Assembly (NCBI RefSeq): GCF_034092465.1
Contig: NZ_CP139303.1
Span: 1,640,865-1,704,864 of the forward strand
DNA from: Prochlorococcus sp. MIT 1223
GTDB lineage: Bacteria > Cyanobacteriota > Cyanobacteriia > PCC-6307 > Cyanobiaceae
DNA: 64,000 bases
Reading direction: 5' to 3'
The notes below the pieces were generated by a model. The model was given only the letters and a program-made list of their open reading frames with translations. It made no database searches and was not told where the DNA came from. Positions 1 through 64,000 of the stretch are shown here, one piece after another. The position numbers and the translations under genes were made by a program. The stretch's first letter is position 1; each line of letters opens with the position of its first letter.

Positions 1-454
1 TCCATTCGGCATCCTCGTCAATCATTCCATTCTGAGTGCCGTTTGGACTATTTCTCTGAGCATAAGCAATTGGCTCCCTCTCAAGTATCTCAATAAACAA
101 TTCCTTTGAAAAAATTTGGCGATGTATTGAAACTGCTTCAAGCGAAAGCATATTTTTAAGATTCACTTCTATTCGTTTAGGAATTATTTTCAAAAGAGGC
201 CTAGGCAAAGAAATTCCAGATGCTTTGATAATCTCTTCATCCTCAAAATATTTATTTCCATAAATATGTACTTGATTAATTGAGATTAGGGATAACCCAT
301 TATTTAAAAAGAAGAAAATAAGTACTATCGAAAAAAAAGTGTAAATAAACGATTGCCAAAGTTGTTTAAAGAAGTTTGGATTACTTGAATATCCCCGTGC
401 TCTAGTTTTCTTGAAGTTTAAATTAGATTTTCTCCGTCTTTTAGTATTACTCAT
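1..454 (-). CDS. ftsQ: Cell division protein FtsQ, N-terminal part (cut by window edge)
   Basis: The minus-strand frame is open from the ATG at 454 to the left edge, giving about 151 residues. It starts with a very basic N-terminus (MSNTKRRRKS), then one hydrophobic segment near residues 35-52, then a POTRA-like region (INQVHIYGNKYF ... LLKIIPKRIEVNL ... ILEREPIAYAQR) ending in GMIDEDAEW. This is the FtsQ/DivIB layout: a bitopic membrane protein of the divisome whose POTRA domain lies in the periplasm. The frame was translated by hand. Its start lies 15 nt behind the preceding 136-aa gene and ddl is further upstream, a division/wall gene neighbourhood that supports the call. The C-terminus lies outside the window. 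Confidence 0.85.
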   Translation of the reverse strand, partial: MSNTKRRRKSNLNFKKTRARGYSSNPNFFKQLWQSFIYTFFSIVLIFFFLNNGLSLISINQVHIYGNKYFEDEEIIKASGISLPRPLLKIIPKRIEVNLKNMLSLEAVSIHRQIFSKELFIEILEREPIAYAQRNSPNGTQNGMIDEDAEW

Positions 455-469
455 ATTTGACTAGCGTTT

Positions 470-880
470 TTACAGGTCGCAACGAGCTTTCTCCATTAAT
501 TGATTCATCCATTCTCTTGCTCTGTCTGCGTCTGTAAAAGGGACATCTATTTCTTTACCGCATCCAATTAATCTTAGACGGCAACTTCCTTGTGACTCAT
601 TAGTAAGCGGTGCTTCCCCGGAAGCTAGAGCTAATAATTCAAGTAATTCTAATTGTTTAATTTCAAAAGAAGCTTCTTCTTTGAAATTACCTGCTTCAAA
701 ACTGCTCCAACAAAGTACACCTTCTTTTAATCTTGCGGCACCGGAACCGTCCAATTTGGCAAGTTCAGACCCTTTAGCCCATTCCCTATATAAATTTTGC
801 CTTCTTCTTTCAATCCATCCCAATCCGGTAAGAAGGATAAATGCAATTAGAAGAGGGAACCAAAGTAAGCCGTGAATCAT
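470..880 (-). CDS. Hypothetical membrane-anchored protein between ddl and ftsQ
   Basis: This 136-aa protein has one hydrophobic segment at about residues 3-20 (LLWFPLLIAFILLTGLGW), followed by a basic stretch (ERRRQN) and a soluble domain of about 110 residues. The basic residues after the segment suggest N-terminus out, C-terminus in the cytosol. I do not recognise a named domain. It sits in a minus-strand run with ddl (46 nt upstream) and ftsQ (15 nt downstream), so a role near wall synthesis or division is possible, but that is inference from position only. No catalytic motif is visible. Confidence 0.75.
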   Translation of the reverse strand: MIHGLLWFPLLIAFILLTGLGWIERRRQNLYREWAKGSELAKLDGSGAARLKEGVLCWSSFEAGNFKEEASFEIKQLELLELLALASGEAPLTNESQGSCRLRLIGCGKEIDVPFTDADRAREWMNQLMEKARCDL

Positions 881-926
881 TTTTTCTTCTGCCGAGATTA
901 TTTGAGCGTTAAAGAAATGCTTTAGT

Positions 927-1991
927 TTATTCTGTAGCTGTTTTTAAGAGTTCAGCAACTAATTCTTCAAGATTTAAGCCTGAAGCTTCCCAAAGCATTG
1001 GATACATACTTTTATTTGTGAATCCAGGCATTGTGTTTATCTCATTTATTAAAAGCTCATTTTTTGCTGGAACATAAAAGAAATCAACTCTTGCAATACT
1101 ATTAATTGATAATGCTTTACAAGCTTTCAAGCTTAAATTACTAATTTCTCGGGAAATAGTCTCAGGAATAGGAGCAGGTATTAAAACTTTAATTTCTTCA
1201 GAAGAGTATTTTGTTTCATAGTCATACCACTCTGAATTGTGCATAACTTCTCCTATTACTGAGGTCTTGATATGGGTTTTGCCTAGAATCCCGCATTCAA
1301 GTTCTCTTCCGATAATGTTTTTTTCAATGATTATGCGATTGTCGTATTTGCAAGCTAGTTCTAAGCCAGATTTCATTTCGCTTTTGAAATGAGCTTTACT
1401 TATCCCAACTGATGATCCAAGATTTGCAGGTTTTATGAAGCAAGGATATCCAATTTTTTCTTCTAATTGCTCTATAAGGTTTTTTAGTAATTCAGGATCG
1501 GTTATTTGATTACTTTCAGCGGCTTGATATGTAACTTGTGGAAGCCCTAATGCCGCAAATGAATTTTTCATTGCGATTTTATCCATTCCAAGAGCTGAAC
1601 CCAAGACACCAGAACCAATAAAAGGTTTGCCAATTAATTGCAAAAGACCTTGTATTGAGCCATCCTCTCCGTTTGGCCCATGTAGGAGGGGAAACCAAAT
1701 GTCTATACCCGATACGTCTTGCGGAAACTCGTAAAATCCTTTCTTATTGTGTTGCTTTGGGAGTTCGCTTTCTAGGAGTCTATGCCCTTTCCTTAAGGCT
1801 TTACGTGCTACTTCATTAGGCCACCAACGTCCTCTTGGATCAATATAGATACAGGTTAAATGAAAATTTTTTAAGCTTTTACCTTTTTTAAAACAGTTTG
1901 AGACTGTGTTTGCTGATTTAATTGAAACATCATGCTCTCCAGATGCTCCTCCGAAAATAATACCTACGCAAGTTTCTTTATTAGTATTCAT
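927..1991 (-). CDS. ddl: D-alanine--D-alanine ligase
   Basis: Cytosolic ATP-grasp enzyme that joins two D-alanines for the peptidoglycan stem peptide. The 354-aa product has the family N-terminal signature GEHDVS at residues 18-23, the LLHGPNGEDGSIQG loop near 105, the ATP-grasp lysine region (CFIKPANLGSSVGISKA), and the C-terminal metal and substrate site INEINTMPGFT at about 315-325. Length is normal. miaB ends 29 nt upstream and the 136-aa membrane protein follows 46 nt downstream on the same strand, so all may be co-transcribed towards ftsQ. Confidence 0.96.
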   Translation of the reverse strand: MNTNKETCVGIIFGGASGEHDVSIKSANTVSNCFKKGKSLKNFHLTCIYIDPRGRWWPNEVARKALRKGHRLLESELPKQHNKKGFYEFPQDVSGIDIWFPLLHGPNGEDGSIQGLLQLIGKPFIGSGVLGSALGMDKIAMKNSFAALGLPQVTYQAAESNQITDPELLKNLIEQLEEKIGYPCFIKPANLGSSVGISKAHFKSEMKSGLELACKYDNRIIIEKNIIGRELECGILGKTHIKTSVIGEVMHNSEWYDYETKYSSEEIKVLIPAPIPETISREISNLSLKACKALSINSIARVDFFYVPAKNELLINEINTMPGFTNKSMYPMLWEASGLNLEELVAELLKTATE

Positions 1992-2020
1992 TTAACTTCT
2001 TATAGCATTTATGACTATTT

Positions 2021-3424
2021 TCATTGATTTAAAGCAACTCCAGTTAGCGAAAAAGAGCGTATCTCTTTTATCATTACCCTAATAAGATCACCAGGTTGGT
2101 ATTTAATTCCATTTACAGGATCTTTGGGACAAAAAGTAAGGCGATTTGTCCTGGTTCTTCCTATTATTTGCTCAGTATTCTTTGGATTTATACCTTCTAT
2201 CAGAATCTCTTCAATTTGATTCTTATAGCGCTCATTTCTCTTTTTTGCTATTTTCTCTACAAGAATATTTAATTCTTTAAGCCTAGAAACTTTTATTTCT
2301 TCACTAAGTTGATCTGGCCAGTTTGCTGCTGGAGTATTAGGTCTAGGTGAATAAGCGGCTGTATTAACTTGATCGAAACTAATTTCTTCAACCAATGAAA
2401 GAGTGTTCTTAAATTGTTCATCTGTCTCTCCAGGAAATGCAACAATTACATCTGCACTAATTGATGCATTAGGCATTAATTTTCTAATTTTATTGATAAT
2501 CATTCGATACTTTTCAATTGTGTAGCCTCTAGCCATTCTCTTTAAGACTTGATCGTCTCCACTTTGAAAAGGTATATGAAAGTGTTCACATACTTTGGAG
2601 AGTTCTGCACATGTATTTATTAATTCATCAGTGAAGTATCTAGGATGGCTAGTTGCAAACCGAATGCGCTCTATACCTTCCACGTCATGAATGTAGTAAA
2701 GAAGATCTTTTAGTGAAAATTTATTTTTTTGCGTGGAGGAAGATGTCTTTAGATCGCGGCCATAGGCATCAATATTTTGTCCAAGTAAAGTAATTTCTTT
2801 AAACCCTTGTTTTGCAAGGCTTTGGACTTCCAGTTTTATTGCTTCTGGCTCTCTTGATTGTTCTGTGCCTCTGACGGATGGGACGACGCAATAAGTACAG
2901 CGTTCATTACAGCCATAAATTACGTTTACCCAAGCACATATTTTGCTATCTCTTCGAGCAGTTGTTAAATCCTCAATTATGTGTAGTTCTTCTGTTGCGA
3001 CTACTTGTTGCCCAGTATCAACTTGATTTAAGAGAGTCTCAAGACGATTTGCGTGTTGAGGCCCCATAACAAGATCAAGCTCTGGGACTCTCCTTAGCAA
3101 GGCTTCACCCTCTTGCTGAGCTACACAACCAGCAACTATTAATTTGAGATGTGGCAATAATTGTTTTCTTCTAGCTTGCTTCCCTAAATAGCTATATACC
3201 TTTTGTTCAGCATTATCTCTAATAGTACATGTGTTATATAGGACTAAATCTGCTTGAAGCTCAGCCTCTGCCTCTTGATATCCCATCTTTTCAAGGATGC
3301 CTGCCATCCTTTCTGAATCAGCCTTATTCATTTGACATCCAAAAGTAGTAATCCAATAGCTACCTCGGATCTCTCCAGAATGATCAGGAGTTAATTGTTC
3401 TAAAGGTGTTTGGGCTGAAAGCAC
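2021..3424 (-). CDS. miaB: tRNA-2-methylthio-N6-isopentenyladenosine synthase MiaB
   Basis: Radical-SAM methylthiotransferase that adds a 2-methylthio group to i6A37 of tRNAs reading UNN codons. In the 467-aa product the N-terminal cluster cysteines are C30 (TTFGCQMN), C66 ([10 protein letters not shown]) and C100 (VAGCVAQQ). The radical-SAM cysteines are C172, C176 and C179 ([12 protein letters not shown]). A TRAM-type RNA-binding domain fills about the last 65 residues. The order and spacing separate it from RimO, and MiaB is favoured by the CVVPSVRG sequence after the SAM motif. It lies upstream of ddl in a minus-strand run. Confidence 0.95.
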
Positions 3425-3532
3425 TTTTGAATTTGAATTAATTTATTCAAATTGATTGATTTTTCAATCTCAATTTAGATCAAATTTTGCTTTTGAACTC
3501 CATTTCCCCATAAAAAGATTATGGGAATCAAG

Positions 3533-3606
3533 GGCGAGCGAGGGGATTCGAACCCCCGAATAGCGGCGCCACAAGCCGCTGCCTTAACCACTTGGCGACG
3601 CCCGCC
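3533..3606 (-). tRNA. tRNA-His (GTG)
   Basis: The minus strand folds as a cloverleaf: acceptor GCGGGCG pairs with CGCTCGC (one G-T pair), the anticodon stem GCGGC encloses loop TTGTGGC-type sequence with anticodon GTG, and the T arm carries GGTTCGAATCC. The extra G at 3606 opposite C73 at 3533 is the G-1:C73 pair specific to tRNA-His. CCA is not encoded; the next template bases give CTT. The gene lies alone between miaB and the divergent amidohydrolase gene. Confidence 0.95.
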
Positions 3607-3783
3607 TTGTATTACTGAATTTACCAATTCATAGGGAATTTTCTATAAAAGATTTTTATGAGTAAATTTTCTAAGGAACTTAGAAGGTCATTTTTTTTGC
3701 TTAGGGCTTGTTATCACTTAAGTTCACTTTAAAAATATTGATTTAAGAATTTTAAAACTTTTCCCATTTTTTAGAGAAAATTA

Positions 3784-5079
3784 ATGCAATTAACTAGTTC
3801 TGGTAAAAGAGGAAGAATTAACGCTTTGGTTCCACGTGGTCTAGTTGAGAATTTTGTAGATATTCTTTCTACACCTGTAACTCAAGAAGGTTTATGCCCT
3901 TTGAGCATTTCCTGGGAAAGGGGCAAAGTAATTAAAATTGAGGGTGCTCAGAATTTAGGGAAAACTGTCTCCAAGCTTTTACTCCCTCGTTTAGTAGAAC
4001 CTCATGCCCATATCGATAAGGTTTTTACCTGGAAAAATTTCAACAACTTGATGGGTACTTATGAAGGGGCTCTTACAGCAAATTTAGATGAACTCCAGAG
4101 CAGAACTCCTCATTTGGTTCATCTTAGAGCCGAGAAAGCATTGCATTTGGCACTTAGAAATGGTCTTAGGTCAGTTCGTACTCATATAGATAGTTTTGGA
4201 TTAAAAGGGCGTGAAACTTGGGAAGTGTTATCGCGATTAAAAAAAGAGTGGAAAGGCTTGATTGAATTGCAATGTGTCGCTTTAGTTCCTTTAAATTATT
4301 GGGGAACAGTCGAAGGACAGCTTTTTGCGACTCGTGTGGCAACTGAAAATGGATTATTAGGAGGAGTTCTAGTCCCTCCCTTTGATAAAAAAAAATCTTT
4401 TATGGCATTATGCGACCTTATTTGCCTTGCAAATGAAATTGGTTGTGGTTTAGACCTACATATTGATGAGGCAGGAAGTTGCCCTGGAGTAGGAATTAAG
4501 CAACTTCTTCGAGTATTAGATCAGGTTAAGACAGAAGTTCCCATTACGTGTAGTCATGCCAGCAGTATGGGATTACTTCGGCCAAAGCCATTGAAATATT
4601 TTTCAGAACGATTGGCTCATCATCAAGTTAGTGTAGTTGCTTTGCCTCTAACAAATGGATGGTTATTGGGGCGTAGAGAAAAAGAGACACCAATCAATAG
4701 ACCTTTGGCTCCTATTAAGCAATTACAGAATGCAGGAGTTATTGTTGCCATTGGTTGTGACAATGTTCAGGACCCATGGTTCCCCCTAGGAAACCTTGAC
4801 CCTATTTCTTTGATGTCAGTTGCTATGCCATTAACTCAGTTGGCGCCATGGCAAAGATTAGGATTATCTCCATTTACAACATCAGCATCATCTTTGATAG
4901 GTCTCAAGTGGGATGGAATGATTTACCCTGGATGTCCTGCAGACTTTGTTCTACTGGATGCAAATAGTTGGTCTGAAACTTTGTCTACAATTCCAATGAG
5001 AGAACATATTATTAATGGCGATTTTTACGATAAAAACATGCTTCCGATAAATCAAAAATCTATTAATTTGGAGACATGA
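3784..5079 (+). CDS. Cytosine-deaminase-like amidohydrolase
   Basis: The 431-aa protein belongs to the amidohydrolase superfamily and closely follows the metal-ligand spacing of E. coli cytosine deaminase CodA. Visible residues are H74 and H76 (VEPHAHIDK), H226 and E229 (DLHIDEAG), H258 (TCSHAS) and D326 (GCDNVQDPWFPLG); the last motif resembles the CodA active-site strand. It is expected to bind one metal ion and hydrolyse an N-heterocycle or amide in the cytosol. The true substrate cannot be read from sequence: cytosine, a modified base or another ring amine are all possible. Its stop overlaps the start of the next gene (ATGA, 5076-5079), so the two are translationally coupled. Confidence 0.82.
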   Translation: MQLTSSGKRGRINALVPRGLVENFVDILSTPVTQEGLCPLSISWERGKVIKIEGAQNLGKTVSKLLLPRLVEPHAHIDKVFTWKNFNNLMGTYEGALTANLDELQSRTPHLVHLRAEKALHLALRNGLRSVRTHIDSFGLKGRETWEVLSRLKKEWKGLIELQCVALVPLNYWGTVEGQLFATRVATENGLLGGVLVPPFDKKKSFMALCDLICLANEIGCGLDLHIDEAGSCPGVGIKQLLRVLDQVKTEVPITCSHASSMGLLRPKPLKYFSERLAHHQVSVVALPLTNGWLLGRREKETPINRPLAPIKQLQNAGVIVAIGCDNVQDPWFPLGNLDPISLMSVAMPLTQLAPWQRLGLSPFTTSASSLIGLKWDGMIYPGCPADFVLLDANSWSETLSTIPMREHIINGDFYDKNMLPINQKSINLET

Positions 5080-6419
5080 CTACTTCTCTTAAATCCCAAC
5101 TTCTAAAAAAAGAGCTTTCAGGAGTTGAGGGCCTAAATATTTCAGACTCTCAGAGAGATATTGAAAGATTTTCCAAGGATTTCTTTGATTATTCACCTAT
5201 ACTTTTTGAGCAGCTTAATACTTGCCTAGCTGATCTCATTGTAAAGCCAAGTTCTTTAGAAGCAATCATTGCGGTAGCGAGGGCTTGCAAAAAGAATAAT
5301 GTTCCTCTGACCTTGCGTGGTTCAGGTACGGGGAATTATGGACAATGCGTTCCTCTAAATGGTGGTGTTGTCATGTTGATGAGCGAATTTAAAAAGATAA
5401 GGCGGATTGACCCTATCTCTGGCGAAGTTACGGTTGAGTCAGGATGTCTTTTGAGAGATCTTAATAATCAACTTGCTACAAAAGGTCGACAATTAAGGAT
5501 CCTTCCAAGTACCTGGAGAAGTGCTTCTATTGCTGGATTTGTCTCGGGTGGATCAGGGGGGATAGGGTCGGTTCGCTGGGGCTTTCTGAGAGATCCTGGG
5601 AATTTATTAGGTTTAGAAATTATTACTGTGGAGGACTCCCCTAGAAAATTAACTTTAGATGTAAATAAATCGGAGCCATTAAATCATGCGTATGGCACAA
5701 ATGGCATTATTACAGCTTTAACGCTAGCAACATCACCATTGATTGAATGGCAAGAAGTAGCCATTGATTTTAAAGACTGGATTGATGCTGTTGATTTTAT
5801 GAGAACTGTTTCTCAAGCTGCGATTGAACTTTTCCTTTGTAGCTTGTTGCAAAAAGATATTATTGAACAAATACCTGCATGGAGTGGGAAATATAATGGT
5901 TGCCATCGCCTTTTGATATTGGTTGCATCTGATGGGTTAACTACACTAGAGCGATTGGCAACTTCAGCTGGAGCTATCTTTAATTATTTAGGTCCTGAGA
6001 ATGAGAAACAGGGAACAGGGCTAAGAGAGTTGACCTGGAATCATACGACTCTGCAGATGAGAGCCGTTGATACGGATTGGACTTACCTACAAATGTTGCT
6101 ACCTCAACCAGAACTAAAAGCAATGAATTCATTGAGTAAAAAGTGGAGAAAAGACTTGCTATGGCATTTGGAGGCTGTGAGACAACAAGGCTCTCAAAGA
6201 CTAGCGGCTTTGCCTTTAGTGAAATGGCGAGGTAAAAAGTTCATGGATCAATTAATCCATGATTGTCGGGATGCAGGAGCTATTATTTTTAACCCTCATA
6301 CTATTACTGTGGAAGATGGAGGCCTTGGAGTTATTGATGTTGACCAAGTAGAAGCTAAAAAACTTTATGACCCAGAAGGAATCCTTAATCCAGGAAAACT
6401 GAAAGGTTGGCTCCATTAA
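5076..6419 (+). CDS. FAD-linked oxidase (GlcD-like)
   Basis: This 447-aa flavoprotein has an N-terminal PCMH-type FAD-binding domain at about residues 55-190 (LTLRGSGTGNYGQCVPLNGG, STWRSASIAGFVSGGSGGIG) and a C-terminal oxidase half closing with YDPEGILNPGKL, the typical end of D-lactate/glycolate oxidase-like enzymes. It should be a cytosolic or membrane-associated 2-hydroxy-acid dehydrogenase or oxidase. No Fe-S partner (GlcF type) is adjacent. Instead it overlaps the CodA-like amidohydrolase by four bases, so the two may act on one substrate. It converges on folC, overlapping its 3' end by 4 nt. A glycolate dehydrogenase role is possible but not shown. Confidence 0.8.
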   Translation: MTTSLKSQLLKKELSGVEGLNISDSQRDIERFSKDFFDYSPILFEQLNTCLADLIVKPSSLEAIIAVARACKKNNVPLTLRGSGTGNYGQCVPLNGGVVMLMSEFKKIRRIDPISGEVTVESGCLLRDLNNQLATKGRQLRILPSTWRSASIAGFVSGGSGGIGSVRWGFLRDPGNLLGLEIITVEDSPRKLTLDVNKSEPLNHAYGTNGIITALTLATSPLIEWQEVAIDFKDWIDAVDFMRTVSQAAIELFLCSLLQKDIIEQIPAWSGKYNGCHRLLILVASDGLTTLERLATSAGAIFNYLGPENEKQGTGLRELTWNHTTLQMRAVDTDWTYLQMLLPQPELKAMNSLSKKWRKDLLWHLEAVRQQGSQRLAALPLVKWRGKKFMDQLIHDCRDAGAIIFNPHTITVEDGGLGVIDVDQVEAKKLYDPEGILNPGKLKGWLH

Positions 6420-7666
6420 TTCTTTGAAAAATTGATTACCTGTCTTTCTATAAGATCTCCAATTAGATAAATAGATCCTGTGATTACAGTAATTGGAGTG
6501 TGGTGATCGTGTTCCTTACCAAAGATCATAGATAATGCATCCTCAACACTTTCTACCTCTATCATTTGTTTTAGATGATTAGGAGAGATTGCAGATATCT
6601 CTTCTCTCTTCCAACTGAGAGCACCTGGAATTGGTGTTATCCATGCTAAATCGTTTTGCTTTAGCAAAGAGGAAATTATTTTAGGAGCATCCTTATGTGT
6701 TTGAATTCCAAGGATCCAATTGACTCCCAATTCGTGGCCTTCCCACCCCTCTCTCTCTTTCGAGAGTTGATTTGCGGCATGAGGATTATGAGCACAATCA
6801 ATAAAAATAGAGAAATTATTCCAAGTGACTCTTTGAAATCTTCCAGGCCAGCTTGCATTAGCAAACCCTTCTTTTACTTTTGATTCATCTATAGTCCATC
6901 CAAAATGTTTAAGAGCTTCTAGTGCTCTTTTAGCTACAGCGGCATTATGTGTCTGGATCTCTCCGGGTAATCCTAATATCCACTTCGTTGATAGTGGCGG
7001 AACAAAGTGGAGACTTGCGTTCTTTTTGGCTACTTCATCTCTTAATACTTCTTCCACTTCAGGGTGTTGCTGTGCGCTTATTACAATGCTATTTTCCCCT
7101 ATAATAGAGGCTTTTTCTTTCGTGATTGCTGTCAAACTATTTCCAAGGTATTCACAATGGTCTAGCCCTATTCCAGCCATGGCAATGATAGGGCGGTAAG
7201 GATGAGCTGTTGTTGCATCTAGTCTTCCCCCAAGACCAACTTCTAAAACTATTAAATCTACTTTTTTTGAATTGAAATAGTCTAGAGATGCCGCTATTAA
7301 TGACTCAAATGGTGTTAGGTGGTTCTTTTTTATAAAAGGCTGTAGCTTGATTAAAATACTTTTCAGTTCATCTTCTGAGATGACGTCTTGAGTAGTACAA
7401 ATTCTTTCGCACCAACTCACTAAATGAGGAGATGTCGCGATACCTGCATTGATGCCTAAATATTGTAGGCTAGCTTTTAAGAAACTAGCTATTGATCCTT
7501 TACCATTAGTTCCTGCTATTTGAATTGCTGGGATTCTTTTACAAGGTTCTCCCATCTCCTTGAGAGCTATCTGTACCCTTTTCAGATTTAGATCCACCCT
7601 CTTCTCTTGAAGAGCTGGCATCAGTCTCTCAATGTCTTTATTTATATGATTCTTGTTTTTTTGCAA
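6416..7666 (-). CDS. folC: Folylpolyglutamate synthase / dihydrofolate synthase
   Basis: Mur-ligase-family enzyme that adds glutamate to dihydropteroate and to folates. The 416-aa product shows the ATP loop AGTNGKGS at residues 51-58, the family block EVGLGGRLDATTA near 140-155, and the C-terminal ligase motif DCAHNPHAA. Length is normal for the bifunctional form. It begins one base after the argD stop on the same strand, so argD and folC are almost certainly on one transcript. The 3' end overlaps the convergent flavoprotein gene by 4 nt. Confidence 0.94.
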   Translation of the reverse strand: MQKNKNHINKDIERLMPALQEKRVDLNLKRVQIALKEMGEPCKRIPAIQIAGTNGKGSIASFLKASLQYLGINAGIATSPHLVSWCERICTTQDVISEDELKSILIKLQPFIKKNHLTPFESLIAASLDYFNSKKVDLIVLEVGLGGRLDATTAHPYRPIIAMAGIGLDHCEYLGNSLTAITKEKASIIGENSIVISAQQHPEVEEVLRDEVAKKNASLHFVPPLSTKWILGLPGEIQTHNAAVAKRALEALKHFGWTIDESKVKEGFANASWPGRFQRVTWNNFSIFIDCAHNPHAANQLSKEREGWEGHELGVNWILGIQTHKDAPKIISSLLKQNDLAWITPIPGALSWKREEISAISPNHLKQMIEVESVEDALSMIFGKEHDHHTPITVITGSIYLIGDLIERQVINFSKN

Positions 7667-8848
7667 TTACACAAGAACTTTAAAAGCCTCTTGGAGCCTT
7701 TTTACTAATTCATAGATTTCTTGTTTTTTAATTATTAACGGAGGTACCATGCGAACTACTTTTGAACCAGCGGGAACAAGAAGAAGCTTTTTTTCGATAG
7801 CGGCAGAAATAACTTCTTGTGACGTTAGTAATAGATCTTCTTTTATTACGAGCCCTTGCATTAAGCCTAAACCTCTTATCTCTTGGATCTGGTTAGGAAA
7901 TTGTTGTTTTATTCTAGAAAGTCCTTTTTTAAGCTCGTCTCCTCTTTGTTTGACGTTATTTAGGATATTGCGTTTTTGAATTTCTTTGGCAACAGTTAAA
8001 CCCGCTCTACAGGCAAATGGATTACCTCCAAAAGTGCTTGCATGATCACCAGGGGTAAAGATGTCAGCAGATTTTTTTGCAAGTAAAGCTCCTATTGCAT
8101 GACCACCTCCTAAACCTTTTGCAAGAGTAAAAATATCAGGTTCTATCTCTAAACTTTGATATCCCCAGAGATATCCAGTCCTACCCATGCCAGATTGAAC
8201 TTCATCAAAGATGAGGAGAATTTTTTTCTCTTTGCAAAAGCTTTTTAAATGTTTAAAAAAAGTTTTATCGCCAGGCCTTACACCACCTTCTCCTTGTATG
8301 GGTTCAATTAGAACGGCTACTACATCTGAACTACGCTCTTCTAATTCTGCAAATAACTTTATAAATGATTCCCAATTATTGTATTTAAAAAACTTAAAGC
8401 CTTCAACAACTGGCTCAAAGCCACTATGGTATTTAGGTTGTCCAGTAGCACTTACTGCAGCAAGGGTTCTTCCATGAAAACTTTCTTCAGCGGATAATAT
8501 TATCGGTTCCTTTATTCCAAGTTTTGTGTGTCCATATTTTCTTGCCAATTTTATAGCGGCTTCATTTGCTTCTGCACCGCTATTACAAAAGAAAATACTA
8601 TCCGCACAACTATTTTGGACTAACCATTGACCGAGCTCTTCCTGTTCAGGGATTGAATATAAGTTTGAAATATGTTGGAGTTTCTTTAATTGTTTTGTTA
8701 GTGCACTTGCTATAGCTCTATTGCTGTGTCCGAGACTGCAAGTTGCGATTCCTGCTACAGCATCAAGATATTTCTGATTATTTTGGTCCCATACCCAGCA
8801 ACCTTTTCCTTTCGTGATCCTTAGTGGATAACGTGTATATGTCCCCAT
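7667..8848 (-). CDS. argD: Acetylornithine aminotransferase
   Basis: PLP-dependent class III aminotransferase of arginine biosynthesis. From the ATG at 8848 the product is 393 aa and begins MGTYTRYPL, which fits the family N-terminus. Motifs are NSGAEANEAA (about 89-98), the PLP aspartate in LIFDEVQSGMGRTG (D215) and the Schiff-base lysine K244 in TLAKGLGGG. The frame stays open upstream to 8932, but those 28 codons are the tRNA-Leu gene, so I reject that longer start. The start codon is only 9 nt from the tRNA 3' base, so its message is probably made by tRNA end processing or from a very short leader. Confidence 0.94.
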   Translation of the reverse strand: MGTYTRYPLRITKGKGCWVWDQNNQKYLDAVAGIATCSLGHSNRAIASALTKQLKKLQHISNLYSIPEQEELGQWLVQNSCADSIFFCNSGAEANEAAIKLARKYGHTKLGIKEPIILSAEESFHGRTLAAVSATGQPKYHSGFEPVVEGFKFFKYNNWESFIKLFAELEERSSDVVAVLIEPIQGEGGVRPGDKTFFKHLKSFCKEKKILLIFDEVQSGMGRTGYLWGYQSLEIEPDIFTLAKGLGGGHAIGALLAKKSADIFTPGDHASTFGGNPFACRAGLTVAKEIQKRNILNNVKQRGDELKKGLSRIKQQFPNQIQEIRGLGLMQGLVIKEDLLLTSQEVISAAIEKKLLLVPAGSKVVRMVPPLIIKKQEIYELVKRLQEAFKVLV

Positions 8849-8856
8849 TAATGAAG

Positions 8857-8938
8857 TGGGAGCGGTCGGACTCGAACCGACAAACCCGAAGGTGCCGCAT
8901 TTTGAGTGCGGTGCGTCTACCAATTCCACCACGCTCCC
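8857..8938 (-). tRNA. tRNA-Leu (CAA)
   Basis: 82-nt minus-strand class II tRNA. Acceptor GGGAGCG pairs with CGCTCCC, discriminator A is at 8857, the anticodon stem CCGCA/TGCGG encloses loop CTCAAAA with anticodon CAA, a long variable arm follows (CACCTTCGGGTTTG region), and the T arm contains GGTTCGAGTCC. It reads UUG codons. CCA is not encoded. The argD start codon follows within 9 nt on the same strand and murA ends 34 nt upstream. Confidence 0.95.
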
Positions 8939-8972
8939 TTGTTTTGATTAAGTCTGAGGATATATATAAAGC

Positions 8973-10349
8973 TTAAGCCGCTTCTTGCTTGATGCCTAGT
9001 TTATGGTGCATTCCTAATTCATTCTTTAATTGAACATTTTTGTTGACCCTGCTTTGATTCCTTGAGATATTTGCACCAGCTTTATTTAATTTTTGTTCAA
9101 ACTTTTCATAGCCTCTATCTAGATGATGTAATCCCTTAATAATACTTTGACCTTCGGATGAAAGGCTTGCAAGAGCTATTGCTGCGCAAGACCGTAGGTC
9201 TCCTCCAGTTAGATTGGTTCCTTTTAATTGATCACTTCCTTCGATTAAGGCAATAGATCCGTTTAATTGAATATTTGCACCCATTCTCTGTAGTTCCTTT
9301 ACATGTTGCATTCTTTTTTCAAAGACAGTTTCTGTGATAGTGCTTTTACCTTTAGCAGTTGTCATTAAAGCCATGAAAGGTGCTTGTAAATCAGTAGGGA
9401 AGCCAGGGAAAGGAGAGGTAGTTATATCAACACCTTTTATTTCTTTAGGAATGATTTTTAGATAATTCTCTTTTTCTTCTATTATTTCGCAACCACATTC
9501 TTTTAATTTCTCTAAGACAGACGTGAGGTGCTCCTTTATTACGGGACCGACAAGAAGATTGGATCGAGTTATAGCCGCAGCTATTAAAAAGGTTCCTGCT
9601 TCTATACGATCTGGTATCGCAGTGTGACTACACCCATTTAATTTTCTTACTCCTTCAATTTTGAGTATTGGACTACCTTCACCAGTGATTAAAGCTCCCA
9701 TTGAGTTAAGCATGTTTATAAGATCTTTTACTTCAGGTTCTTGAGCAGCATTTTGGATAGTTGTAGTACCTTCCGCAAGAGTTGCAGCCATTAAAATGGT
9801 TTCAGTTGCCCCAACACTTGGGTAATTTAAAGTGATATTTGCACCTTTTAATCTTTTATTTCCATCTAAAATATTTGCTGTGATCATATCCTTTTCAGTC
9901 TTAATGCAAGCCCCCAATGCTTTAAGACCTTTTATATGTTCATCTACTGGTCGAGATCCTATTTGACAGCCTCCTGGTAAAGGAATTTTTGCTTTGCCTA
10001 GCCTTGCCAGCATTGGACCTATGCAGAAAAAACTAGCTCTTAAGCAATGAACTAATTCACCGGGAAGAGTTACATCATAAAATTCTTTAGGATTAATAAA
10101 TAAAGTGTGTAATTCTCTATTTATCTCTACTCCCATTTTTATAAGGATAGTTGACATGAAATCTATATCTGTAAGCGATGGAATGTTTTTAAGCTCTACC
10201 TTCTCTTCAGTTAAAAGTGAAGCAGCCATTAAAACCAAAGCTGAGTTTTTTGCTCCACTTACTTTTAAATGTCCAGAAAGCTGACAAGATCCTTTAACTG
10301 CGAGATATTGCTGTTCACTTGTTTTATTGATCGCATCCACACTAAACAT
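8973..10349 (-). CDS. murA: UDP-N-acetylglucosamine 1-carboxyvinyltransferase
   Basis: First committed step of peptidoglycan synthesis: transfer of enolpyruvate from PEP to UDP-GlcNAc in the cytosol. The 458-aa product has the K34-N35 pair in [15 protein letters not shown], the catalytic cysteine C128 in [14 protein letters not shown], and the [15 protein letters not shown] block typical of MurA. A C-terminal tail of about 35 residues rich in Lys and Asn ([12 protein letters not shown]) extends past the core fold. It is followed on the same strand by tRNA-Leu and argD. Confidence 0.95.
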
Positions 10350-10640
10350 TGAGTATTTCCACCAGATTTACCTGCATAATGGCAATTACTATCACTTTCG
10401 TCTAGATAGAATTATATAAACTTCTTAACTTCTTTATATATAGTTGTTTTTTTGAGAACTGAGATAATTGATTGCTGTGTTGAGAATCCATTGATGAAGG
10501 AGCTTTCGCAATATCCTTCTAAAAGATATTAATTCTTATAGTTCTTTGCGTGCATTCTTTAAAATTAAATAATAATTACCGATTCCATCTAATCTATAAT
10601 TGTTATTTAAAGGAACTTAGGAGAGAAGAAAATCCAACCT

Positions 10641-11483
10641 GTGATCTCGAAAGTTATATCAAGTCGTCGCAACCCTTTAGTTAAAAGGTTGAAGGCAATC
10701 TCTAGTAAGCCTGGAAGAGAAGAACACTCTATGCTTTTGCTTGAGGGGACTCATCTATTAGAAGAAGCAATAAAAACTGATTTCACGCCTTTGGAAATAG
10801 TGGCTACATCCTCATGGATCGAGAAAAATACTGAGCTTTTAAAATATTTGCCTGAGAAAATATTAATTATTGAAGTTACAAAGTCAGTTTTAGAAGCCTC
10901 GTTGACAACCTTTACTCCTGACGGTGTGGCATCACTATTCCCCTTATCAGGATTGCCATCCATTCCTGATAACCCGGAATACATTCTTGCTTTGGACTAC
11001 TTACAGGATCCAGGCAATCTTGGAAATCTTTTTAGAACTGCTCTCGCGGCTGACATTGAAATGTTGTGGCTGGGATCAGGCGCTGACCCTCTGAACCAAA
11101 AAGTAATAAGAGCATCTGCTGGTTCAATTTTGCATATGCCATATGAACGTTTTGGTCAGACTGAGTCAGAAGGAGTGGAATTACTTATTACTAAATTAAG
11201 AGAAGCTGTTGATAACGGTTTTCAGGTCGTTGCAACCTCTGTACCCAGTGAAAATCAATCTCAATCTGTCATCCCGTATTGGGAAATTGATTGGAATAAG
11301 CCAACTGTGTTGGTTTTAGGAAATGAAGGTTCTGGACTTCATGAAGATATAAAAAATTGCTGCAATCAAGTCGTCACCTTGCCTCATAGCAAAGTTGTTG
11401 AATCATTAAATGTAGCAGCTGCAGCCGTTCCACTGCTTTTAGAGCGGCGAAGGGCCAAAATGAAGCTTGGTATACATCAATAA
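10641..11483 (+). CDS. SpoU-family RNA 2'-O-ribose methyltransferase
   Basis: 280-aa SPOUT methyltransferase, probably acting on 23S rRNA (RlmB/TsnR-like). The N-terminal substrate-binding domain begins SSRRNPLVKRL and contains LLEGTHLLEEA. The knotted SAM domain carries DYLQDPGNLGNLFRTA (motif 1), VLVLGNEGSGL (motif 2) and VESLNVAAAAVPLLLE (motif 3). The start is GTG at 10641, 20 nt after a GGAACTTAGGAGAG purine-rich stretch. The exact modified base cannot be told from sequence. lpd follows after 2 nt, so the two form an operon. Confidence 0.88.
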   Translation: MISKVISSRRNPLVKRLKAISSKPGREEHSMLLLEGTHLLEEAIKTDFTPLEIVATSSWIEKNTELLKYLPEKILIIEVTKSVLEASLTTFTPDGVASLFPLSGLPSIPDNPEYILALDYLQDPGNLGNLFRTALAADIEMLWLGSGADPLNQKVIRASAGSILHMPYERFGQTESEGVELLITKLREAVDNGFQVVATSVPSENQSQSVIPYWEIDWNKPTVLVLGNEGSGLHEDIKNCCNQVVTLPHSKVVESLNVAAAAVPLLLERRRAKMKLGIHQ

Positions 11484-11485
11484 CA

Positions 11486-12928
11486 GTGAGCGAAGCCAAG
11501 TTCGACTTTGATGTGATTGTTATTGGCGCTGGTTATGGTGGCTTTGACGCTGCTAAACATGCTGCTTCTAACGGTCTAAATGTTGCGATCATTGAATCGC
11601 GAGAAATGGGTGGAACCTGCGTAAACCGTGGGTGTGTGCCCTCTAAAGCTTTATTGGCTGCTAGTGGAAAAGTCCGAGAACTGGCAAATGCTGAGCATTT
11701 ATCGCGTTTCGGTATTCATGCATCCCCAGTAAGGTTTGAAAGGCAAAAAATTGCTAATCATGCAATTGATCTGGTAAAAAATATACGAGCAAATCTTACA
11801 AAAAGTTTAGAGAGAGAAGGTGTAACAATACTTTTGGGGAAAGGACGCTTGGAAGGTATTCAAAAGGTTGGCCTAAGAGAGGCTAACGGAGTTGATCGAT
11901 TGTTTTCAGCTGAACATGTGATTATTGCTACTGGCTCTGATCCATTTGTTCCCCCAGGTATTGAAACTGATGGTCGTACAGTCTTTACTAGCGATGAAGC
12001 AATTAGTCTTGAGTGGTTACCTCGTTGGATTGCCATTATAGGAAGTGGTTATATAGGCCTTGAATTTGCGGATGTCTATACGGCCCTTGGATGTGAGGTG
12101 TCAATGATTGAGGCTCTTGACAGAGTAATGCCTACCTTTGATCCCGATATAGCAAAATTAGCAGCAAGAAAGTTAATTGATAGTCGTGATATAGATGCAC
12201 GATCAGGGGTATTAGCTACAAAAGTATTGCCTGGGTGTCCTGTGAAAATTGAACTGTCTAATGTTAAAACCAGAGACGTTCTGGATAATTTAGAGGTTGA
12301 TGCTGTCCTTGTCGCCACTGGTAGAGTCCCTCGAAGCCAAGGATTAAATCTTGACATTCTTGAGATAAAAACCAATAGAGGTTTTATCCCTGTGGATGAT
12401 CATATGCGAGTTCTTTCGGATGGAAAAGTTGTTCCAAACCTTTGGGCTGTGGGTGATGTTACTGGTAAATTGATGTTAGCTCATGCTGCCGCAGCCCAAG
12501 GAACAGTAGCCGTAGACAATATTCTTGGTAGTAAGCGTGTAGTTGATTACAGGAGCATACCTGCCGCTACATTCACTCATCCTGAAATTAGTTCAGTAGG
12601 AATGACGGAAGTTGAGGCCAAGCAATTTTCTTCGGAGGAAGGCTTTGAACTTGGTCTTGTTCGAAGTTACTTTAAAGCTAATTCCAAGGCTCTTGCTGAG
12701 CTAGAAAGTGACGGCTTATTGAAATTACTTTTTAGAAAAGACTCTGGAGAAGTTTTAGGTGCTCATATTTATGGTTTACATGCAGCAGATTTGATTCAAG
12801 AAATCGCCAATGGAATAGCCAGGCGTCAAACTGTAATTGATCTTGCAAAAGAGGTGCACACTCATCCGACTCTTTCTGAAGTCGTTGAGGTTGCATATAA
12901 GCAAGCTTCACACCAATTAAAAAAATAA
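11486..12928 (+). CDS. lpd: Dihydrolipoamide dehydrogenase (E3)
   Basis: FAD-dependent E3 subunit, reoxidising lipoamide in pyruvate dehydrogenase with NAD+ as acceptor. In 480 aa it shows the FAD dinucleotide fold VIGAGYGGFDAA, the redox disulfide C45/C50 (GGTCVNRGCVPSK), the NAD fold IIGSGYIGLEFAD, and the C-terminal catalytic HTHPTLSE. The start is GTG at 11486, two bases after the stop of the upstream methyltransferase gene. trpC starts 6 nt after its end, so the three genes form a tight operon with no obvious common pathway. Confidence 0.95.
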   Translation: MSEAKFDFDVIVIGAGYGGFDAAKHAASNGLNVAIIESREMGGTCVNRGCVPSKALLAASGKVRELANAEHLSRFGIHASPVRFERQKIANHAIDLVKNIRANLTKSLEREGVTILLGKGRLEGIQKVGLREANGVDRLFSAEHVIIATGSDPFVPPGIETDGRTVFTSDEAISLEWLPRWIAIIGSGYIGLEFADVYTALGCEVSMIEALDRVMPTFDPDIAKLAARKLIDSRDIDARSGVLATKVLPGCPVKIELSNVKTRDVLDNLEVDAVLVATGRVPRSQGLNLDILEIKTNRGFIPVDDHMRVLSDGKVVPNLWAVGDVTGKLMLAHAAAAQGTVAVDNILGSKRVVDYRSIPAATFTHPEISSVGMTEVEAKQFSSEEGFELGLVRSYFKANSKALAELESDGLLKLLFRKDSGEVLGAHIYGLHAADLIQEIANGIARRQTVIDLAKEVHTHPTLSEVVEVAYKQASHQLKK

Positions 12929-12934
12929 ACCCCT

Positions 12935-13819
12935 ATGAATATTCGCCGCCGTCCCCCAAATCCTAGTATCAAGGTTGCTAATTTAGAATATGCAATTCCT
13001 CATGTAGATGAGGAGCCTAATAATATTTTAGAGAAGATTATTTGGCAAAAGGATAAAGAGATAGAAGTTTCTCGTCAAAAAGTTCCTCTTGATAAATTAA
13101 AGTCCAAGATCTTGGACTTGCCAAGACCTAGATCTTTTATCAAGTCTTTACGTAATTCGAGTAATCATCCTGCCTTAATAGCGGAGATTAAAAAGGCAAG
13201 TCCCAGTAAAGGTGTTATTAGAGAAGATTTCAATCCAGTAGAAATAGCAAAAGCCTACTCAGAAGGAGGAGCAACTTGTTTATCAGTTTTGACTGAGAAG
13301 AATTTTTTCTTAGGTGGATTCGATATTTTAACTTCGGTAAGAAAAGCAGTAGATATTCCTTTGCTTTGCAAGGATTTTGTTATAAGTCCTTATCAGATCT
13401 ATCAAGCGAGGGCAGCAGGTGCTGATGCTGTTTTATTAATCGCTGCAATTTTGTCGGATCAGGACTTAGCTTATCTTCAGAAAATTGCTTTTAAATTAGA
13501 ATTATCAGTCTTGGTTGAAGTTCACAATGCTAGTGAGTTAAAACGAGTTTTTGAAATTGGAAGTTTCAGTTTGGTGGGTATTAATAATAGAGATCTGAAG
13601 ACATTTCATACTGATTTAGCCACTACTGAAAATCTCGCTAAGGAGTTCGCAAAAGACTTTAGTGAAAATGAAATTATTTTAGTAAGTGAATCAGGTCTGT
13701 TTACAAGATCAGATCTAAATAGAGTTAAAGCTGTTGGAGCGAGGGCTGTATTGGTAGGTGAATCCTTAATGAAGCAAGGAGATATAAGGAAAGGCATATC
13801 TCAGCTACTAAAAGAATAG
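12935..13819 (+). CDS. trpC: Indole-3-glycerol phosphate synthase
   Basis: TIM-barrel enzyme of tryptophan synthesis that closes the indole ring of CdRP. Motifs in the 294-aa product are [48 protein letters not shown] and VSESGL. A 35-residue N-terminal extension ([21 protein letters not shown]) precedes the core. It is monofunctional, with no TrpF domain. The stop codon ends at 13819 and the stop of the convergent hli gene begins at 13820, so the two genes abut with no spacer. Confidence 0.95.
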
Positions 13820-13990
13820 TCAGCCGGCGTAAACACCTAGAGCCAGCCAGATTGACTGAAGATTAACTAAATCTAGATTTTCTAGAAAGGTTGTTTTACT
13901 TGTAAGAGCAATTAAGAAAACAAATGCACATCCAAACATTGCCGCTCTTCCGTTGGTAATTTCGGCAAGCTTCATTCTCTTGGATTCCAT
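13820..13990 (-). CDS. hli: High-light-inducible protein (Hli/SCP), 56 aa
   Basis: I translated this short frame by hand: ATG at 13990, stop TGA at 13820-13822, 56 residues. It carries the chlorophyll-binding helix signature EITNGRAAMFG at residues 10-20, followed by a hydrophobic segment CAFVFLIALTS. This is the single-helix LHC-like fold of Hli proteins, which bind chlorophyll and carotenoid in the thylakoid and protect photosystems during stress. It lacks a long N-terminal arm, so it belongs to the shorter Hli class. It converges exactly on trpC with no intergenic base. Confidence 0.88.
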   Translation of the reverse strand: MESKRMKLAEITNGRAAMFGCAFVFLIALTSKTTFLENLDLVNLQSIWLALGVYAG

Positions 13991-14118
13991 AGGGGAAAAT
14001 ACTTACCTCAAAAGTATATCAGACTAAGGATAAATACCTAGCATTGTAACTAGTTAGCGTTTTGCTTTTTTTTATTTAGCTTGTCGTCCTTGCTTTTGTC
14101 CGAGACTCTTGACCGTCG

Positions 14119-14310
14119 TCACCTTGTAAATTTTCTGATTACGTCCCTTTGATAAGGCGCCCCTCTGTATACAAGCTTAGTCTTGCGCGATGAAGCTTGT
14201 GCCTGTCTGGATGTATATACAGTACGTCTGTAAGTAAGCTCTAAAATCTTTTTTGGACTCTTTCTTTCTTGTTGAAGGTAAGTGTTCTCTCTGTAAGCAA
14301 GTGATGTCAT
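14119..14310 (-). CDS. Small basic protein with three YR-x3-Y repeats (DUF4278-like)
   Basis: 63-aa, strongly basic protein. It contains three related units, LAYRENTYLQ, LTYRRTVYTS and LVYRGAPYQR, spaced by Lys/Arg/Ser-rich linkers. The LxYRGxxY pattern is that of the small cyanobacterial DUF4278 family, whose function is unknown. No membrane segment or signal peptide is visible. I see no strong ribosome binding site, so the start at 14310 is uncertain. Isolated between hli and the 94-aa membrane protein. Confidence 0.6.
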   Translation of the reverse strand: MTSLAYRENTYLQQERKSPKKILELTYRRTVYTSRQAQASSRKTKLVYRGAPYQRDVIRKFTR

Positions 14311-14389
14311 GGTTTTAGTTCAGCGAGTATCACTCAGGTCCCCGTTCCATGGACTGATTTGAGCTGCGCCCTATACCTTAAGGCGAACG

Positions 14390-14411
14390 TTTTGTAGCTA
14401 TTGCTACAAAA
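14390..14411. repeat. Perfect 9-bp inverted repeat, 4-nt loop
   Basis: TTTTGTAGC at 14390-14398 and GCTACAAAA at 14403-14411 enclose TATT. It lies in the 224-bp gap between the divergent 63-aa and 94-aa genes. No T tract follows on either strand, so it does not look like a classical terminator. It could be an operator or an RNA hairpin. A further CTGCTACAAAG copy of one arm occurs at about 14449. Confidence 0.5.
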
Positions 14412-14534
14412 CTATATTAATAAGAAAATTTATGTTTCTAGTTCAATCTGCTACAAAGCCAGGATTAATTTGAGACCTGGGCCTTTCTTTCATCATTTTG
14501 AACAGCTTGTTGAAGTAGATTCCTAGATATTAAA

Positions 14535-14819
14535 TTGCATTCTCTTATTCTGAATCTCATGGAAATTAAAGGCTTGTTTTATTTCTTTGGTTCTTTAATG
14601 AGATGGCCAGTGCAAAATATAAAAGAGTTTTTATTATTCCATCTATATATTTTAGGCCTTTACCTAGTTACTTATCTGACCAGATCTTTATCCATAAATG
14701 CATCCTCCTTTATTTTTACAATAGGGGCAATGACTCCGTTGATGATTGCTATTTATAAAGGATTACCTTTAGATTGCTTGGATTATAAGGCCTCCATCGA
14801 AAGGGAACTTGCGGCTTAA
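14535..14819 (+). CDS. Small membrane protein, hypothetical
   Basis: 94 aa from the first ATG, or 86 aa from the ATG at 14559, which may be the true start (MEIKGLFYFFGSLMRWPVQN). Two hydrophobic stretches are visible, around residues 31-47 (FLLFHLYILGLYLVTYL) and 55-75 (ASSFIFTIGAMTPLMIAIY). The tail is short and charged (DYKASIERELAA). I recognise no family. It stands alone, 173 nt from the convergent Nfu gene. Confidence 0.6.
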   Translation: MHSLILNLMEIKGLFYFFGSLMRWPVQNIKEFLLFHLYILGLYLVTYLTRSLSINASSFIFTIGAMTPLMIAIYKGLPLDCLDYKASIERELAA

Positions 14820-14992
14820 TCTCCTTTTAAATTAATATTAATTCTTTAAAAGCTATATTGATTGAATTATTTGTAAGATATTAGTAGATATCGACTTTTT
14901 TGGATCATGAAAGGTAAATAATTTAAAGATGCTAGTAGTGATTAAAGCTAGTTAAATGTGCTTGTTATCTTAAGTAAAAATTATATTTATTC

Positions 14993-15238
14993 CTAAAGGA
15001 CTTGCATAACCTCGCTTATTTCAGGGATACTTTCTCTTAATTTTCTTTCAATACCCATTTTTAAAGTCATTGTGCTACTAGGGCATTCTCCACAGGCTCC
15101 TTGAAGTCTTACTTTTACAACTGGTCCATCTATTTCTACTACTTCCACATTTCCTCCATCGGCCAATAGGAATGGCCTTAATTCATCAAGAACTTTTTCT
15201 ACATTTTCTAATGTGTATTCCATGGTTCCATTGTCCAT
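14993..15238 (-). CDS. NifU-like C-terminal domain Fe-S scaffold
   Basis: The 81-aa product is a stand-alone Nfu domain. The body [19 protein letters not shown] and the cluster-binding CxxC in [18 protein letters not shown] at about residues 54-57 are diagnostic. Such CnfU/NfuA-type proteins dimerise, hold a [4Fe-4S] or [2Fe-2S] cluster and deliver it to apoproteins such as photosystem I subunits or ferredoxins. The start may also be the second Met ([11 protein letters not shown]). It is divergent from mqo, with 75 nt between. Confidence 0.92.
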
Positions 15239-15313
15239 TTAGTAAGATTGCTTTGAATGTGTTTAGCCTAGTAAGTAGAGACATGATCTGACAAACAAAG
15301 GTGGTAATTATTT

Positions 15314-16813
15314 GTGTTCGTCAACCAAGAGCTGGGATCAGAAAGCAATTATGACGCAGTGCTGATTGGTGCTGGTGTAATGAGTTGTACGTTGGCTGTT
15401 TTACTGAATGAGCTTGATCCTGATATGCGTGTGTTAGTTGTTGAAAAATTACATTCGCCAGGCTTAGAAAGCAGCTTTGCTTTAAACAATGCAGGTACTG
15501 GGCATGCAGCCAATTGTGAACTTAATTACACTCCCGTTAATGTTGATGGAGAGATTCAAGTTCAAAAAGCTCTTGAAATTAATAGATCTTTTGAGAGGAG
15601 CCTTGAATTTTGGGCATCAATGACTTCTCTAGGGAAATTGTCTCCAAAGAATTTTTTGAATTTTCTTCCACACATAAGTTTTGTAGAAGGAGAGTCGGAC
15701 GTAGATTTTTTGAAAGAGCGTTATGAGAAATTAAGTAGATTTGAAGCGTTTTCAGAGATGGATTGGAGTGAAGATAAAAAAGAATTACAAGAATGGATGC
15801 CTTTAGTTTTAGAAGGTAGGGCAACTAATTCACCAATAGCTGGTACACGTATAAAAAGAGGGACAGATCTTGATTTTGGTGAATTATCGATTAGATATAT
15901 GAATTCGTTAAAAAACAGTTCTTCTGTTCAAATTGAATTTTCTACCGAAGTAATAGATCTAAGAAAAGATAATAAAAACACTTGGAATTTAACGCTAAAG
16001 GGTTCGTCCGAGATGAGGGATGTAAGAACTCCGTTTGTATTTATTGGAGCGGGAGGGGGAGCGTTGACTTTATTGCAAAAATCAAAAATCCCAGAGGGAG
16101 AATCTTATGGCGGATTTCCTGTAAGTGGTCAATGGCTAGTTTGTGATAAATCAGATATAGCGAAAAGGCATTCAGCCAAAGTTTATGGAAAAGCAAGCTT
16201 TGGTTCTCCTCCTATGTCAGTTCCTCATTTAGATACGCGTTGGATCAAGGGAAAACGCTCATTGCTTTTTGGTCCTTTTGCTGGTTTTAGTACAAAGTTT
16301 CTTAAAAATGGATCAAAATTGGATTTGTTTGGTTCTATAACAAAAACAAATATTTTTTCTTTAATTCAAGCAGGTTTAAAAAATATTGACTTAGTAAAAT
16401 ATTTGATTAATCAATTAACACAAGATCATGAAGAGAGAGTGGATGTCTTAAGAAAATTCATACCATTAGTGGATAAAGATGACTGGGAACTTTATCAAGC
16501 AGGTCAAAGGGTACAAATTATAAAGAACTCTAGCCAAGGAGGCATACTTAAGATGGGTACAGAAGTTGTTTGCTCTGCTGATGGATCTCTTGCTGCATTG
16601 CTAGGAGCTTCCCCAGGAGCAAGTACAGCTGTTACAACAATGATTGAGGTCTTAAATCGATGTTTTGCTGAGAAAATGACTACAGTTGCATGGCAAGAAA
16701 AATTAAAACTGCTTTTCCCAAGTCTGAGTAAGTCATCTCAGAAAGATTCTGATTCTTTAAGAAACTTGCGTGATAGAAATGATTCAATTCTGGGCTTCTC
16801 TCAAAGTCTTTGA
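15314..16813 (+). CDS. mqo: Malate:quinone oxidoreductase
   Basis: FAD-dependent peripheral membrane enzyme that oxidises malate to oxaloacetate and passes electrons to the quinone pool. The 499-aa protein has the FAD fold AVLIGAGVMSCTLAVLL, followed by LVVEKLHSPGLESS and NNAGTGHAANCELNYTP, a block typical of Mqo. Its length matches the family. The start is GTG at 15314. lepA follows 80 nt downstream on the same strand. Confidence 0.92.
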   Translation: MFVNQELGSESNYDAVLIGAGVMSCTLAVLLNELDPDMRVLVVEKLHSPGLESSFALNNAGTGHAANCELNYTPVNVDGEIQVQKALEINRSFERSLEFWASMTSLGKLSPKNFLNFLPHISFVEGESDVDFLKERYEKLSRFEAFSEMDWSEDKKELQEWMPLVLEGRATNSPIAGTRIKRGTDLDFGELSIRYMNSLKNSSSVQIEFSTEVIDLRKDNKNTWNLTLKGSSEMRDVRTPFVFIGAGGGALTLLQKSKIPEGESYGGFPVSGQWLVCDKSDIAKRHSAKVYGKASFGSPPMSVPHLDTRWIKGKRSLLFGPFAGFSTKFLKNGSKLDLFGSITKTNIFSLIQAGLKNIDLVKYLINQLTQDHEERVDVLRKFIPLVDKDDWELYQAGQRVQIIKNSSQGGILKMGTEVVCSADGSLAALLGASPGASTAVTTMIEVLNRCFAEKMTTVAWQEKLKLLFPSLSKSSQKDSDSLRNLRDRNDSILGFSQSL

Positions 16814-16826
16814 TGTACTTCTCTTC

Positions 16827-16899
16827 AATCGAATGACTACTCTTTATGATTGAAAAGAATCTAAGGAATTTCTAAACACAAATTTGTAATCGAATGACT
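16827..16899 (+). repeat. 12-bp direct repeat spanning the lepA start
   Basis: AATCGAATGACT occurs at 16827-16838 and again at 16888-16899, where its ATG is the lepA start codon at 16894. The upstream copy opens a six-codon frame (MTTLYD, then TGA). It may be a small duplication of the initiation region or chance. Confidence 0.45.
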
Positions 16900-18702
16900 G
16901 AAGTACCTGTTTCTAGATTAAGAAATTTTTGTATTATTGCCCATATCGATCATGGTAAATCGACTTTGGCAGATAGGCTTTTGCAAGAAACAGGAACAGT
17001 TTCTTCTAGAGATATGCAGGAGCAATTTCTTGACAATATGGATCTTGAGAGGGAAAGAGGAATTACTATTAAGTTACAAGCTGCTCGAATGAATTATATA
17101 GCTAAAGATGGTCAGTCATATGTCCTTAATCTAATCGATACTCCTGGACATGTTGACTTTTCATATGAGGTTAGTCGTTCTTTACAGGCTTGTGAAGGCG
17201 CTTTATTGGTTGTTGACGCGAGCCAGGGAGTAGAAGCGCAAACATTGGCTAATGTATATCTTGCGTTAGAAAATGATCTTGAGATAATACCTGTACTAAA
17301 TAAAGTTGATTTACCTGGAGCAGATCCTCTTAAAATTAAGGAAGAGATTGAGGCTATTATTGGACTAGATACCTCAAATGCAATTGAATGCTCTGCAAAA
17401 ACAGGCCTAGGAGTCTCAGATATCCTTCAAACAGTTGTTGATAAAATACCTCCCCCAGAAGACTTATTGAATGAACCTACCAAGGCTTTGATATTCGACT
17501 CTTATTATGATCCTTATAGAGGAGTAATTGTCTACTTTAGAATCTTACAAGGGCAAATTAGTTCTAAAGATCGAGTGCTTTTGATGGCAAGTAAAAAAAA
17601 CTATGAATTAGATGAAATTGGTGTAATGTCTCCTGACCAGTGCAAAGTAGATGCTCTCCACGCTGGAGAAGTTGGATACCTTGCGGCGTCGATCAAAGCT
17701 GTTGCTGATGCAAGAGTGGGAGATACGATAACTCTTTTAAGTGAACCTGCTCTTGAACCTCTCCCTGGGTATAAAGAGGCAAAACCTATGGTTTTTTGTG
17801 GCCTTTTCCCTACTGATGCAGATCAATATCCGGACTTAAGAGATGCACTTGATAAGCTTCAACTTTCTGATGCAGCATTGAAATATGAACCTGAAACCAG
17901 TAGTGCAATGGGTTTTGGTTTTAGATGTGGCTTCTTAGGTTTGCTTCATATGGAAATTGTTCAGGAAAGATTGGAACGTGAATATGACTTGGATTTAATA
18001 GTTACGGCACCTTCTGTTATTTACCAAGTAAATATGATTGATGGCCAGGTGCTTATGGTTGATAATCCAGCGATACTTCCAGAACCTCAGCAACGTGAAT
18101 CGATTGAAGAACCCTATGTTCGTCTAGAAATTTATACACCTAATGATTTTAATGGAACTCTTATGAGCCTTTGCCAGGATCGACGAGGCGATTTTATTGA
18201 TATGAAGTATATAACTACTGATAGGGTTACCCTCATTTATGAAGTTCCTTTGGCAGAGGTTGTAACTGATTTCTTTGATCAAATGAAAAGTCGTACAAAA
18301 GGATATGCATCAATGGAATATCATGTAATTGGTTATCGCAAAAATGATTTAGTTAGATTGGATGTCTTGATAAATGCAGAGAGGGCAGATCCTTTAACTA
18401 CGATTGTTCATCGTGATAAAGCTTATGGTGTAGGTAAAGGCTTAGTAAGCAAGCTTAAGGAACTTATTCCTAGACAACAGTTTAAAATTCCTTTGCAAGC
18501 TTCGATCGGGAGTCGAATCATAGCAAGTGAAAGCCTTAGTGCCTTAAGGAAGGATGTCTTGGCAAAATGTTATGGAGGGGACATATCTCGTAAGAAAAAA
18601 CTACTACAGAAACAAGCGAAGGGTAAAAAGAGGATGAAATCAATGGGTAAAGTAGATGTTCCTCAGGAAGCTTTTATGGCAGTACTTAAGTTGAATCAAT
18701 AA
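16894..18702 (+). CDS. lepA: Elongation factor 4 (LepA)
   Basis: Translational GTPase acting on the ribosome. The 602-aa product has the G1 loop AHIDHGKS at 16-23, G3 DTPGHVDF, G4 [11 protein letters not shown]-like domains, and the LepA-specific C-terminal domain with [20 protein letters not shown] near residue 565. The full-length family size is kept. mqo lies 80 nt upstream and a convergent small membrane protein gene ends 14 nt downstream. Confidence 0.97.
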
Positions 18703-18716
18703 AATAAGTATATATT

Positions 18717-18875
18717 TTAATTATTGACTACTAGTGAATAGTTATCTTGTATTTCAATACCTTTTTGGGTGTTTTTCTCTTGCTTCACCCCAGACCATAT
18801 TAATAGTGCAATTATTAGTACACCCAGCGCTATAGTTAACTCCCCTACGGTAAGCCCTTCGTTGTTCTGATTCAT
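18717..18875 (-). CDS. 52-aa single-span membrane protein, hypothetical
   Basis: Hand-translated short frame, ATG at 18875 and TAA at 18717-18719. The N-terminus is polar (MNQNNEGLTVGE), then one hydrophobic helix at about residues 13-28 (LTIALGVLIIALLIWSG), then a charged tail (VKQEKNTQKGIEIQDNYS). I recognise no named family. The clean single-span architecture and lack of any other gene in this space support a real gene. It converges on lepA with 14 nt between the stops. Confidence 0.6.
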   Translation of the reverse strand: MNQNNEGLTVGELTIALGVLIIALLIWSGVKQEKNTQKGIEIQDNYSLVVNN

Positions 18876-18966
18876 TTTATGAAAATAGTTGCTACTTACA
18901 TTTAAGCAATAATTATTGTTTATTTCTACCTATTTGATTATTTTTAAAGTGTTGAAATTTGGTCTA

Positions 18967-19821
18967 ATGAACTTGTTCGTGAAGCGACTCTTCTTAAATA
19001 ACAATCTTTCTTCGCGAATGGCAAAGCTGGGTTTTGTTGTTGTGGCTATTTATATCTTTATTGCTCTCCTTACTCCGATCCTAATTGATTGGGGGTTATT
19101 GCCCAATTCACAAGAAGGCCTTAATAATCCAATTTTCTCTTCACCGTCTTTATCTCATTGGTGCGGAACTGATCGTCTTGGTAGGGATGTGTGTGTAAGA
19201 ACATTAGAAGCTAGTGGAGTTGCTCTTCAGGTTGTTTTTCTTGCAGTAACTTTAGCTGTCCTGATAGGCCTGCCCTTGGGCATGTTAAGTGGTTATTTAG
19301 GAGGTTTTCTAGACAGATGTTTGGTTCTGTTAATGGATACACTCTATACAATTCCTGTGATTCTTTTGTCAGTGGTGATGGCATTTGTTTTGGGCAGAGG
19401 GATACTCAACGCAGCAGTCGCACTTTGTGTGGTGTATATACCACAATATTTTCGAGTCGTTCGAAATCAAACGACTCAAGTTAAATCAGAGCTCTATATT
19501 GAAGCCGCTGTATCTATGGGGGCTGGTCCTCTATGGATTCTACGTAAATATTTATTGAAGAATGTTATTACATCTGTTCCGGTTCTCTTGACTATGAATG
19601 CCGCTGATGCGGTTCTTGTTTTAGGTGGATTAGGATTTCTTGGCTTGGGATTACCTGAATCTATACCCGAATGGGGTAGTGACTTGAATATGGCATTAGT
19701 TGCTATGCCAACTGGTATTTGGTGGACAGCTCTTTACCCAGGGGTTGCGATGTTTGGACTTGTGATAGGTCTTTCTTTAATAGGTGAGGGCATCGAAGAT
19801 CTTATAAGTGATCAAAGATAG
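18967..19821 (+). CDS. ABC transporter permease, DppC/OppC type
   Basis: Inner-membrane permease of a peptide/nickel-type ABC importer. I chose the ATG at 18967 (MNLFVKRLF), giving 284 aa; the frame is open to 18916 but the extra 17 residues are atypical. Features are the N-terminal helix, the periplasmic loop with SLSHWCGTDRLGRDV (the GTDxxGRD hallmark of this subfamily), about five further membrane helices and the ATPase-contact EAA loop EAAVSMGAGPLWILRKYLL. Its DppB, ATPase and binding-protein partners are not in this window, so the substrate is unknown. Confidence 0.88.
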   Translation: MNLFVKRLFLNNNLSSRMAKLGFVVVAIYIFIALLTPILIDWGLLPNSQEGLNNPIFSSPSLSHWCGTDRLGRDVCVRTLEASGVALQVVFLAVTLAVLIGLPLGMLSGYLGGFLDRCLVLLMDTLYTIPVILLSVVMAFVLGRGILNAAVALCVVYIPQYFRVVRNQTTQVKSELYIEAAVSMGAGPLWILRKYLLKNVITSVPVLLTMNAADAVLVLGGLGFLGLGLPESIPEWGSDLNMALVAMPTGIWWTALYPGVAMFGLVIGLSLIGEGIEDLISDQR

Positions 19822-19849
19822 CTCTCCATTTTTAACCTTTACTTTTTTG

Positions 19850-20539
19850 TTAATAACGCATCTTTATTGTTCGTGGAAGATTTTCAGTAATGACTCCTTG
19901 AGAGTCAAGAGATGGGTAATCTCTACCTACTTCGTTGCACCACCTAGCCACTTCTGGGTAAGCCCATTCAAAGATCATTTTTGTATATAGACTTTTACTT
20001 AGCCCTTCACCATGCTGAGGTGCAATACCTGCCTCTTGTCGTTGTCTTAAGGCTTCAAAAAGCAAAGTTGCGGCTGCTACCGAGACATTGAGAGATTGAA
20101 CCATCCCACGCATAGGAATATAGATTATTTCATCCATCATTTTAATAGTCTTATTATCCAGCCCCCATTTCTCTGCTCCTAAAACAAAGGCCGTAGGTAC
20201 TTTGAAATCACATTTGCGATAATCTAATGAACCTTTCTCGATACTTGTCCCAAACAAAGTGAACCCTTGATTTTTAAGATGTTTTGTTGCTGTATATATG
20301 TCCTTATGATCATGAACCTTTACCCACTTTTGACTACCTTGAGCTGTGCTATTGAATGTACTTGTTTTTCCATGGTTATTAATAGCATTAGCCTCTAAGA
20401 CTCCTACAGCATCACAACTTCTCAAGATAGCCGACAGATTATGAGGCTTCTCTACATGCTCTAGCAAAACAGTGAGATCAGCCATCCTTCGATTTAGGAC
20501 CGATTGTAATTTTAAAAAACGTTTTGTTAGAACAGGCAT
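19850..20539 (-). CDS. trmH: tRNA (guanosine-18-2'-O)-methyltransferase
   Basis: SPOUT-class enzyme methylating the ribose of G18 in the tRNA D loop. The start is taken as the ATG at 20539 (MPVLTKRFL); a TTG at 20545 is less likely. The 229-aa product shows LLEHVEKPHNLSAILRSCDA (motif 1), VLGAEKWGLDNKTI (motif 2) and GMVQSLNVSVAAATLLFEA (motif 3). A C-terminal extension after the knot matches TrmH rather than TrmL. It converges on the ABC permease gene with 28 nt between. Confidence 0.9.
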   Translation of the reverse strand: MPVLTKRFLKLQSVLNRRMADLTVLLEHVEKPHNLSAILRSCDAVGVLEANAINNHGKTSTFNSTAQGSQKWVKVHDHKDIYTATKHLKNQGFTLFGTSIEKGSLDYRKCDFKVPTAFVLGAEKWGLDNKTIKMMDEIIYIPMRGMVQSLNVSVAAATLLFEALRQRQEAGIAPQHGEGLSKSLYTKMIFEWAYPEVARWCNEVGRDYPSLDSQGVITENLPRTIKMRY

Positions 20540-20647
20540 AATCAAAATTATATATAAAGGCGAAGTCTGCTATCAGAAGCTATGTGTTTATAACTATTTT
20601 GTTAATAGTCATAAGGAATTAAGACAATTAAAGAATATATCGATATC

Positions 20648-20683
20648 TTTTAATCTTGAAATATTCGAATTTCAAGATTAAAA
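20648..20683. repeat. Perfect 15-bp inverted repeat, 6-nt loop
   Basis: TTTTAATCTTGAAAT at 20648-20662 pairs without mismatch with ATTTCAAGATTAAAA at 20669-20683 around ATTCGA. It lies between the divergent trmH and the secreted-peptide gene, 10 nt before a short upstream ORF. There is no T tract after the stem on either strand, so a standard terminator is not indicated. An operator or a stable 5'-leader hairpin is more plausible. Confidence 0.65.
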
Positions 20684-20692
20684 GGGAAAGGT

Positions 20693-20737
20693 ATGAGCAA
20701 AGAGTTAAAATTTAAAGGTGATTTAAGGTTGTTATGA
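20693..20737 (+). promoter_or_regulatory. Upstream ORF (14 codons) coupled to the next gene
   Basis: An ATG at 20693 follows a purine-rich AAAGGGAAAGG and encodes MSKELKFKGDLRLL, ending in TGA at 20735-20737. That stop overlaps the start codon of the secreted peptide gene as ATGA. The Shine-Dalgarno-like spacing and the exact overlap suggest a translated leader peptide that couples translation of the next gene. No attenuator codon run is visible, and chance cannot be excluded for so short a frame. Confidence 0.4.
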
Positions 20738-20922
20738 ACAAAATTGTACTAATGTCACCTTTTTTAATTTTATCAACACTTGCTGCTCAAGAAGCTATTG
20801 CACATATTTATGACTCAATCGGAGTTGAGGCAGGTGTTCATTCGCATCAACCTGAAAAAGCAGATAAAGCAATTAAGGATAATTGCTTTATTGACCCCAA
20901 ACTAGGCCCTATCTGCAAGTGA
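20734..20922 (+). CDS. Small secreted protein, hypothetical
   Basis: 62-aa product with a probable Sec signal peptide: MNKIVLMSPFLILSTLAAQEAIA has a basic start, a hydrophobic core and an Ala-x-Ala-like end near residue 23. The mature part is about 40 residues, rich in His, Lys and acidic residues (HIYDSIGVEAGVHSHQPEKA), with two cysteines (DNCFIDPKLGPICK) that could form a disulfide. I recognise no family. The start overlaps the stop of a 14-codon upstream ORF and an unusual 15-bp hairpin precedes it. Confidence 0.6.
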   Translation: MNKIVLMSPFLILSTLAAQEAIAHIYDSIGVEAGVHSHQPEKADKAIKDNCFIDPKLGPICK

Positions 20923-20956
20923 ACTGTATAAGAAATAGTATTAAGATTCCCTCTGA

Positions 20957-22870
20957 TTAAAACTTTTCAAGTAATAGTCTGTATCTATCGCTTGTTTCCA
21001 TTTCTTTGATAGCCGGTTGAAGCATCCTTTCATAGCAAGTCCAACTATTTAGAGACTTTGAGTTAATAGGTTCTCGTGCTTGTATATTACTTGCAGTCAT
21101 TATTTCTCGCTTACTTAGTTCAGGTTGACAATATTTATCCTCCCAATCCCAACTAAGCCATGAAATTAATTGTTTAATTTCTTCTGAAGGGTTCGAAACA
21201 AGTTTATTATAATTCAAACTATAGATTTTCTTGGGATATATAGATTTGTATTCATCCATTATTGTTTCCTGGTTAAGCAGAACTCTTGCACAATCTCTTA
21301 TTGAAGATGAATAATAATAGCTATTATTAAAATTTGCTCTAAAAATAGAAAGTATATTATCAAGTGGATGTCGATAGCAATGTATTATTCTTGCGTTAAT
21401 AAAATCATTTGCTATGTATCCTGAATAAACGTAATTAAAAAGAAATTTATCTGTTGTTATTTTGTAACCAGCAGAATATTTAGATTTTTCTTCTAAATAC
21501 ATTTTATACAAACTAAGATTATCTTCATTTTCTTTTAAACTCTCCCACTTCTTGAAAACCTTCATTAAAATATTTCTTTCGCCTAAATCTTTGACATCTT
21601 TATTTAAGCTTATAATGGATTCTAATAATGTGCTCCCACATCTAGGTAAGCCTACTATGAAAATTGAATCTACTTCCTTTTCATCTCCTTTGACATTATT
21701 TGGAGTTGCTTTATTTATTGATTGAATTGATAACTTATTGGCGTAATTAATTGCTTCGTCAGCAGTTGATGGATAGATATTAAGCTTGATCTGGTTTGCC
21801 TTTAATAAATTCTCTGCACTTTTATCAAATTTCTTCTGCTTATGTAATATATTAGACTTTGCAAAATATATCTCAGATCTTTGTATTTGGTTTTGATACT
21901 CTTTTATTTCTAATTTCAGAATCTTCGAATCCAACTCCATAGAAGAACTATGATTCTTCATTCTAGATAAATGAAAATAAGCAGATGAATTATTTTCATT
22001 TTTTTCAATGGCAGTTACTAGTGATAAAAAACCTTCTTTAATTTTTCCTTGATCAATTAGCAAGCTACCTAAATTTGAATAGGCTTCAGAAAAATCTGGA
22101 TCTATTTCAATGGCTTTTTTAATACTCACAATTGCTTCGGCTAGTCTAGATTGCTTATTTAAAATTAATCCTAGATTTGAGTGAGCAGCTGCAATATTAG
22201 GATTTATTGCAATTGCTTTTTTTATTGTAATTTCTGCCTCTAGGAAATTCCTCTTCTTAAGTAGAATTAATCCTAAATTTGAATAAGAATTATATAACAT
22301 AGGATCTAAATCTATTGATCTTCTTGTTGCTGATTCGGCTTCTTCCTGCTTGCCTTGTTCTCTATAGATAGCACCAAGATTTGCATGAGCAATTGCTATT
22401 TTGGGATTCAAATCAATTACTTTTTTTAAATAAAATTCTGCTTCCGATAGTTTTCCTTGATCCTTTAGTACCATCGATAAGTTTCCAATAGCATTAATTA
22501 AATTAGGTTTTATTTTGATTGCTTTTTTAAGGTATACTTCTGCTTGTTTGAGATCTTTTAATTCACCCAATTTAGCCCCAAGTATTGCATAAGAGTCTGC
22601 ATCTTCTGGCTTTAGCTTAATTATATTTTTCAATAACAAAATCCCTTCATTTACCTGATTAGAAGATAGGTAAATAATAGATAAATTTTTCATTACGGTT
22701 ATATTGATTATACCTAGTTTTAGGATTTCTTCGTAAATCTTTTTGGCGGCTACAATCTCACCATTCCTTTGATGCTCAGACCCTTTTTTAATTAGTGAAT
22801 TTGCAATAACTTGATTAAAATTTGATTTATTATTTGTACCTTTTCTTCTGCCTGAACTAAACCCTTTCAT
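20957..22870 (-). CDS. TPR-repeat protein with C-terminal sulfotransferase domain
   Basis: 637-aa fusion. Residues about 25-330 hold eight or more TPR units (for example AEFYLKKVIDLNPKIAIAHA and AEITIKKAIAINPNIAAAHS). The C-terminal third is a PAPS-dependent sulfotransferase: the 5'-phosphosulfate loop IVGLPRCGSTLLESI starts near residue 403, and the 3'-phosphate motif follows in IHCYRHPLDNILSIFRANF. It probably transfers sulfate from PAPS to a glycan, protein or lipid acceptor, with the TPR part binding partner or acceptor. There is no signal peptide. The porin terminator separates it from the upstream gene. The acceptor is unknown. Confidence 0.85.
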   Translation of the reverse strand: MKGFSSGRRKGTNNKSNFNQVIANSLIKKGSEHQRNGEIVAAKKIYEEILKLGIINITVMKNLSIIYLSSNQVNEGILLLKNIIKLKPEDADSYAILGAKLGELKDLKQAEVYLKKAIKIKPNLINAIGNLSMVLKDQGKLSEAEFYLKKVIDLNPKIAIAHANLGAIYREQGKQEEAESATRRSIDLDPMLYNSYSNLGLILLKKRNFLEAEITIKKAIAINPNIAAAHSNLGLILNKQSRLAEAIVSIKKAIEIDPDFSEAYSNLGSLLIDQGKIKEGFLSLVTAIEKNENNSSAYFHLSRMKNHSSSMELDSKILKLEIKEYQNQIQRSEIYFAKSNILHKQKKFDKSAENLLKANQIKLNIYPSTADEAINYANKLSIQSINKATPNNVKGDEKEVDSIFIVGLPRCGSTLLESIISLNKDVKDLGERNILMKVFKKWESLKENEDNLSLYKMYLEEKSKYSAGYKITTDKFLFNYVYSGYIANDFINARIIHCYRHPLDNILSIFRANFNNSYYYSSSIRDCARVLLNQETIMDEYKSIYPKKIYSLNYNKLVSNPSEEIKQLISWLSWDWEDKYCQPELSKREIMTASNIQAREPINSKSLNSWTCYERMLQPAIKEMETSDRYRLLLEKF

Positions 22871-22966
22871 TATTAGATAGAATACAAATTATTATTTTAT
22901 TAAAATCATGATTAAACAAGCATGATTTTAAATATAACTTATATTTCTTTTTTAAAGTCTGCCTAT

Positions 22967-23008
22967 AAAAAAACGGCTCGCTTCATATGAAGCGAGCCGT
23001 TTTTTTTT
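22967..23008 (-). terminator. Strong bidirectional Rho-independent terminator of the porin gene
   Basis: ACGGCTCGCTTCAT at 22973-22986 pairs perfectly with ATGAAGCGAGCCGT at 22987-23000. Six A on the left and eight or more T on the right extend the symmetry, so a T tract follows the stem on both strands. The porin stop codon is 7 nt away, so it should end the minus-strand porin message. Confidence 0.9.
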
Positions 23009-23014
23009 AGTTAA

Positions 23015-24355
23015 CTAGAAGGAGAAGCTAGTATTTATTGCAGCACCTCTTGTATCTTCTCTGTTGTCATATGTATCCCCTTCAATAAAGAATACGCCTG
23101 GTGTAATTGTTATGTAGTCATTCAGGTTATAAGTATAATAGAGTTCATACTGAATTTCATCTTCGTCTGCTGTGGCCTGACCAGGGCTATCGTCTTTGTC
23201 AGAGACATTGCTTATTGCGGCACTGAATGTACCAGGTCCGAATGCGATGTCTGTTCCGATTAGCCAAGCTTCAAGATCTTCAGTTGTATCTTCATCATCT
23301 TTAGTGTCATAAGTTGCGCTAACACTCCAATTTTCTGCCTGATAGTAAAGTCCACCACCTACTGCTGTGTAGCCAGTAGTAGTGTTCCCATGACCGAGGT
23401 GAGTAAATATTAGACCACCTCCAAAGTTATCGCCGTCATAGCCAAACATCGCCGTAAGGATGTCGTCAGACTCTTTTGTTCCAATTCCCTTATTCAAATC
23501 TGCAGCATCTGCTCCAATTATGCTAGCTCCAAAGTTGTAGCCACTATCAAGGGCAATTGAATAGGCAGCTCCATAGCCAGTAGTGCCAGGAAGAGTAAAT
23601 GGGTTGCCACCAAGTTTCCATGCATCTGAATAAACAGATGTTGTAACAGAAACTACATCGTCTTGGTCTAATAGTGGGCCAGCAGTAAGGGTTCCTCCCC
23701 CAAATGGGAATGAATAAAAGAGCGAACCAACATTTAGGTCGTCACTTGTATCCGACATATCCATACTGCTTAACTCACTACTGGATGCATCAAAGTTACC
23801 TTGTGCAATTCCAGCGTATAGAATATCTTCACCAGTGAAACTAGTGTTGATGTCTAGCCCATAGCCATAGAAGCCATGTACATTCTCGTACCCCTGATGC
23901 TTAGATTCATATCCTATGAGGAAATTGCTATAACCACTTAACTTTGTAGTTGTGGAGAATTGTCCTGCTTCAAAAGCTAAGTCTCCTAGGATCTCATCTG
24001 TTCCTCTTAGGATGGCAATCTCTGACTCGAACTCGTCTATTAGACGTAGCTCGGAAGCATTCAGTTTCTCAGCATTACCTATGCATTTATTTAGAATTGC
24101 CGCTGCTTCAGCTCGTGTGATGACTCCTTTAGGTAGAGATACATTGCATCCGCGATTGTTCCGAATGTCAACCAGCGCTTGAAATGTCCAATCACTTGGA
24201 TGAATGTCAGATAATTCGGAAGCGGCTTGATAAGTGTTGGTTAGTGGGGCGTAGTCAGAGATCGCCTCGATATTTAATTCGGTAGCATTTACTGCCATGG
24301 GAGCAATTAACCCCAACGCAGCAGGCGCCACCAGCAATTGCTGGAAAAGTTTCAT
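23015..24355 (-). CDS. Cyanobacterial SLH-domain outer-membrane porin
   Basis: I chose the ATG at 24355, preceded by GAGGAACCAA; the frame also has an upstream GTG at 24367. The 446-aa product has a signal peptide at about 1-24 (MKLFQQLLVAPAALGLIAP ... VNA), an SLH domain at roughly 45-92 (IHPSDWTFQALVDI ... GVITRAEAAAILNKC), a short helical linker, and a beta-barrel of alternating, Gly- and aromatic-rich strands ending in the terminal phenylalanine (TSFSF). This is the SomA/OprB-type porin of picocyanobacteria, with the SLH part binding peptidoglycan. A Fur-like box lies about 110 nt upstream and a strong terminator directly downstream, so it is probably monocistronic. Confidence 0.9.
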   Translation of the reverse strand: MKLFQQLLVAPAALGLIAPMAVNATELNIEAISDYAPLTNTYQAASELSDIHPSDWTFQALVDIRNNRGCNVSLPKGVITRAEAAAILNKCIGNAEKLNASELRLIDEFESEIAILRGTDEILGDLAFEAGQFSTTTKLSGYSNFLIGYESKHQGYENVHGFYGYGLDINTSFTGEDILYAGIAQGNFDASSSELSSMDMSDTSDDLNVGSLFYSFPFGGGTLTAGPLLDQDDVVSVTTSVYSDAWKLGGNPFTLPGTTGYGAAYSIALDSGYNFGASIIGADAADLNKGIGTKESDDILTAMFGYDGDNFGGGLIFTHLGHGNTTTGYTAVGGGLYYQAENWSVSATYDTKDDEDTTEDLEAWLIGTDIAFGPGTFSAAISNVSDKDDSPGQATADEDEIQYELYYTYNLNDYITITPGVFFIEGDTYDNREDTRGAAINTSFSF

Positions 24356-24464
24356 TTGGTTCCTCACACAAAAGAATTTGACTTATTATTGTGTTCGTTA
24401 GTTCTACTTGATGTATTTCTTGCTACTGAAACAGAAACATCCAAGCGATTGAACACATCCCAAT

Positions 24465-24483
24465 GATAATGATTTTCATACTC
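24465..24483 (-). promoter_or_regulatory. Fur-box-like operator upstream of the porin
   Basis: The 19-bp site reads GATAATGATTTTCATACTC on the plus strand and matches the Fur consensus GATAATGATAATCATTATC at 15 of 19 positions; the first nine bases match exactly. It lies 110 nt upstream of the porin ATG. This suggests repression of the porin under iron-replete conditions. AT-rich sequence raises the chance of random similarity. Confidence 0.5.
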
Positions 24484-24660
24484 AAAAAAGTTAATCTTTA
24501 TTGTTTGGTTAGCAAATGCTAAGATTTTCTACCATTTATATTGCTTAAAATATGTTTTATTCCTAGTTAGCAGAAGGTTATTTGTCTTGACTAAGGAATG
24601 TTATGTAGCCAATTTTATAAACTTAGCTGAAATTTTTATTCCTCCAGGAAGGGGTGTTTT

Positions 24661-24726
24661 ATGACGCTTGAATTTACGAATCTAAATAATGAAAAAATCT
24701 ACCTTATTTTTAGAATCGACCATTGA
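24661..24726 (+). CDS. Possible 21-aa peptide
   Basis: ATG at 24661 follows a purine-rich CCAGGAAGGGGTG and encodes MTLEFTNLNNEKIYLIFRID plus His, then TGA. The ribosome-binding-like sequence is better than for many longer genes nearby. With only 21 codons and no relatives to compare, it could be chance. Confidence 0.2.
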   Translation: MTLEFTNLNNEKIYLIFRIDH

Positions 24727-24739
24727 TTTGTGGAGATAG

Positions 24740-24925
24740 TTATTCTTCTTTCTCTATCTTCCTTCGTGTTTCATGCATTTCTTCAAGTTCGTTATACAAG
24801 GCCTTTAATTGAGTTTGTATATGTTCGGTGTTTTTAATAGCACTAAGTGATTGCATTCCTTTGATTAGGTTTTCCTTTGCTTCAATGAGACTCCTACACT
24901 CTCTACTCCCCGCTTCATACGACAT
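24740..24925 (-). CDS. Small helical protein, hypothetical
   Basis: 61-aa, highly charged product without membrane segment or signal. Nearly all of it is compatible with one or two amphipathic helices or a short coiled coil (SLIEAKENLIKGMQSLSAIK ... LKALYNELEEMHETRRKIEK). I recognise no family. It stands alone between the porin leader and rsmB. Coding status rests on length, composition and absence of competing frames. Confidence 0.5.
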   Translation of the reverse strand: MSYEAGSRECRSLIEAKENLIKGMQSLSAIKNTEHIQTQLKALYNELEEMHETRRKIEKEE

Positions 24926-25145
24926 TGATATCTATAAAAATATCATTATAGCAATAAAATACCAATTTCCCTGTCCTGCAAGAACGGTTGATACAAATAA
25001 TAAGATCAATATTCTTTAAAAATAGTGATCTTAGAGTTATTGTCTATTATCAGGCCTTTGTCTGTCGCCACTAGAATGAAAGGATGAGAAATGCTTGTGA
25101 AATGTCCTTAAAAGTAGTTAACCTAAATACAATATATTTGCATGA

Positions 25146-26468
25146 TTGTTGTCAAATACAAAAGGTCTGTTACCTAGACAAGGGGCTTGGGAAGTCTTGC
25201 AATCTGTAGCAGCAGGTGCTTATGCAGATGTCGCTTTAGATCGAGCTATCAAGAAGTATTCTTTGCTGGGATCTGATAGATCACTTTTAACTGAATTGGC
25301 ATATGGAGCTATCAGAAATAGATATTTGCTTGATTGTTGGATTGACTATTTAGGGAAGAAGCCAGCTAAAAAGCAGCCACCCTTATTACGATGGCTATTG
25401 CATATTGGTATTTATCAAATTATACGAATGAAAAAGATACCTGTTTCTGCAGCAATTAATACGAGTGTTGAGATTGCTAAAACAGGTAATTTAAAAAATC
25501 TTGCCCCTGTTGTTAATGGATTATTGCGTGCTGTTAACCGTGCATATATAGCAGAGATTGATCTTCCTCTACCAGAGAGTTTTCAGGCTCGTATAAGACA
25601 AGAATATTCTTTGCCTAATTGGTTGGTAGCAGAACTTATTAGCTGGTTTGGAGAAAGTCAAGCAGAGATAATTTCGAGAGCTTTTAATAATGTCCCTTCA
25701 TTTGATTTGAGAGTTAACCGTATTCGCGAGACTCCTTTTGAACTTCAAAAACAATTAGCTGAAGTAGGTATTGAGAGTTCCTTAATGCCTGATTTCCCAG
25801 ATGGGTTAAGTGTTGAAAAAGGTTTAAGAGATTTAAATCAATGGCCTGGCTACACTGAAGGTAAATGGTGTGTTCAGGATAGATCTTCACAGTGGGTTGC
25901 TCCATTGTTAGAACCACAACCAGGAGAACGTATCCTTGATGCATGTGCTGCACCAGGCTCTAAAACAACACATTTAGCTGAATTAATCGGAAATGATGGA
26001 GAAATTTGGGCAGTAGATAGATCTTTGTCTCGTTTGAAATTAGTGACTGAAAATGCAACTCGTCTAGGTACTGATTGCATAAATGTTTTAGAGGCTGATT
26101 CGTTAAAATTGTTGAATATTAGGCCAGACTGGGAGGGTTATTTTCACAGGATTTTGATAGATGCACCTTGCTCAGGACTGGGTACGCTGTCTAGGAATCC
26201 AGATGCACGCTGGCGACTAACCCCAATGAAAATTAGAGAGTTAACTCTACTTCAAGAAAAATTGCTTAAATCGATTGTTCCTTTGTTGAAACCAGGTGGC
26301 CGTATGGTCTATTCAACTTGCTCTATTCACCCAGAAGAAAACTCGCGTCAAATTGAAAGGTTCTTATCTACTTGTTCTGACATGAGTTTAAAGAAAGAAA
26401 AACAAATTTTACCTGATACGACTAGGCAAGGTGATGGCTTTTATGCCGCTATATTGGAACTTAATTAA
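25146..26468 (+). CDS. rsmB: 16S rRNA m5C967 methyltransferase (RsmB/Sun)
   Basis: SAM-dependent RNA cytosine-C5 methyltransferase. The 440-aa product has an N-terminal NusB-like RNA-binding domain (about 1-140) and a C-terminal Rossmann domain with the SAM motif DACAAPGSKTTHLAEL, the first catalytic cysteine block DAPCSGLGTLSRNPD and the second YSTCSIHPEENSRQIE. The start is a TTG at 25146 or the adjacent TTG at 25149, as no ATG fits. It converges on the PBP gene with an 8-nt overlap. Confidence 0.93.
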   Translation: MLSNTKGLLPRQGAWEVLQSVAAGAYADVALDRAIKKYSLLGSDRSLLTELAYGAIRNRYLLDCWIDYLGKKPAKKQPPLLRWLLHIGIYQIIRMKKIPVSAAINTSVEIAKTGNLKNLAPVVNGLLRAVNRAYIAEIDLPLPESFQARIRQEYSLPNWLVAELISWFGESQAEIISRAFNNVPSFDLRVNRIRETPFELQKQLAEVGIESSLMPDFPDGLSVEKGLRDLNQWPGYTEGKWCVQDRSSQWVAPLLEPQPGERILDACAAPGSKTTHLAELIGNDGEIWAVDRSLSRLKLVTENATRLGTDCINVLEADSLKLLNIRPDWEGYFHRILIDAPCSGLGTLSRNPDARWRLTPMKIRELTLLQEKLLKSIVPLLKPGGRMVYSTCSIHPEENSRQIERFLSTCSDMSLKKEKQILPDTTRQGDGFYAAILELN

Positions 26469-28278
26469 AGTCCTCTCTTATAGCAGGATTTCTCATGGAA
26501 TCGTTAAGCATAATACTTCTCATTAATGTTCTCCATGCATAAGCAGCCTTTCCACTACTATTATTGGTCTCTTGATTGTTGTCATGGCCAAACCAGACAC
26601 CTGTAGTTAGTTTAGGCAAAGATCCGATAAACCAAACATCCCTTGCACCTTCTGATGTCCCAGTCTTGCCCGCGACATCTATGTCTTTGATAATTGCTGG
26701 TCTCCCTGTCCCTTCATTGACTACTTTCGTGAGCATTTTAGTGAGAGTTTCCGCAATATGATAGCTAACGGCAATCCGACCTTCGCTCCCATTTTTATCC
26801 CTTTCCCAAATAATTGTGCCCTCAGGCCCTATAATTTTTTCGAAAGGAGTAGGTTTCATATAAATTCCTCTATTTGCTATTGCAGCATAGGCTGCAGTCA
26901 TATTAATAACTGTTTCTTCAAATACTCCAATTGCTAGTGGATAATACTTTTCTAGTCTACTTTCTTTTCCAATGCCTAGCTTATTAGCAATTGAAATTAC
27001 TTCATCAAAACCTACTTGATCTAAAAGATAAACAGCTACGGTATTTAAGGAATACTTAAATGAATCAGACAGTGATACTTCTCCAAGATATTCGTTGTCG
27101 AAGTTTTTAGGGCAATAATCATCCCAGCACTTAGGCTCGTCTTCAACAATGTCATTGGGCTTGTAGCCTTTATTTAATGCGGCTGCATAGGTGATAATCT
27201 TAAATGTTGAACCAGGTGATCGCAATGCCTGAGTGGCTCGGTTGAATTCATTAGATTCAAAATCTTTGCCGCCTATTAAAACTCGCACGAGCCCAGTTGA
27301 AGGTTCAATTGAGACTATTGCACCTTCAAGTTCTCCCTTTGCTTGTTTTTTGACTACTTCTTTTGCTTTTTGTTGCCAATCCAAATTAAGACTTGTATGA
27401 ATTGTAAGACCTCCAATTTCAAGCTGATCTTTACTAATTAGAAATGGTAATTCTTGCAGAACCCAACCAGAAAAGTACGGTGCAAGACTATTAAAATACT
27501 TAGGTGTAGAGGGGCTTAACTGTAGTGGAGAATTTAGTGCACTTTTAAATTCATTTTGAGAAATAAAACCTTCAAGTCGCATCCTTTCTAAAACAATGTC
27601 TCGACGTTTGATTGCTAATTGAGGGCTGACAAGTGGAGAGAATAATGACGGAGCAGGAGCCAGTCCAGCAATTAGTGCTATTTCATCTGTATCTAGTTGA
27701 TCTGGAGTCTTCGAGAAATATATCCATGACGCATCTGCTATCCCATATGCGCCTGAACCCAAGTAGACCTTGTTAAGGTACTCTTCCAGGATTTCGTCTT
27801 TCGTTAATTGACGCTCTAATTTGAAGGCAAGAGCAGCTTCTTTTATTTTTCTTTTAATGCTTTGATCCTGTTTTAGGAAAACTATGCGAGCTAACTGTTG
27901 GGTGATAGTACTTCCACCTTCATGTACGGCTCTTTGATTTAGGTTTGTTTTTATTGCTCTACTAATACTCCAAAAGTCAACTCCATTATGTTTGTAGAAA
28001 CGTCTATCCTCAGATGCTATGAATGCATTTTTGATTTTTATAGGTATGTTCTCGAAGTTGATCTTCTCTCTAGTGACGTGACCAAGTTTTTGAATCACAA
28101 TTCCATTTGTAGATAGGAGTGTAATTGTTCCAGGCCTACTGAAAGTCAATACTTTTTTTGCTTCTGCTAGGGTTGCGTCGATTCTTTGAATAATTGATTT
28201 TTCTGAAATTGCAACAACGGAACCTAATATTATTGAACTAGATGCGATTAAAAACCAACGTAAGAAACCATTGATCAC
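26461..28278 (-). CDS. Class A penicillin-binding protein (transglycosylase/transpeptidase)
   Basis: Bifunctional peptidoglycan polymerase, anchored by one N-terminal helix (about 6-25). The glycosyltransferase domain has the catalytic glutamate in IASEDRRFYKHNGVDFW (near 88) and EGGSTITQQLARI. The transpeptidase domain has the nucleophile in RSPGSTFK (near 356), the SxN motif in YSLNTV and KTGTS near 538. The 605-aa length is at the short end for class A enzymes; it ends soon after the KTGTS domain with no long tail. chlG lies 10 nt upstream on the same strand. Confidence 0.93.
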   Translation of the reverse strand: MINGFLRWFLIASSSIILGSVVAISEKSIIQRIDATLAEAKKVLTFSRPGTITLLSTNGIVIQKLGHVTREKINFENIPIKIKNAFIASEDRRFYKHNGVDFWSISRAIKTNLNQRAVHEGGSTITQQLARIVFLKQDQSIKRKIKEAALAFKLERQLTKDEILEEYLNKVYLGSGAYGIADASWIYFSKTPDQLDTDEIALIAGLAPAPSLFSPLVSPQLAIKRRDIVLERMRLEGFISQNEFKSALNSPLQLSPSTPKYFNSLAPYFSGWVLQELPFLISKDQLEIGGLTIHTSLNLDWQQKAKEVVKKQAKGELEGAIVSIEPSTGLVRVLIGGKDFESNEFNRATQALRSPGSTFKIITYAAALNKGYKPNDIVEDEPKCWDDYCPKNFDNEYLGEVSLSDSFKYSLNTVAVYLLDQVGFDEVISIANKLGIGKESRLEKYYPLAIGVFEETVINMTAAYAAIANRGIYMKPTPFEKIIGPEGTIIWERDKNGSEGRIAVSYHIAETLTKMLTKVVNEGTGRPAIIKDIDVAGKTGTSEGARDVWFIGSLPKLTTGVWFGHDNNQETNNSSGKAAYAWRTLMRSIMLNDSMRNPAIREDFN

Positions 28279-28288
28279 GTTTAATTTT

Positions 28289-29236
28289 TTATATGATTAA
28301 TGAACTATGTCCAATAGCAAGGGCGGTAACTAGCATTCCTAGAATTAAAAAAGGCTGAGCACTTGCTTGATATTTAACGTCAAAAGCAAGAGGATCTCTT
28401 AATAGCCAAATATCTTGAAAGGTTATTTGAGGAATAATTAGTAAAACTAGTATTACTGAAGCAAAGTGTTGACCTATTAGTACCAGTACCACAACCATCA
28501 TTAATTGAAAAATATCAATCATTCCAGCACTAATCCAACTTGCATTTTTAATTCCAAAAACTACAGGTAAGGAACTTAGCCCTAGCTCTTTATCTCCTTC
28601 TACACTCTTAAAATCATTTATTACAGCAATTCCTAGACCTGCCAAGCTATAAGCCAGTGTTAGAAGAGCTGTAATCCAAGTAAGTTCACCAAATAGTGCT
28701 TGCCCTGCCCACCAAGGGAGTGCGATATAACTTGCTCCAAGCGCGTAATTACCTAGCCATCCATTTTGTTTAAGCTTCAAAGGAGGAGCAGAATAGATAT
28801 AACTTACGAATGAGCCGCCAAGAGCTAATAGAAATACAGTAGGCGTGGAGTGATTTGACCATAAATCTAATAAGTAGGCAACACATAGACCAGCAATTAA
28901 AAGAAACCAAATTTGTACTTTAACTTGAGTTAAAGAGATTGCGCCTGACGGGATTGGACGATTAGGTTCATTAATTGCATCTATTTCCCTATCAAAGTAG
29001 TCATTAATAGTCTGTGTATACCCTGTTAGAAGTGGGCCACTCATTAGCATGCAAGCAAAAGATGCAAGAATATTGCTTATATGCCATTGAAAATTGCCAC
29101 TTGCGGCTGCACCACAAATAACTCCCCAAATTAATGGTATCCAAGTGATTGGCTTCATAAGCTGCAATCTCAGCTTCCATATGTTTTTCGTTTCGGATCC
29201 TCCTTTTATCCCAAGGAGTTGACGAGCATCACTCAC
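28289..29236 (-). CDS. chlG: Chlorophyll synthase (ChlG)
   Basis: Thylakoid-membrane UbiA-family prenyltransferase that esterifies chlorophyllide with phytyl or geranylgeranyl diphosphate. The 315-aa protein has about eight membrane helices. Its two Asp-rich motifs are NDYFDREIDAINEPNRPIPS (near 85-105) and INDFKSVEGDKELGLSSLPV (near 210-228), and both match ChlG rather than UbiA. It sits 16 nt after the petP-like gene and 10 nt before the PBP gene on the same strand. Confidence 0.95.
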   Translation of the reverse strand: MSDARQLLGIKGGSETKNIWKLRLQLMKPITWIPLIWGVICGAAASGNFQWHISNILASFACMLMSGPLLTGYTQTINDYFDREIDAINEPNRPIPSGAISLTQVKVQIWFLLIAGLCVAYLLDLWSNHSTPTVFLLALGGSFVSYIYSAPPLKLKQNGWLGNYALGASYIALPWWAGQALFGELTWITALLTLAYSLAGLGIAVINDFKSVEGDKELGLSSLPVVFGIKNASWISAGMIDIFQLMMVVVLVLIGQHFASVILVLLIIPQITFQDIWLLRDPLAFDVKYQASAQPFLILGMLVTALAIGHSSLII

Positions 29237-29252
29237 TATTTAACCCTCATTA

Positions 29253-29471
29253 TTATTTGATTTCATCTTCAAAAAACCAGCTTTTTTGTCCATTGCTAAA
29301 TTCTAATACCACCCCAATACCAGTACCGTCAGTCATTTTGTAATCTCTAACGGTGCCTCTAGGATCGTTTTCTAGTTGAGTGATTAGATTTGGTGGGATC
29401 CTGTCTCTGACCCTATCAAGGTTAACCTTGATCTTGGATCCGATTCTAGTAAGAGTCGCTGGCTGGGGCAT
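29253..29471 (-). CDS. petP: PetP-like cytochrome b6f subunit (DUF2862)
   Basis: 72-aa soluble protein of the DUF2862 family. The hallmark is GTGIGVVLEFSNGQKSWFFE near the C-terminus, with an N-terminal part (VNLDRVRDRIPPNLI) and the SH3-like beta pattern expected of PetP. In Synechocystis the PetP protein associates with the cytochrome b6f complex and modulates electron flow; the same role here is inference from family. It precedes chlG on the same strand and is divergent from hisF. Confidence 0.8.
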   Translation of the reverse strand: MPQPATLTRIGSKIKVNLDRVRDRIPPNLITQLENDPRGTVRDYKMTDGTGIGVVLEFSNGQKSWFFEDEIK

Positions 29472-29542
29472 TGCCTGCTGGGCTTTAAATGTTGGGCAAC
29501 CCTAACAGTTCCTTCCCCTATAGCTCCAATTAATTTCTCAAA

Positions 29543-30316
29543 ATGGTCGCTCTTCGTTTAATTCCTTGCCTTGATGTTGCTAATGGTCGTGTTGTAAAAG
29601 GTGTGAATTTTGTGGGTCTACGTGATGCGGGTGACCCTGTCGAACTTGCTTGCAATTACTGTAGTGCTGGCGCTGACGAGTTGGTGTTTTTAGATATTGC
29701 GGCAAGTCATGAAGGTAGAAAAACGTTATTAGAAATGGTTCAAAGGACTGCTGAAGCTGTAACAATCCCTTTTACAGTTGGAGGAGGAATTAGCTCAATT
29801 GATGGGATTACTGAACTTTTAAGAGCAGGTGCAGACAAAATTAGCTTGAACTCGTCGGCTGTTCGAGATCCTTCTTTGATTTCTAAAGGTGCAGAAAGAT
29901 TTGGTTCTCAGTGCATAGTTGTTGCCATTGACGCAAAAAAAAATAATGAAATTACTGATAAATGGGATGTATTTGTGAATGGTGGAAGGAAGAAGACAGG
30001 TTTGGATGCTCTCAATTGGGCTGAAAGAGTTGCTGAACTTGGTGCAGGAGAGATCTTGCTGACGTCCATGGATGGCGATGGGACACAGAATGGATATGAC
30101 CTCCCTCTTACTAAAGCCATTGCAGAGGCTGTGCCGATTCCAGTTATTGCATCTGGGGGAGCAGGATCGCTAGACCATATTTCCCAGGCATTCAATCAGG
30201 GTTGCGCTTCGGCAGCTTTGTTGGCTTCTCTTTTGCATGATGGTGATTTAACTGTGCAAGAAATTAAAAGATTTTTAATTAACCAAGGACTACTGATTCG
30301 TCCTTTAGAGGATTAA
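29543..30316 (+). CDS. hisF: Imidazole glycerol phosphate synthase, cyclase subunit
   Basis: TIM-barrel subunit that, with HisH, makes IGP and AICAR in histidine synthesis. The 257-aa product starts [20 protein letters not shown], with catalytic aspartates in PCLDV and VVAIDAKK. The phosphate-binding loops [17 protein letters not shown] and ASGGAGS are present. Length is normal. menG follows 60 nt downstream. Confidence 0.96.
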
Positions 30317-30376
30317 TTTCTATTTAGATCCTTATAATTATTTATCTAAGAACTCTTATCCAAATAAAATTAAGAT

Positions 30377-31078
30377 ATGTACAACTATAAAAAAGAATTT
30401 GTAAAAGATATATTTAATGATATATCTTTTAAATATGATTTTTTAAATGATCTTTTTAGCCTAGGTCTTCATAGGGTATGGAAGAGAAAACTATTATCTT
30501 TGCTAAAACCTACTCCTGGTCAATATTGGGTGGATCTTTGTTGTGGTACGGGTGATTTGGCAATTAATTTGGCAAATCATGTTGGCCCGGATGGTAGAAT
30601 ATATGGTATTGATTATGCAGAAAAAACCTTAGAAATAGCAAGAAAAAAGTGTCTCAATCATCCTGATTTACAAATTAAGTGGATCAATAATGACATCCTT
30701 AATGATTGCGATAATTTTTATACTTTTGATGGAGTGACTATGGCATATGGACTACGGAATCTTTCTGATCCTTTAATGGGTTTTAAGATTATTCGTCAAT
30801 ATTTAAAGCCAGGAGGTAAAGCAGGAATATTAGACTTCCAGCCTAGTAAAGATAACTCTTTTAGTGGATACTTTCAGAAAATTTATTTAAGAAATATTGT
30901 AGTCCCAATTGCTTCTATGTTTGGCTTTAGAGAACAATATGGTTATATTGAAAATAGTATTAAGAGATTTCCTAATGGTTACAATCAAATTATTTTAGCT
31001 GAGAAAGCAGGATTTAGCAGCGCTAAATACTATCCAATTGCTTTAGATCAAATGGGTATATTGATTTTGAAAAATTAA
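30377..31078 (+). CDS. menG: Demethylmenaquinone/phylloquinone methyltransferase
   Basis: UbiE/MenG-family SAM methyltransferase, 233 aa. Motifs are FNDISFKYDFLNDLFSLGLH at the N-terminus, the SAM loop DLCCGTGDLAINL, and AYGLRNLSDP followed by KPGGKAGILDF. In cyanobacteria with phylloquinone this enzyme performs the last methylation of vitamin K1 for photosystem I. It may alternatively act on a plastoquinone precursor. It converges on the DUF721 gene with an 11-nt gap. Confidence 0.92.
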   Translation: MYNYKKEFVKDIFNDISFKYDFLNDLFSLGLHRVWKRKLLSLLKPTPGQYWVDLCCGTGDLAINLANHVGPDGRIYGIDYAEKTLEIARKKCLNHPDLQIKWINNDILNDCDNFYTFDGVTMAYGLRNLSDPLMGFKIIRQYLKPGGKAGILDFQPSKDNSFSGYFQKIYLRNIVVPIASMFGFREQYGYIENSIKRFPNGYNQIILAEKAGFSSAKYYPIALDQMGILILKN

Positions 31079-31089
31079 ATGAGAAAGAT

Positions 31090-31557
31090 TTATTTGGGAA
31101 GATCTTTTCTTTTACAGAAACAACACATGCTCCATCTCTTAAGTTCTCCTATTGGAGCTGGCTTTTTACATTTAGGACATATTTTTAATCCATGAATATC
31201 AATTCTGCTTGGATGTTTTTCCCAAATAACTGATTCAGTTTCCATAGCCTTTTTTTTCTGAAAATGAAATTGCTGTATACGTATATCTTTTATTTCATAA
31301 CCAGCATTTACTAAAGAGTTTAGAAGTTGACTTTTTGTATATAAAAGCGCTTGACGCCATTGAGGGTGACTTGCTCCGATTACCAGAGTGCCTCTTTTAA
31401 GGCTTAAAGGTGTGCAATTCGATGCAAGTTTTTTGCCAACTAAATTTGCCCAATCATGGGATAAGGCAGCTAACTTGCTAGTTTGTTTCCAATCATTTTT
31501 TATTTGATCTAGACAACTAGATAATGAACGTTTGTTTGAATGAATTTTCTTTTGCAT
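31090..31557 (-). CDS. DUF721 (DciA-like) protein with C-terminal zinc-ribbon
   Basis: 155-aa protein. The N-terminal 100 residues match the DUF721 pattern (WANLVGKKLASNCTPLSLKRGTL ... SHPQWRQALLYTKSQLL), the family of the replicative helicase loader DciA. A C-terminal pair of cysteine knuckles, CPKCKKP and MCCFCKRK, could bind zinc. The likely role is loading or assisting DnaB at replication, by family; this has not been shown here. It is convergent with menG and divergent from vipp1. Confidence 0.75.
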   Translation of the reverse strand: MQKKIHSNKRSLSSCLDQIKNDWKQTSKLAALSHDWANLVGKKLASNCTPLSLKRGTLVIGASHPQWRQALLYTKSQLLNSLVNAGYEIKDIRIQQFHFQKKKAMETESVIWEKHPSRIDIHGLKICPKCKKPAPIGELKRWSMCCFCKRKDLPK

Positions 31558-31674
31558 AGATCTAAATTTTAAAAAATGTATTTTTGATTCTCAGCTAATT
31601 ATTGATATCACTACTTTAAGTGCTTTTTTTCGTGTTTTCATGGCTAGCCTTTATATATATATTTAAATTCCTAA

Positions 31675-32478
31675 ATGGGATTCTTTGACAAATTGAGTCG
31701 CTTGTTCAGAGCTAACTTGAATGATCTAGTTAGTAAAGCTGAAGATCCAGCAAAAATTTTAGATCAGTCTATGGCTGATATGCAGAATGATTTGGTTAAG
31801 CTTCGTCAGGCAGTCGCTATGGCAATTGCAAGTCAGAGGAGATTGAAAAATCAATTTGATCAGGGTCAAATCCAAATTAAAACTTGGTATGAAAGGGCTG
31901 AAATGGCTCTTTTAAAAGGAGAAGATACTTTAGCGAGAGAGGCTTTAACTTATAGAAAATCTCTTCAAGAAAATTCAAAGTCATTAATTTATCAACTTGA
32001 ATCACAAGATGGACATGTTCAAAAACTGAAAAAAAATCTATTGGCATTAGAGGGCAAGATTTCCGAAGTCAAGACTAAGAAAGATATGTTAAAGGCTAGA
32101 GCTCAGGCAGCAAAAGCCCAGAAGCAGTTAGAGAATGTGGTTGGAAATATGAATACAAATTCTGCTATGGCTGCATTCGAGAGAATGCAGGATAAAGTTG
32201 AATCGATGGAAGCATCTAGTGAAGCCGCCGCTGAATTAGCCCAATCAGATTTAGAAAGTAAATTTGCTGCACTCGATTCTAATGATGATATTGAGGAGGA
32301 ATTGAATCAGATTCGTGAAGGGCTTAAAGCAGGCGTAGATAGAGTAGCTTTACCTGAAGGATCAAACCCCACTTTGAATTCAAGCATTGAATCTATTGAG
32401 AATGAAATTAAAATTGTGGAAGTGTCTGAAATTGATTCTGAATTGGAAGAACTAAGAAAAAATCTCAAAAAGCCTTGA
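31675..32478 (+). CDS. vipp1: Membrane-associated VIPP1/IM30 (PspA family)
   Basis: 267-aa helical protein. The N-terminal amphipathic helix (MGFFDKLSRLFRANLNDLV) is the membrane anchor. EDPAKILDQSMADMQ and the following 200 residues form the coiled-coil PspA core. An extra tail of about 40 residues after the core (SIESIENEIKIVEVSEIDSE) identifies VIPP1 rather than PspA. It forms ESCRT-III-like rings and supports thylakoid membrane maintenance. birA follows 37 nt downstream. Confidence 0.92.
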   Translation: MGFFDKLSRLFRANLNDLVSKAEDPAKILDQSMADMQNDLVKLRQAVAMAIASQRRLKNQFDQGQIQIKTWYERAEMALLKGEDTLAREALTYRKSLQENSKSLIYQLESQDGHVQKLKKNLLALEGKISEVKTKKDMLKARAQAAKAQKQLENVVGNMNTNSAMAAFERMQDKVESMEASSEAAAELAQSDLESKFAALDSNDDIEEELNQIREGLKAGVDRVALPEGSNPTLNSSIESIENEIKIVEVSEIDSELEELRKNLKKP

Positions 32479-32515
32479 TAAATATAAAACAGTTCAACTT
32501 ACTGAATTTATTTTT

Positions 32516-33271
32516 GTGATTAATCAAGAAAGAATAAGCTCAGCCACTATTGCTAAATCTTTGCAAAAAAAGTCAACTTTAAGCAATCAGTGGCAATTGA
32601 GATATACCCCAGTATGTGGAAGTACTGAAAGGAAGCTTTCAGAATGGCTTGAAGAAAAACCATTATCAAATAATCAATCTAGAGCTTTTCTTGCATCTCG
32701 CCAGATCTCTGGAGTAGGGCAAAGAGGGAGATTCTGGGAATCTCCAAGAGGAGGCATATGGTTAAGTGCTGCTATCCCATGCCTTGGGAGAAAGCAATCA
32801 CCTAGTTTATTTGGTCTTGCTGTTGCATTTGCCTTGTCCCAAAGACTAGAACTCAAGAAAATCAAGACTCAAATCAAGTGGCCAAATGATTTATTGTTTT
32901 TCGGCAAAAAATTAGCTGGCTTCTTGCCAAGCCTTATTTATCGAGGGGAATATTTTAGGTTTGCGAGGGTTGGCGTAGGGTTAAATGTTCTAAATAGAAC
33001 CCCAGTTAATGGGACTTCTATTTCTGAAATAATGGGATCTAAGTACTTATCAATACCTGATTGGTCTACTGAAGTACTTCTATCAATTGAATTAGCAAAG
33101 AATCTCTTTGATGAAGATGATTTATTTTATCTAGAGGCTGAAAAGTTATTATGGGCGAAAACGGTTGTAGATCCTAAATCTGGAAAAGAATGGGAAATAG
33201 ATGGCTTAGATAATACGGGAGGACTGAGACTAAAATTAGGTAATAAGAAAATTGTTTGGAATAGATTTTAA
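32516..33271 (+). CDS. birA: Biotin--[acetyl-CoA-carboxylase] ligase
   Basis: 251-aa class I biotin ligase without the DNA-binding HTH domain, so it is an enzyme only and not a repressor. The biotin/ATP loop reads SGVGQRGRFWESPRGGIWLS; the family GRGRRGR is changed to GVGQRGR. The lysine site is in KWPNDLLFFGKKLAG, followed by VGVGLNV. It transfers biotin to AccB. The start is GTG at 32516. It may be co-transcribed with vipp1. Confidence 0.9.
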   Translation: MINQERISSATIAKSLQKKSTLSNQWQLRYTPVCGSTERKLSEWLEEKPLSNNQSRAFLASRQISGVGQRGRFWESPRGGIWLSAAIPCLGRKQSPSLFGLAVAFALSQRLELKKIKTQIKWPNDLLFFGKKLAGFLPSLIYRGEYFRFARVGVGLNVLNRTPVNGTSISEIMGSKYLSIPDWSTEVLLSIELAKNLFDEDDLFYLEAEKLLWAKTVVDPKSGKEWEIDGLDNTGGLRLKLGNKKIVWNRF

Positions 33272-33285
33272 GAAAATATTATTAA

Positions 33286-34017
33286 TTAGCTTTTATTTAT
33301 TAAATTAGTAATTTTCCCATCTTTGAATAAAGCTATTCTTTTTGCTCTTTCGGCAACATGGTCTTCGTGAGTAACAATAACAATGGTTTTACCTTGATTG
33401 TGGAGCTCATCAAATATGTTCAACACATCATCAGTTGTCCTTGAATCAAGAGCTCCTGTTGGTTCATCTGCTAGTAAAAGAGATGGTTGATTAATAATTG
33501 CTCTTGCAATTGCAACCCTCTGTTGTTGGCCTCCTGATAATTGATTTGGGAGATTTAGCATCCTTTCAGAAAGTCCTACTTTCCTTAAAGCCTCTTCTGC
33601 TAAAACCTTCCTTTCCGTATAAGGCATACAGGCATAAACCATTGGAAGCATTACATTCTCAAGAGCATTTGCTTCCTTTAAAAGGTGAAACTGTTGAAAA
33701 ACAAATCCTAATTCATTATTCCTAATATCAGCTAATTGATTGTCATTTAAGTCTTGGAGATTTTTTCCATTTAATTCATAAATCCCGGAAGAAGGTCTGT
33801 CTAGGCATCCCAAAATATTCATAGCAGTACTTTTGCCAGATCCACTTGCTCCCATTACGGCAAGGTAATCCCCTTTATTGACATTCAAATCAATTTCATC
33901 AAGTGCCTTTACTTGAAGGTTGCCTTCTCCATAAATTTTGCTAACGCTATGAAGACGAGCGACAGGTGTCTGAGGATTTTTAGCCAATTGCCCCTTTGCT
34001 TGCAATTGCAATGGCAT
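33286..34017 (-). CDS. ABC transporter ATP-binding protein, MacB/LolD/DevA type
   Basis: 243-aa ATPase with Walker [11 protein letters not shown]-loop QQFHLLKEA, signature [14 protein letters not shown] and Walker [16 protein letters not shown]. The signature and size match the MacB/LolD/DevA group that powers lipoprotein, peptide or glycolipid export. No permease of that type is next to it, so the partner is elsewhere. The first 38 nt of the gene overlap the 3' end of ndhB, so translation is probably coupled to ndhB. Confidence 0.88.
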
Positions 34018-35512
34018 CTTGAAGGAGTGGGGTCCCCGCTACTGCATCATTAGCCCATTTGAATAAAGGGTTTGAAAGGACTCCTCCAACGGCTGTTACA
34101 AAAACACAGGCAATTAAGGCAACTCTTAGTGGAGGCAATCCAATTGTTTGCCATTGAATACTTGGATAGGACTTGACTATCTCTGAAGCTTCTTGAGGTT
34201 CTTTAACAACCATCATTTTAATAACAGAAATATAATAATAAATTGAAATTACAGAAGTAATAAGACCTACAATTACTAGTAGATATTGTTGATCTGCCCA
34301 TCCTGCAAAAAACAGATAAATCTTACCAAAGAATCCCAACATTGGAGGTATGCCACCTAATGAAAGAAGGCAAAGACTTAATCCAAGGGTTATTAAAGGA
34401 TCCTTTTGATATAGACCAGCATAATCAGCAATTCTGTCGCTTCCAGTCCTGATTGAAAAGAGAATTATGCAGGCGAATGCACCAAGATTCATAAATAAAT
34501 AAGCCGCCATATAGAGAACCATTGCAGAAAAACCTTCTTCAGTTCCACAAACAAGACCTATCATCACAAAACCTGCTTGCCCAATAGAGCTATATGCAAG
34601 CATTCGTTTCATTGATGATTGAGCAAGAGCAACAACATTCCCTAAAGTCATGCTTAAAACGGCTAGGACCGTAAATAAAAGCTTCCATTGAGTATCAAAA
34701 GCATCAAAACATCCAATAAGAACCCTTAGGGCAAGTGCAAATCCTGCTGCTTTAGATCCAACTGACAAGAAAGCGACTACAGGAGTTGGTGATCCTTCAT
34801 AAACGTCAGGAGTCCATTGATGAAAAGGAACTGCTGCAATTTTGAATGCAACAGTTGCTAGAACAAAAACGAGTGATAATGCGACTAAGGGAGAAGGACT
34901 ATCTTGAATTGCTATGCCAATTCCTTTAAGACTTGTGGTGCCACTAATTCCATAGAGCAAAGAAGCTCCATAAAGAAAAACAGCTGCGGCAGCTGACCCA
35001 ACTAGTAGATATTTCAAAGCAGCTTCCGAACTTCTTGCATCCCGTTTCATATAACCTGCGAGCAAGTAACTTGCGACCGAGAGAGTCTCTAACGATACGA
35101 ATACGCTGACCAGGTCAGTTGATCCACATAAGAGCATTGCTCCAAGTGTTGCGGCCAACAAAATCGCTGCGTATTCCCCTACAGGACTTCCACTTTTTTC
35201 GGCATAACGCCAGCTAATTAAAAGAGATATGAGTGTTGAGAGGGCGATAACCCCTCTGAATGCGATCGCAAGATTATCAGCAACAAAAGCACCTAAGAAG
35301 GATTCTTGTAATGATCCATTCCATTGAGAAGCTAGTACTACAAGTGCAGACACAAGGCCTGCATAGCAAATAGGAGGAGACCATTTAGCTGCAGTTTCCT
35401 CACCTGCTAGATCTACTAATAAAGTGCCAAGCATTGCTAGAAGTACAAAACCTTCTGGAATAACTGCTTTTGCATTTAATGAAAGGTTTAGCAGCTCATT
35501 TGGAGCACCCAT
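33980..35512 (-). CDS. ndhB: NAD(P)H-quinone oxidoreductase subunit 2 (NdhB)
   Basis: 510-aa antiporter-like subunit of the thylakoid NDH-1 complex, used in respiration, cyclic electron flow and CO2 uptake. It has about 14 membrane helices. The conserved core has [19 protein letters not shown] and [20 protein letters not shown], and [19 protein letters not shown] carries the NuoN/NdhB hallmark. Length matches cyanobacterial NdhB. It is divergent from topA. Other ndh genes are not in the window. Confidence 0.96.
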
Positions 35513-35677
35513 AGCCTGCTTAGTTTGTAGTGGAGAACTGATTTCAGGCTTGATTTTTTACTTTCAAACCTTTTTCCTGACTCTAGCGAGGTTATGAAAT
35601 ATGCCTTTTATATGATGACGTTCTATGCATTTTGCTCCACAGTGCGATAGATAGTGGTAAGAATTATTTGTTCGCCT

Positions 35678-38446
35678 ATGGCGCACACATTGGTTATTGT
35701 TGAAAGTCCGACAAAGGCAAGAACTATAAGAGGGTTTTTGCCAAAGGACTTTGAAGTTGTTGCCTCAATGGGGCATGTTAGAGATCTCCCTAACAATGCT
35801 AGTGAGATTCCAGCTTCTCAAAAAGGTGAGAAATGGGCAAAGATTGGTGTAAACACCACTGCCGATTTTGAACCTTTATATGTAGTACCTAAAGATAAAA
35901 AGAAAGTAGTCAAAGAATTAAAGGCTTCTCTAAAAGGCGCTACTCAGCTTTTACTAGCAACTGATGAAGATAGGGAAGGAGAGAGCATTAGTTGGCACTT
36001 AATGCAGATTCTTGCTCCAAAGATACCTGTTAAGAGAATGGTTTTTCATGAAATAACCAAGGAGGCTATTGCAAAGGCTTTAAATAAAACAAGGGATGTT
36101 GACCTTGAATTAGTTCATGCACAAGAAACAAGAAGAATTCTTGATCGTCTTGTTGGTTATACTTTGTCCCCTTTGCTTTGGAAGAAGGTATCCTGGGGAT
36201 TATCCGCTGGGCGGGTTCAGTCAGTTGCAGTACGATTATTAGTACAAAGAGAAAGATCTCGAAGAGCTTTTAGAAGCGGTAGCTATTGGGATTTAAAGGC
36301 AAAATTGGAGCAAGATAATATTAATTTTGACGCTAGGTTAGTGATTCTTGAGGGCAAAAAAGTTGCGACAGGAAATGATTTTGATGAAGCTACTGGAAAA
36401 TTAAAAGAGGGAAGAAATGTAAGGCTTCTCGACGAAAGTGAGGCGAAAAATCTTTCCATTAAATTAGAGAAAACTCAATGGAAAGTATCTTCAGTTGAAG
36501 AGAAACCCTCTATTCGAAGACCTGTTCCTCCTTTTACGACAAGCACCCTTCAGCAAGAATCAAATAGAAAACTTCGTCTTTCAGCAAGAGAGACCATGAG
36601 ATGTGCCCAAGCCCTTTATGAGAAAGGTTTTATTACATATATGCGTACGGATTCAGTTCATTTGTCTGATCAAGCAATTAAGGCAGCAAGGGAATGTGTC
36701 TGTTCTAGATATGGTGATGAATATTTAACTGATAAGCCAAGGCAGTACAGCAACAAGACTCGTAATACCCAGGAAGCCCATGAAGCAATAAGACCAGCCG
36801 GCGAAACTTTTAAGACGCCTAAGGGAACTGGTTTGCAAGGAAGAGACTTATCTCTTTATGAATTGATTTGGAAAAGGACTGTTGCCAGTCAAATGCCAGA
36901 TGCTCGTTTAACGATGCTTTCAGTTGAGCTGAATGCTGAAGAAGCTACTTTTAGATCAAATGGAAAAAGAATTGATTTTCCAGGATTTTTTAGAGCTTAT
37001 GTTGAAGGTAGTGACGATCCTGAAGCGGCGTTAGAAGGGCAAGAAGTTCTTTTGCCAAATCTTTCAGTGGATGATTCACCTACTTCCAACGAAGTAGAGG
37101 CTTTTGAGCATCAAACCCAACCTCCTGCTAGATATAGTGAAGCATCCCTTGTTAAAACCCTTGAAAAAGAAGGGATTGGGAGGCCCTCGACCTATGCGAG
37201 CATTATTGGAACTATTGTCGATAGAGGATATTCACTTCTTCAAAACAATTCATTAACTCCAAGTTTTACGGCTTTTGCTGTTACCGCTTTACTTGAGGAA
37301 CATTTTCCGGAATTGGTTGATACAAGCTTTACCGCGAAAATGGAGTCAACCTTAGATGACATTTCAACTGGGAAAGTTGACTGGCTTCCCTATCTAAAGA
37401 AATTTTATAAAGGAGATGAGGGGCTGGAATCCCAAGTTCATCTAAGAGAAGGCGATATTGATGGAGGAGAATTTCGCTCAATTTCATTAGAAGGTCTTTC
37501 TTGTTTAGTTCGACTTGGTAAATACGGTACTTATTTAGAATCAAAATATTCGGGAGAAGATGGGAAGCCAATTACAGCATCTATTCCTGAAGAGACTACA
37601 CCTGCAGATTTAGATGACGAAAAAGCAGAGTTAATATTAAAACAAAAGGCTCAAGGTCCAGAGTCACTGGGCATTGATCCAGAAACGGGAGAAGATATTT
37701 ACATTCTTTTAGGTAAATATGGACCGTACGTTCAAAGAGGAGAAATTACCGAAGAGACCCCCAAGCCAAAGCGCTCATCACTACCTAAAGGTGTTAAGTC
37801 AGAAGATTTAACTCTTAACGATGCTCTTGGGTTACTTCAATTGCCAAGAACTCTGGGAGAACATTCTGAAGGTGGTCGTATTCAAGCTGGTTTAGGTCGA
37901 TTTGGACCATATGTTGTTTGGAGCAAAGGTAAAGGAGAGAGGGACTATCGTTCTTTAAAAGGTGAAGATGATGTTTTAACAGTAGATATTGATAGAGCTC
38001 TTGAACTTCTTGCAATGCCTAAAAGAGGAAGGGGAGGAAGAACCGCATTAAGAGATCTTGGAATCCCGAAGAATAGTAAAGAAAATATACAAGTTTTTGA
38101 TGGACCATATGGACTTTATGTGAAACAAGGAAAGATAAATGCTTCATTGCCAGAAGGGAAAAAAGCTGATCAAATTACTCTTGAAGAAGCCATAGAATTA
38201 TTGTCAGCAAAAGTTGCGAGTAAAAAAACAACCAAAGCTAAAACAACCAAAGCTAAAACAACCAAAGCTAAAACAACCAAAGCTAAAACAACCAAAGCTA
38301 AAACAACCAAAGCTAAAACAACCAAAGCTAAAACTACTCCAACTAAAAAAGTCGCTTCTAAAACTGCGGTAAAGAAACCTACTACGACTAAGACGGGTAG
38401 ATTACGTGCTAGTGCAGTAAGGATAATTAAGCCTGGGGAAATTTAA
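35678..38446 (+). CDS. topA: DNA topoisomerase I
   Basis: Type IA topoisomerase relaxing negative supercoils. I chose the ATG at 35678 (MAHTLVIVESPTKA), as family proteins start this way; the frame is open to a GTG at 35654. TOPRIM motifs are VESPTKART and ATDEDREGESISWHL. The active-site tyrosine is in GFITYMRTDSVHLSD near residue 320. The middle and C-terminal parts contain several short topoisomerase C-repeats (for example LGKYGPYVQRG and LGRFGPYVVW). The tail is Lys/Thr/Ala-rich, with seven exact KTTKA repeats, and would bind nucleic acid non-specifically. Its stop overlaps the next start. Confidence 0.96.
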   Translation: MAHTLVIVESPTKARTIRGFLPKDFEVVASMGHVRDLPNNASEIPASQKGEKWAKIGVNTTADFEPLYVVPKDKKKVVKELKASLKGATQLLLATDEDREGESISWHLMQILAPKIPVKRMVFHEITKEAIAKALNKTRDVDLELVHAQETRRILDRLVGYTLSPLLWKKVSWGLSAGRVQSVAVRLLVQRERSRRAFRSGSYWDLKAKLEQDNINFDARLVILEGKKVATGNDFDEATGKLKEGRNVRLLDESEAKNLSIKLEKTQWKVSSVEEKPSIRRPVPPFTTSTLQQESNRKLRLSARETMRCAQALYEKGFITYMRTDSVHLSDQAIKAARECVCSRYGDEYLTDKPRQYSNKTRNTQEAHEAIRPAGETFKTPKGTGLQGRDLSLYELIWKRTVASQMPDARLTMLSVELNAEEATFRSNGKRIDFPGFFRAYVEGSDDPEAALEGQEVLLPNLSVDDSPTSNEVEAFEHQTQPPARYSEASLVKTLEKEGIGRPSTYASIIGTIVDRGYSLLQNNSLTPSFTAFAVTALLEEHFPELVDTSFTAKMESTLDDISTGKVDWLPYLKKFYKGDEGLESQVHLREGDIDGGEFRSISLEGLSCLVRLGKYGTYLESKYSGEDGKPITASIPEETTPADLDDEKAELILKQKAQGPESLGIDPETGEDIYILLGKYGPYVQRGEITEETPKPKRSSLPKGVKSEDLTLNDALGLLQLPRTLGEHSEGGRIQAGLGRFGPYVVWSKGKGERDYRSLKGEDDVLTVDIDRALELLAMPKRGRGGRTALRDLGIPKNSKENIQVFDGPYGLYVKQGKINASLPEGKKADQITLEEAIELLSAKVASKKTTKAKTTKAKTTKAKTTKAKTTKAKTTKAKTTKAKTTPTKKVASKTAVKKPTTTKTGRLRASAVRIIKPGEI
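38225..38329 (+). repeat. Seven tandem 15-bp repeats in topA
   Basis: Seven consecutive exact copies of AAAACAACCAAAGCT encode KTTKA pentapeptides in the lysine-rich tail of topoisomerase I. A further imperfect unit (AAAACTACTCCAACT) follows. Exact DNA identity, not only protein identity, points to recent slippage. Being 15 bp it keeps the reading frame. Confidence 0.95.
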
Positions 38447-38949
38447 TGATTTTATTTAGTAAAAGATTTTGTTTTAATCTAATTAAAACGATGTCTCTAT
38501 CAATTGTCTTTTTAATGCAATCATGTTCTAGCCAGAAGCTAGGTCAGCAACTCTCAAATAATTTTGACTATCCTCAGACGGAAATATCTTCATCAAACCT
38601 AAAAGAAGGATCCAAAAGAGTAGATAAGGATAAACAAAAGAAAATCTTTTCAACTAAATTACAGAATAAACCTAATAAAAATTTTATTTCCGACTCTTCA
38701 GCTGTTGGGGAAAAAGCCAAATTAAAAAAACAGAAGCCAAATAACCCTTCTAAGAAAATACTGCGTAAAATAAAATTTAAACCACAACCTTATCGAATAA
38801 CTATTAAATTGTCTGGTGCGAATCCATCTGCTCCAGCAGAATCAGTAACAAAAGCATTACGACAAGCAGGGATAAATTTTGAGGTTGAGAAAATAGAGAG
38901 GTTTAACGCCCAATCTGATATGAAAACCTCTTCCACTGTTGAGAGATAG
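38446..38949 (+). CDS. Putative lipoprotein, hypothetical
   Basis: 167-aa protein with an N-terminal signal segment and lipobox-like end (IVFLMQSCSSQ), so the Cys near residue 27 may be lipid-modified. The middle is Lys/Ser/Asn-rich and likely disordered. The C-terminal 45 residues look folded (YRITIKLSGANPSAPAESVT ... LRQAGINFEVEKIERF). I recognise no family. The start ATG overlaps the topA stop (TAATG), so it is translationally coupled to topA. Confidence 0.65.
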   Translation: MILFSKRFCFNLIKTMSLSIVFLMQSCSSQKLGQQLSNNFDYPQTEISSSNLKEGSKRVDKDKQKKIFSTKLQNKPNKNFISDSSAVGEKAKLKKQKPNNPSKKILRKIKFKPQPYRITIKLSGANPSAPAESVTKALRQAGINFEVEKIERFNAQSDMKTSSTVER

Positions 38950-38987
38950 TTATTTTGAGTAGATTTCAGAAGCGAAAAGGAGAAAGT

Positions 38988-39638
38988 GTGAAGACATTTG
39001 TAAAAATGAAAAGGCTGCAGGCTTTAAGAATTGTAGAGACATCTTATTTGTCAGCTGCAACTTCATTGATTTGGATGGCCCTTTATTACTTGCCTATAGG
39101 CGGAGCACTATTCAGGCTTGCACTTCCATTGCCTTTGGCTTTATTGCATATAAGAAGAGGTTCTAAGGCTGCATTTGAAGGAGTATCTTTATCCGTTTTA
39201 CTTTTGATTGTTTTGATGGGGCCAGTTAGAGGGCCCTTAATACTTTTCCCATACGGCATACTCTCTTTTTGGATTGGTTGGTGTTGGTATAAAAATTGGA
39301 ATTGGTGGATTAGCTGGATTGTCGGGGTTTTTATTGGGGTGGGAGGGTTCCTGGTTCGAGTTATTGTTCTTTCTCTTTTGGTCGGAGAAAACCTTTGGGT
39401 GATTATTACTCGAGCAGGCGCTTCGCTTATAGAGAGGTTCGTTGATTTGTTCAATCTTCCTTTTAGTCCTGATACGGCACAAGTTCAATTAGTAGCAATA
39501 GGCTTGGTTATTCTCCAAGAGGTAATTTTTGTCTTGTCTTTACATGCATTGGCTTTTTGGATTTTTCCGAGACTGCAAGCCTCCATGCCAGAACCACCAT
39601 CCTTATTAAGTGGATTGATAGCAATGGACCCACGCTGA
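38988..39638 (+). CDS. DUF2232-type multi-span membrane protein
   Basis: I chose the GTG at 38988 because AAGGAG precedes it at suitable spacing; a TTG at 38955 is possible. The 216-aa product has about five or six membrane helices (SAATSLIWMALYYLPIGG, LLLIVLMGPVRGPLILFPYG, WWISWIVGVFIGVGGFLV, LVILQEVIFVLSLHALAFWI) and a PRLQASMPEPPS tail. The pattern resembles DUF2232 membrane proteins, which may be transporter S-components, but the assignment is tentative. It lies in a plus-strand run from topA to a CobT-like gene. Confidence 0.65.
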   Translation: MKTFVKMKRLQALRIVETSYLSAATSLIWMALYYLPIGGALFRLALPLPLALLHIRRGSKAAFEGVSLSVLLLIVLMGPVRGPLILFPYGILSFWIGWCWYKNWNWWISWIVGVFIGVGGFLVRVIVLSLLVGENLWVIITRAGASLIERFVDLFNLPFSPDTAQVQLVAIGLVILQEVIFVLSLHALAFWIFPRLQASMPEPPSLLSGLIAMDPR

Positions 39639-39655
39639 TAATTAACTTTCAATTA

Positions 39656-40828
39656 ATGAAATCACAATTCTTTGAGCTATTGAGTGGAAATAAAGCCTTT
39701 GGTGTGGGCTTATCACTGGATCAAGTCAAGAATTTTCAAGAGAAATGGAAAAAGTCTCTTGATGATTTTGTTTTTTTGTTGATTCTGGCAGGTTCCAAAA
39801 CCTCGGAAGTTGAAGGAATTTCTTGGGCAGGCTCTACTCCTCAATCTCGTAGCTATACCGCATTAGCAGATGCTGATTTAGTTTTAAAGGGCCCCTTAAA
39901 ATCTAGAAAGTGGCCTTTGCCGGTATTGCCAGGAGGAGTCTCGCCGGCTCTTATTAGCTATGTCTCTTCGTGTTTTATCGGAACGAAACCTACTGTTATT
40001 GCAGCTGGTTTATTACATAAACCAACTTTTCCACATCTTTTACTTGAACCCTCATTCTCTGGGCCTGCAGATTGTTTGAGCTCAGGGAAAGCAATGAGTA
40101 AAAGTCGAGTTGATCAATTGTGGCAGGAAGGATTCTCTATGGGAGTTCGTTTAAAAACACCTTTGTTAATAACAGAATGTGTTCCAGGTGGAACAACAAC
40201 TGCACAGGCCATTCTTTGTGGGATAGGAATCGAAGTGTCTGAATTGATTAGTGGGAGTGTCTTAATTCCCCCATTCTCTTTGAAAAAAGAACTTGTTAGA
40301 AAAGGACTTGAGAATGCTGCGTTAGGACCAAACCCTTTACCTAAAAAATTACTTGCCGCTGTTGGAGATCCTTTTCAGGTAATAGCAGTAGGATTAGTTC
40401 TTGGAGCCAGGGAAGCAAAGCAGCCTGTTTTGCTAGGTGGAGGAAGTCAAATGTTAGCTGTCTTGGCTCTTGCTCTTGCCTCGATAGAACCTGAGTTGCG
40501 CTTTTCTTTTGTTGAAAACATCGCAATAGCAACAACCTCTTGGCTTGTAAAAGAGTCTCATTCTGGGAACAAATTTAATAGCTCTTTTATTCGTTTAATG
40601 GAACTTGTTTCTGATTATTTCGGTGTATGTCTTATGGGATTTTCTAGTGGATTAAGCTTTGAGGAAAGTACAAAAAAGGTACTTAGAGATTATGAACTAG
40701 GTTATGTTAAAGAAGGTGTTGGAGCAGGGGCTTTATCATTCTTAGCGAAGATGAAAGGAGTAACTTCTGCTCAACTGGTACAGGCGTGTGACCTTGCTGT
40801 TGAACAGTTGGAGTCGACTCACCATTGA
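39656..40828 (+). CDS. CobT-like nicotinate-nucleotide phosphoribosyltransferase
   Basis: 390 aa from the ATG at 39656; the frame is open to 39557 inside the upstream gene, which I reject. The protein resembles the divergent CobT family of cyanobacteria and archaea (nicotinate-nucleotide--base phosphoribosyltransferase). Visible blocks are LPGGVSPALISYVSSCFIG, ITECVPGGTTTAQAILCGIG and ALGPNPLPKKLLAAVGDPFQ, plus ARE..QPVLLGGGSQMLAV. Canonical CobT activates dimethylbenzimidazole for cobalamin. Picocyanobacteria are known to make pseudocobalamin, so its base may be adenine or it may do something else. The substrate is not decided by sequence. Confidence 0.75.
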   Translation: MKSQFFELLSGNKAFGVGLSLDQVKNFQEKWKKSLDDFVFLLILAGSKTSEVEGISWAGSTPQSRSYTALADADLVLKGPLKSRKWPLPVLPGGVSPALISYVSSCFIGTKPTVIAAGLLHKPTFPHLLLEPSFSGPADCLSSGKAMSKSRVDQLWQEGFSMGVRLKTPLLITECVPGGTTTAQAILCGIGIEVSELISGSVLIPPFSLKKELVRKGLENAALGPNPLPKKLLAAVGDPFQVIAVGLVLGAREAKQPVLLGGGSQMLAVLALALASIEPELRFSFVENIAIATTSWLVKESHSGNKFNSSFIRLMELVSDYFGVCLMGFSSGLSFEESTKKVLRDYELGYVKEGVGAGALSFLAKMKGVTSAQLVQACDLAVEQLESTHH

Positions 40829-40848
40829 TGAAAACTTGAAGATATATT

Positions 40849-41853
40849 ATGAATGACTTTCAATTTGGGAGACGTGACTTTGTCAGACTAGCTTTTGGCT
40901 CTAGTCTTTTAAGTCTAATTGGGTGTAGCAAAAGGAGTAATAGTCCTATCCTTCGGGCTGTTGGAGCAACTTTACCTAAAGAATTAATAAGGTCACTACC
41001 TTATCCTTGGACGTTTGAAAAGATTCAAAATATAGATAATATTAATCCTTATGAGCTAAGTTTAAATGAACGTATAGATCTATTAGTAGTTCAAGATGGA
41101 TGGATTAAGCGTCTCCCTTCCTCAAACCTATTACCTATAGCTTCGGAAGCTTTCTCAAAAAACCTTAGCAATAAAGCAAAAGATTATTTGAAAAAGCTCG
41201 GACCTGATTACCAAAATAAATTATTACCAATAGGTGTTACCCCTTGGGTGATGATTTTTAGGAATGGCGAGCAGTTGATAGATAAAGCAAGGAAATCTTG
41301 GAGTGTTTTACTTGACCCAAAACTAAAAGGTCAAATAATTTTTCCAAAGAGTCCAAGATTGTTGCTTTCCATAACTGATAAGATTGGAGATCCTGAACAG
41401 TTAACAATAATAAAAAGTCAGATAAAAATATATGATGATATGAATGCAATGAATTGGTTGCTTTCTGGAAAAGCTAAAGTTGCCATTTTGCCATTACAAC
41501 GCTGTATAGCTAGTTTAATACGTGACTCTCGGCTTAGTGCCATCCTTCCCGAAACAGGAGCGCCTTTAAACTGGTCCTTACTCGCAAGACCATTTTCAAG
41601 TCAAACCTTGCCTCCCTTGCCGTGGTTAACAAATTCAACAAAAACTCCATTGTCAACAAGATTACTTGCGAAAGGTTGGATACCTCCCATTCCTTATATA
41701 GAACTTGTTGAGCAAAAAGATTTTATTAGAAGTGATTTTCAGTCGGCCATTTTACCTTCATATGAAGTATGGGAAAAATGTTGGCCAATCTTACCTTTAA
41801 CTCAAGAGGAAGAGAAAAGCTTAGAAAGAAGATGGCGTAACTCAATCCCATAG
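40849..41853 (+). CDS. Tat-exported solute-binding lipoprotein (polyamine-binding-like)
   Basis: 334-aa protein beginning with a twin-arginine-like signal, FGRRDFVRLAFGSSLLSLIGC, ending in a lipobox cysteine near residue 24. The rest resembles a periplasmic binding protein of the spermidine/putrescine or iron-type class (DLLVVQDGWIKRLPSSNLLP, GVTPWVMIFR, WSVLLDPKLKGQIIFPKSPR). No permease or ATPase lies beside it, so it may not belong to an importer. It is 20 nt behind the CobT-like gene and overlaps the convergent reductase gene by 12 nt. Confidence 0.75.
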   Translation: MNDFQFGRRDFVRLAFGSSLLSLIGCSKRSNSPILRAVGATLPKELIRSLPYPWTFEKIQNIDNINPYELSLNERIDLLVVQDGWIKRLPSSNLLPIASEAFSKNLSNKAKDYLKKLGPDYQNKLLPIGVTPWVMIFRNGEQLIDKARKSWSVLLDPKLKGQIIFPKSPRLLLSITDKIGDPEQLTIIKSQIKIYDDMNAMNWLLSGKAKVAILPLQRCIASLIRDSRLSAILPETGAPLNWSLLARPFSSQTLPPLPWLTNSTKTPLSTRLLAKGWIPPIPYIELVEQKDFIRSDFQSAILPSYEVWEKCWPILPLTQEEEKSLERRWRNSIP

Positions 41854-42978
41854 CCTTCGGCGTGGCTTATCTATTAATTTGAGATGTATGTCTTTTAGTA
41901 GATCTGGTATCTCTAAATGGTATGGACAACGTGGTAAGCAATCCCCACAGTTATTGCATGCACTTGCATCAACGGTTTCCCACCAATGACCAGCTTTATT
42001 AATCAAGTTATACCGTTCTTTTGCAAATGCCTGCAAGTCATGGCCAACAGTGAGGTTCCTTAGTCTTAATATTTCCGGGATTGGGATTTGCTTGGGACAT
42101 GGTAAGCATGCTTTACATTGACCACAAAAGTCATTCCCTAATCGAGTACGCCGTATAGAATTAAGCCTTTCAATTGATCGCTGTTCTTCTTGGCTTAGAG
42201 GTCCATCTGCTGAAGAAAGTTTTTGAGGTAATCTTAGGTCTTCTGTTTTTGAAGCTCCTACAGTCAAAGTAGAGATACCTTGTGCTATTAAGTACCTATA
42301 GGCAAGTTCAATTGGCGGAATTGGCTTGCAGTCTTCAATAAGCATTTGACTTGGATTTTGTAATTGACCACCTTTATCTGCAGGTGAAATAGCCATAACG
42401 CCCATACCTTGCTTTATGGCAAGTTTTGCGAGAGGAATTCTTTGTGGATCGAGTAAATGAAGGTGCAAACTGCAGAAAACAAATCTGTTGCTGTTGATAG
42501 CTTTTTGGATAAGAGGTATAGAGCCATGTGAACTAAAGCCTATTTGGTCTATGAGGTTCTCTTGTTGTGCCCATGTCAATAGATCAGCCCCTTCTCCATT
42601 TAGTGCCCATTCGAGATGTTCATTGAGGTTGATCCCGTGAACGGCTAAGTTGTCTATTTTGGATATGCGTAACCTTGACAAAATATTCTTGATTTCACTT
42701 TTACCTTCATCAAAACTTATACCAGGTTGAATCTTGCTTGTAACTATTAATCCTCCTTCAGGTAATTTATTCTTTAACTTAAGTCGCTGTATTGAATCTC
42801 CTAGAAAATCTTCCGCAGGCCCATAAGCTGGAGCAGTCTCTATATGATTAATACCTGCAGCAATTGCTGATTCTAGAACCTTATACATTTGTTGAGAAGA
42901 TTCAATTGCTCTCATTGTCCCTAAGGTAAAAAGACTTACCTGGGAGTTTGGACCGAAACTTCTTCGATTAAAACTCAT
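41842..42978 (-). CDS. Aldo/keto reductase with C-terminal ferredoxin-type domain
   Basis: 378-aa protein. The first 270 residues form an aldo/keto reductase barrel with the catalytic tyrosine region HIETAPAYGPAEDFLGDS and VTSKI. The C-terminal 100 residues carry cysteine clusters CGQCKACLPCPKQIPIPE and CNNCGDCLPRCPYHLEIPD, enough for one or two [4Fe-4S] clusters. This fused AKR/Fe-S architecture is known in bacteria, and its substrate is unsettled. It would be cytosolic. It overlaps the binding lipoprotein gene by 12 nt, tail to tail. Confidence 0.85.
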   Translation of the reverse strand: MSFNRRSFGPNSQVSLFTLGTMRAIESSQQMYKVLESAIAAGINHIETAPAYGPAEDFLGDSIQRLKLKNKLPEGGLIVTSKIQPGISFDEGKSEIKNILSRLRISKIDNLAVHGINLNEHLEWALNGEGADLLTWAQQENLIDQIGFSSHGSIPLIQKAINSNRFVFCSLHLHLLDPQRIPLAKLAIKQGMGVMAISPADKGGQLQNPSQMLIEDCKPIPPIELAYRYLIAQGISTLTVGASKTEDLRLPQKLSSADGPLSQEEQRSIERLNSIRRTRLGNDFCGQCKACLPCPKQIPIPEILRLRNLTVGHDLQAFAKERYNLINKAGHWWETVDASACNNCGDCLPRCPYHLEIPDLLKDIHLKLIDKPRRRLWD

Positions 42979-43094
42979 GTTTGACTAGAATTATCTAAAA
43001 AAATCATTGCAATACAAATCAAAAGATTTTTTACCACTGTCTACTGATTCATTTATATAATTATGATCGTTTTTCCCCGTTTTCGCTCTAGTTA

Positions 43095-43739
43095 ATGTTT
43101 ACTGGTTTAATTCAAGCTGTGGGGAAGATTTGTCGTCAAGACAAAAGGCTGCTAATTAAGGGATGTAAACCCTTCGAACCTTTATCTTTAGGAGATAGTG
43201 TTTCTGTAGATGGCGTTTGCTTAACGGTTGTTGAGATATCTCCTAATAGTTTCTTCGCAGATGTTAGTGAAGAAACATTGATGAGAACAACCTTGGGAGA
43301 GAAATCACAGAAGAATGATTTTGTTAACCTTGAGCCCGCATTAAGACTTTCAGATCGATTAGGAGGTCACTTGGTTAGCGGACATATAGATGGGCTTGGT
43401 GAAGTTATTTCTATAGAAGAACTAAAACAATCGTGGATCATCAAATTGCGTTGGCAAGTTGTTGACTATGGAAAATATATATGTGAGAAGGGAAGTATCT
43501 GCCTTAATGGAACAAGTTTAACCATTGCAGATTGCACTAATGATGGAAATATTTTTTCTATTGCAGTAATACCCCATACTTGGCTAAACACCTCGTTGCA
43601 ATATTTATCTATAGGATCCTTGGTTAATTTAGAAGCCGATATTATGGCGAAATATGCTGAGAGAATATTGAGTAAAGCTAAAACACCTTTAACAGAAAAT
43701 ATTTCCAATGAGTGGTTACAGACTCATGGGTGGATTTGA
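43095..43739 (+). CDS. ribE: Riboflavin synthase alpha chain
   Basis: Forms riboflavin from two lumazine molecules by dismutation. The 214-aa product starts with the diagnostic MFTGLIQAVG and shows two lumazine-binding half-domains: SVSVDGVCLTVVEI with GHLVSGHIDGLG in the first, and SICLNGTSLTIAD with IAVIPHTWLNTSL in the second. Length is normal. No FMN-riboswitch-like leader is visible in the 116-nt upstream gap. Confidence 0.95.
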   Translation: MFTGLIQAVGKICRQDKRLLIKGCKPFEPLSLGDSVSVDGVCLTVVEISPNSFFADVSEETLMRTTLGEKSQKNDFVNLEPALRLSDRLGGHLVSGHIDGLGEVISIEELKQSWIIKLRWQVVDYGKYICEKGSICLNGTSLTIADCTNDGNIFSIAVIPHTWLNTSLQYLSIGSLVNLEADIMAKYAERILSKAKTPLTENISNEWLQTHGWI

Positions 43740-43760
43740 AAAGCTTTTTCTTTAGGTGAT

Positions 43761-44114
43761 TTATTTAAGAGGAACTAAATATATAGCGCCTGAGTCTTTT
43801 TTGATATCTATTTTGAACTCTTGGCCAGGTTCTAATCCAAGTTTTTTTGTGTAAGCATGACCGATTAGCAGATTGCCATTTCCATGGACACGGGTTCTGA
43901 ATTCAGCTTGTCTCCCTCTTGAAGACCTATTGCCAGCCCTTCCAGGACCATTTGATCTGAGCTTGATGCCTTTGGCTTCTACAAGTGCTCTATAAAAACT
44001 TTTACGTAGTACCCTTCCGCTTGGTCCTACATAGCCACAGCCTTTGGCGATTTCGTCCTCTGGCAAGTGGCTTAGAGATCTGTTTTTATCCAGTAGTTCT
44101 TTTCCTACAAGCAT
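43761..44114 (-). CDS. abrB: Cyanobacterial AbrB-type transcription regulator
   Basis: 117-aa cyAbrB protein. The N-terminal part includes LPEDEIAKGCGYVGPSGRVL, typical of the cyanobacterial family; the C-terminal half has the swapped-hairpin DNA-binding region (AEFRTRVHGNGNLLIGHAYTKKL, GLEPGQEFKI). CyAbrB proteins regulate carbon, nitrogen and stress genes in cyanobacteria. A perfect 12-bp inverted repeat lies 17 nt upstream of its start and could be an autoregulatory site. Confidence 0.88.
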   Translation of the reverse strand: MLVGKELLDKNRSLSHLPEDEIAKGCGYVGPSGRVLRKSFYRALVEAKGIKLRSNGPGRAGNRSSRGRQAEFRTRVHGNGNLLIGHAYTKKLGLEPGQEFKIDIKKDSGAIYLVPLK

Positions 44115-44131
44115 TTACTTGTTTTATTTAA

Positions 44132-44168
44132 TTGCATTAATTCTGACGAATAACTGGAATTAATGCAA
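44132..44168. promoter_or_regulatory. Perfect 12-bp inverted repeat between abrB and ctaE
   Basis: TTGCATTAATTC at 44132-44143 and GAATTAATGCAA at 44157-44168 are separated by 13 nt. The site is 17 nt upstream of the abrB start and 43 nt downstream of the ctaE stop, both on the minus strand. It could be an operator for abrB or, as RNA, a terminator-like hairpin after ctaCDE, though no T tract follows. Confidence 0.6.
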
Positions 44169-44211
44169 CAAAATAATTGTAATCCTTCTAATTGGTATCA
44201 ATTTTAGTCTC

Positions 44212-44826
44212 TTAAAGTAAGTAAAGGATGATGAATAAAACCACCCAAATCCCATCAACGAAGTGCCAATAGAGCTCAGTTGCCTCTAAAGGAAACTTAT
44301 TTGAAGCATTAATGCGGCCCCCGGGATCTCTTGCTTGCCACCAAACAATAAATATCATTAATGTTCCAAGAGTTACATGAAGGCCATGAAATCCTGTTAA
44401 TGCATAAAAAGTGCTTGCATATAAATTGTCAGTAAGACCGAAGGGTAGCGTGAAATATTCGAACATTTGGCTGATGAGAAAAGCCAGCCCAAGTATTGCG
44501 GTAATAAGTAACCATTTTTGGCATTTGGCAGATTCTTTGCGCCCTAAAGCATTTCCTGCTCGATGAAATGTTGCACTGCTTACTAGAAGTAAGATAGTAT
44601 TTATTGTTGGTAAAGGTAGTTCTAATTCATATATTGCATCTGGCAGTAAAGGGTTGACTGCTTTAAAAGTTAGGTAAGCAGCAAAGAATCCAGCAAAAGT
44701 CATTCCATCTGCGACTAAGAATGCTATTAATCCAAATAATCTATGGTCGCCATGTGACTCCTCTACCGAATTATGCTTGGACAGCACTTTTTCAGAGTCC
44801 TTTTCTTTAGAAGCAATAGTTGTCAT
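44212..44826 (-). CDS. ctaE: Cytochrome c oxidase subunit III
   Basis: 204-aa membrane protein with about five helices and conserved features of subunit III (GLIAFLVADGMTFAGFFAAY, TFHRAGNAL, YALTGFHGLHVTLGTLMIF, ELYWHFVDGIWVVLF). The glutamate and the WHFVD block are characteristic. It completes the aa3-type terminal oxidase. It starts 3 nt after the ctaD stop, the last gene of the ctaCDE operon. Confidence 0.95.
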   Translation of the reverse strand: MTTIASKEKDSEKVLSKHNSVEESHGDHRLFGLIAFLVADGMTFAGFFAAYLTFKAVNPLLPDAIYELELPLPTINTILLLVSSATFHRAGNALGRKESAKCQKWLLITAILGLAFLISQMFEYFTLPFGLTDNLYASTFYALTGFHGLHVTLGTLMIFIVWWQARDPGGRINASNKFPLEATELYWHFVDGIWVVLFIILYLL

Positions 44827-44829
44827 TGT

Positions 44830-46497
44830 TTATCCCTCTCTCCCTCGTGATTGTATTTGTTCTGTATTTTGTAAATCGTTTTCTATCTTTCCATACCCAT
44901 ATGGCTCAGTTACCAAAGGAGGATCTCCTTCCCAGTTCTCCACTGGTGGAGGAGAAGATGTTAACCATTCTGGTGTTAAAGCTTGCCAAGGGTTATCGCC
45001 GGCTTCTTTCCCTTTAAATGCACTTATAAATACGTTCAACAAGAAAGGAATTGTACTAATAGCCATTATCAAAGCGCCCGCACTGCTGATTTGGTTTATA
45101 AATGTAAATTGAGGATCGTATTCTGCTACACGCCTAGGCATTCCGTTTAGCCCTAACCAGTGCTGAGGCGCAAAGCATAGATTAAACCCAACAAAAGTTA
45201 AGATAAAATGAAGTATGCCAATATTTTCATCAAGCATTTTCCCTGTGACTTTTGGATACCAGTGATAAATGGAAGAAAAGATTACAAAAACAGATCCGCC
45301 GTAGACAATATAGTGAAAATGAGCAACTACGAAGTAGGTATCATGTACATGAACATCAAAGGGAACCTGAGCTAGTGCTACCCCTGTAATGCCGCCTAAA
45401 ACGAAATTCACAATAAAACCACAAGAGAAGAGAAGAGCGGTGTTCAGTGTTATTTTGCCTCCCCAAATAGTTGCTACCCAGTTAAAAAATTTAATACCAG
45501 TTGGGACAGCAATAAAAGCTGTGGCAATAGTAAAGAAGAGTCTCATCCACGGAGGTGTGCCACTGGTAAACATATGATGAGCCCAAACAACCAGACCTAG
45601 AACTACAATTGCCATTATTGAATAAACCATTGTGACATAACCAAAAAGAGGTTTACGGCAATGGATTGGAAGTATCTCGCTAACTAAACCAAACGCTGGT
45701 AATACCATTATGTATACAGCAGGATGAGAATAAAACCAGAAAAGATGTTGATAAACGATTACATTGCCGCCTAAAGTAGGGTTAAAGAAACCAGTATGAG
45801 CAACAATATCGAAACTTAAAAGTATGAGAGTTCCTGCAAGGACTGGAGTTGCTAGTACAACTAAAATACTGGTCCCAAGCATTGCCCAGCAATACATTGG
45901 GAGTTGCATGAGTTTTAACCCAGGCCTTCTAAGTTTTAAAATAGTTGCAATGAAGTTGATTCCTCCAAAAATGGAGCTTCCGCCTAAAAGTAAAACACTT
46001 ATTATCCAAATTATTTGACCAGCAGCAGGTGTAGTTATGCTTAAAGGTGGATAAGCCGTCCATCCTGATTGAGCCGCTCCATTTATAAAATAGCTGCTAA
46101 TTAGCATTAGCCCTGCTGGTGGAATTAGCCAAAAAGCAACCGCATTTAAGCGGGGGAATGCCATGTCTCTCGCTCCAACATAAAAAGGTATTAAGTAATT
46201 GCCAAATGCACCATTTATAACTGGGACTATCCATAGAAATATCATTATAGTTCCATGAAGAGTTAAGACTTGGTTATAGACATCTCTTGCCATAAAGTCT
46301 GAAACTGGGCTTGTTAGTTCTATTCTCATTGCACTAGCAAGAGAACCACCTATTAGATAAAAAATAAAACCACATACAAGATATTGAATGCCAATCACTT
46401 TATGATCGAGACTAAAGCTGAAATACTTCAACCAACCAGAAGGTTGAAGGCTATCTTTTTTTGACTGTTTATTTGATGGAGGGATTGCAATAGTCAT
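44830..46497 (-). CDS. ctaD: Cytochrome c oxidase subunit I
   Basis: Catalytic subunit of the aa3-type oxidase, reducing O2 at the heme a3-CuB site. The 555-aa protein has 12 helices. Visible ligands are the CuB His-Tyr crosslink site in WFYSHPAVYIMVLP, the HH pair in WAHHMFTSG, and the heme ligands in HDTYFVVAHFHYIVYGG. The C-terminus is a hydrophilic tail. It overlaps the ctaC end by 4 nt and ctaE follows after 3 nt. Confidence 0.97.
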   Translation of the reverse strand: MTIAIPPSNKQSKKDSLQPSGWLKYFSFSLDHKVIGIQYLVCGFIFYLIGGSLASAMRIELTSPVSDFMARDVYNQVLTLHGTIMIFLWIVPVINGAFGNYLIPFYVGARDMAFPRLNAVAFWLIPPAGLMLISSYFINGAAQSGWTAYPPLSITTPAAGQIIWIISVLLLGGSSIFGGINFIATILKLRRPGLKLMQLPMYCWAMLGTSILVVLATPVLAGTLILLSFDIVAHTGFFNPTLGGNVIVYQHLFWFYSHPAVYIMVLPAFGLVSEILPIHCRKPLFGYVTMVYSIMAIVVLGLVVWAHHMFTSGTPPWMRLFFTIATAFIAVPTGIKFFNWVATIWGGKITLNTALLFSCGFIVNFVLGGITGVALAQVPFDVHVHDTYFVVAHFHYIVYGGSVFVIFSSIYHWYPKVTGKMLDENIGILHFILTFVGFNLCFAPQHWLGLNGMPRRVAEYDPQFTFINQISSAGALIMAISTIPFLLNVFISAFKGKEAGDNPWQALTPEWLTSSPPPVENWEGDPPLVTEPYGYGKIENDLQNTEQIQSRGREG

Positions 46498-47318
46498 AAT
46501 TCTGAAGAAGGTGTTTTTGCATTTTTTTCAAACCAGTCTTGATATTCATTGGAGTTCTCTACGACTACAGTTGAACGCATGCCCCCATGATATGGACCAC
46601 AAAGTTCAGCACATACGATTGGATAACGCCCTATTTTTGTTGGTGTGAAATTTAAAATAGTTGGTTGTCCAGGTATAACATCCTGTTTAATCCTGAATTG
46701 AGGCACCCAGAATGCGTGAATAACATCTTTTGATGTCATCCTCATGCTTATTTTTTCATTAACAGGAACATGAAGTTCTCCTGAAATAATGTCTCCTTTT
46801 GGATAGTGAAAAAGAAAAGCAAATTGCATAGCGGTAACTTCAATAGGAATTGAAGTGGAGTTAGCCCCATTGGTAAAATTGTCTTCTCCTGATCCAATAC
46901 CCCCCCAAACCCTCTCTTCTTGCATCATTCCAGCATGATCATGTTCAGTATGAGATAGAGGTTTCATTCCGCCCATTCGATCATAAATGTCATAGCTATA
47001 AAGTCCCACAAATAAAACCACAATTGCTGGAACGGCTGTCCAGAATATTTCCAAAGATAAGTTCCCTTCTATTGATAGCCCGTCACCCTTCTCTCCTGGT
47101 TTTTTCCTAAATTTAATCAAGCTATAAACGACAAAACTGACCATTCCAACAAAAAGGACTGTCCCTATCGAAAATAGAACCATCGACAATTCATCGTATA
47201 TAGGAGCGTTAGTACTGGCCTGTTCAGGCAAGAGGTTTATGTTATTCCCTATCCAAATTATCCCTATCGAGAGGGCTATACTTAATATAAGCGTGATGAT
47301 GGCCGAGAAATTCGACAA
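46494..47318 (-). CDS. ctaC: Cytochrome c oxidase subunit II
   Basis: 274-aa subunit that receives electrons from cytochrome c or plastocyanin at the CuA centre. Two N-terminal helices (about 5-26 and 42-66) precede a periplasmic cupredoxin domain. The CuA site is HAFWVPQFRIK with CAELCGPYHGGMR near residue 240. An insert of about 40 residues (HTEHDHAGMMQEERVWGG) rich in His and Met lies before the cupredoxin fold. First gene of ctaCDE; divergent from ctaA across 251 nt. Confidence 0.95.
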   Translation of the reverse strand: MSNFSAIITLILSIALSIGIIWIGNNINLLPEQASTNAPIYDELSMVLFSIGTVLFVGMVSFVVYSLIKFRKKPGEKGDGLSIEGNLSLEIFWTAVPAIVVLFVGLYSYDIYDRMGGMKPLSHTEHDHAGMMQEERVWGGIGSGEDNFTNGANSTSIPIEVTAMQFAFLFHYPKGDIISGELHVPVNEKISMRMTSKDVIHAFWVPQFRIKQDVIPGQPTILNFTPTKIGRYPIVCAELCGPYHGGMRSTVVVENSNEYQDWFEKNAKTPSSEL

Positions 47319-47569
47319 TTGAATTCTCTATCTACTATTAGGTTATTGAAAACTTGCAACTATGCATTAAATAACCTCTTAAGTTTGCTTGAATTTAAGC
47401 GTTTAGATATATTTTCTATTTTTTTAATTAATGTCAGCATTTGAGGGGATTATGTCAGGGATAGATGATTTAAAGTTCCTTTTATAAGTTCTACTCATCA
47501 GTTAGGTGACGTAATCGCTTAAATCGCTACCTTGCAAATAGGAAACTCTAATTTGACGGGGTTAGGTCT

Positions 47570-48496
47570 TTGATTACTTCCTCTCCTCCATTGATTCGTT
47601 GGCGCCTTGCCCAACTTTCCTCTCATTTAGTTGTAGCTTTAATTGTTTTGATTGTTATTGGAGGAGCTACACGAGTTATGGAAGCAGGCCTTGCCTGTCC
47701 AGATTGGCCACTTTGTTATGGCTCGCTCTTGCCTGGGCGACAAATGAATATACAGGTTTTTCTTGAGTGGTTTCACCGTTTAGATGCTTTCTTAGTGGGA
47801 ATTGCTCTCGTTGTGCAATTTATTGTTGCCTTGTTTTTTAAATCAGCATTGCCTAAATGGTTACTTTGGTTTTATGGACTTTTGTTGTTCTTGGTTTGCG
47901 TACAAGGTGGGCTTGGGGCTTTTACCGTTGTTCAACTTTTGCCGTCAACCATTGTTACTACGCATCTTGCAGTCGCATTAGCTTTGGTTTCTTTGATGAG
48001 CGCTCTCTCTCAAAGTTTGATCCAGATTAAGCATTCTCCTCCCCCTAGCTGGTGGCGACCTATGGGATTCATCTCACTTTTATTAGTGATAGTTCAATCT
48101 CTTATAGGAGGTCGTATGGCTACAACATGGACTTCAAAGAAGTGTCTTATTCAAGGGATTGACTGCGAATTGCTTGATTTACATAAACTTTTTGCGATGC
48201 CAGTTTCCGCTTTTGTCCTTTTATTCGTTTTAACTGCTTTTGTTACAGGTGGATGGCCTCGTCAACAATGGCCATTTTTAATTGCTATTACCTTTTTGAT
48301 TTTCATGCAAATATCCCTAGGAATAGCTTCTGTTCACTTTTCCCTCGCTCAACCTATTTTAACGGTTTCGCATCAGTTGATAGGAGCTCTTCTTGTTTCC
48401 TTCCTTGCAGCTCTGAGCTTTAGGCGCCCAAAGCCTTTAGATCAGATTGGTTTTGATTTAACAGATAAAAATTTGTTGGAGGTATGTCATGGTTAG
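47570..48496 (+). CDS. ctaA: Heme A synthase (CtaA/COX15)
   Basis: Inner-membrane monooxygenase that oxidises heme O to heme A. The 308-aa product has eight helices and paired heme histidines in [27 protein letters not shown] and [23 protein letters not shown] and [11 protein letters not shown] are family blocks. The start is a TTG at 47570. The 3' end overlaps ctaB by 8 nt, so the pair is translationally coupled and supplies heme to the oxidase encoded next to it on the other strand. Confidence 0.93.
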
Positions 48497-49493
48497 TTCT
48501 TCTGTTGAAACGTTCAAAGAAGCTCTTAATAGAGACAATATTGTTCCTTCTCGAAAGAGGGTAAAGCTTCCTCCATGGCTTGAAGTTGCCAAGCCTAGGC
48601 TTATACCTTTGTTATTAGCCACTACTTTGGGTGGCATGGCTTTAACTGAAGATTGGCCTTTGTCTTCTACTAAATTAGCTTGCACTCTTTTTGGAGGTGC
48701 ACTTGCTGCTGCTGCTGCTGGTGCTCTTAATTGTTTGTGGGAACAGGATTTAGATAAAAGGATGAAACGTACTAGTGACCGTGCTTTGCCTTCAGGTCGC
48801 TTATCTCCTCAAGCAGTATTTGCCGGTGCAATATCATGTACTTTGGCGGCTTCTATTTTATTAATTGGCGGAGTTAATTGTTTAGCGGCTGGTCTCTCAT
48901 TACTTGGTCTTTGTAGTTATGTATTGTTATATACAGCATTCCTAAAACCTAGAACTACGCAGAATATTGTTATTGGAGGAGTCGCAGGTGCAATACCTCC
49001 TTTAGTTGGGGCAGCAGCAGCAACTGGCCACATTGGATTAGGTGGATGGTGGTTATTTGCTCTTGTAATGACATGGACCCCTGCTCACTTTTGGGCTCTT
49101 GCAATTTTCTTAAAAGATGACTATCGATCGGTAGGTATTCCCATGTTGCCAGTTATTAAAGGCCCATCCTTTACTGCTAAGGCTATTTCTCATTATGGTC
49201 TCGCTACGGTCGTTTTAAGCTTTTTTGGCATTTTTGCTTTACCTGAAGGCGGACTTTTATATGGAATTCTTGTAGTGCCATTTAATACCCGCCTTCTTCA
49301 AATGATTAATAGACTTTCTTCTGATCCAGAAGATATGAGCAGAGCTAAAGGTCTTTTTCGCTGGTCAATTCTATATATGTTTGGAATATGCTTTTTGCTT
49401 GTTATAAGTCGATTATCAATATCTGTTCAGTTTGATAATCAAATTTCACAATTGCTTCATGAAATGGCTGACCCTATTATTGGGAAGCTATGA
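48489..49493 (+). CDS. ctaB: Protoheme IX farnesyltransferase (heme O synthase)
   Basis: UbiA-family enzyme adding a farnesyl tail to protoheme. The 334-aa protein has the Asp-rich site [20 protein letters not shown] (near 80) and the second site [16 protein letters not shown], both CtaB-specific, within about nine membrane helices. GGAGG lies just before its ATG inside ctaA. It overlaps ctaA by 8 nt and is 85 nt upstream of an ABC exporter. Confidence 0.96.
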
Positions 49494-49578
49494 AAATTTA
49501 CTTTTCATATTTATTGCTAACGCTTCTTAGAATTGCTTATTAGATTTCTAATTAAGTTCGCCAGACCCTGATTTCTTG

Positions 49579-50592
49579 ATGGCATTAGTTGAAATAAAAG
49601 ATCTTTATAAGTCCTATGGTCCTGTTAAGGCTCTTAATGGCTTGAGTCTTGAGATCTCAGAAGGAAAGCTTTTTGGTTTACTTGGCCCCAATGGATCAGG
49701 TAAGAGCACTACGTTGAGAATCCTTTGTACTTTATTATCCCCAGATTCAGGCAGTATCTTGATTTCTGGTTTAGATGTTTTGAGAGAATCTAGAGCTGTT
49801 AGGAAAAAGCTTGGATATGTAGCACAGGAGATCTCTATCGATAAAATACTTAGTGGCCGTGAATTGCTTCAACTTCAAGGGGATCTATATCATTTACCTT
49901 ATGGAGAGAGGAATTTTCGAATAGATGAGCTGATAAGTCTATTGGGGATGGATGAATGGATTGATCGTAGGTGTGGATCTTATTCTGGAGGGATGAGGAG
50001 GAGGTTGGACTTGGCTTCTGGATTATTACATAAACCTAAATTATTAGTGTTAGACGAACCAACGGTAGGCCTGGATATTGAGAGTAGAACTGTTATATGG
50101 GAATTATTAAAAGAACTTAGATCTCAAGGTACGACAATTCTTCTGAGTAGTCATTATCTTGAAGAGATTGAATCCCTTTCTGAAGAGATGGCCATTATTG
50201 ATAATGGTTGTGTAATAGCTAAAGGTACGCCTGAAGATCTGAAACAAGAATTAGGGGGAGATCGAGTAACTCTTCGAGTAAGAGAATTTAGTGATCCGGA
50301 AGAATCTGAGAAAGTTAAGCAACTGTTAGAAAAGATCTCAGGAGTTCGTCAAATAGTGATTAATCGTGCGCAAGGATTTTCCTTGAACCTTGTTGTAGAT
50401 GATGAAGCAGTCTTGTCATGTCTCAGAGAACAGCTAGAAAGTGCACAGTTGGAAGTTTTTGCATTAACTCAGAGTCGACCAAGCTTGGATGATGTCTATC
50501 TACAAGCGACTGGGAGAACACTAATGGATGCAGAACTTTCAGAATCAGGCAAAAGGGATTTAAAACGTGAAAGTAAAGCCTCAATGAGGTGA
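49579..50592 (+). CDS. ABC-2 exporter ATP-binding protein
   Basis: 337-aa ATPase from the ATG at 49579 (a TTG directly before it is unlikely). Walker A GPNGSGKSTTL, signature SGGMRRRLDLASGLL and Walker B LLVLDEPTVGLD are clear. The C-terminal 100 residues form the DrrA-like extension. This subfamily drives export of drugs, lipids or polysaccharides. The permease follows 45 nt downstream, so they make one transporter. The substrate is unknown. Confidence 0.9.
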   Translation: MALVEIKDLYKSYGPVKALNGLSLEISEGKLFGLLGPNGSGKSTTLRILCTLLSPDSGSILISGLDVLRESRAVRKKLGYVAQEISIDKILSGRELLQLQGDLYHLPYGERNFRIDELISLLGMDEWIDRRCGSYSGGMRRRLDLASGLLHKPKLLVLDEPTVGLDIESRTVIWELLKELRSQGTTILLSSHYLEEIESLSEEMAIIDNGCVIAKGTPEDLKQELGGDRVTLRVREFSDPEESEKVKQLLEKISGVRQIVINRAQGFSLNLVVDDEAVLSCLREQLESAQLEVFALTQSRPSLDDVYLQATGRTLMDAELSESGKRDLKRESKASMR

Positions 50593-50637
50593 AACTTTCC
50601 TAACTTGCGTTTTCATTATTATTCTTGAAGTTAATCT

Positions 50638-51492
50638 ATGGCCACTTCAACTAAATCTATTTCAGCTAAACCTGAGATTGAAGATCGACTTTTAGATCAA
50701 ATTCAAGAAATTTTAGCTTTAACTAAAAGATTATTTATTCAGCTTATTAGAAGGCCTTCAACTTTGATTGCAGGCATTCTTCAGCCTTTGATTTGGCTTG
50801 TTTTATTTGGTGCACTCTTCTCCAATGCCCCTGATGGACTTTTACCAGGAGGGATGAGTTATGGGAAATTTCTAGGAGCAGGAGTTATTGTTTTCACAGC
50901 TTTTAGTGGAGCTCTTAATGCCGGCTTGCCTGTAATGTTTGACCGTGAATTTGGATTTTTAAATAGACTTTTAGTTGCACCATTAGTAAATAGAAGTTCC
51001 ATTGTATTTGCCTCCGTTATATATATAACTTTTCTAAGCTTTATCCAGAGTCTGTCAATTATGGTAATGGCTGCATTTCTTGGTTATGGATGGCCCGGTT
51101 ATGGAGGCTTATCTTTAGTAGTAATAACATTAATTCTTCTAGTCTTTTCAGTGACTGCTATTAGTCTTGGATTAGCTTTTGCTTTGCCTGGTCATATTGA
51201 GTTAATAGCAGTTATTTTTGTTGCGAATCTTCCTTTGCTATTTGCAAGTACGGCGTTAGCTCCTATTTCATTTATGCCCAATTGGTTGGGATGGATTGCT
51301 TCACTTAACCCTTTAACATTTGCGATTGAACCAATTCGATCGGCTTATCAAGGATCATTGGATTTAACCAAGGTTTTAATAAGTGCACCTTATGGAGAAG
51401 TCACAGGATACGGCTGCTTAATGATTTTGTTAGGGTTAACTATTATTTTATTCATGTTAATTAGACCACTTTTAGATAAAAAACTTGCTTAA
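50638..51492 (+). CDS. ABC-2 type transport permease
   Basis: 284-aa membrane protein with about six helices. The N-terminus is cytoplasmic, then RRPSTLIAGILQPLIWLVLFG, then MFDREFGFLNRLLVAPLVNRS, the conserved coupling loop of ABC-2 permeases, and NPLTFAIEPIRSAYQG. It pairs with the preceding ATPase to form a half-transporter exporter. It overlaps the next gene by 8 nt. Confidence 0.9.
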   Translation: MATSTKSISAKPEIEDRLLDQIQEILALTKRLFIQLIRRPSTLIAGILQPLIWLVLFGALFSNAPDGLLPGGMSYGKFLGAGVIVFTAFSGALNAGLPVMFDREFGFLNRLLVAPLVNRSSIVFASVIYITFLSFIQSLSIMVMAAFLGYGWPGYGGLSLVVITLILLVFSVTAISLGLAFALPGHIELIAVIFVANLPLLFASTALAPISFMPNWLGWIASLNPLTFAIEPIRSAYQGSLDLTKVLISAPYGEVTGYGCLMILLGLTIILFMLIRPLLDKKLA

Positions 51493-52192
51493 GCCAGTGA
51501 AAAATTCAATTATCCAAAGCCAATTTTCAGATCGCCAAACAGCCCTGCAATATGAAATATGTAAGGCATTTGATATTGGAGATCAAGAAAGGTTTGACCT
51601 TCTGAAGGCACTTTGGGTTCATCGATATGGCTTGAGTACTTTTCTTCAGGATGAAGAACTTAAGGGCTTTTCCTCTGCAAATAAGGAGGTGAATGAATTG
51701 AACTCTGATCAAGTCTTGAAACTTAAAAAGCCTTTAGGAGTAAACTTAGAGGATCAAAGTATTTTCTCAGATAATTTCCAAGAGTTGGTAGCTGATAAAA
51801 AAAATAATTTATATAAAGAGTCAAAGCAGCTAGAAATAGATCAAGATGGAATGATTTATACTTCGACAAATATTGAAGAAGAAGTAAATGATGTAAATGA
51901 ATTTATAAATAAAAATATCGCTGAAACAAATAATGAAAACTTACTTGAAAAAGAAATTGTAAATGATTTGCTTAATTCAGAAGAAAAAGATTTAGATCAA
52001 TCAGGAAAAAATGAGTTTATAAAAGAAGAAAAGCAATCTGAAAATAAATTAAATAAATCAGGGTTTGACGAAAATATACAAGATGCTAAATCAAGTGTTA
52101 GTAATAATGATCATTCAGGCGACTCTGATATGGCACCACCACCACCACCACCACCACCATCAATAAACGAATTTAGAAGATGGTTGAAATAA
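51485..52192 (+). CDS. Hypothetical protein with acidic linker and polyproline tail
   Basis: 235 aa from TTG at 51485, or 231 aa from GTG at 51497. Three parts are visible: a folded N-terminus of about 50 residues (RQTALQYEICKAFDIGDQER ... ALWVHRYGLSTF), a long acidic Asn/Glu/Lys-rich stretch (about 80-205) that is probably disordered, and a C-terminus with eight prolines followed by SINEFRRWLK. The prolines are encoded by eight CCA codons in a row. I recognise no family. The 8-nt overlap with the ABC permease suggests the protein is made with the exporter. Confidence 0.7.
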   Translation: MLKPVKNSIIQSQFSDRQTALQYEICKAFDIGDQERFDLLKALWVHRYGLSTFLQDEELKGFSSANKEVNELNSDQVLKLKKPLGVNLEDQSIFSDNFQELVADKKNNLYKESKQLEIDQDGMIYTSTNIEEEVNDVNEFINKNIAETNNENLLEKEIVNDLLNSEEKDLDQSGKNEFIKEEKQSENKLNKSGFDENIQDAKSSVSNNDHSGDSDMAPPPPPPPPSINEFRRWLK

Positions 52193-52257
52193 ACTAATAA
52201 TTAATTAAGTAATATCTTTTCTTAAGAGTGGTGTTGATGTTTTTGTAATTTTAATCT

Positions 52258-54000
<1,743 letters not shown>

Positions 54001-54122
54001 CTAGTACTTTAATTAATTTCCCACACTAAACTTGCAAAATGGGAGGGGTACTAAGTGGGGAAAGCCGAATCCTTTTTCAACTTCCTATTCCAAGATGACC
54101 ATAAGGAAGTTATGTTCAAAAT

Positions 54123-54302
54123 ATGAATGATCCAGGAGTTTTATTTTTTGTACTTATGGCTGGCCTTGCCGGAACCATGACTTTGATTTATTTCCCCCTT
54201 AGGCTATTTCTTACTGTAACTGCGCGAAGCAGAAGATTAAAGCTTTTGCAGAAAATAAGAAGATTGAGAGATGAGCTAGGTCAACCTTTAGAAGATAAAT
54301 AA
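54123..54302 (+). CDS. 59-aa single-span membrane protein, hypothetical
   Basis: Hand-translated frame with ATG at 54123 and TAA at 54300-54302. The N-terminus has one helix (VLFFVLMAGLAGTMTLIYFPL, about 6-26), followed by a basic stretch TARSRRLKLLQKIRRLRDEL and an acidic end (QPLEDK). The layout suggests an N-out anchor with a positively charged cytosolic helix. I recognise no family. It converges on fabG with a 2-nt gap and is divergent from groEL. Confidence 0.6.
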   Translation: MNDPGVLFFVLMAGLAGTMTLIYFPLRLFLTVTARSRRLKLLQKIRRLRDELGQPLEDK

Positions 54303-54304
54303 CT

Positions 54305-55057
54305 TCAATTCATTATCATCCCTCCGTCAACATTAAAAGTTTGTCCAGTTATATAGGCAGCAGCAGGGTCTGAGGCAAGAAATCTTACTGTGCCAGCTAC
54401 ATCCTCAGGCTTTCCAAGCCTTCCTAATGGTATTGCTGAGATGATTGCATCATTATTTATTTCTTTAGTCATGTCAGTAGAAATGAAGCCAGGTGTGACA
54501 CTATTAACAGTTATGCCTCTACTAGCAAATTCTTTGGCAGTACTTTTAGTAAGCCCTATTAATCCTGCCTTTGAAGCGGCGTAGTTTGTTTGTCCAGCAT
54601 TTCCCATAAGCCCCACTACAGAAGAAATATTGATAATCCTTCCTTGTTTTTGTTTAAGCATTTGTCTTGCGACTCCCCTAGTACAGAAAAAAGCTCCATT
54701 AAGATTTAGGTTCAGGACTGCTTGCCAGTCTTCAGTTTTCATTCTCATTAACAGTCCATCTTTTGTTATCCCTGCATTGTTAACCAATACATCAATTCTC
54801 TTGCTTCGTTCTAAAACGATATTGATCATTTCATTCACAGAGGATTCTTCTGCGATATTTGCTTTAACACTGTAAGCATTCCCTCCATTGGCTTGAATGC
54901 TTTCAACTACAGACTCTGCCTTATCTGGAGATTGTGAGTAATTCACAATTATTTCAGCACCTGTTTCAGCAAGTGCCAAAGCAATAGCTTTGCCTATACC
55001 TCTACTTGCTCCAGTAATGAGAGCAGTTTTACCTTCTAGGAGTTTTGATTCAGTCAT
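54305..55057 (-). CDS. fabG: 3-oxoacyl-[acyl-carrier-protein] reductase
   Basis: Short-chain dehydrogenase of fatty-acid elongation, NADPH-dependent and cytosolic. In 250 aa: the cofactor loop TGASRGIGKAIA, NNAG, the Ser of the active site in NISSVVGLMG, and the YxxxK site in YAASKAGLIG. The C-terminus ITGQTFNVDGGMIMN is FabG-typical. It is divergent from ispD, with 207 nt between. Confidence 0.95.
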   Translation of the reverse strand: MTESKLLEGKTALITGASRGIGKAIALALAETGAEIIVNYSQSPDKAESVVESIQANGGNAYSVKANIAEESSVNEMINIVLERSKRIDVLVNNAGITKDGLLMRMKTEDWQAVLNLNLNGAFFCTRGVARQMLKQKQGRIINISSVVGLMGNAGQTNYAASKAGLIGLTKSTAKEFASRGITVNSVTPGFISTDMTKEINNDAIISAIPLGRLGKPEDVAGTVRFLASDPAAAYITGQTFNVDGGMIMN

Positions 55058-55264
55058 TGATTGGAAAGATTAAAAATTGGAAAAGAAAATTCGAAGCTTT
55101 TGAATCGATTTGTTCAAATTTTCTGAGAATAAACGTTTTTATGATTCATAATTTGAAATTGGTAAGACTCTTGTTAATCAAGTTCATTTAATATCAAACG
55201 GTCAATATTGTATAAAAGTTTCCTTTATGAGAATCTTTGGACCTTTTTATTCTGAGGATAAATT

Positions 55265-55942
55265 GTGCATCTTTTAATAGCGGCTGCTGGAAGTGGTAGG
55301 AGAATGGATGCTGGGTGTAACAAGCTTCTTTTGCCTTTAGCGGGTAAACCAATAATTTATTGGACTATTCAAGCCGCTATTGCAGCACATTCGATTACTT
55401 GGATTGGAATTGTTGGACAACCGATTGATAAAAAATCAATTATGGAAGCAGTGGAAGATTGCAATAAACCTTTGGTGTGGATTAATGGAGGTTCAACTCG
55501 TCAGGAATCAGTTCAATTGGGCCTTTCTTCGTTACCTTCTGAGGCTCAATATGTACTTATTCATGATGGCGCTAGATGTCTAATTGAAGCAGATCTATTA
55601 AATCAATGTGCGAAAAAAGTCTCTCTTGGTAATGCTGTTATTGCTGCTACTCGAGTAACAGATACAATAAAAATTGTAGATAGTAGTGGATATATACAAG
55701 AAACTCCTGAAAGATCGTCTCTTTGGGCGGCACAGACTCCTCAAGGTTTTGCAGTGGATCAATTAAAGCAAGCTCATAAGAAGGCAATAGATTTGGGATG
55801 GACGGTTACTGATGACGCTTCTCTTTATGAGAGATTAGGCTTGCCTGTAGTCGTTTTGGAATCTGCTCCATCTAATCTAAAAATTACAACGAAATTTGAC
55901 TTATCAATAGCTGAATCAATAATTCTTTCTAAGAACAAATAG
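55265..55942 (+). CDS. ispD: 2-C-methyl-D-erythritol 4-phosphate cytidylyltransferase
   Basis: MEP-pathway enzyme of isoprenoid synthesis, needed for carotenoids, phytol and quinone tails. The 225-aa product starts with the nucleotide-binding [20 protein letters not shown], then LIHDGARC and [11 protein letters not shown]. The start is GTG at 55265, preceded by GAGGAT at good spacing. It converges on ldcA with a 14-nt overlap. Confidence 0.94.
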
Positions 55943-56828
55943 TTAACGTTCCTTTATTCCCATCAATTAAGGCAGGTCTTCCCATGGGAATTGCGGCATT
56001 CCCACAACAATGACCAATTGGAAGTTTTCCGATTACTGGAATGCCAAGATCAAAACATCTTTCTTTGAGAACCTCTTCTAAAACAAATGAGCTTTTTGTC
56101 TTATTACTCTCCTCTTCTACACAGTTATTAAAATCTCCAAATGCTAGTCCTGAAATTTTAGTTAACAAACCAGTTAGTCGCCAATGTGTAAGCATACGAT
56201 CAATTCTATAGGGCTCTTCATTCGTATCTTCCAATATTAAAATAGCCCCTTCTAAATTAGGCATATGTCTACTTCCAATGAGATGTGTCCCGACAGTTAA
56301 ATTAGCTGCAACTAAAGGCCCAGATGCTCTTCCCCCAACCCATGCTTCTCCACGAAGTTCAGGTACTGAGGAGCCAAACAAGATAGCTTTCAATCTTTCT
56401 TTACTCCAATCCGGTTCATATCCCAATGATGTAACGAGTGGGCCATGTATCCCCCCATCGTATCCCTCCGATAGTCTTGACAAGAGAATTGATGTTATAT
56501 CGGAGAACCCAAGTAGCCATCCATTCTCCCAAGCTTGTGGCCGTTCGAGTAGCCGTGCTGCGCCCCATCCGCCTCGTGTGAAAGCAATTAGTGCAGTTTT
56601 AATTTTGGGATGAAGTTGATCATATCTAAAATCATCGCTCCCTGCTAAGTAGCCCCAGGGTTCAAATTGTGTAACTGATGAACGACAGACTAACCCCCAT
56701 CCTTGCAAAACCTTTAGACCTTCTGACAAGGAATTTTCATCATCTAAAGGAGAACTAATTGAGATGGCAATAAATTCATCTCCTCTTTTGAGTGGAGGCG
56801 CAGTATTTTTTGAATGAATTTTAACCAT
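55929..56828 (-). CDS. ldcA: LD-carboxypeptidase (muramoyltetrapeptide carboxypeptidase)
   Basis: Serine peptidase of the S66 family that trims the terminal D-Ala from recycled muropeptides in the cytosol. The 299-aa product shows the nucleophile in [11 protein letters not shown], the catalytic glutamate in [18 protein letters not shown], and the histidine in [28 protein letters not shown] supports the family. It overlaps ispD by 14 nt, tail to tail, and lies 8 nt after ubiA. Confidence 0.9.
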
Positions 56829-56836
56829 TGACTCCT

Positions 56837-57757
56837 TTAAAGTCTTCCTAAGACTAATCCAAACAAGATTAATCCCCCGAGTTTTACTTGATTGCTAAAA
56901 TGCTTTCCATAACTCTTAGATTGAAGGTCTAAGAGCAAGATTTCTCTTTGCATTCCAATAGTTGCTATAAGCCAAAAAGGCCAGAAAAATAAATTTACGT
57001 TTGCGCTAAAAGCACTTATGGCTATTAATAATGAGGTTAATGCGTAGCTAATTGATACTGGCCGAATAATCTCTCCTTTTAAAGATAGTGCACTACTATT
57101 AATTCCTAGGATTTCATCATCATTCTTATCAGACATTGCATAGACTGTGTCAAAACCAAAAGTCCAAATCATTGTTCCTATCCAGCATGATAATAAATCT
57201 AAATTTGGTTCTATACCTTGCTGAATTGCTGCCCAAGGAATAAGAACAGAGAATCCCCAACAAATTGAAAGTATGGCTTGAGGGTATTTGAACCATCTTT
57301 TTGTAGATGGATAAATAATGATTATTGGTAATGCTAATAAAGAGAGCTGTAGACAAAGCACTCTACTCCCAACCGGTAGAGAAATAACTACGAGAAGACT
57401 TAAGAAAAACATTAGGCATAATAGGCCCCATGCAGTAGATGTTTTGACAGTACCAATCGCTAAGGGCCTTGCTTTTGTGCGGTTAACTTGCTGGTCAATC
57501 TTCTGATCCCAAAGATCATTTGCTATACAACCAGCGCCACTAATAAAAACGGTGCCTGCAATAATTAAAATTGTCATCCCCAGACTTGGTGGAGCATTAG
57601 GTGCTAGCCATAGAGCCCAACCGGCCGGAAGAAGAAGAATTAATCTACCGGTTGGTTTGTTCCATCTCAAAAGTTCAATTAGTGTTTTAGTTTCTTTCTT
57701 AAAACTTGAAGTTCTGAAAAGTTTGTGTATTTGCAAAAGATTAGACATTTTCTTCAC
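56837..57757 (-). CDS. ubiA: 4-hydroxybenzoate polyprenyltransferase-like protein
   Basis: 306-aa UbiA-family prenyltransferase with about eight helices. The Asp-rich motifs are NDLWDQKIDQQVNRTKARPL (near 83-102) and YAMSDKNDDEILGINSSA (near 205). In cyanobacteria the homolog prenylates 4-hydroxybenzoate for plastoquinone-9. The start may be the Met at 57757 or the one at 57748. It is on the same strand as ldcA and divergent from ppx across 48 nt. Confidence 0.9.
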   Translation of the reverse strand: MKKMSNLLQIHKLFRTSSFKKETKTLIELLRWNKPTGRLILLLPAGWALWLAPNAPPSLGMTILIIAGTVFISGAGCIANDLWDQKIDQQVNRTKARPLAIGTVKTSTAWGLLCLMFFLSLLVVISLPVGSRVLCLQLSLLALPIIIIYPSTKRWFKYPQAILSICWGFSVLIPWAAIQQGIEPNLDLLSCWIGTMIWTFGFDTVYAMSDKNDDEILGINSSALSLKGEIIRPVSISYALTSLLIAISAFSANVNLFFWPFWLIATIGMQREILLLDLQSKSYGKHFSNQVKLGGLILFGLVLGRL

Positions 57758-57805
57758 AGTTAAAGTCTCAGATGTCAGAGTGTCTTTATCTAGGATCTAG
57801 ATAAA

Positions 57806-59443
57806 ATGCCAGGAAATGAATCAGGCACTTATTTGGCTGAAAACTCTCAAGATAATAATTCTCGGTTAACTCAGTCGGGAAAAATAATTTATGTTGGAGC
57901 AATTGATATAGGAACTAATTCCACACATCTCTTGATCGCTGCTGTGGATACCTTTTTGCAAACATTCAGCATTGAATTTGCGGAGAAGTCAACAACAAGG
58001 CTAGGTGAAAAGGATCCGTTATCGGGAAAACTTACTGATATTGCTATATCAAGAACTTTAGAAACATTAAAAAGATTCAAAGACCTTGCTGAAAGTTATA
58101 ACGTAGAGAATCTTCTTACTGCTGCTACTAGTGCTGTTAGAGAAGCTCCTAATGGAGATCATTTTGTAGATCTAGCAAAAGATAAGATTGATTTAGATAT
58201 TGAAATTATCAGTGGGACAGAAGAAGCCAGATTGATTTATCTAGGTGTTATTTCAGGGATGCAATTTGAGAATCGCCCACATCTATTAATTGATATTGGA
58301 GGAGGTTCTACGGAGTTGATTCTTGCTGATGCTAATGATTCAAAAGCTTTGACTAGCACTAAAATAGGAGCAGTTAGATTGAAAAGAGATTTTGTAAATA
58401 AAGAACCTCTATCATTGAAGGATCATGAATTTTTAAAAACCTATATTCAAGGTTCTTTTGAGCCTGCAGTAGATAAAATTTCTCGTCGTATAAAATCTGG
58501 CAAGCCACCTTTAATGGTTGCTACAAGTGGAACAGCAATGGCGATTGGTTCATTACTTATTAGTCAATTCAAAACGCATAAAACTAAGTTACAAGGTTAT
58601 AAAGTCTCGAAGTTAGGGTTAGACCAATTAGCTGAAAATATATTGAAGATGGATTCTGATCAGCTTAGGAAGCTAACACCTTTAAGTGAAAGAAGGGCGG
58701 AAATAATAGTTCCAGGGATTTTAATTCTTCAAACAATTATGAAAATGATGGAAGTAGAAGAAGTTATTTTGAGTGAAAGAGCTCTAAGGGAAGGATTAGT
58801 CGTTGATTGGATGTTTAGAAATGGTTTCCTACAAGATCGATTTAGTTTACAAGGCAGTATTAGGCAACGTACCGTGCTGCATCAGGCCAAAAGATTTGGA
58901 GTAAATCTTATTCGATCTGAAAAAGTTGCGAAATATGCATTAACTCTCTATGATAATACCAAGGGTGTTTTACATTCAGATGATGGAAAAGGTAGAGAAT
59001 TGCTTTGGGCCGCCTCTATTTTGCATTGCTGTGGTCAGCATATAAATCTAGCTTCATATCACAAGCATTCATGGTATTTAATAAGACATGGAGAGTTATT
59101 GGGCTACTCTCAGTTAGAACATTTTATGGTTGCAGGGATAGCAAGGTATCACCGAAAAAGTTTCCCTAAAAAACGACATGAAGCTTGGCAATGTATAGAT
59201 AGCAGAATTCAGAGAAAAGTTGTTTCCGAGATGTCAATGCTTTTACGATTGTCAGCCTCTTTAGATAGAAGACCAGAGCCTGTCCTTTCGTCTATTGAGG
59301 TTGAGGCGAAAAACAATGAAGTTATAATAAAACTCATACCCGTAGATGCTGAAAAGAATTTAGGACTTGAGAAATGGAGCATTAAGAATATATTGGAATA
59401 TTGCGGTGAAAATATCAAGCCAAGTTTCAGGATTTTATCTTGA
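57806..59443 (+). CDS. ppx: Exopolyphosphatase / Ppx-GppA phosphatase
   Basis: 545-aa protein. The N-terminal ASKHA domain has VGAIDIGTNSTHLLIAA and a second phosphate loop LIDIGGGSTELIL. The C-terminal region (from about 320) has the HD-type domain with ASILHCCGQHINLASYH and VAGIARYHRKSFP. It hydrolyses polyphosphate ends or pppGpp; length fits full Ppx. It converges on the RodZ-like gene with 5 nt between. Confidence 0.92.
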   Translation: MPGNESGTYLAENSQDNNSRLTQSGKIIYVGAIDIGTNSTHLLIAAVDTFLQTFSIEFAEKSTTRLGEKDPLSGKLTDIAISRTLETLKRFKDLAESYNVENLLTAATSAVREAPNGDHFVDLAKDKIDLDIEIISGTEEARLIYLGVISGMQFENRPHLLIDIGGGSTELILADANDSKALTSTKIGAVRLKRDFVNKEPLSLKDHEFLKTYIQGSFEPAVDKISRRIKSGKPPLMVATSGTAMAIGSLLISQFKTHKTKLQGYKVSKLGLDQLAENILKMDSDQLRKLTPLSERRAEIIVPGILILQTIMKMMEVEEVILSERALREGLVVDWMFRNGFLQDRFSLQGSIRQRTVLHQAKRFGVNLIRSEKVAKYALTLYDNTKGVLHSDDGKGRELLWAASILHCCGQHINLASYHKHSWYLIRHGELLGYSQLEHFMVAGIARYHRKSFPKKRHEAWQCIDSRIQRKVVSEMSMLLRLSASLDRRPEPVLSSIEVEAKNNEVIIKLIPVDAEKNLGLEKWSIKNILEYCGENIKPSFRILS

Positions 59444-59448
59444 AACTT

Positions 59449-59958
59449 CTAAAATATAGAATTAGATTGATTTTTATTAGAAATAGATTTAAGAGAAATA
59501 TCATTAGTTTTATTTGAAGAATTATTGAAATTTTCAATATATTTAGTTAAAAGAATTGAGGAAGTTAATCCTAAGACCCCTGAGAAAACAATAACTAGAG
59601 GCACTAAATTCGGTTTTTCTGTTGCTGTTTTTTCTTCAATTTTCTCTTCGTATAGACTATTCATTGAGATTTTTCGGCCTTTTAGTTCTTCAAGTATAAA
59701 ATCAGTTTGTAAACCTAGCTTTTCAGAAATCCTTCTAACCATTGCTTTAATGAATACTTCTTCAGGTAGGAGTTCCTCTTGTCCGTTTTCCAGGGCTAAG
59801 ATCTGTTCTTCTCCAATCCTTAAACTGTTTGCAAGATCTTTAATAGAAAGATTTCTTCCTTGGCGGGCCTCTTTGATAAAGGCACCAACTTTTTCTAGTG
59901 GAGTTTTATTCTCGTCATAATTGAGATTATTTGCTTTTTGTGTGCGTATTATATCCAC
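59449..59958 (-). CDS. HTH-domain single-span membrane protein (RodZ-like)
   Basis: 169-aa protein. The N-terminal half has an Xre-type helix-turn-helix (GAFIKEARQGRNLSIKDLAN ... ILALENGQEELLPEEVFIKA). A transmembrane helix follows near residues 116-137 (LVPLVIVFSGVLGLTSSILL), then a short Ser/Asn-rich tail. This order is that of RodZ, which links MreB to the elongation machinery, but the periplasmic domain is very short. No mreB is nearby. The role in shape control is inferred. Confidence 0.75.
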   Translation of the reverse strand: MDIIRTQKANNLNYDENKTPLEKVGAFIKEARQGRNLSIKDLANSLRIGEEQILALENGQEELLPEEVFIKAMVRRISEKLGLQTDFILEELKGRKISMNSLYEEKIEEKTATEKPNLVPLVIVFSGVLGLTSSILLTKYIENFNNSSNKTNDISLKSISNKNQSNSIF

Positions 59959-60121
59959 CGAAATTTATACAATTATTTTTATTCTAATCAAAAATCAATC
60001 TTTAGCCTGAATTGGCTTTAAAGGTTTAAATTGTTTATAAATTTTTTCTAATATGATTTTATTTTTTAAACCATACAATTTAACCTTTCAAATTCCTCCT
60101 ATTCCTATTTAGGTTTAGTAA

Positions 60122-60164
60122 ACTTTCATAAAATTAATTAAGATCTTAGGACACTTATGAAAGT
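60122..60164. repeat. 10-bp inverted repeat in the gap before cobM
   Basis: ACTTTCATAA at 60122-60131 and TTATGAAAGT at 60155-60164 are perfect inverse copies with 23 nt between. The 227-nt gap from 59959 to 60185 is otherwise AT-rich and holds no gene I can support. It lies upstream of the RodZ-like gene and downstream of cobM. It may be a weak hairpin or an operator. Confidence 0.4.
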
Positions 60165-60185
60165 ACTAATCCTGAAAGAACTTAT

Positions 60186-60938
60186 TTAATTTAATCTAAA
60201 AAGATGATTGTGAGATTTGTCGTATAATTTTGACCGTTTATCCTTTGTATTAAATGCTGGACTGATTATATAAATTGTAGTTCTAATTAAACCCTTTTCT
60301 TTTGATTTGGCTGCCATCTGTTTAAGAGGTACAACTGTCAACCATTCATCTTCCCAGCTAACTCTGTATCCAATGGCTACTGGAGTATCATGGGGATAAT
60401 ATTTTAATAAAGTTTCTTCAACTTCTTCAACGTGTCTTGCGCTTAGATAAAGGCATAATGATGATCTGAGACAAGCAAGTTTTTCTAGCTTTTCTCTCTC
60501 TGGTGTACCTGTTCTTCCACTCGCACGGCTAAGAATAATGGTTTGAGTTATTCCAGGTATAGTTAGTTCTGCTTGTAATGCTGCCGCAGTTGCCTGATAT
60601 GCACTTATCCCTGGTATTACTTCTACATCGATTTCGGCTTGCTTGATTAAGTTGATTTGTTCTGTTAAAGCTCCAAAAAGACATGGGTCGCCATCATGAA
60701 GCCTAACTACCTTTTTCCCTGACTTAGCCTTTTTAATTAATATTCTCAGAATTTCTTCAAGAGTTAAAGAGCCTGAAGGGATTCGCTCGCAATTGTTTTG
60801 TGATAATTCTAGAAGCCTTGGAGGTATCAAGGAATCTGTCCAAACCAGCACCTCGGCCTCTTCTATTCGATTTAAAGCTCGTTGGGTTATTAGGTCTAGG
60901 GCTCCAGGACCAGCTCCAACTATTGAAATCTTTCTCAC
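60186..60938 (-). CDS. cobM: Precorrin-4 C11-methyltransferase
   Basis: SAM-dependent tetrapyrrole methylase of the corrin ring pathway. The 250-aa product has the N-terminal VGAGPGALDLITQRAL, HDGDPCLFGAL, the PGISAYQATAAALQAELT block and YLSARHVEEVEETLL, typical for CobM/CbiF. The start is a GTG at 60938 that shares its G with the lgt stop TAG, so the two genes are translationally coupled. It fits B12 synthesis by the same organism as the CobT-like gene. Confidence 0.93.
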   Translation of the reverse strand: MRKISIVGAGPGALDLITQRALNRIEEAEVLVWTDSLIPPRLLELSQNNCERIPSGSLTLEEILRILIKKAKSGKKVVRLHDGDPCLFGALTEQINLIKQAEIDVEVIPGISAYQATAAALQAELTIPGITQTIILSRASGRTGTPEREKLEKLACLRSSLCLYLSARHVEEVEETLLKYYPHDTPVAIGYRVSWEDEWLTVVPLKQMAAKSKEKGLIRTTIYIISPAFNTKDKRSKLYDKSHNHLFRLN

Positions 60939-61858
60939 TAAAAGTTTTGATTTGTGTTTGTTTTGTGGAGAATCTTTTCCTCTCGTCGTTTATAGACCCA
61001 CGAGAGACCAAGAACTCCTATGACAATTAACAATAAGCTAATTAATTGAGCGACTCTAATACCCCCTTCACAAAAAGGAGGAATTGAATTTATACAAAGA
61101 GGATCTATCCTTAAGCCCTCAATCCATAGTCTTCCAAGGCTATAATTGATTAAATAGATAAAAGTTAAAGTGCCAAAAGGCAAAAGTAATTTACCCTTTG
61201 ACTCGCATTGGAATAAGTAGATCAAAGTTAGAAAAATCAAGAAATTCCATATTGACTCATATAGAAATGTTGGGTGAAAGTATTCTTGATTGCTAAATAT
61301 CAAAGGCCTTTCGTTAATAGGAATAAATAGCTTCCAAGGTAGTGAGGTAGGGGTTCCAAAGGCTTCATTATTAAAGAAATTTCCCCAACGACCTATAGAT
61401 TGCCCTAGCGCTAAAGAAGGCACTAAAACATCTAATACATTCCAGAAATTCTTCAGCCTAAGTTTGCAAAATAATATTACTGAGATAAATCCTCCTATTA
61501 ATGCGCCATGTATAGCAATACCCCCTCCCCATATCTCTAATATGCTTGGGAATGGAACTTGTAGGCCAAATAAATTTATATGAGACCAAAAATATAATCC
61601 GCTATAATTTCTCCATTCAAATATTACGTAATAAACTCTTGCCCCTATTATTGAGCTTAATATAAGAATCGGTAAAAGATCATTGATTAAGCCTTTTTCT
61701 AAAGCTCTTCTCTTGGCTAAATAACTTGATAAATTAAGTCCAATTATTACTGAAACTGCAATTAAGAATCCATACCATCTTAAAGCTATTGGTCCAGATC
61801 TTAATATTTCAGCACCTGGTGATTTAAGAAATGCAAGTATAAAAACATTCTCCATCAT
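60938..61858 (-). CDS. lgt: Prolipoprotein diacylglyceryl transferase
   Basis: Inner-membrane enzyme that puts diacylglycerol on the lipobox cysteine of prolipoproteins. The 306-aa protein has seven helices, the conserved [30 protein letters not shown] and the Lgt signature [17 protein letters not shown], followed by HPTFLYE. It precedes cobM on the same strand and follows petA by 16 nt. Confidence 0.95.
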
Positions 61859-61874
61859 TAAAAATTAAATCGAT

Positions 61875-62807
61875 CTAAATACCCTCTGCTGCTTGAACTT
61901 TTTCTACTTGCTTTTTCTTTAGAACTAGCATTATTTGTGATAGAGCAACACCTGCGAAGAATACTACTAGTCCAATAACTCGTGCATAACTTTGTAAAAC
62001 TATTTCAGTATCTACTTGTCCAAATCCTCCAACATTTGGATTTTCAGTTAGAGGTTCGCCTTCCTCAATTTGATCTCCAACACTAACTATCAGAGTTGGT
62101 CCTGCAGGTATGTTTTCCGTTTTAACTTCTCCTCCATTAGTGTTAATAGCAATAACTTGAGATCCATCGTCTGAAGGTTCTATTGATATTATTTCTCCAG
62201 AATTTCCGCTGTTATAAACATTGTTATTGCTTTTGTCTCCAGTTGGATAAACCTGGCCTCTACCTCTATTCCCTCCTACATGAATTGCATATTTTCCAAA
62301 GTGAATATTTTTATTTGTTTTTGGGTTGGGAGATAGTACAGGAAATACTATTTCTTTATTTTGATCTCCTGGCAATGGTCCGACAAGAATAATGTTGTCT
62401 TTCTCTTCGCTGTACTCACTGAAATAGACGCCTTGAGTTTCTTCTTTTATTTCTTCAGTCCAACGGTCTTGTGGTGCAAGTTTAAATCCATCAGGAAGCA
62501 TTACGACTGCACCTACTTGCAATGGAACTTTTGAGCCATCAGCTCCAATTTCTTCGGTTCCATTCTTATAAGGAATCTTAACTACTGCTTTGAAAACACT
62601 ATCTGCCGCAACTGCTTGAGGTACTTCAGCCTGAGTCTTCATATTCGCGAGATGGCAATTTGCACAAACAATTTTGCCAGTAGCTTCTCGTGGATTTTCA
62701 TAGTTTTGCTGAGCCCAAAAGGGGTAAGCAAAAGTTGCAGAAGGTGCTATGAATACTGCTATTCCTATCAGAAATGAACTTAGAAGGATTGTTATTGAGC
62801 GTCGCAT
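61875..62807 (-). CDS. petA: Apocytochrome f
   Basis: c-type cytochrome of the b6f complex, in the thylakoid lumen with one C-terminal anchor. From the ATG at 62807 the protein is 310 aa, the usual length, with a signal peptide ([11 protein letters not shown] ... SATFA) and the mature N-terminus YPFWAQ at 28, whose tyrosine is the sixth heme ligand. The heme site CANCH is at 48-52. The C-terminal helix reads [20 protein letters not shown]. An ATG at 62846 with a GGGGTGAT sequence before it is an alternative start, adding 13 residues. petC ends 45 nt upstream. Confidence 0.94.
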
Positions 62808-62851
62808 TTTTTTTAATTTAGATTTAGAGAAGCTTTCTTTGATCATCAATA

Positions 62852-63388
62852 TCACCCCCACCAGGGTTGATTGCCTGTTCGGAAGTCTGTCTCAGTCCAC
62901 TGACTTACCAGTACATTGTCATCTTCAATTGAAACGTGAGCAAGAGCTAGAGATAGCGGCGCTGGCCCTCTTACTACTTTGCCAGTTGAATCATATTGAC
63001 TTCCATGGCATGGACATTTGAATTTATTTTCTCCATTGTTCCAGGGCACCACGCACCCTAAGTGTGTGCAAATTGCATTAATGCCATAGTCGGTAATTGC
63101 CTCTGGACCTTCAACAATTAAATAAGTGGGATCGCCTTTTAAGCCTTGAACAAGGCTTCGATCTCCTACTGCATGATTGGATAACCAGCCACTTGCTGTT
63201 ACAGCATTGCCTAATTCATCCTTTGCAGAACTTCCTCCACCACCTCCTCCCGCTCTTAAAGGCGTGAAGTAATTAGCAACTGGGTACAAAGCGCCTAGCG
63301 CAACACCAGTCACTGTCCCAAAGGTAAGTAGGTTCATGAACTGCCTCCTGCCCATTGAGGGCACATCTGAGGCGGTCATTTGTGTCAT
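62852..63388 (-). CDS. petC: Cytochrome b6f Rieske iron-sulfur protein
   Basis: 178-aa Rieske protein with a twin-arginine-type N-terminus (MGRRQFMN, 12-19) and one N-terminal helix. After the flexible glycine hinge (RAGGGGGG) the soluble domain carries the [2Fe-2S] ligands C107 and H109 (CTHLGC) and C125 and H128 (CPCHGS), with the disulfide cysteines C112 and C127. It transfers electrons from plastoquinol to cytochrome f. It is the first gene of petC-petA and divergent from the DUF3067 gene. Confidence 0.96.
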
Positions 63389-63484
63389 TACTGATGTTCA
63401 CCTGAGTCAGAATATAAACCAGCGTGGATTCAAGATGGGCTTTTCTTGTTGCACCTACAGGGTTTTTGATGTTGAGGATTCAAA

Positions 63485-63814
63485 TTGTTAGATAATCAAA
63501 TCCCTTTGACAGCAGAGGAAGTAATTAATTGCTTCCGAAATAGGTGGGGTGTTACCTATGACATTCAGCTAATGGTCCGAAACAATTACCTTTATTTTCA
63601 GATAATGTGGGGATATTTAGAGCAGCAGTCTTTCCCCCTGAATGAGGAAGATTTTAATGTTCATATAAATGAAATTTTGGAAATTGTTAATCGAACCGGT
63701 CAGGCTGAAGTGGTTAGAGTTTGGATGAACAAGGTAGGAGCAAAACCGAGAATAGGAAGAGCTCTTACTCTGCAGTTGAAGGGGGACGAAAGATTGGAGG
63801 AGTTTGTCCTTTGA
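63485..63814 (+). CDS. DUF3067 family protein
   Basis: 109-aa soluble protein. The pattern RNRWGVTYDIQLMVRNNYLY, IMWGYLEQQSFPL and the C-terminal GRALTLQLKGDERLEEFVL match the small DUF3067 family of cyanobacteria and plastids; a role in Rieske or thylakoid protein biogenesis has been suggested for plant relatives, which I cannot test here. The start is a TTG at 63485. It is divergent from petC. Its 3' end overlaps the tatC reading frame by 50 nt. Confidence 0.8.
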   Translation: MLDNQIPLTAEEVINCFRNRWGVTYDIQLMVRNNYLYFQIMWGYLEQQSFPLNEEDFNVHINEILEIVNRTGQAEVVRVWMNKVGAKPRIGRALTLQLKGDERLEEFVL

Positions 63815-64000
63815 ACTTTTCTGTAAATGCAACCATCCCTACACCGAACAAAAATAAGGCACTTATTGCTGCTGCCAGTAAAAGCATTGTGACTGGATCA
63901 GTTGAAGGTGTAAGGACAGCTCCAGCAAGGGCTGAGCCCATTACAACCCAGCGCCAACTTGAGAGCATTTTTTTTGATTGAACAATTCCTAAAGTTCCTA
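63765..64000 (-). CDS. tatC: Sec-independent protein translocase TatC, C-terminal part (cut by window edge)
   Basis: The minus-strand frame is open to the right edge; about 77 residues are visible. It reads GTLGIVQSKKMLSSWRWVV, then VLTPSTDPVTMLLLAAAISA, which is the conserved TatC cytoplasmic/TM5-TM6 segment, followed by a last helix (LFLFGVGMVAF) and a short tail. TatC is the receptor for twin-arginine substrates such as the Rieske protein encoded nearby. The internal Met at 63968 is not the start. It overlaps the 3' end of the convergent DUF3067 gene by 50 nt. Confidence 0.85.
   Translation of the reverse strand, partial: GTLGIVQSKKMLSSWRWVVMGSALAGAVLTPSTDPVTMLLLAAAISALFLFGVGMVAFTEKFKGQTPPIFRPPSTAE

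Follow-up and report, generated by a model that had tools for sequence, protein, structure and literature searches.

The window analysed here is a 64,000-nucleotide stretch of Prochlorococcus sp. MIT 1223, whose genome consists of one contig of 1,795,922 bases. Within it, a 62-aa open reading frame lies between a divergent TrmH/SpoU-type methyltransferase gene and, on the other side, the genes for a TPR-sulfotransferase protein and a porin, followed further on by an rsmB-like gene (Table 1). The methyltransferase scores 222.5 bits (5.1e-66) against the NCBIfam TrmH model, for which the cut-off is 227. A perfect inverted repeat sits 49 nt before the 62-aa frame, between the divergent trmH and peptide genes. 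It is followed by a 14-codon upstream open reading frame (uORF), which is preceded by the purine-rich run GGGAAAGG and whose TGA stop falls within the ATGA that opens the 62-aa frame.

Table 1. Features of the locus in window coordinates, with further tract-free stems of the sampled genome.
Feature	Position	Strand	Evidence
TrmH/SpoU-type methyltransferase, divergent left neighbour	19850-20545	-	PF00588, 2.3e-35
Perfect 16-bp inverted repeat, loop 6 (ATTCGA), T tract on neither side	20647-20684	.	Stem search, folding, genome counts
14-codon uORF MSKELKFKGDLRLL, ATGA overlap with the start of the 62-aa ORF	20693-20737	+	ORF reading; background rates
62-aa ORF, predicted Sec-exported small protein	20734-20922	+	Ortholog L004:1447-1635
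Predicted signal peptide, residues 1-23, end AIA (AFA in ortholog)	20734-20802	+	Divergent hydrophobic segment
Predicted 39-aa mature peptide	20803-20919	+	Invariant columns of two-sequence alignment
637-aa TPR + sulfotransferase protein	20957-22870	-	Pfam TPR, Sulfotransfer_3; gene order
Porin gene, next shared neighbour	23015-24367	-	Pfam OprB at its cut-off (22.9 bits)
rsmB-like gene	25146-26468		Pfam RsmB/F
Tract-free perfect stems (14-28 bp), first four	window 20647-20684; L085 18281-18318, 19728-19774; L087 17279-17338		
Tract-free perfect stems (14-28 bp), other four	L090 8011-8057; L091 1705-1741; L094 12644-12685; L097 9593-9646		

The 62-aa frame and its ortholog

An ortholog of the 62-aa protein is encoded in G003, a same-genus genome matching Prochlorococcus sp. 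AG-402-N21, where it is flanked by genes for a TrmH-type methyltransferase and a porin. The two proteins align gap-free over 62 columns with 47% identity, rising to 62% across residues 21-62. Their frames measure 66 and 64 aa from stop to stop, which closely fixes the start. Judged by eye from this alignment, the protein has an n-h-c signal peptide with an AxA cleavage motif and a predicted cleavage site after residue 23; A21, A23 and H24 are common to both sequences. Since AxA followed by His24 is kept in both, the N-terminus points to export by the Sec route and to a mature peptide of 39 aa. The mature part starts with His and contains HxH at 36-38, Cys 51 and Cys 61, and the conserved tail KDNCFxDPKLGPICK.

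Between the window and G003, the peptide genes differ at 28, 19 and 31 sites per codon position over the whole gene, at 13, 8 and 21 in the mature part, and at 1, 0 and 8 in the last 15 codons. In the mature part dN is 0.31 and dS is saturated. The signal segment is without sign of constraint (dN 1.1, dS 0.66), and A21 and A23 are nonetheless kept, followed by His24. Read from this one sequence pair, the constraint indicates that selection acts on the encoded protein, and the combined codon-position and signal-segment pattern matches an exported protein that is processed and under selection. The 62-aa ORF is thus very probably a genuine gene, and the exported peptide of the preliminary description, which had proposed a 62-aa gene with a signal peptide and two cysteines, is supported by the ortholog, synteny, protein-level constraint and conserved cleavage motif.

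The ORF also contains a perfect 12-bp stem at 20864-20891; the ortholog's stretch of G003 (L042) has no perfect stem of at least 12 bp. The internal stem is what one would cite for an untranslated frame whose similarity has another cause, for instance a structured RNA, but the third-position substitution pattern and the gap-free frame speak against this reading, as do the missing stem in G003 and an Rfam search in which all six matches up to E 5 fell under the gathering score. We consider it very improbable.

Searches with the 62-aa protein returned only DUF2194 in Pfam (E 0.078; 11.7 bits, where the cut-off is 30.4), nothing up to E 1 in NCBIfam and nothing up to E 5 among PDB chain sequences. 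None of the titles and abstract starts examined names the peptide, and a literature search for AG-402-N21 gave no paper. The AlphaFold model is poor overall (mean pLDDT 55, pTM 0.20), with two strands at residues 51-54 and 58-61 where confidence is about 70; this modelled strand pair could bring Cys51 and Cys61 together.

Distribution and gene order

A single-sequence search of the family sample matched 4 of 400 genomes at E<=0.01: the window genome (G000), G003, G053 and G235. The G053 match, inside a 443-aa open frame, and the G235 match, in a 506-aa frame and with one stop within it, were taken as chance. The two-sequence profile matched 94 of the 400 at E<=1, and among those inspected only G000 and G003 were convincing; the next best, G185 (8.9e-4), was dismissed because it has a stop within the match and runs antisense to a 341-aa ORF, and G259 was dismissed likewise. 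In the class sample, 2 of 388 genomes matched at E<=0.005, namely G000 and, once more, G185 with the match already dismissed, leaving one convincing copy (G000). Convincing copies therefore number 2 in 400 sampled family genomes (G000 and G003), and since the two samples overlap and were both drawn from larger groups, absence elsewhere is provisional. Of two genome-contig searches, one returned nothing and the other a single locus, that of AG-402-N21 (62% over residues 21-62). No homologs were found in viral contigs or, up to E 1, in phage records. No peptide match came from G060, the genus's third genome, which is 59% complete; it also lacks a trmH match at 1e-30, so its peptide absence says little.

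The window and G003 are collinear over about 19 kb when ORFs of 60 aa and over are compared. The extra gene beside the peptide is that for the TPR-sulfotransferase, which separates the peptide and porin genes in the window and is not at that place in G003. The G003 porin counterpart (Porin_4, 1.1e-11) is 60% identical to the window porin. GC content, taken in 500-base steps, is 28-31% across 20500-23000 and 40-43% in the steps immediately outside, and falls to 32-35% again still further away; this AT-rich segment is compatible with insertion of the sulfotransferase gene, without proving it. An 18-bp stem with A and T tracts at 22967-23006, at the 3' end of the porin gene, is likely a bidirectional terminator. 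G027 has the trmH and porin neighbours and no peptide match at 1e-4. Among 30 fetched trmH flanks (up to about 1,500 bases each), the rsmB-like gene was reached in 23 and a porin in two, G003 and G027, the window porin being beyond flank reach; in all three genomes (G000, G003 and G027) the porin lies between trmH and the rsmB-like gene. From these counts, the trmH-rsmB interval is where a porin was gained or retained, as was the peptide in two genomes.

The hairpin and the upstream frame

The inverted repeat had been described as a perfect 15-bp stem. It is indeed perfect, and has 16 pairs, with arms at 20647-20662 and 20669-20684. Folding of 20640-20700 gives -18.1 kcal/mol, compared with -7.2 +/- 2.3 for shuffles. 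Stems of at least 15 bp occurred in 0 of 10 Markov-resampled windows, and perfect stems of at least 13 bp in none of five resamplings of 364 kb (the window and 15 stretches of 20 kb each), against 14 in the real sequence of the same 364 kb. Because resampled sequence holds no comparable stems, the stem is not random. Six of the 14 have T or A tracts, and the stem before the peptide gene is among the eight that do not; by the scripted tract test, the L096 stem has internal tracts and is not counted as tract-free. The seven other tract-free stems (Table 1) place it in a recurring non-random class that is not tied to the peptide gene. The outer 13-base arms of the tract-free stems have no further copy in the 364 kb, and two of the eight stems fall within open frames 80 aa or longer.

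We rejected the hairpin as a member of a repeat family, since its inner 12-bp arms plus spacer occur once in the genome at up to three mismatches. A single arm, at up to two mismatches, is found at 16 places (10 forward, 6 reverse, two of these being the stem itself) compared with 6 for the reversed control, an excess we take to reflect base composition. No intrinsic terminator was found in 20540-20960; the stem arm is 19% GC and no T run follows on either strand. A promoter scan of the same interval gave no plus-strand site and one minus-strand site (20576-20547), where shuffles expect 2.1.

These properties leave room for a tentative alternative, possible though short of an even chance: the stem could be an operator in the DNA or a palindrome produced by mutation (template switching), with any effect exerted at the level of DNA and not RNA. 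The stem is perfect, found once and placed in a divergent intergenic region, and the genome has other tract-free perfect palindromes, the two inside long open frames included. Unlike a regulon operator, however, it has no second site in the genome at up to three mismatches, an objection that leaves a mutational origin unaffected. This alternative is compatible with an incidental leader before a real gene, our preferred explanation, and the confidences given to the two overlap.

The 14-codon uORF with its exact ATGA overlap is present as first described. Regulation by uORFs or leader peptides through translational coupling makes use of an ATGA overlap and an upstream hairpin, both of which the window leader has. 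Of the resampled leaders, 3.4% contained an ATGA-ending ATG uORF of 14 codons or more, and 5.2% one of 10 codons or more. In real sequence we used 255 ORFs of at least 150 aa sampled in the window's genome, where an ATGA-ending ATG uORF of at least 14 codons, of any length, precedes 18, one of 10-40 codons precedes 11, and an ATG uORF of 10-40 codons with any kind of end, no more than 20 nt from the start, precedes 76; because starts were first ATGs and not annotated ones, some of the counted uORFs may reflect wrong starts or upstream gene ends. The uORF is not clearly beyond chance and is probably incidental.

In the leader of the G003 ortholog, we found no perfect stem of at least 12 bp (loop 3-10) and no ATGA uORF. 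The nearest ATG uORF there is ATGCATTTTTGA, with 3 codons and ending at -6, and TTG-started frames run near or across the start, none of them ending in ATGA. The upstream DNA of the two genomes is unalignable, with shared words of up to 9-10 bases only. The uORF frame with its start and stop, and the stem with compensatory changes, are thus not conserved in the one moderately distant relative compared.

With stem and uORF missing in the ortholog and the uORF rate near background, a regulated leader is not supported, and the hairpin and uORF look incidental. It is unlikely that the 5' stem and a translated uORF control the peptide gene by coupling or attenuation, even though a non-random 16-bp stem 49 nt ahead stands where a 5' UTR would be, and the ATGA overlap and the purine-rich run point the same way. 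Besides the missing conservation, uORFs of this kind are near background frequency, seven other tract-free stems occur in the sampled genome, and Rfam has no match at gathering score; compared with translational-coupling leaders, the window leader is not conserved in the one ortholog found and has no terminator-like site. The preliminary description had read the arrangement as a regulated leader, and had looked to conserved stem pairs and uORF start and stop for support; the only ortholog found offers neither, within that single moderately distant comparison.

The locus and its exported protein

The best explanation, to which we assign a probability of about 0.72, is a real lineage-restricted gene for an exported small protein with incidental leader parts. 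The product of the 62-aa gene would be Sec-exported, and hence periplasmic or secreted, and lineage-restricted; cleavage after residue 23 would yield a 39-aa peptide beginning with His, and its two Cys in the conserved C-terminal stretch may form a disulfide-closed hairpin. The gene neighbours trmH, and in the relative a porin gene adjoins it as well. The stem, a palindrome not found in the relative, would serve at most as an operator or to stabilise the mRNA at its 5' end; the uORF would be incidental, with at most mild coupling. Since the stem exceeds resampled sequence, it may have a function hidden from one distant comparison.

CopC and histidine-brace copper proteins have a mature form that starts with His and carries further His residues; copper is bound by the N-terminal His and a second His on a beta-sandwich. 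The predicted mature peptide likewise starts with His and has further His, and His24 and HxH are kept in 2 of 2 sequences. It differs in having no family match, in its much smaller size, and in being represented by two sequences only. Metal binding by the mature peptide is speculative. We think it quite improbable that the locus represents a new family of tiny exported peptides with a minimal Cu/Zn site (N-terminal His, HxH and disulfide-closed tail), encoded beside a porin and tuned in synthesis by a strain-specific hairpin leader.

The small biofilm proteins of Synechococcus elongatus have double-glycine leaders, and the 62-aa protein, with its Sec-type AxA motif, is set apart from them by description. 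These biofilm-development proteins, as they appear in the portion of PMC5126843 that cites them, resemble it in being small, secreted and cyanobacterial. The exported hypothetical proteins of marine picocyanobacteria, in the part of PMC4949707 that describes them, are like the 62-aa protein predicted to be exported, uncharacterised and lineage-restricted; the hypothetical exoproteins given there are 150-240 aa long, compared with 62 aa in the window.

In summary, the analysis separates a probably real exported-protein gene from designed-looking leader features that are near background. The leader would be of interest only if conserved in new strains, and the 39-aa peptide could be synthesised and tested at low cost. 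The 62-aa protein is probably an ordinary lineage-restricted exported small protein without a known family. According to that same part of PMC4949707, marine picocyanobacteria have lineage-specific, uncharacterised proteins more often among their exported than among their cytosolic proteins, and the lineage-specific exported ones are said to distinguish picocyanobacteria from one another.
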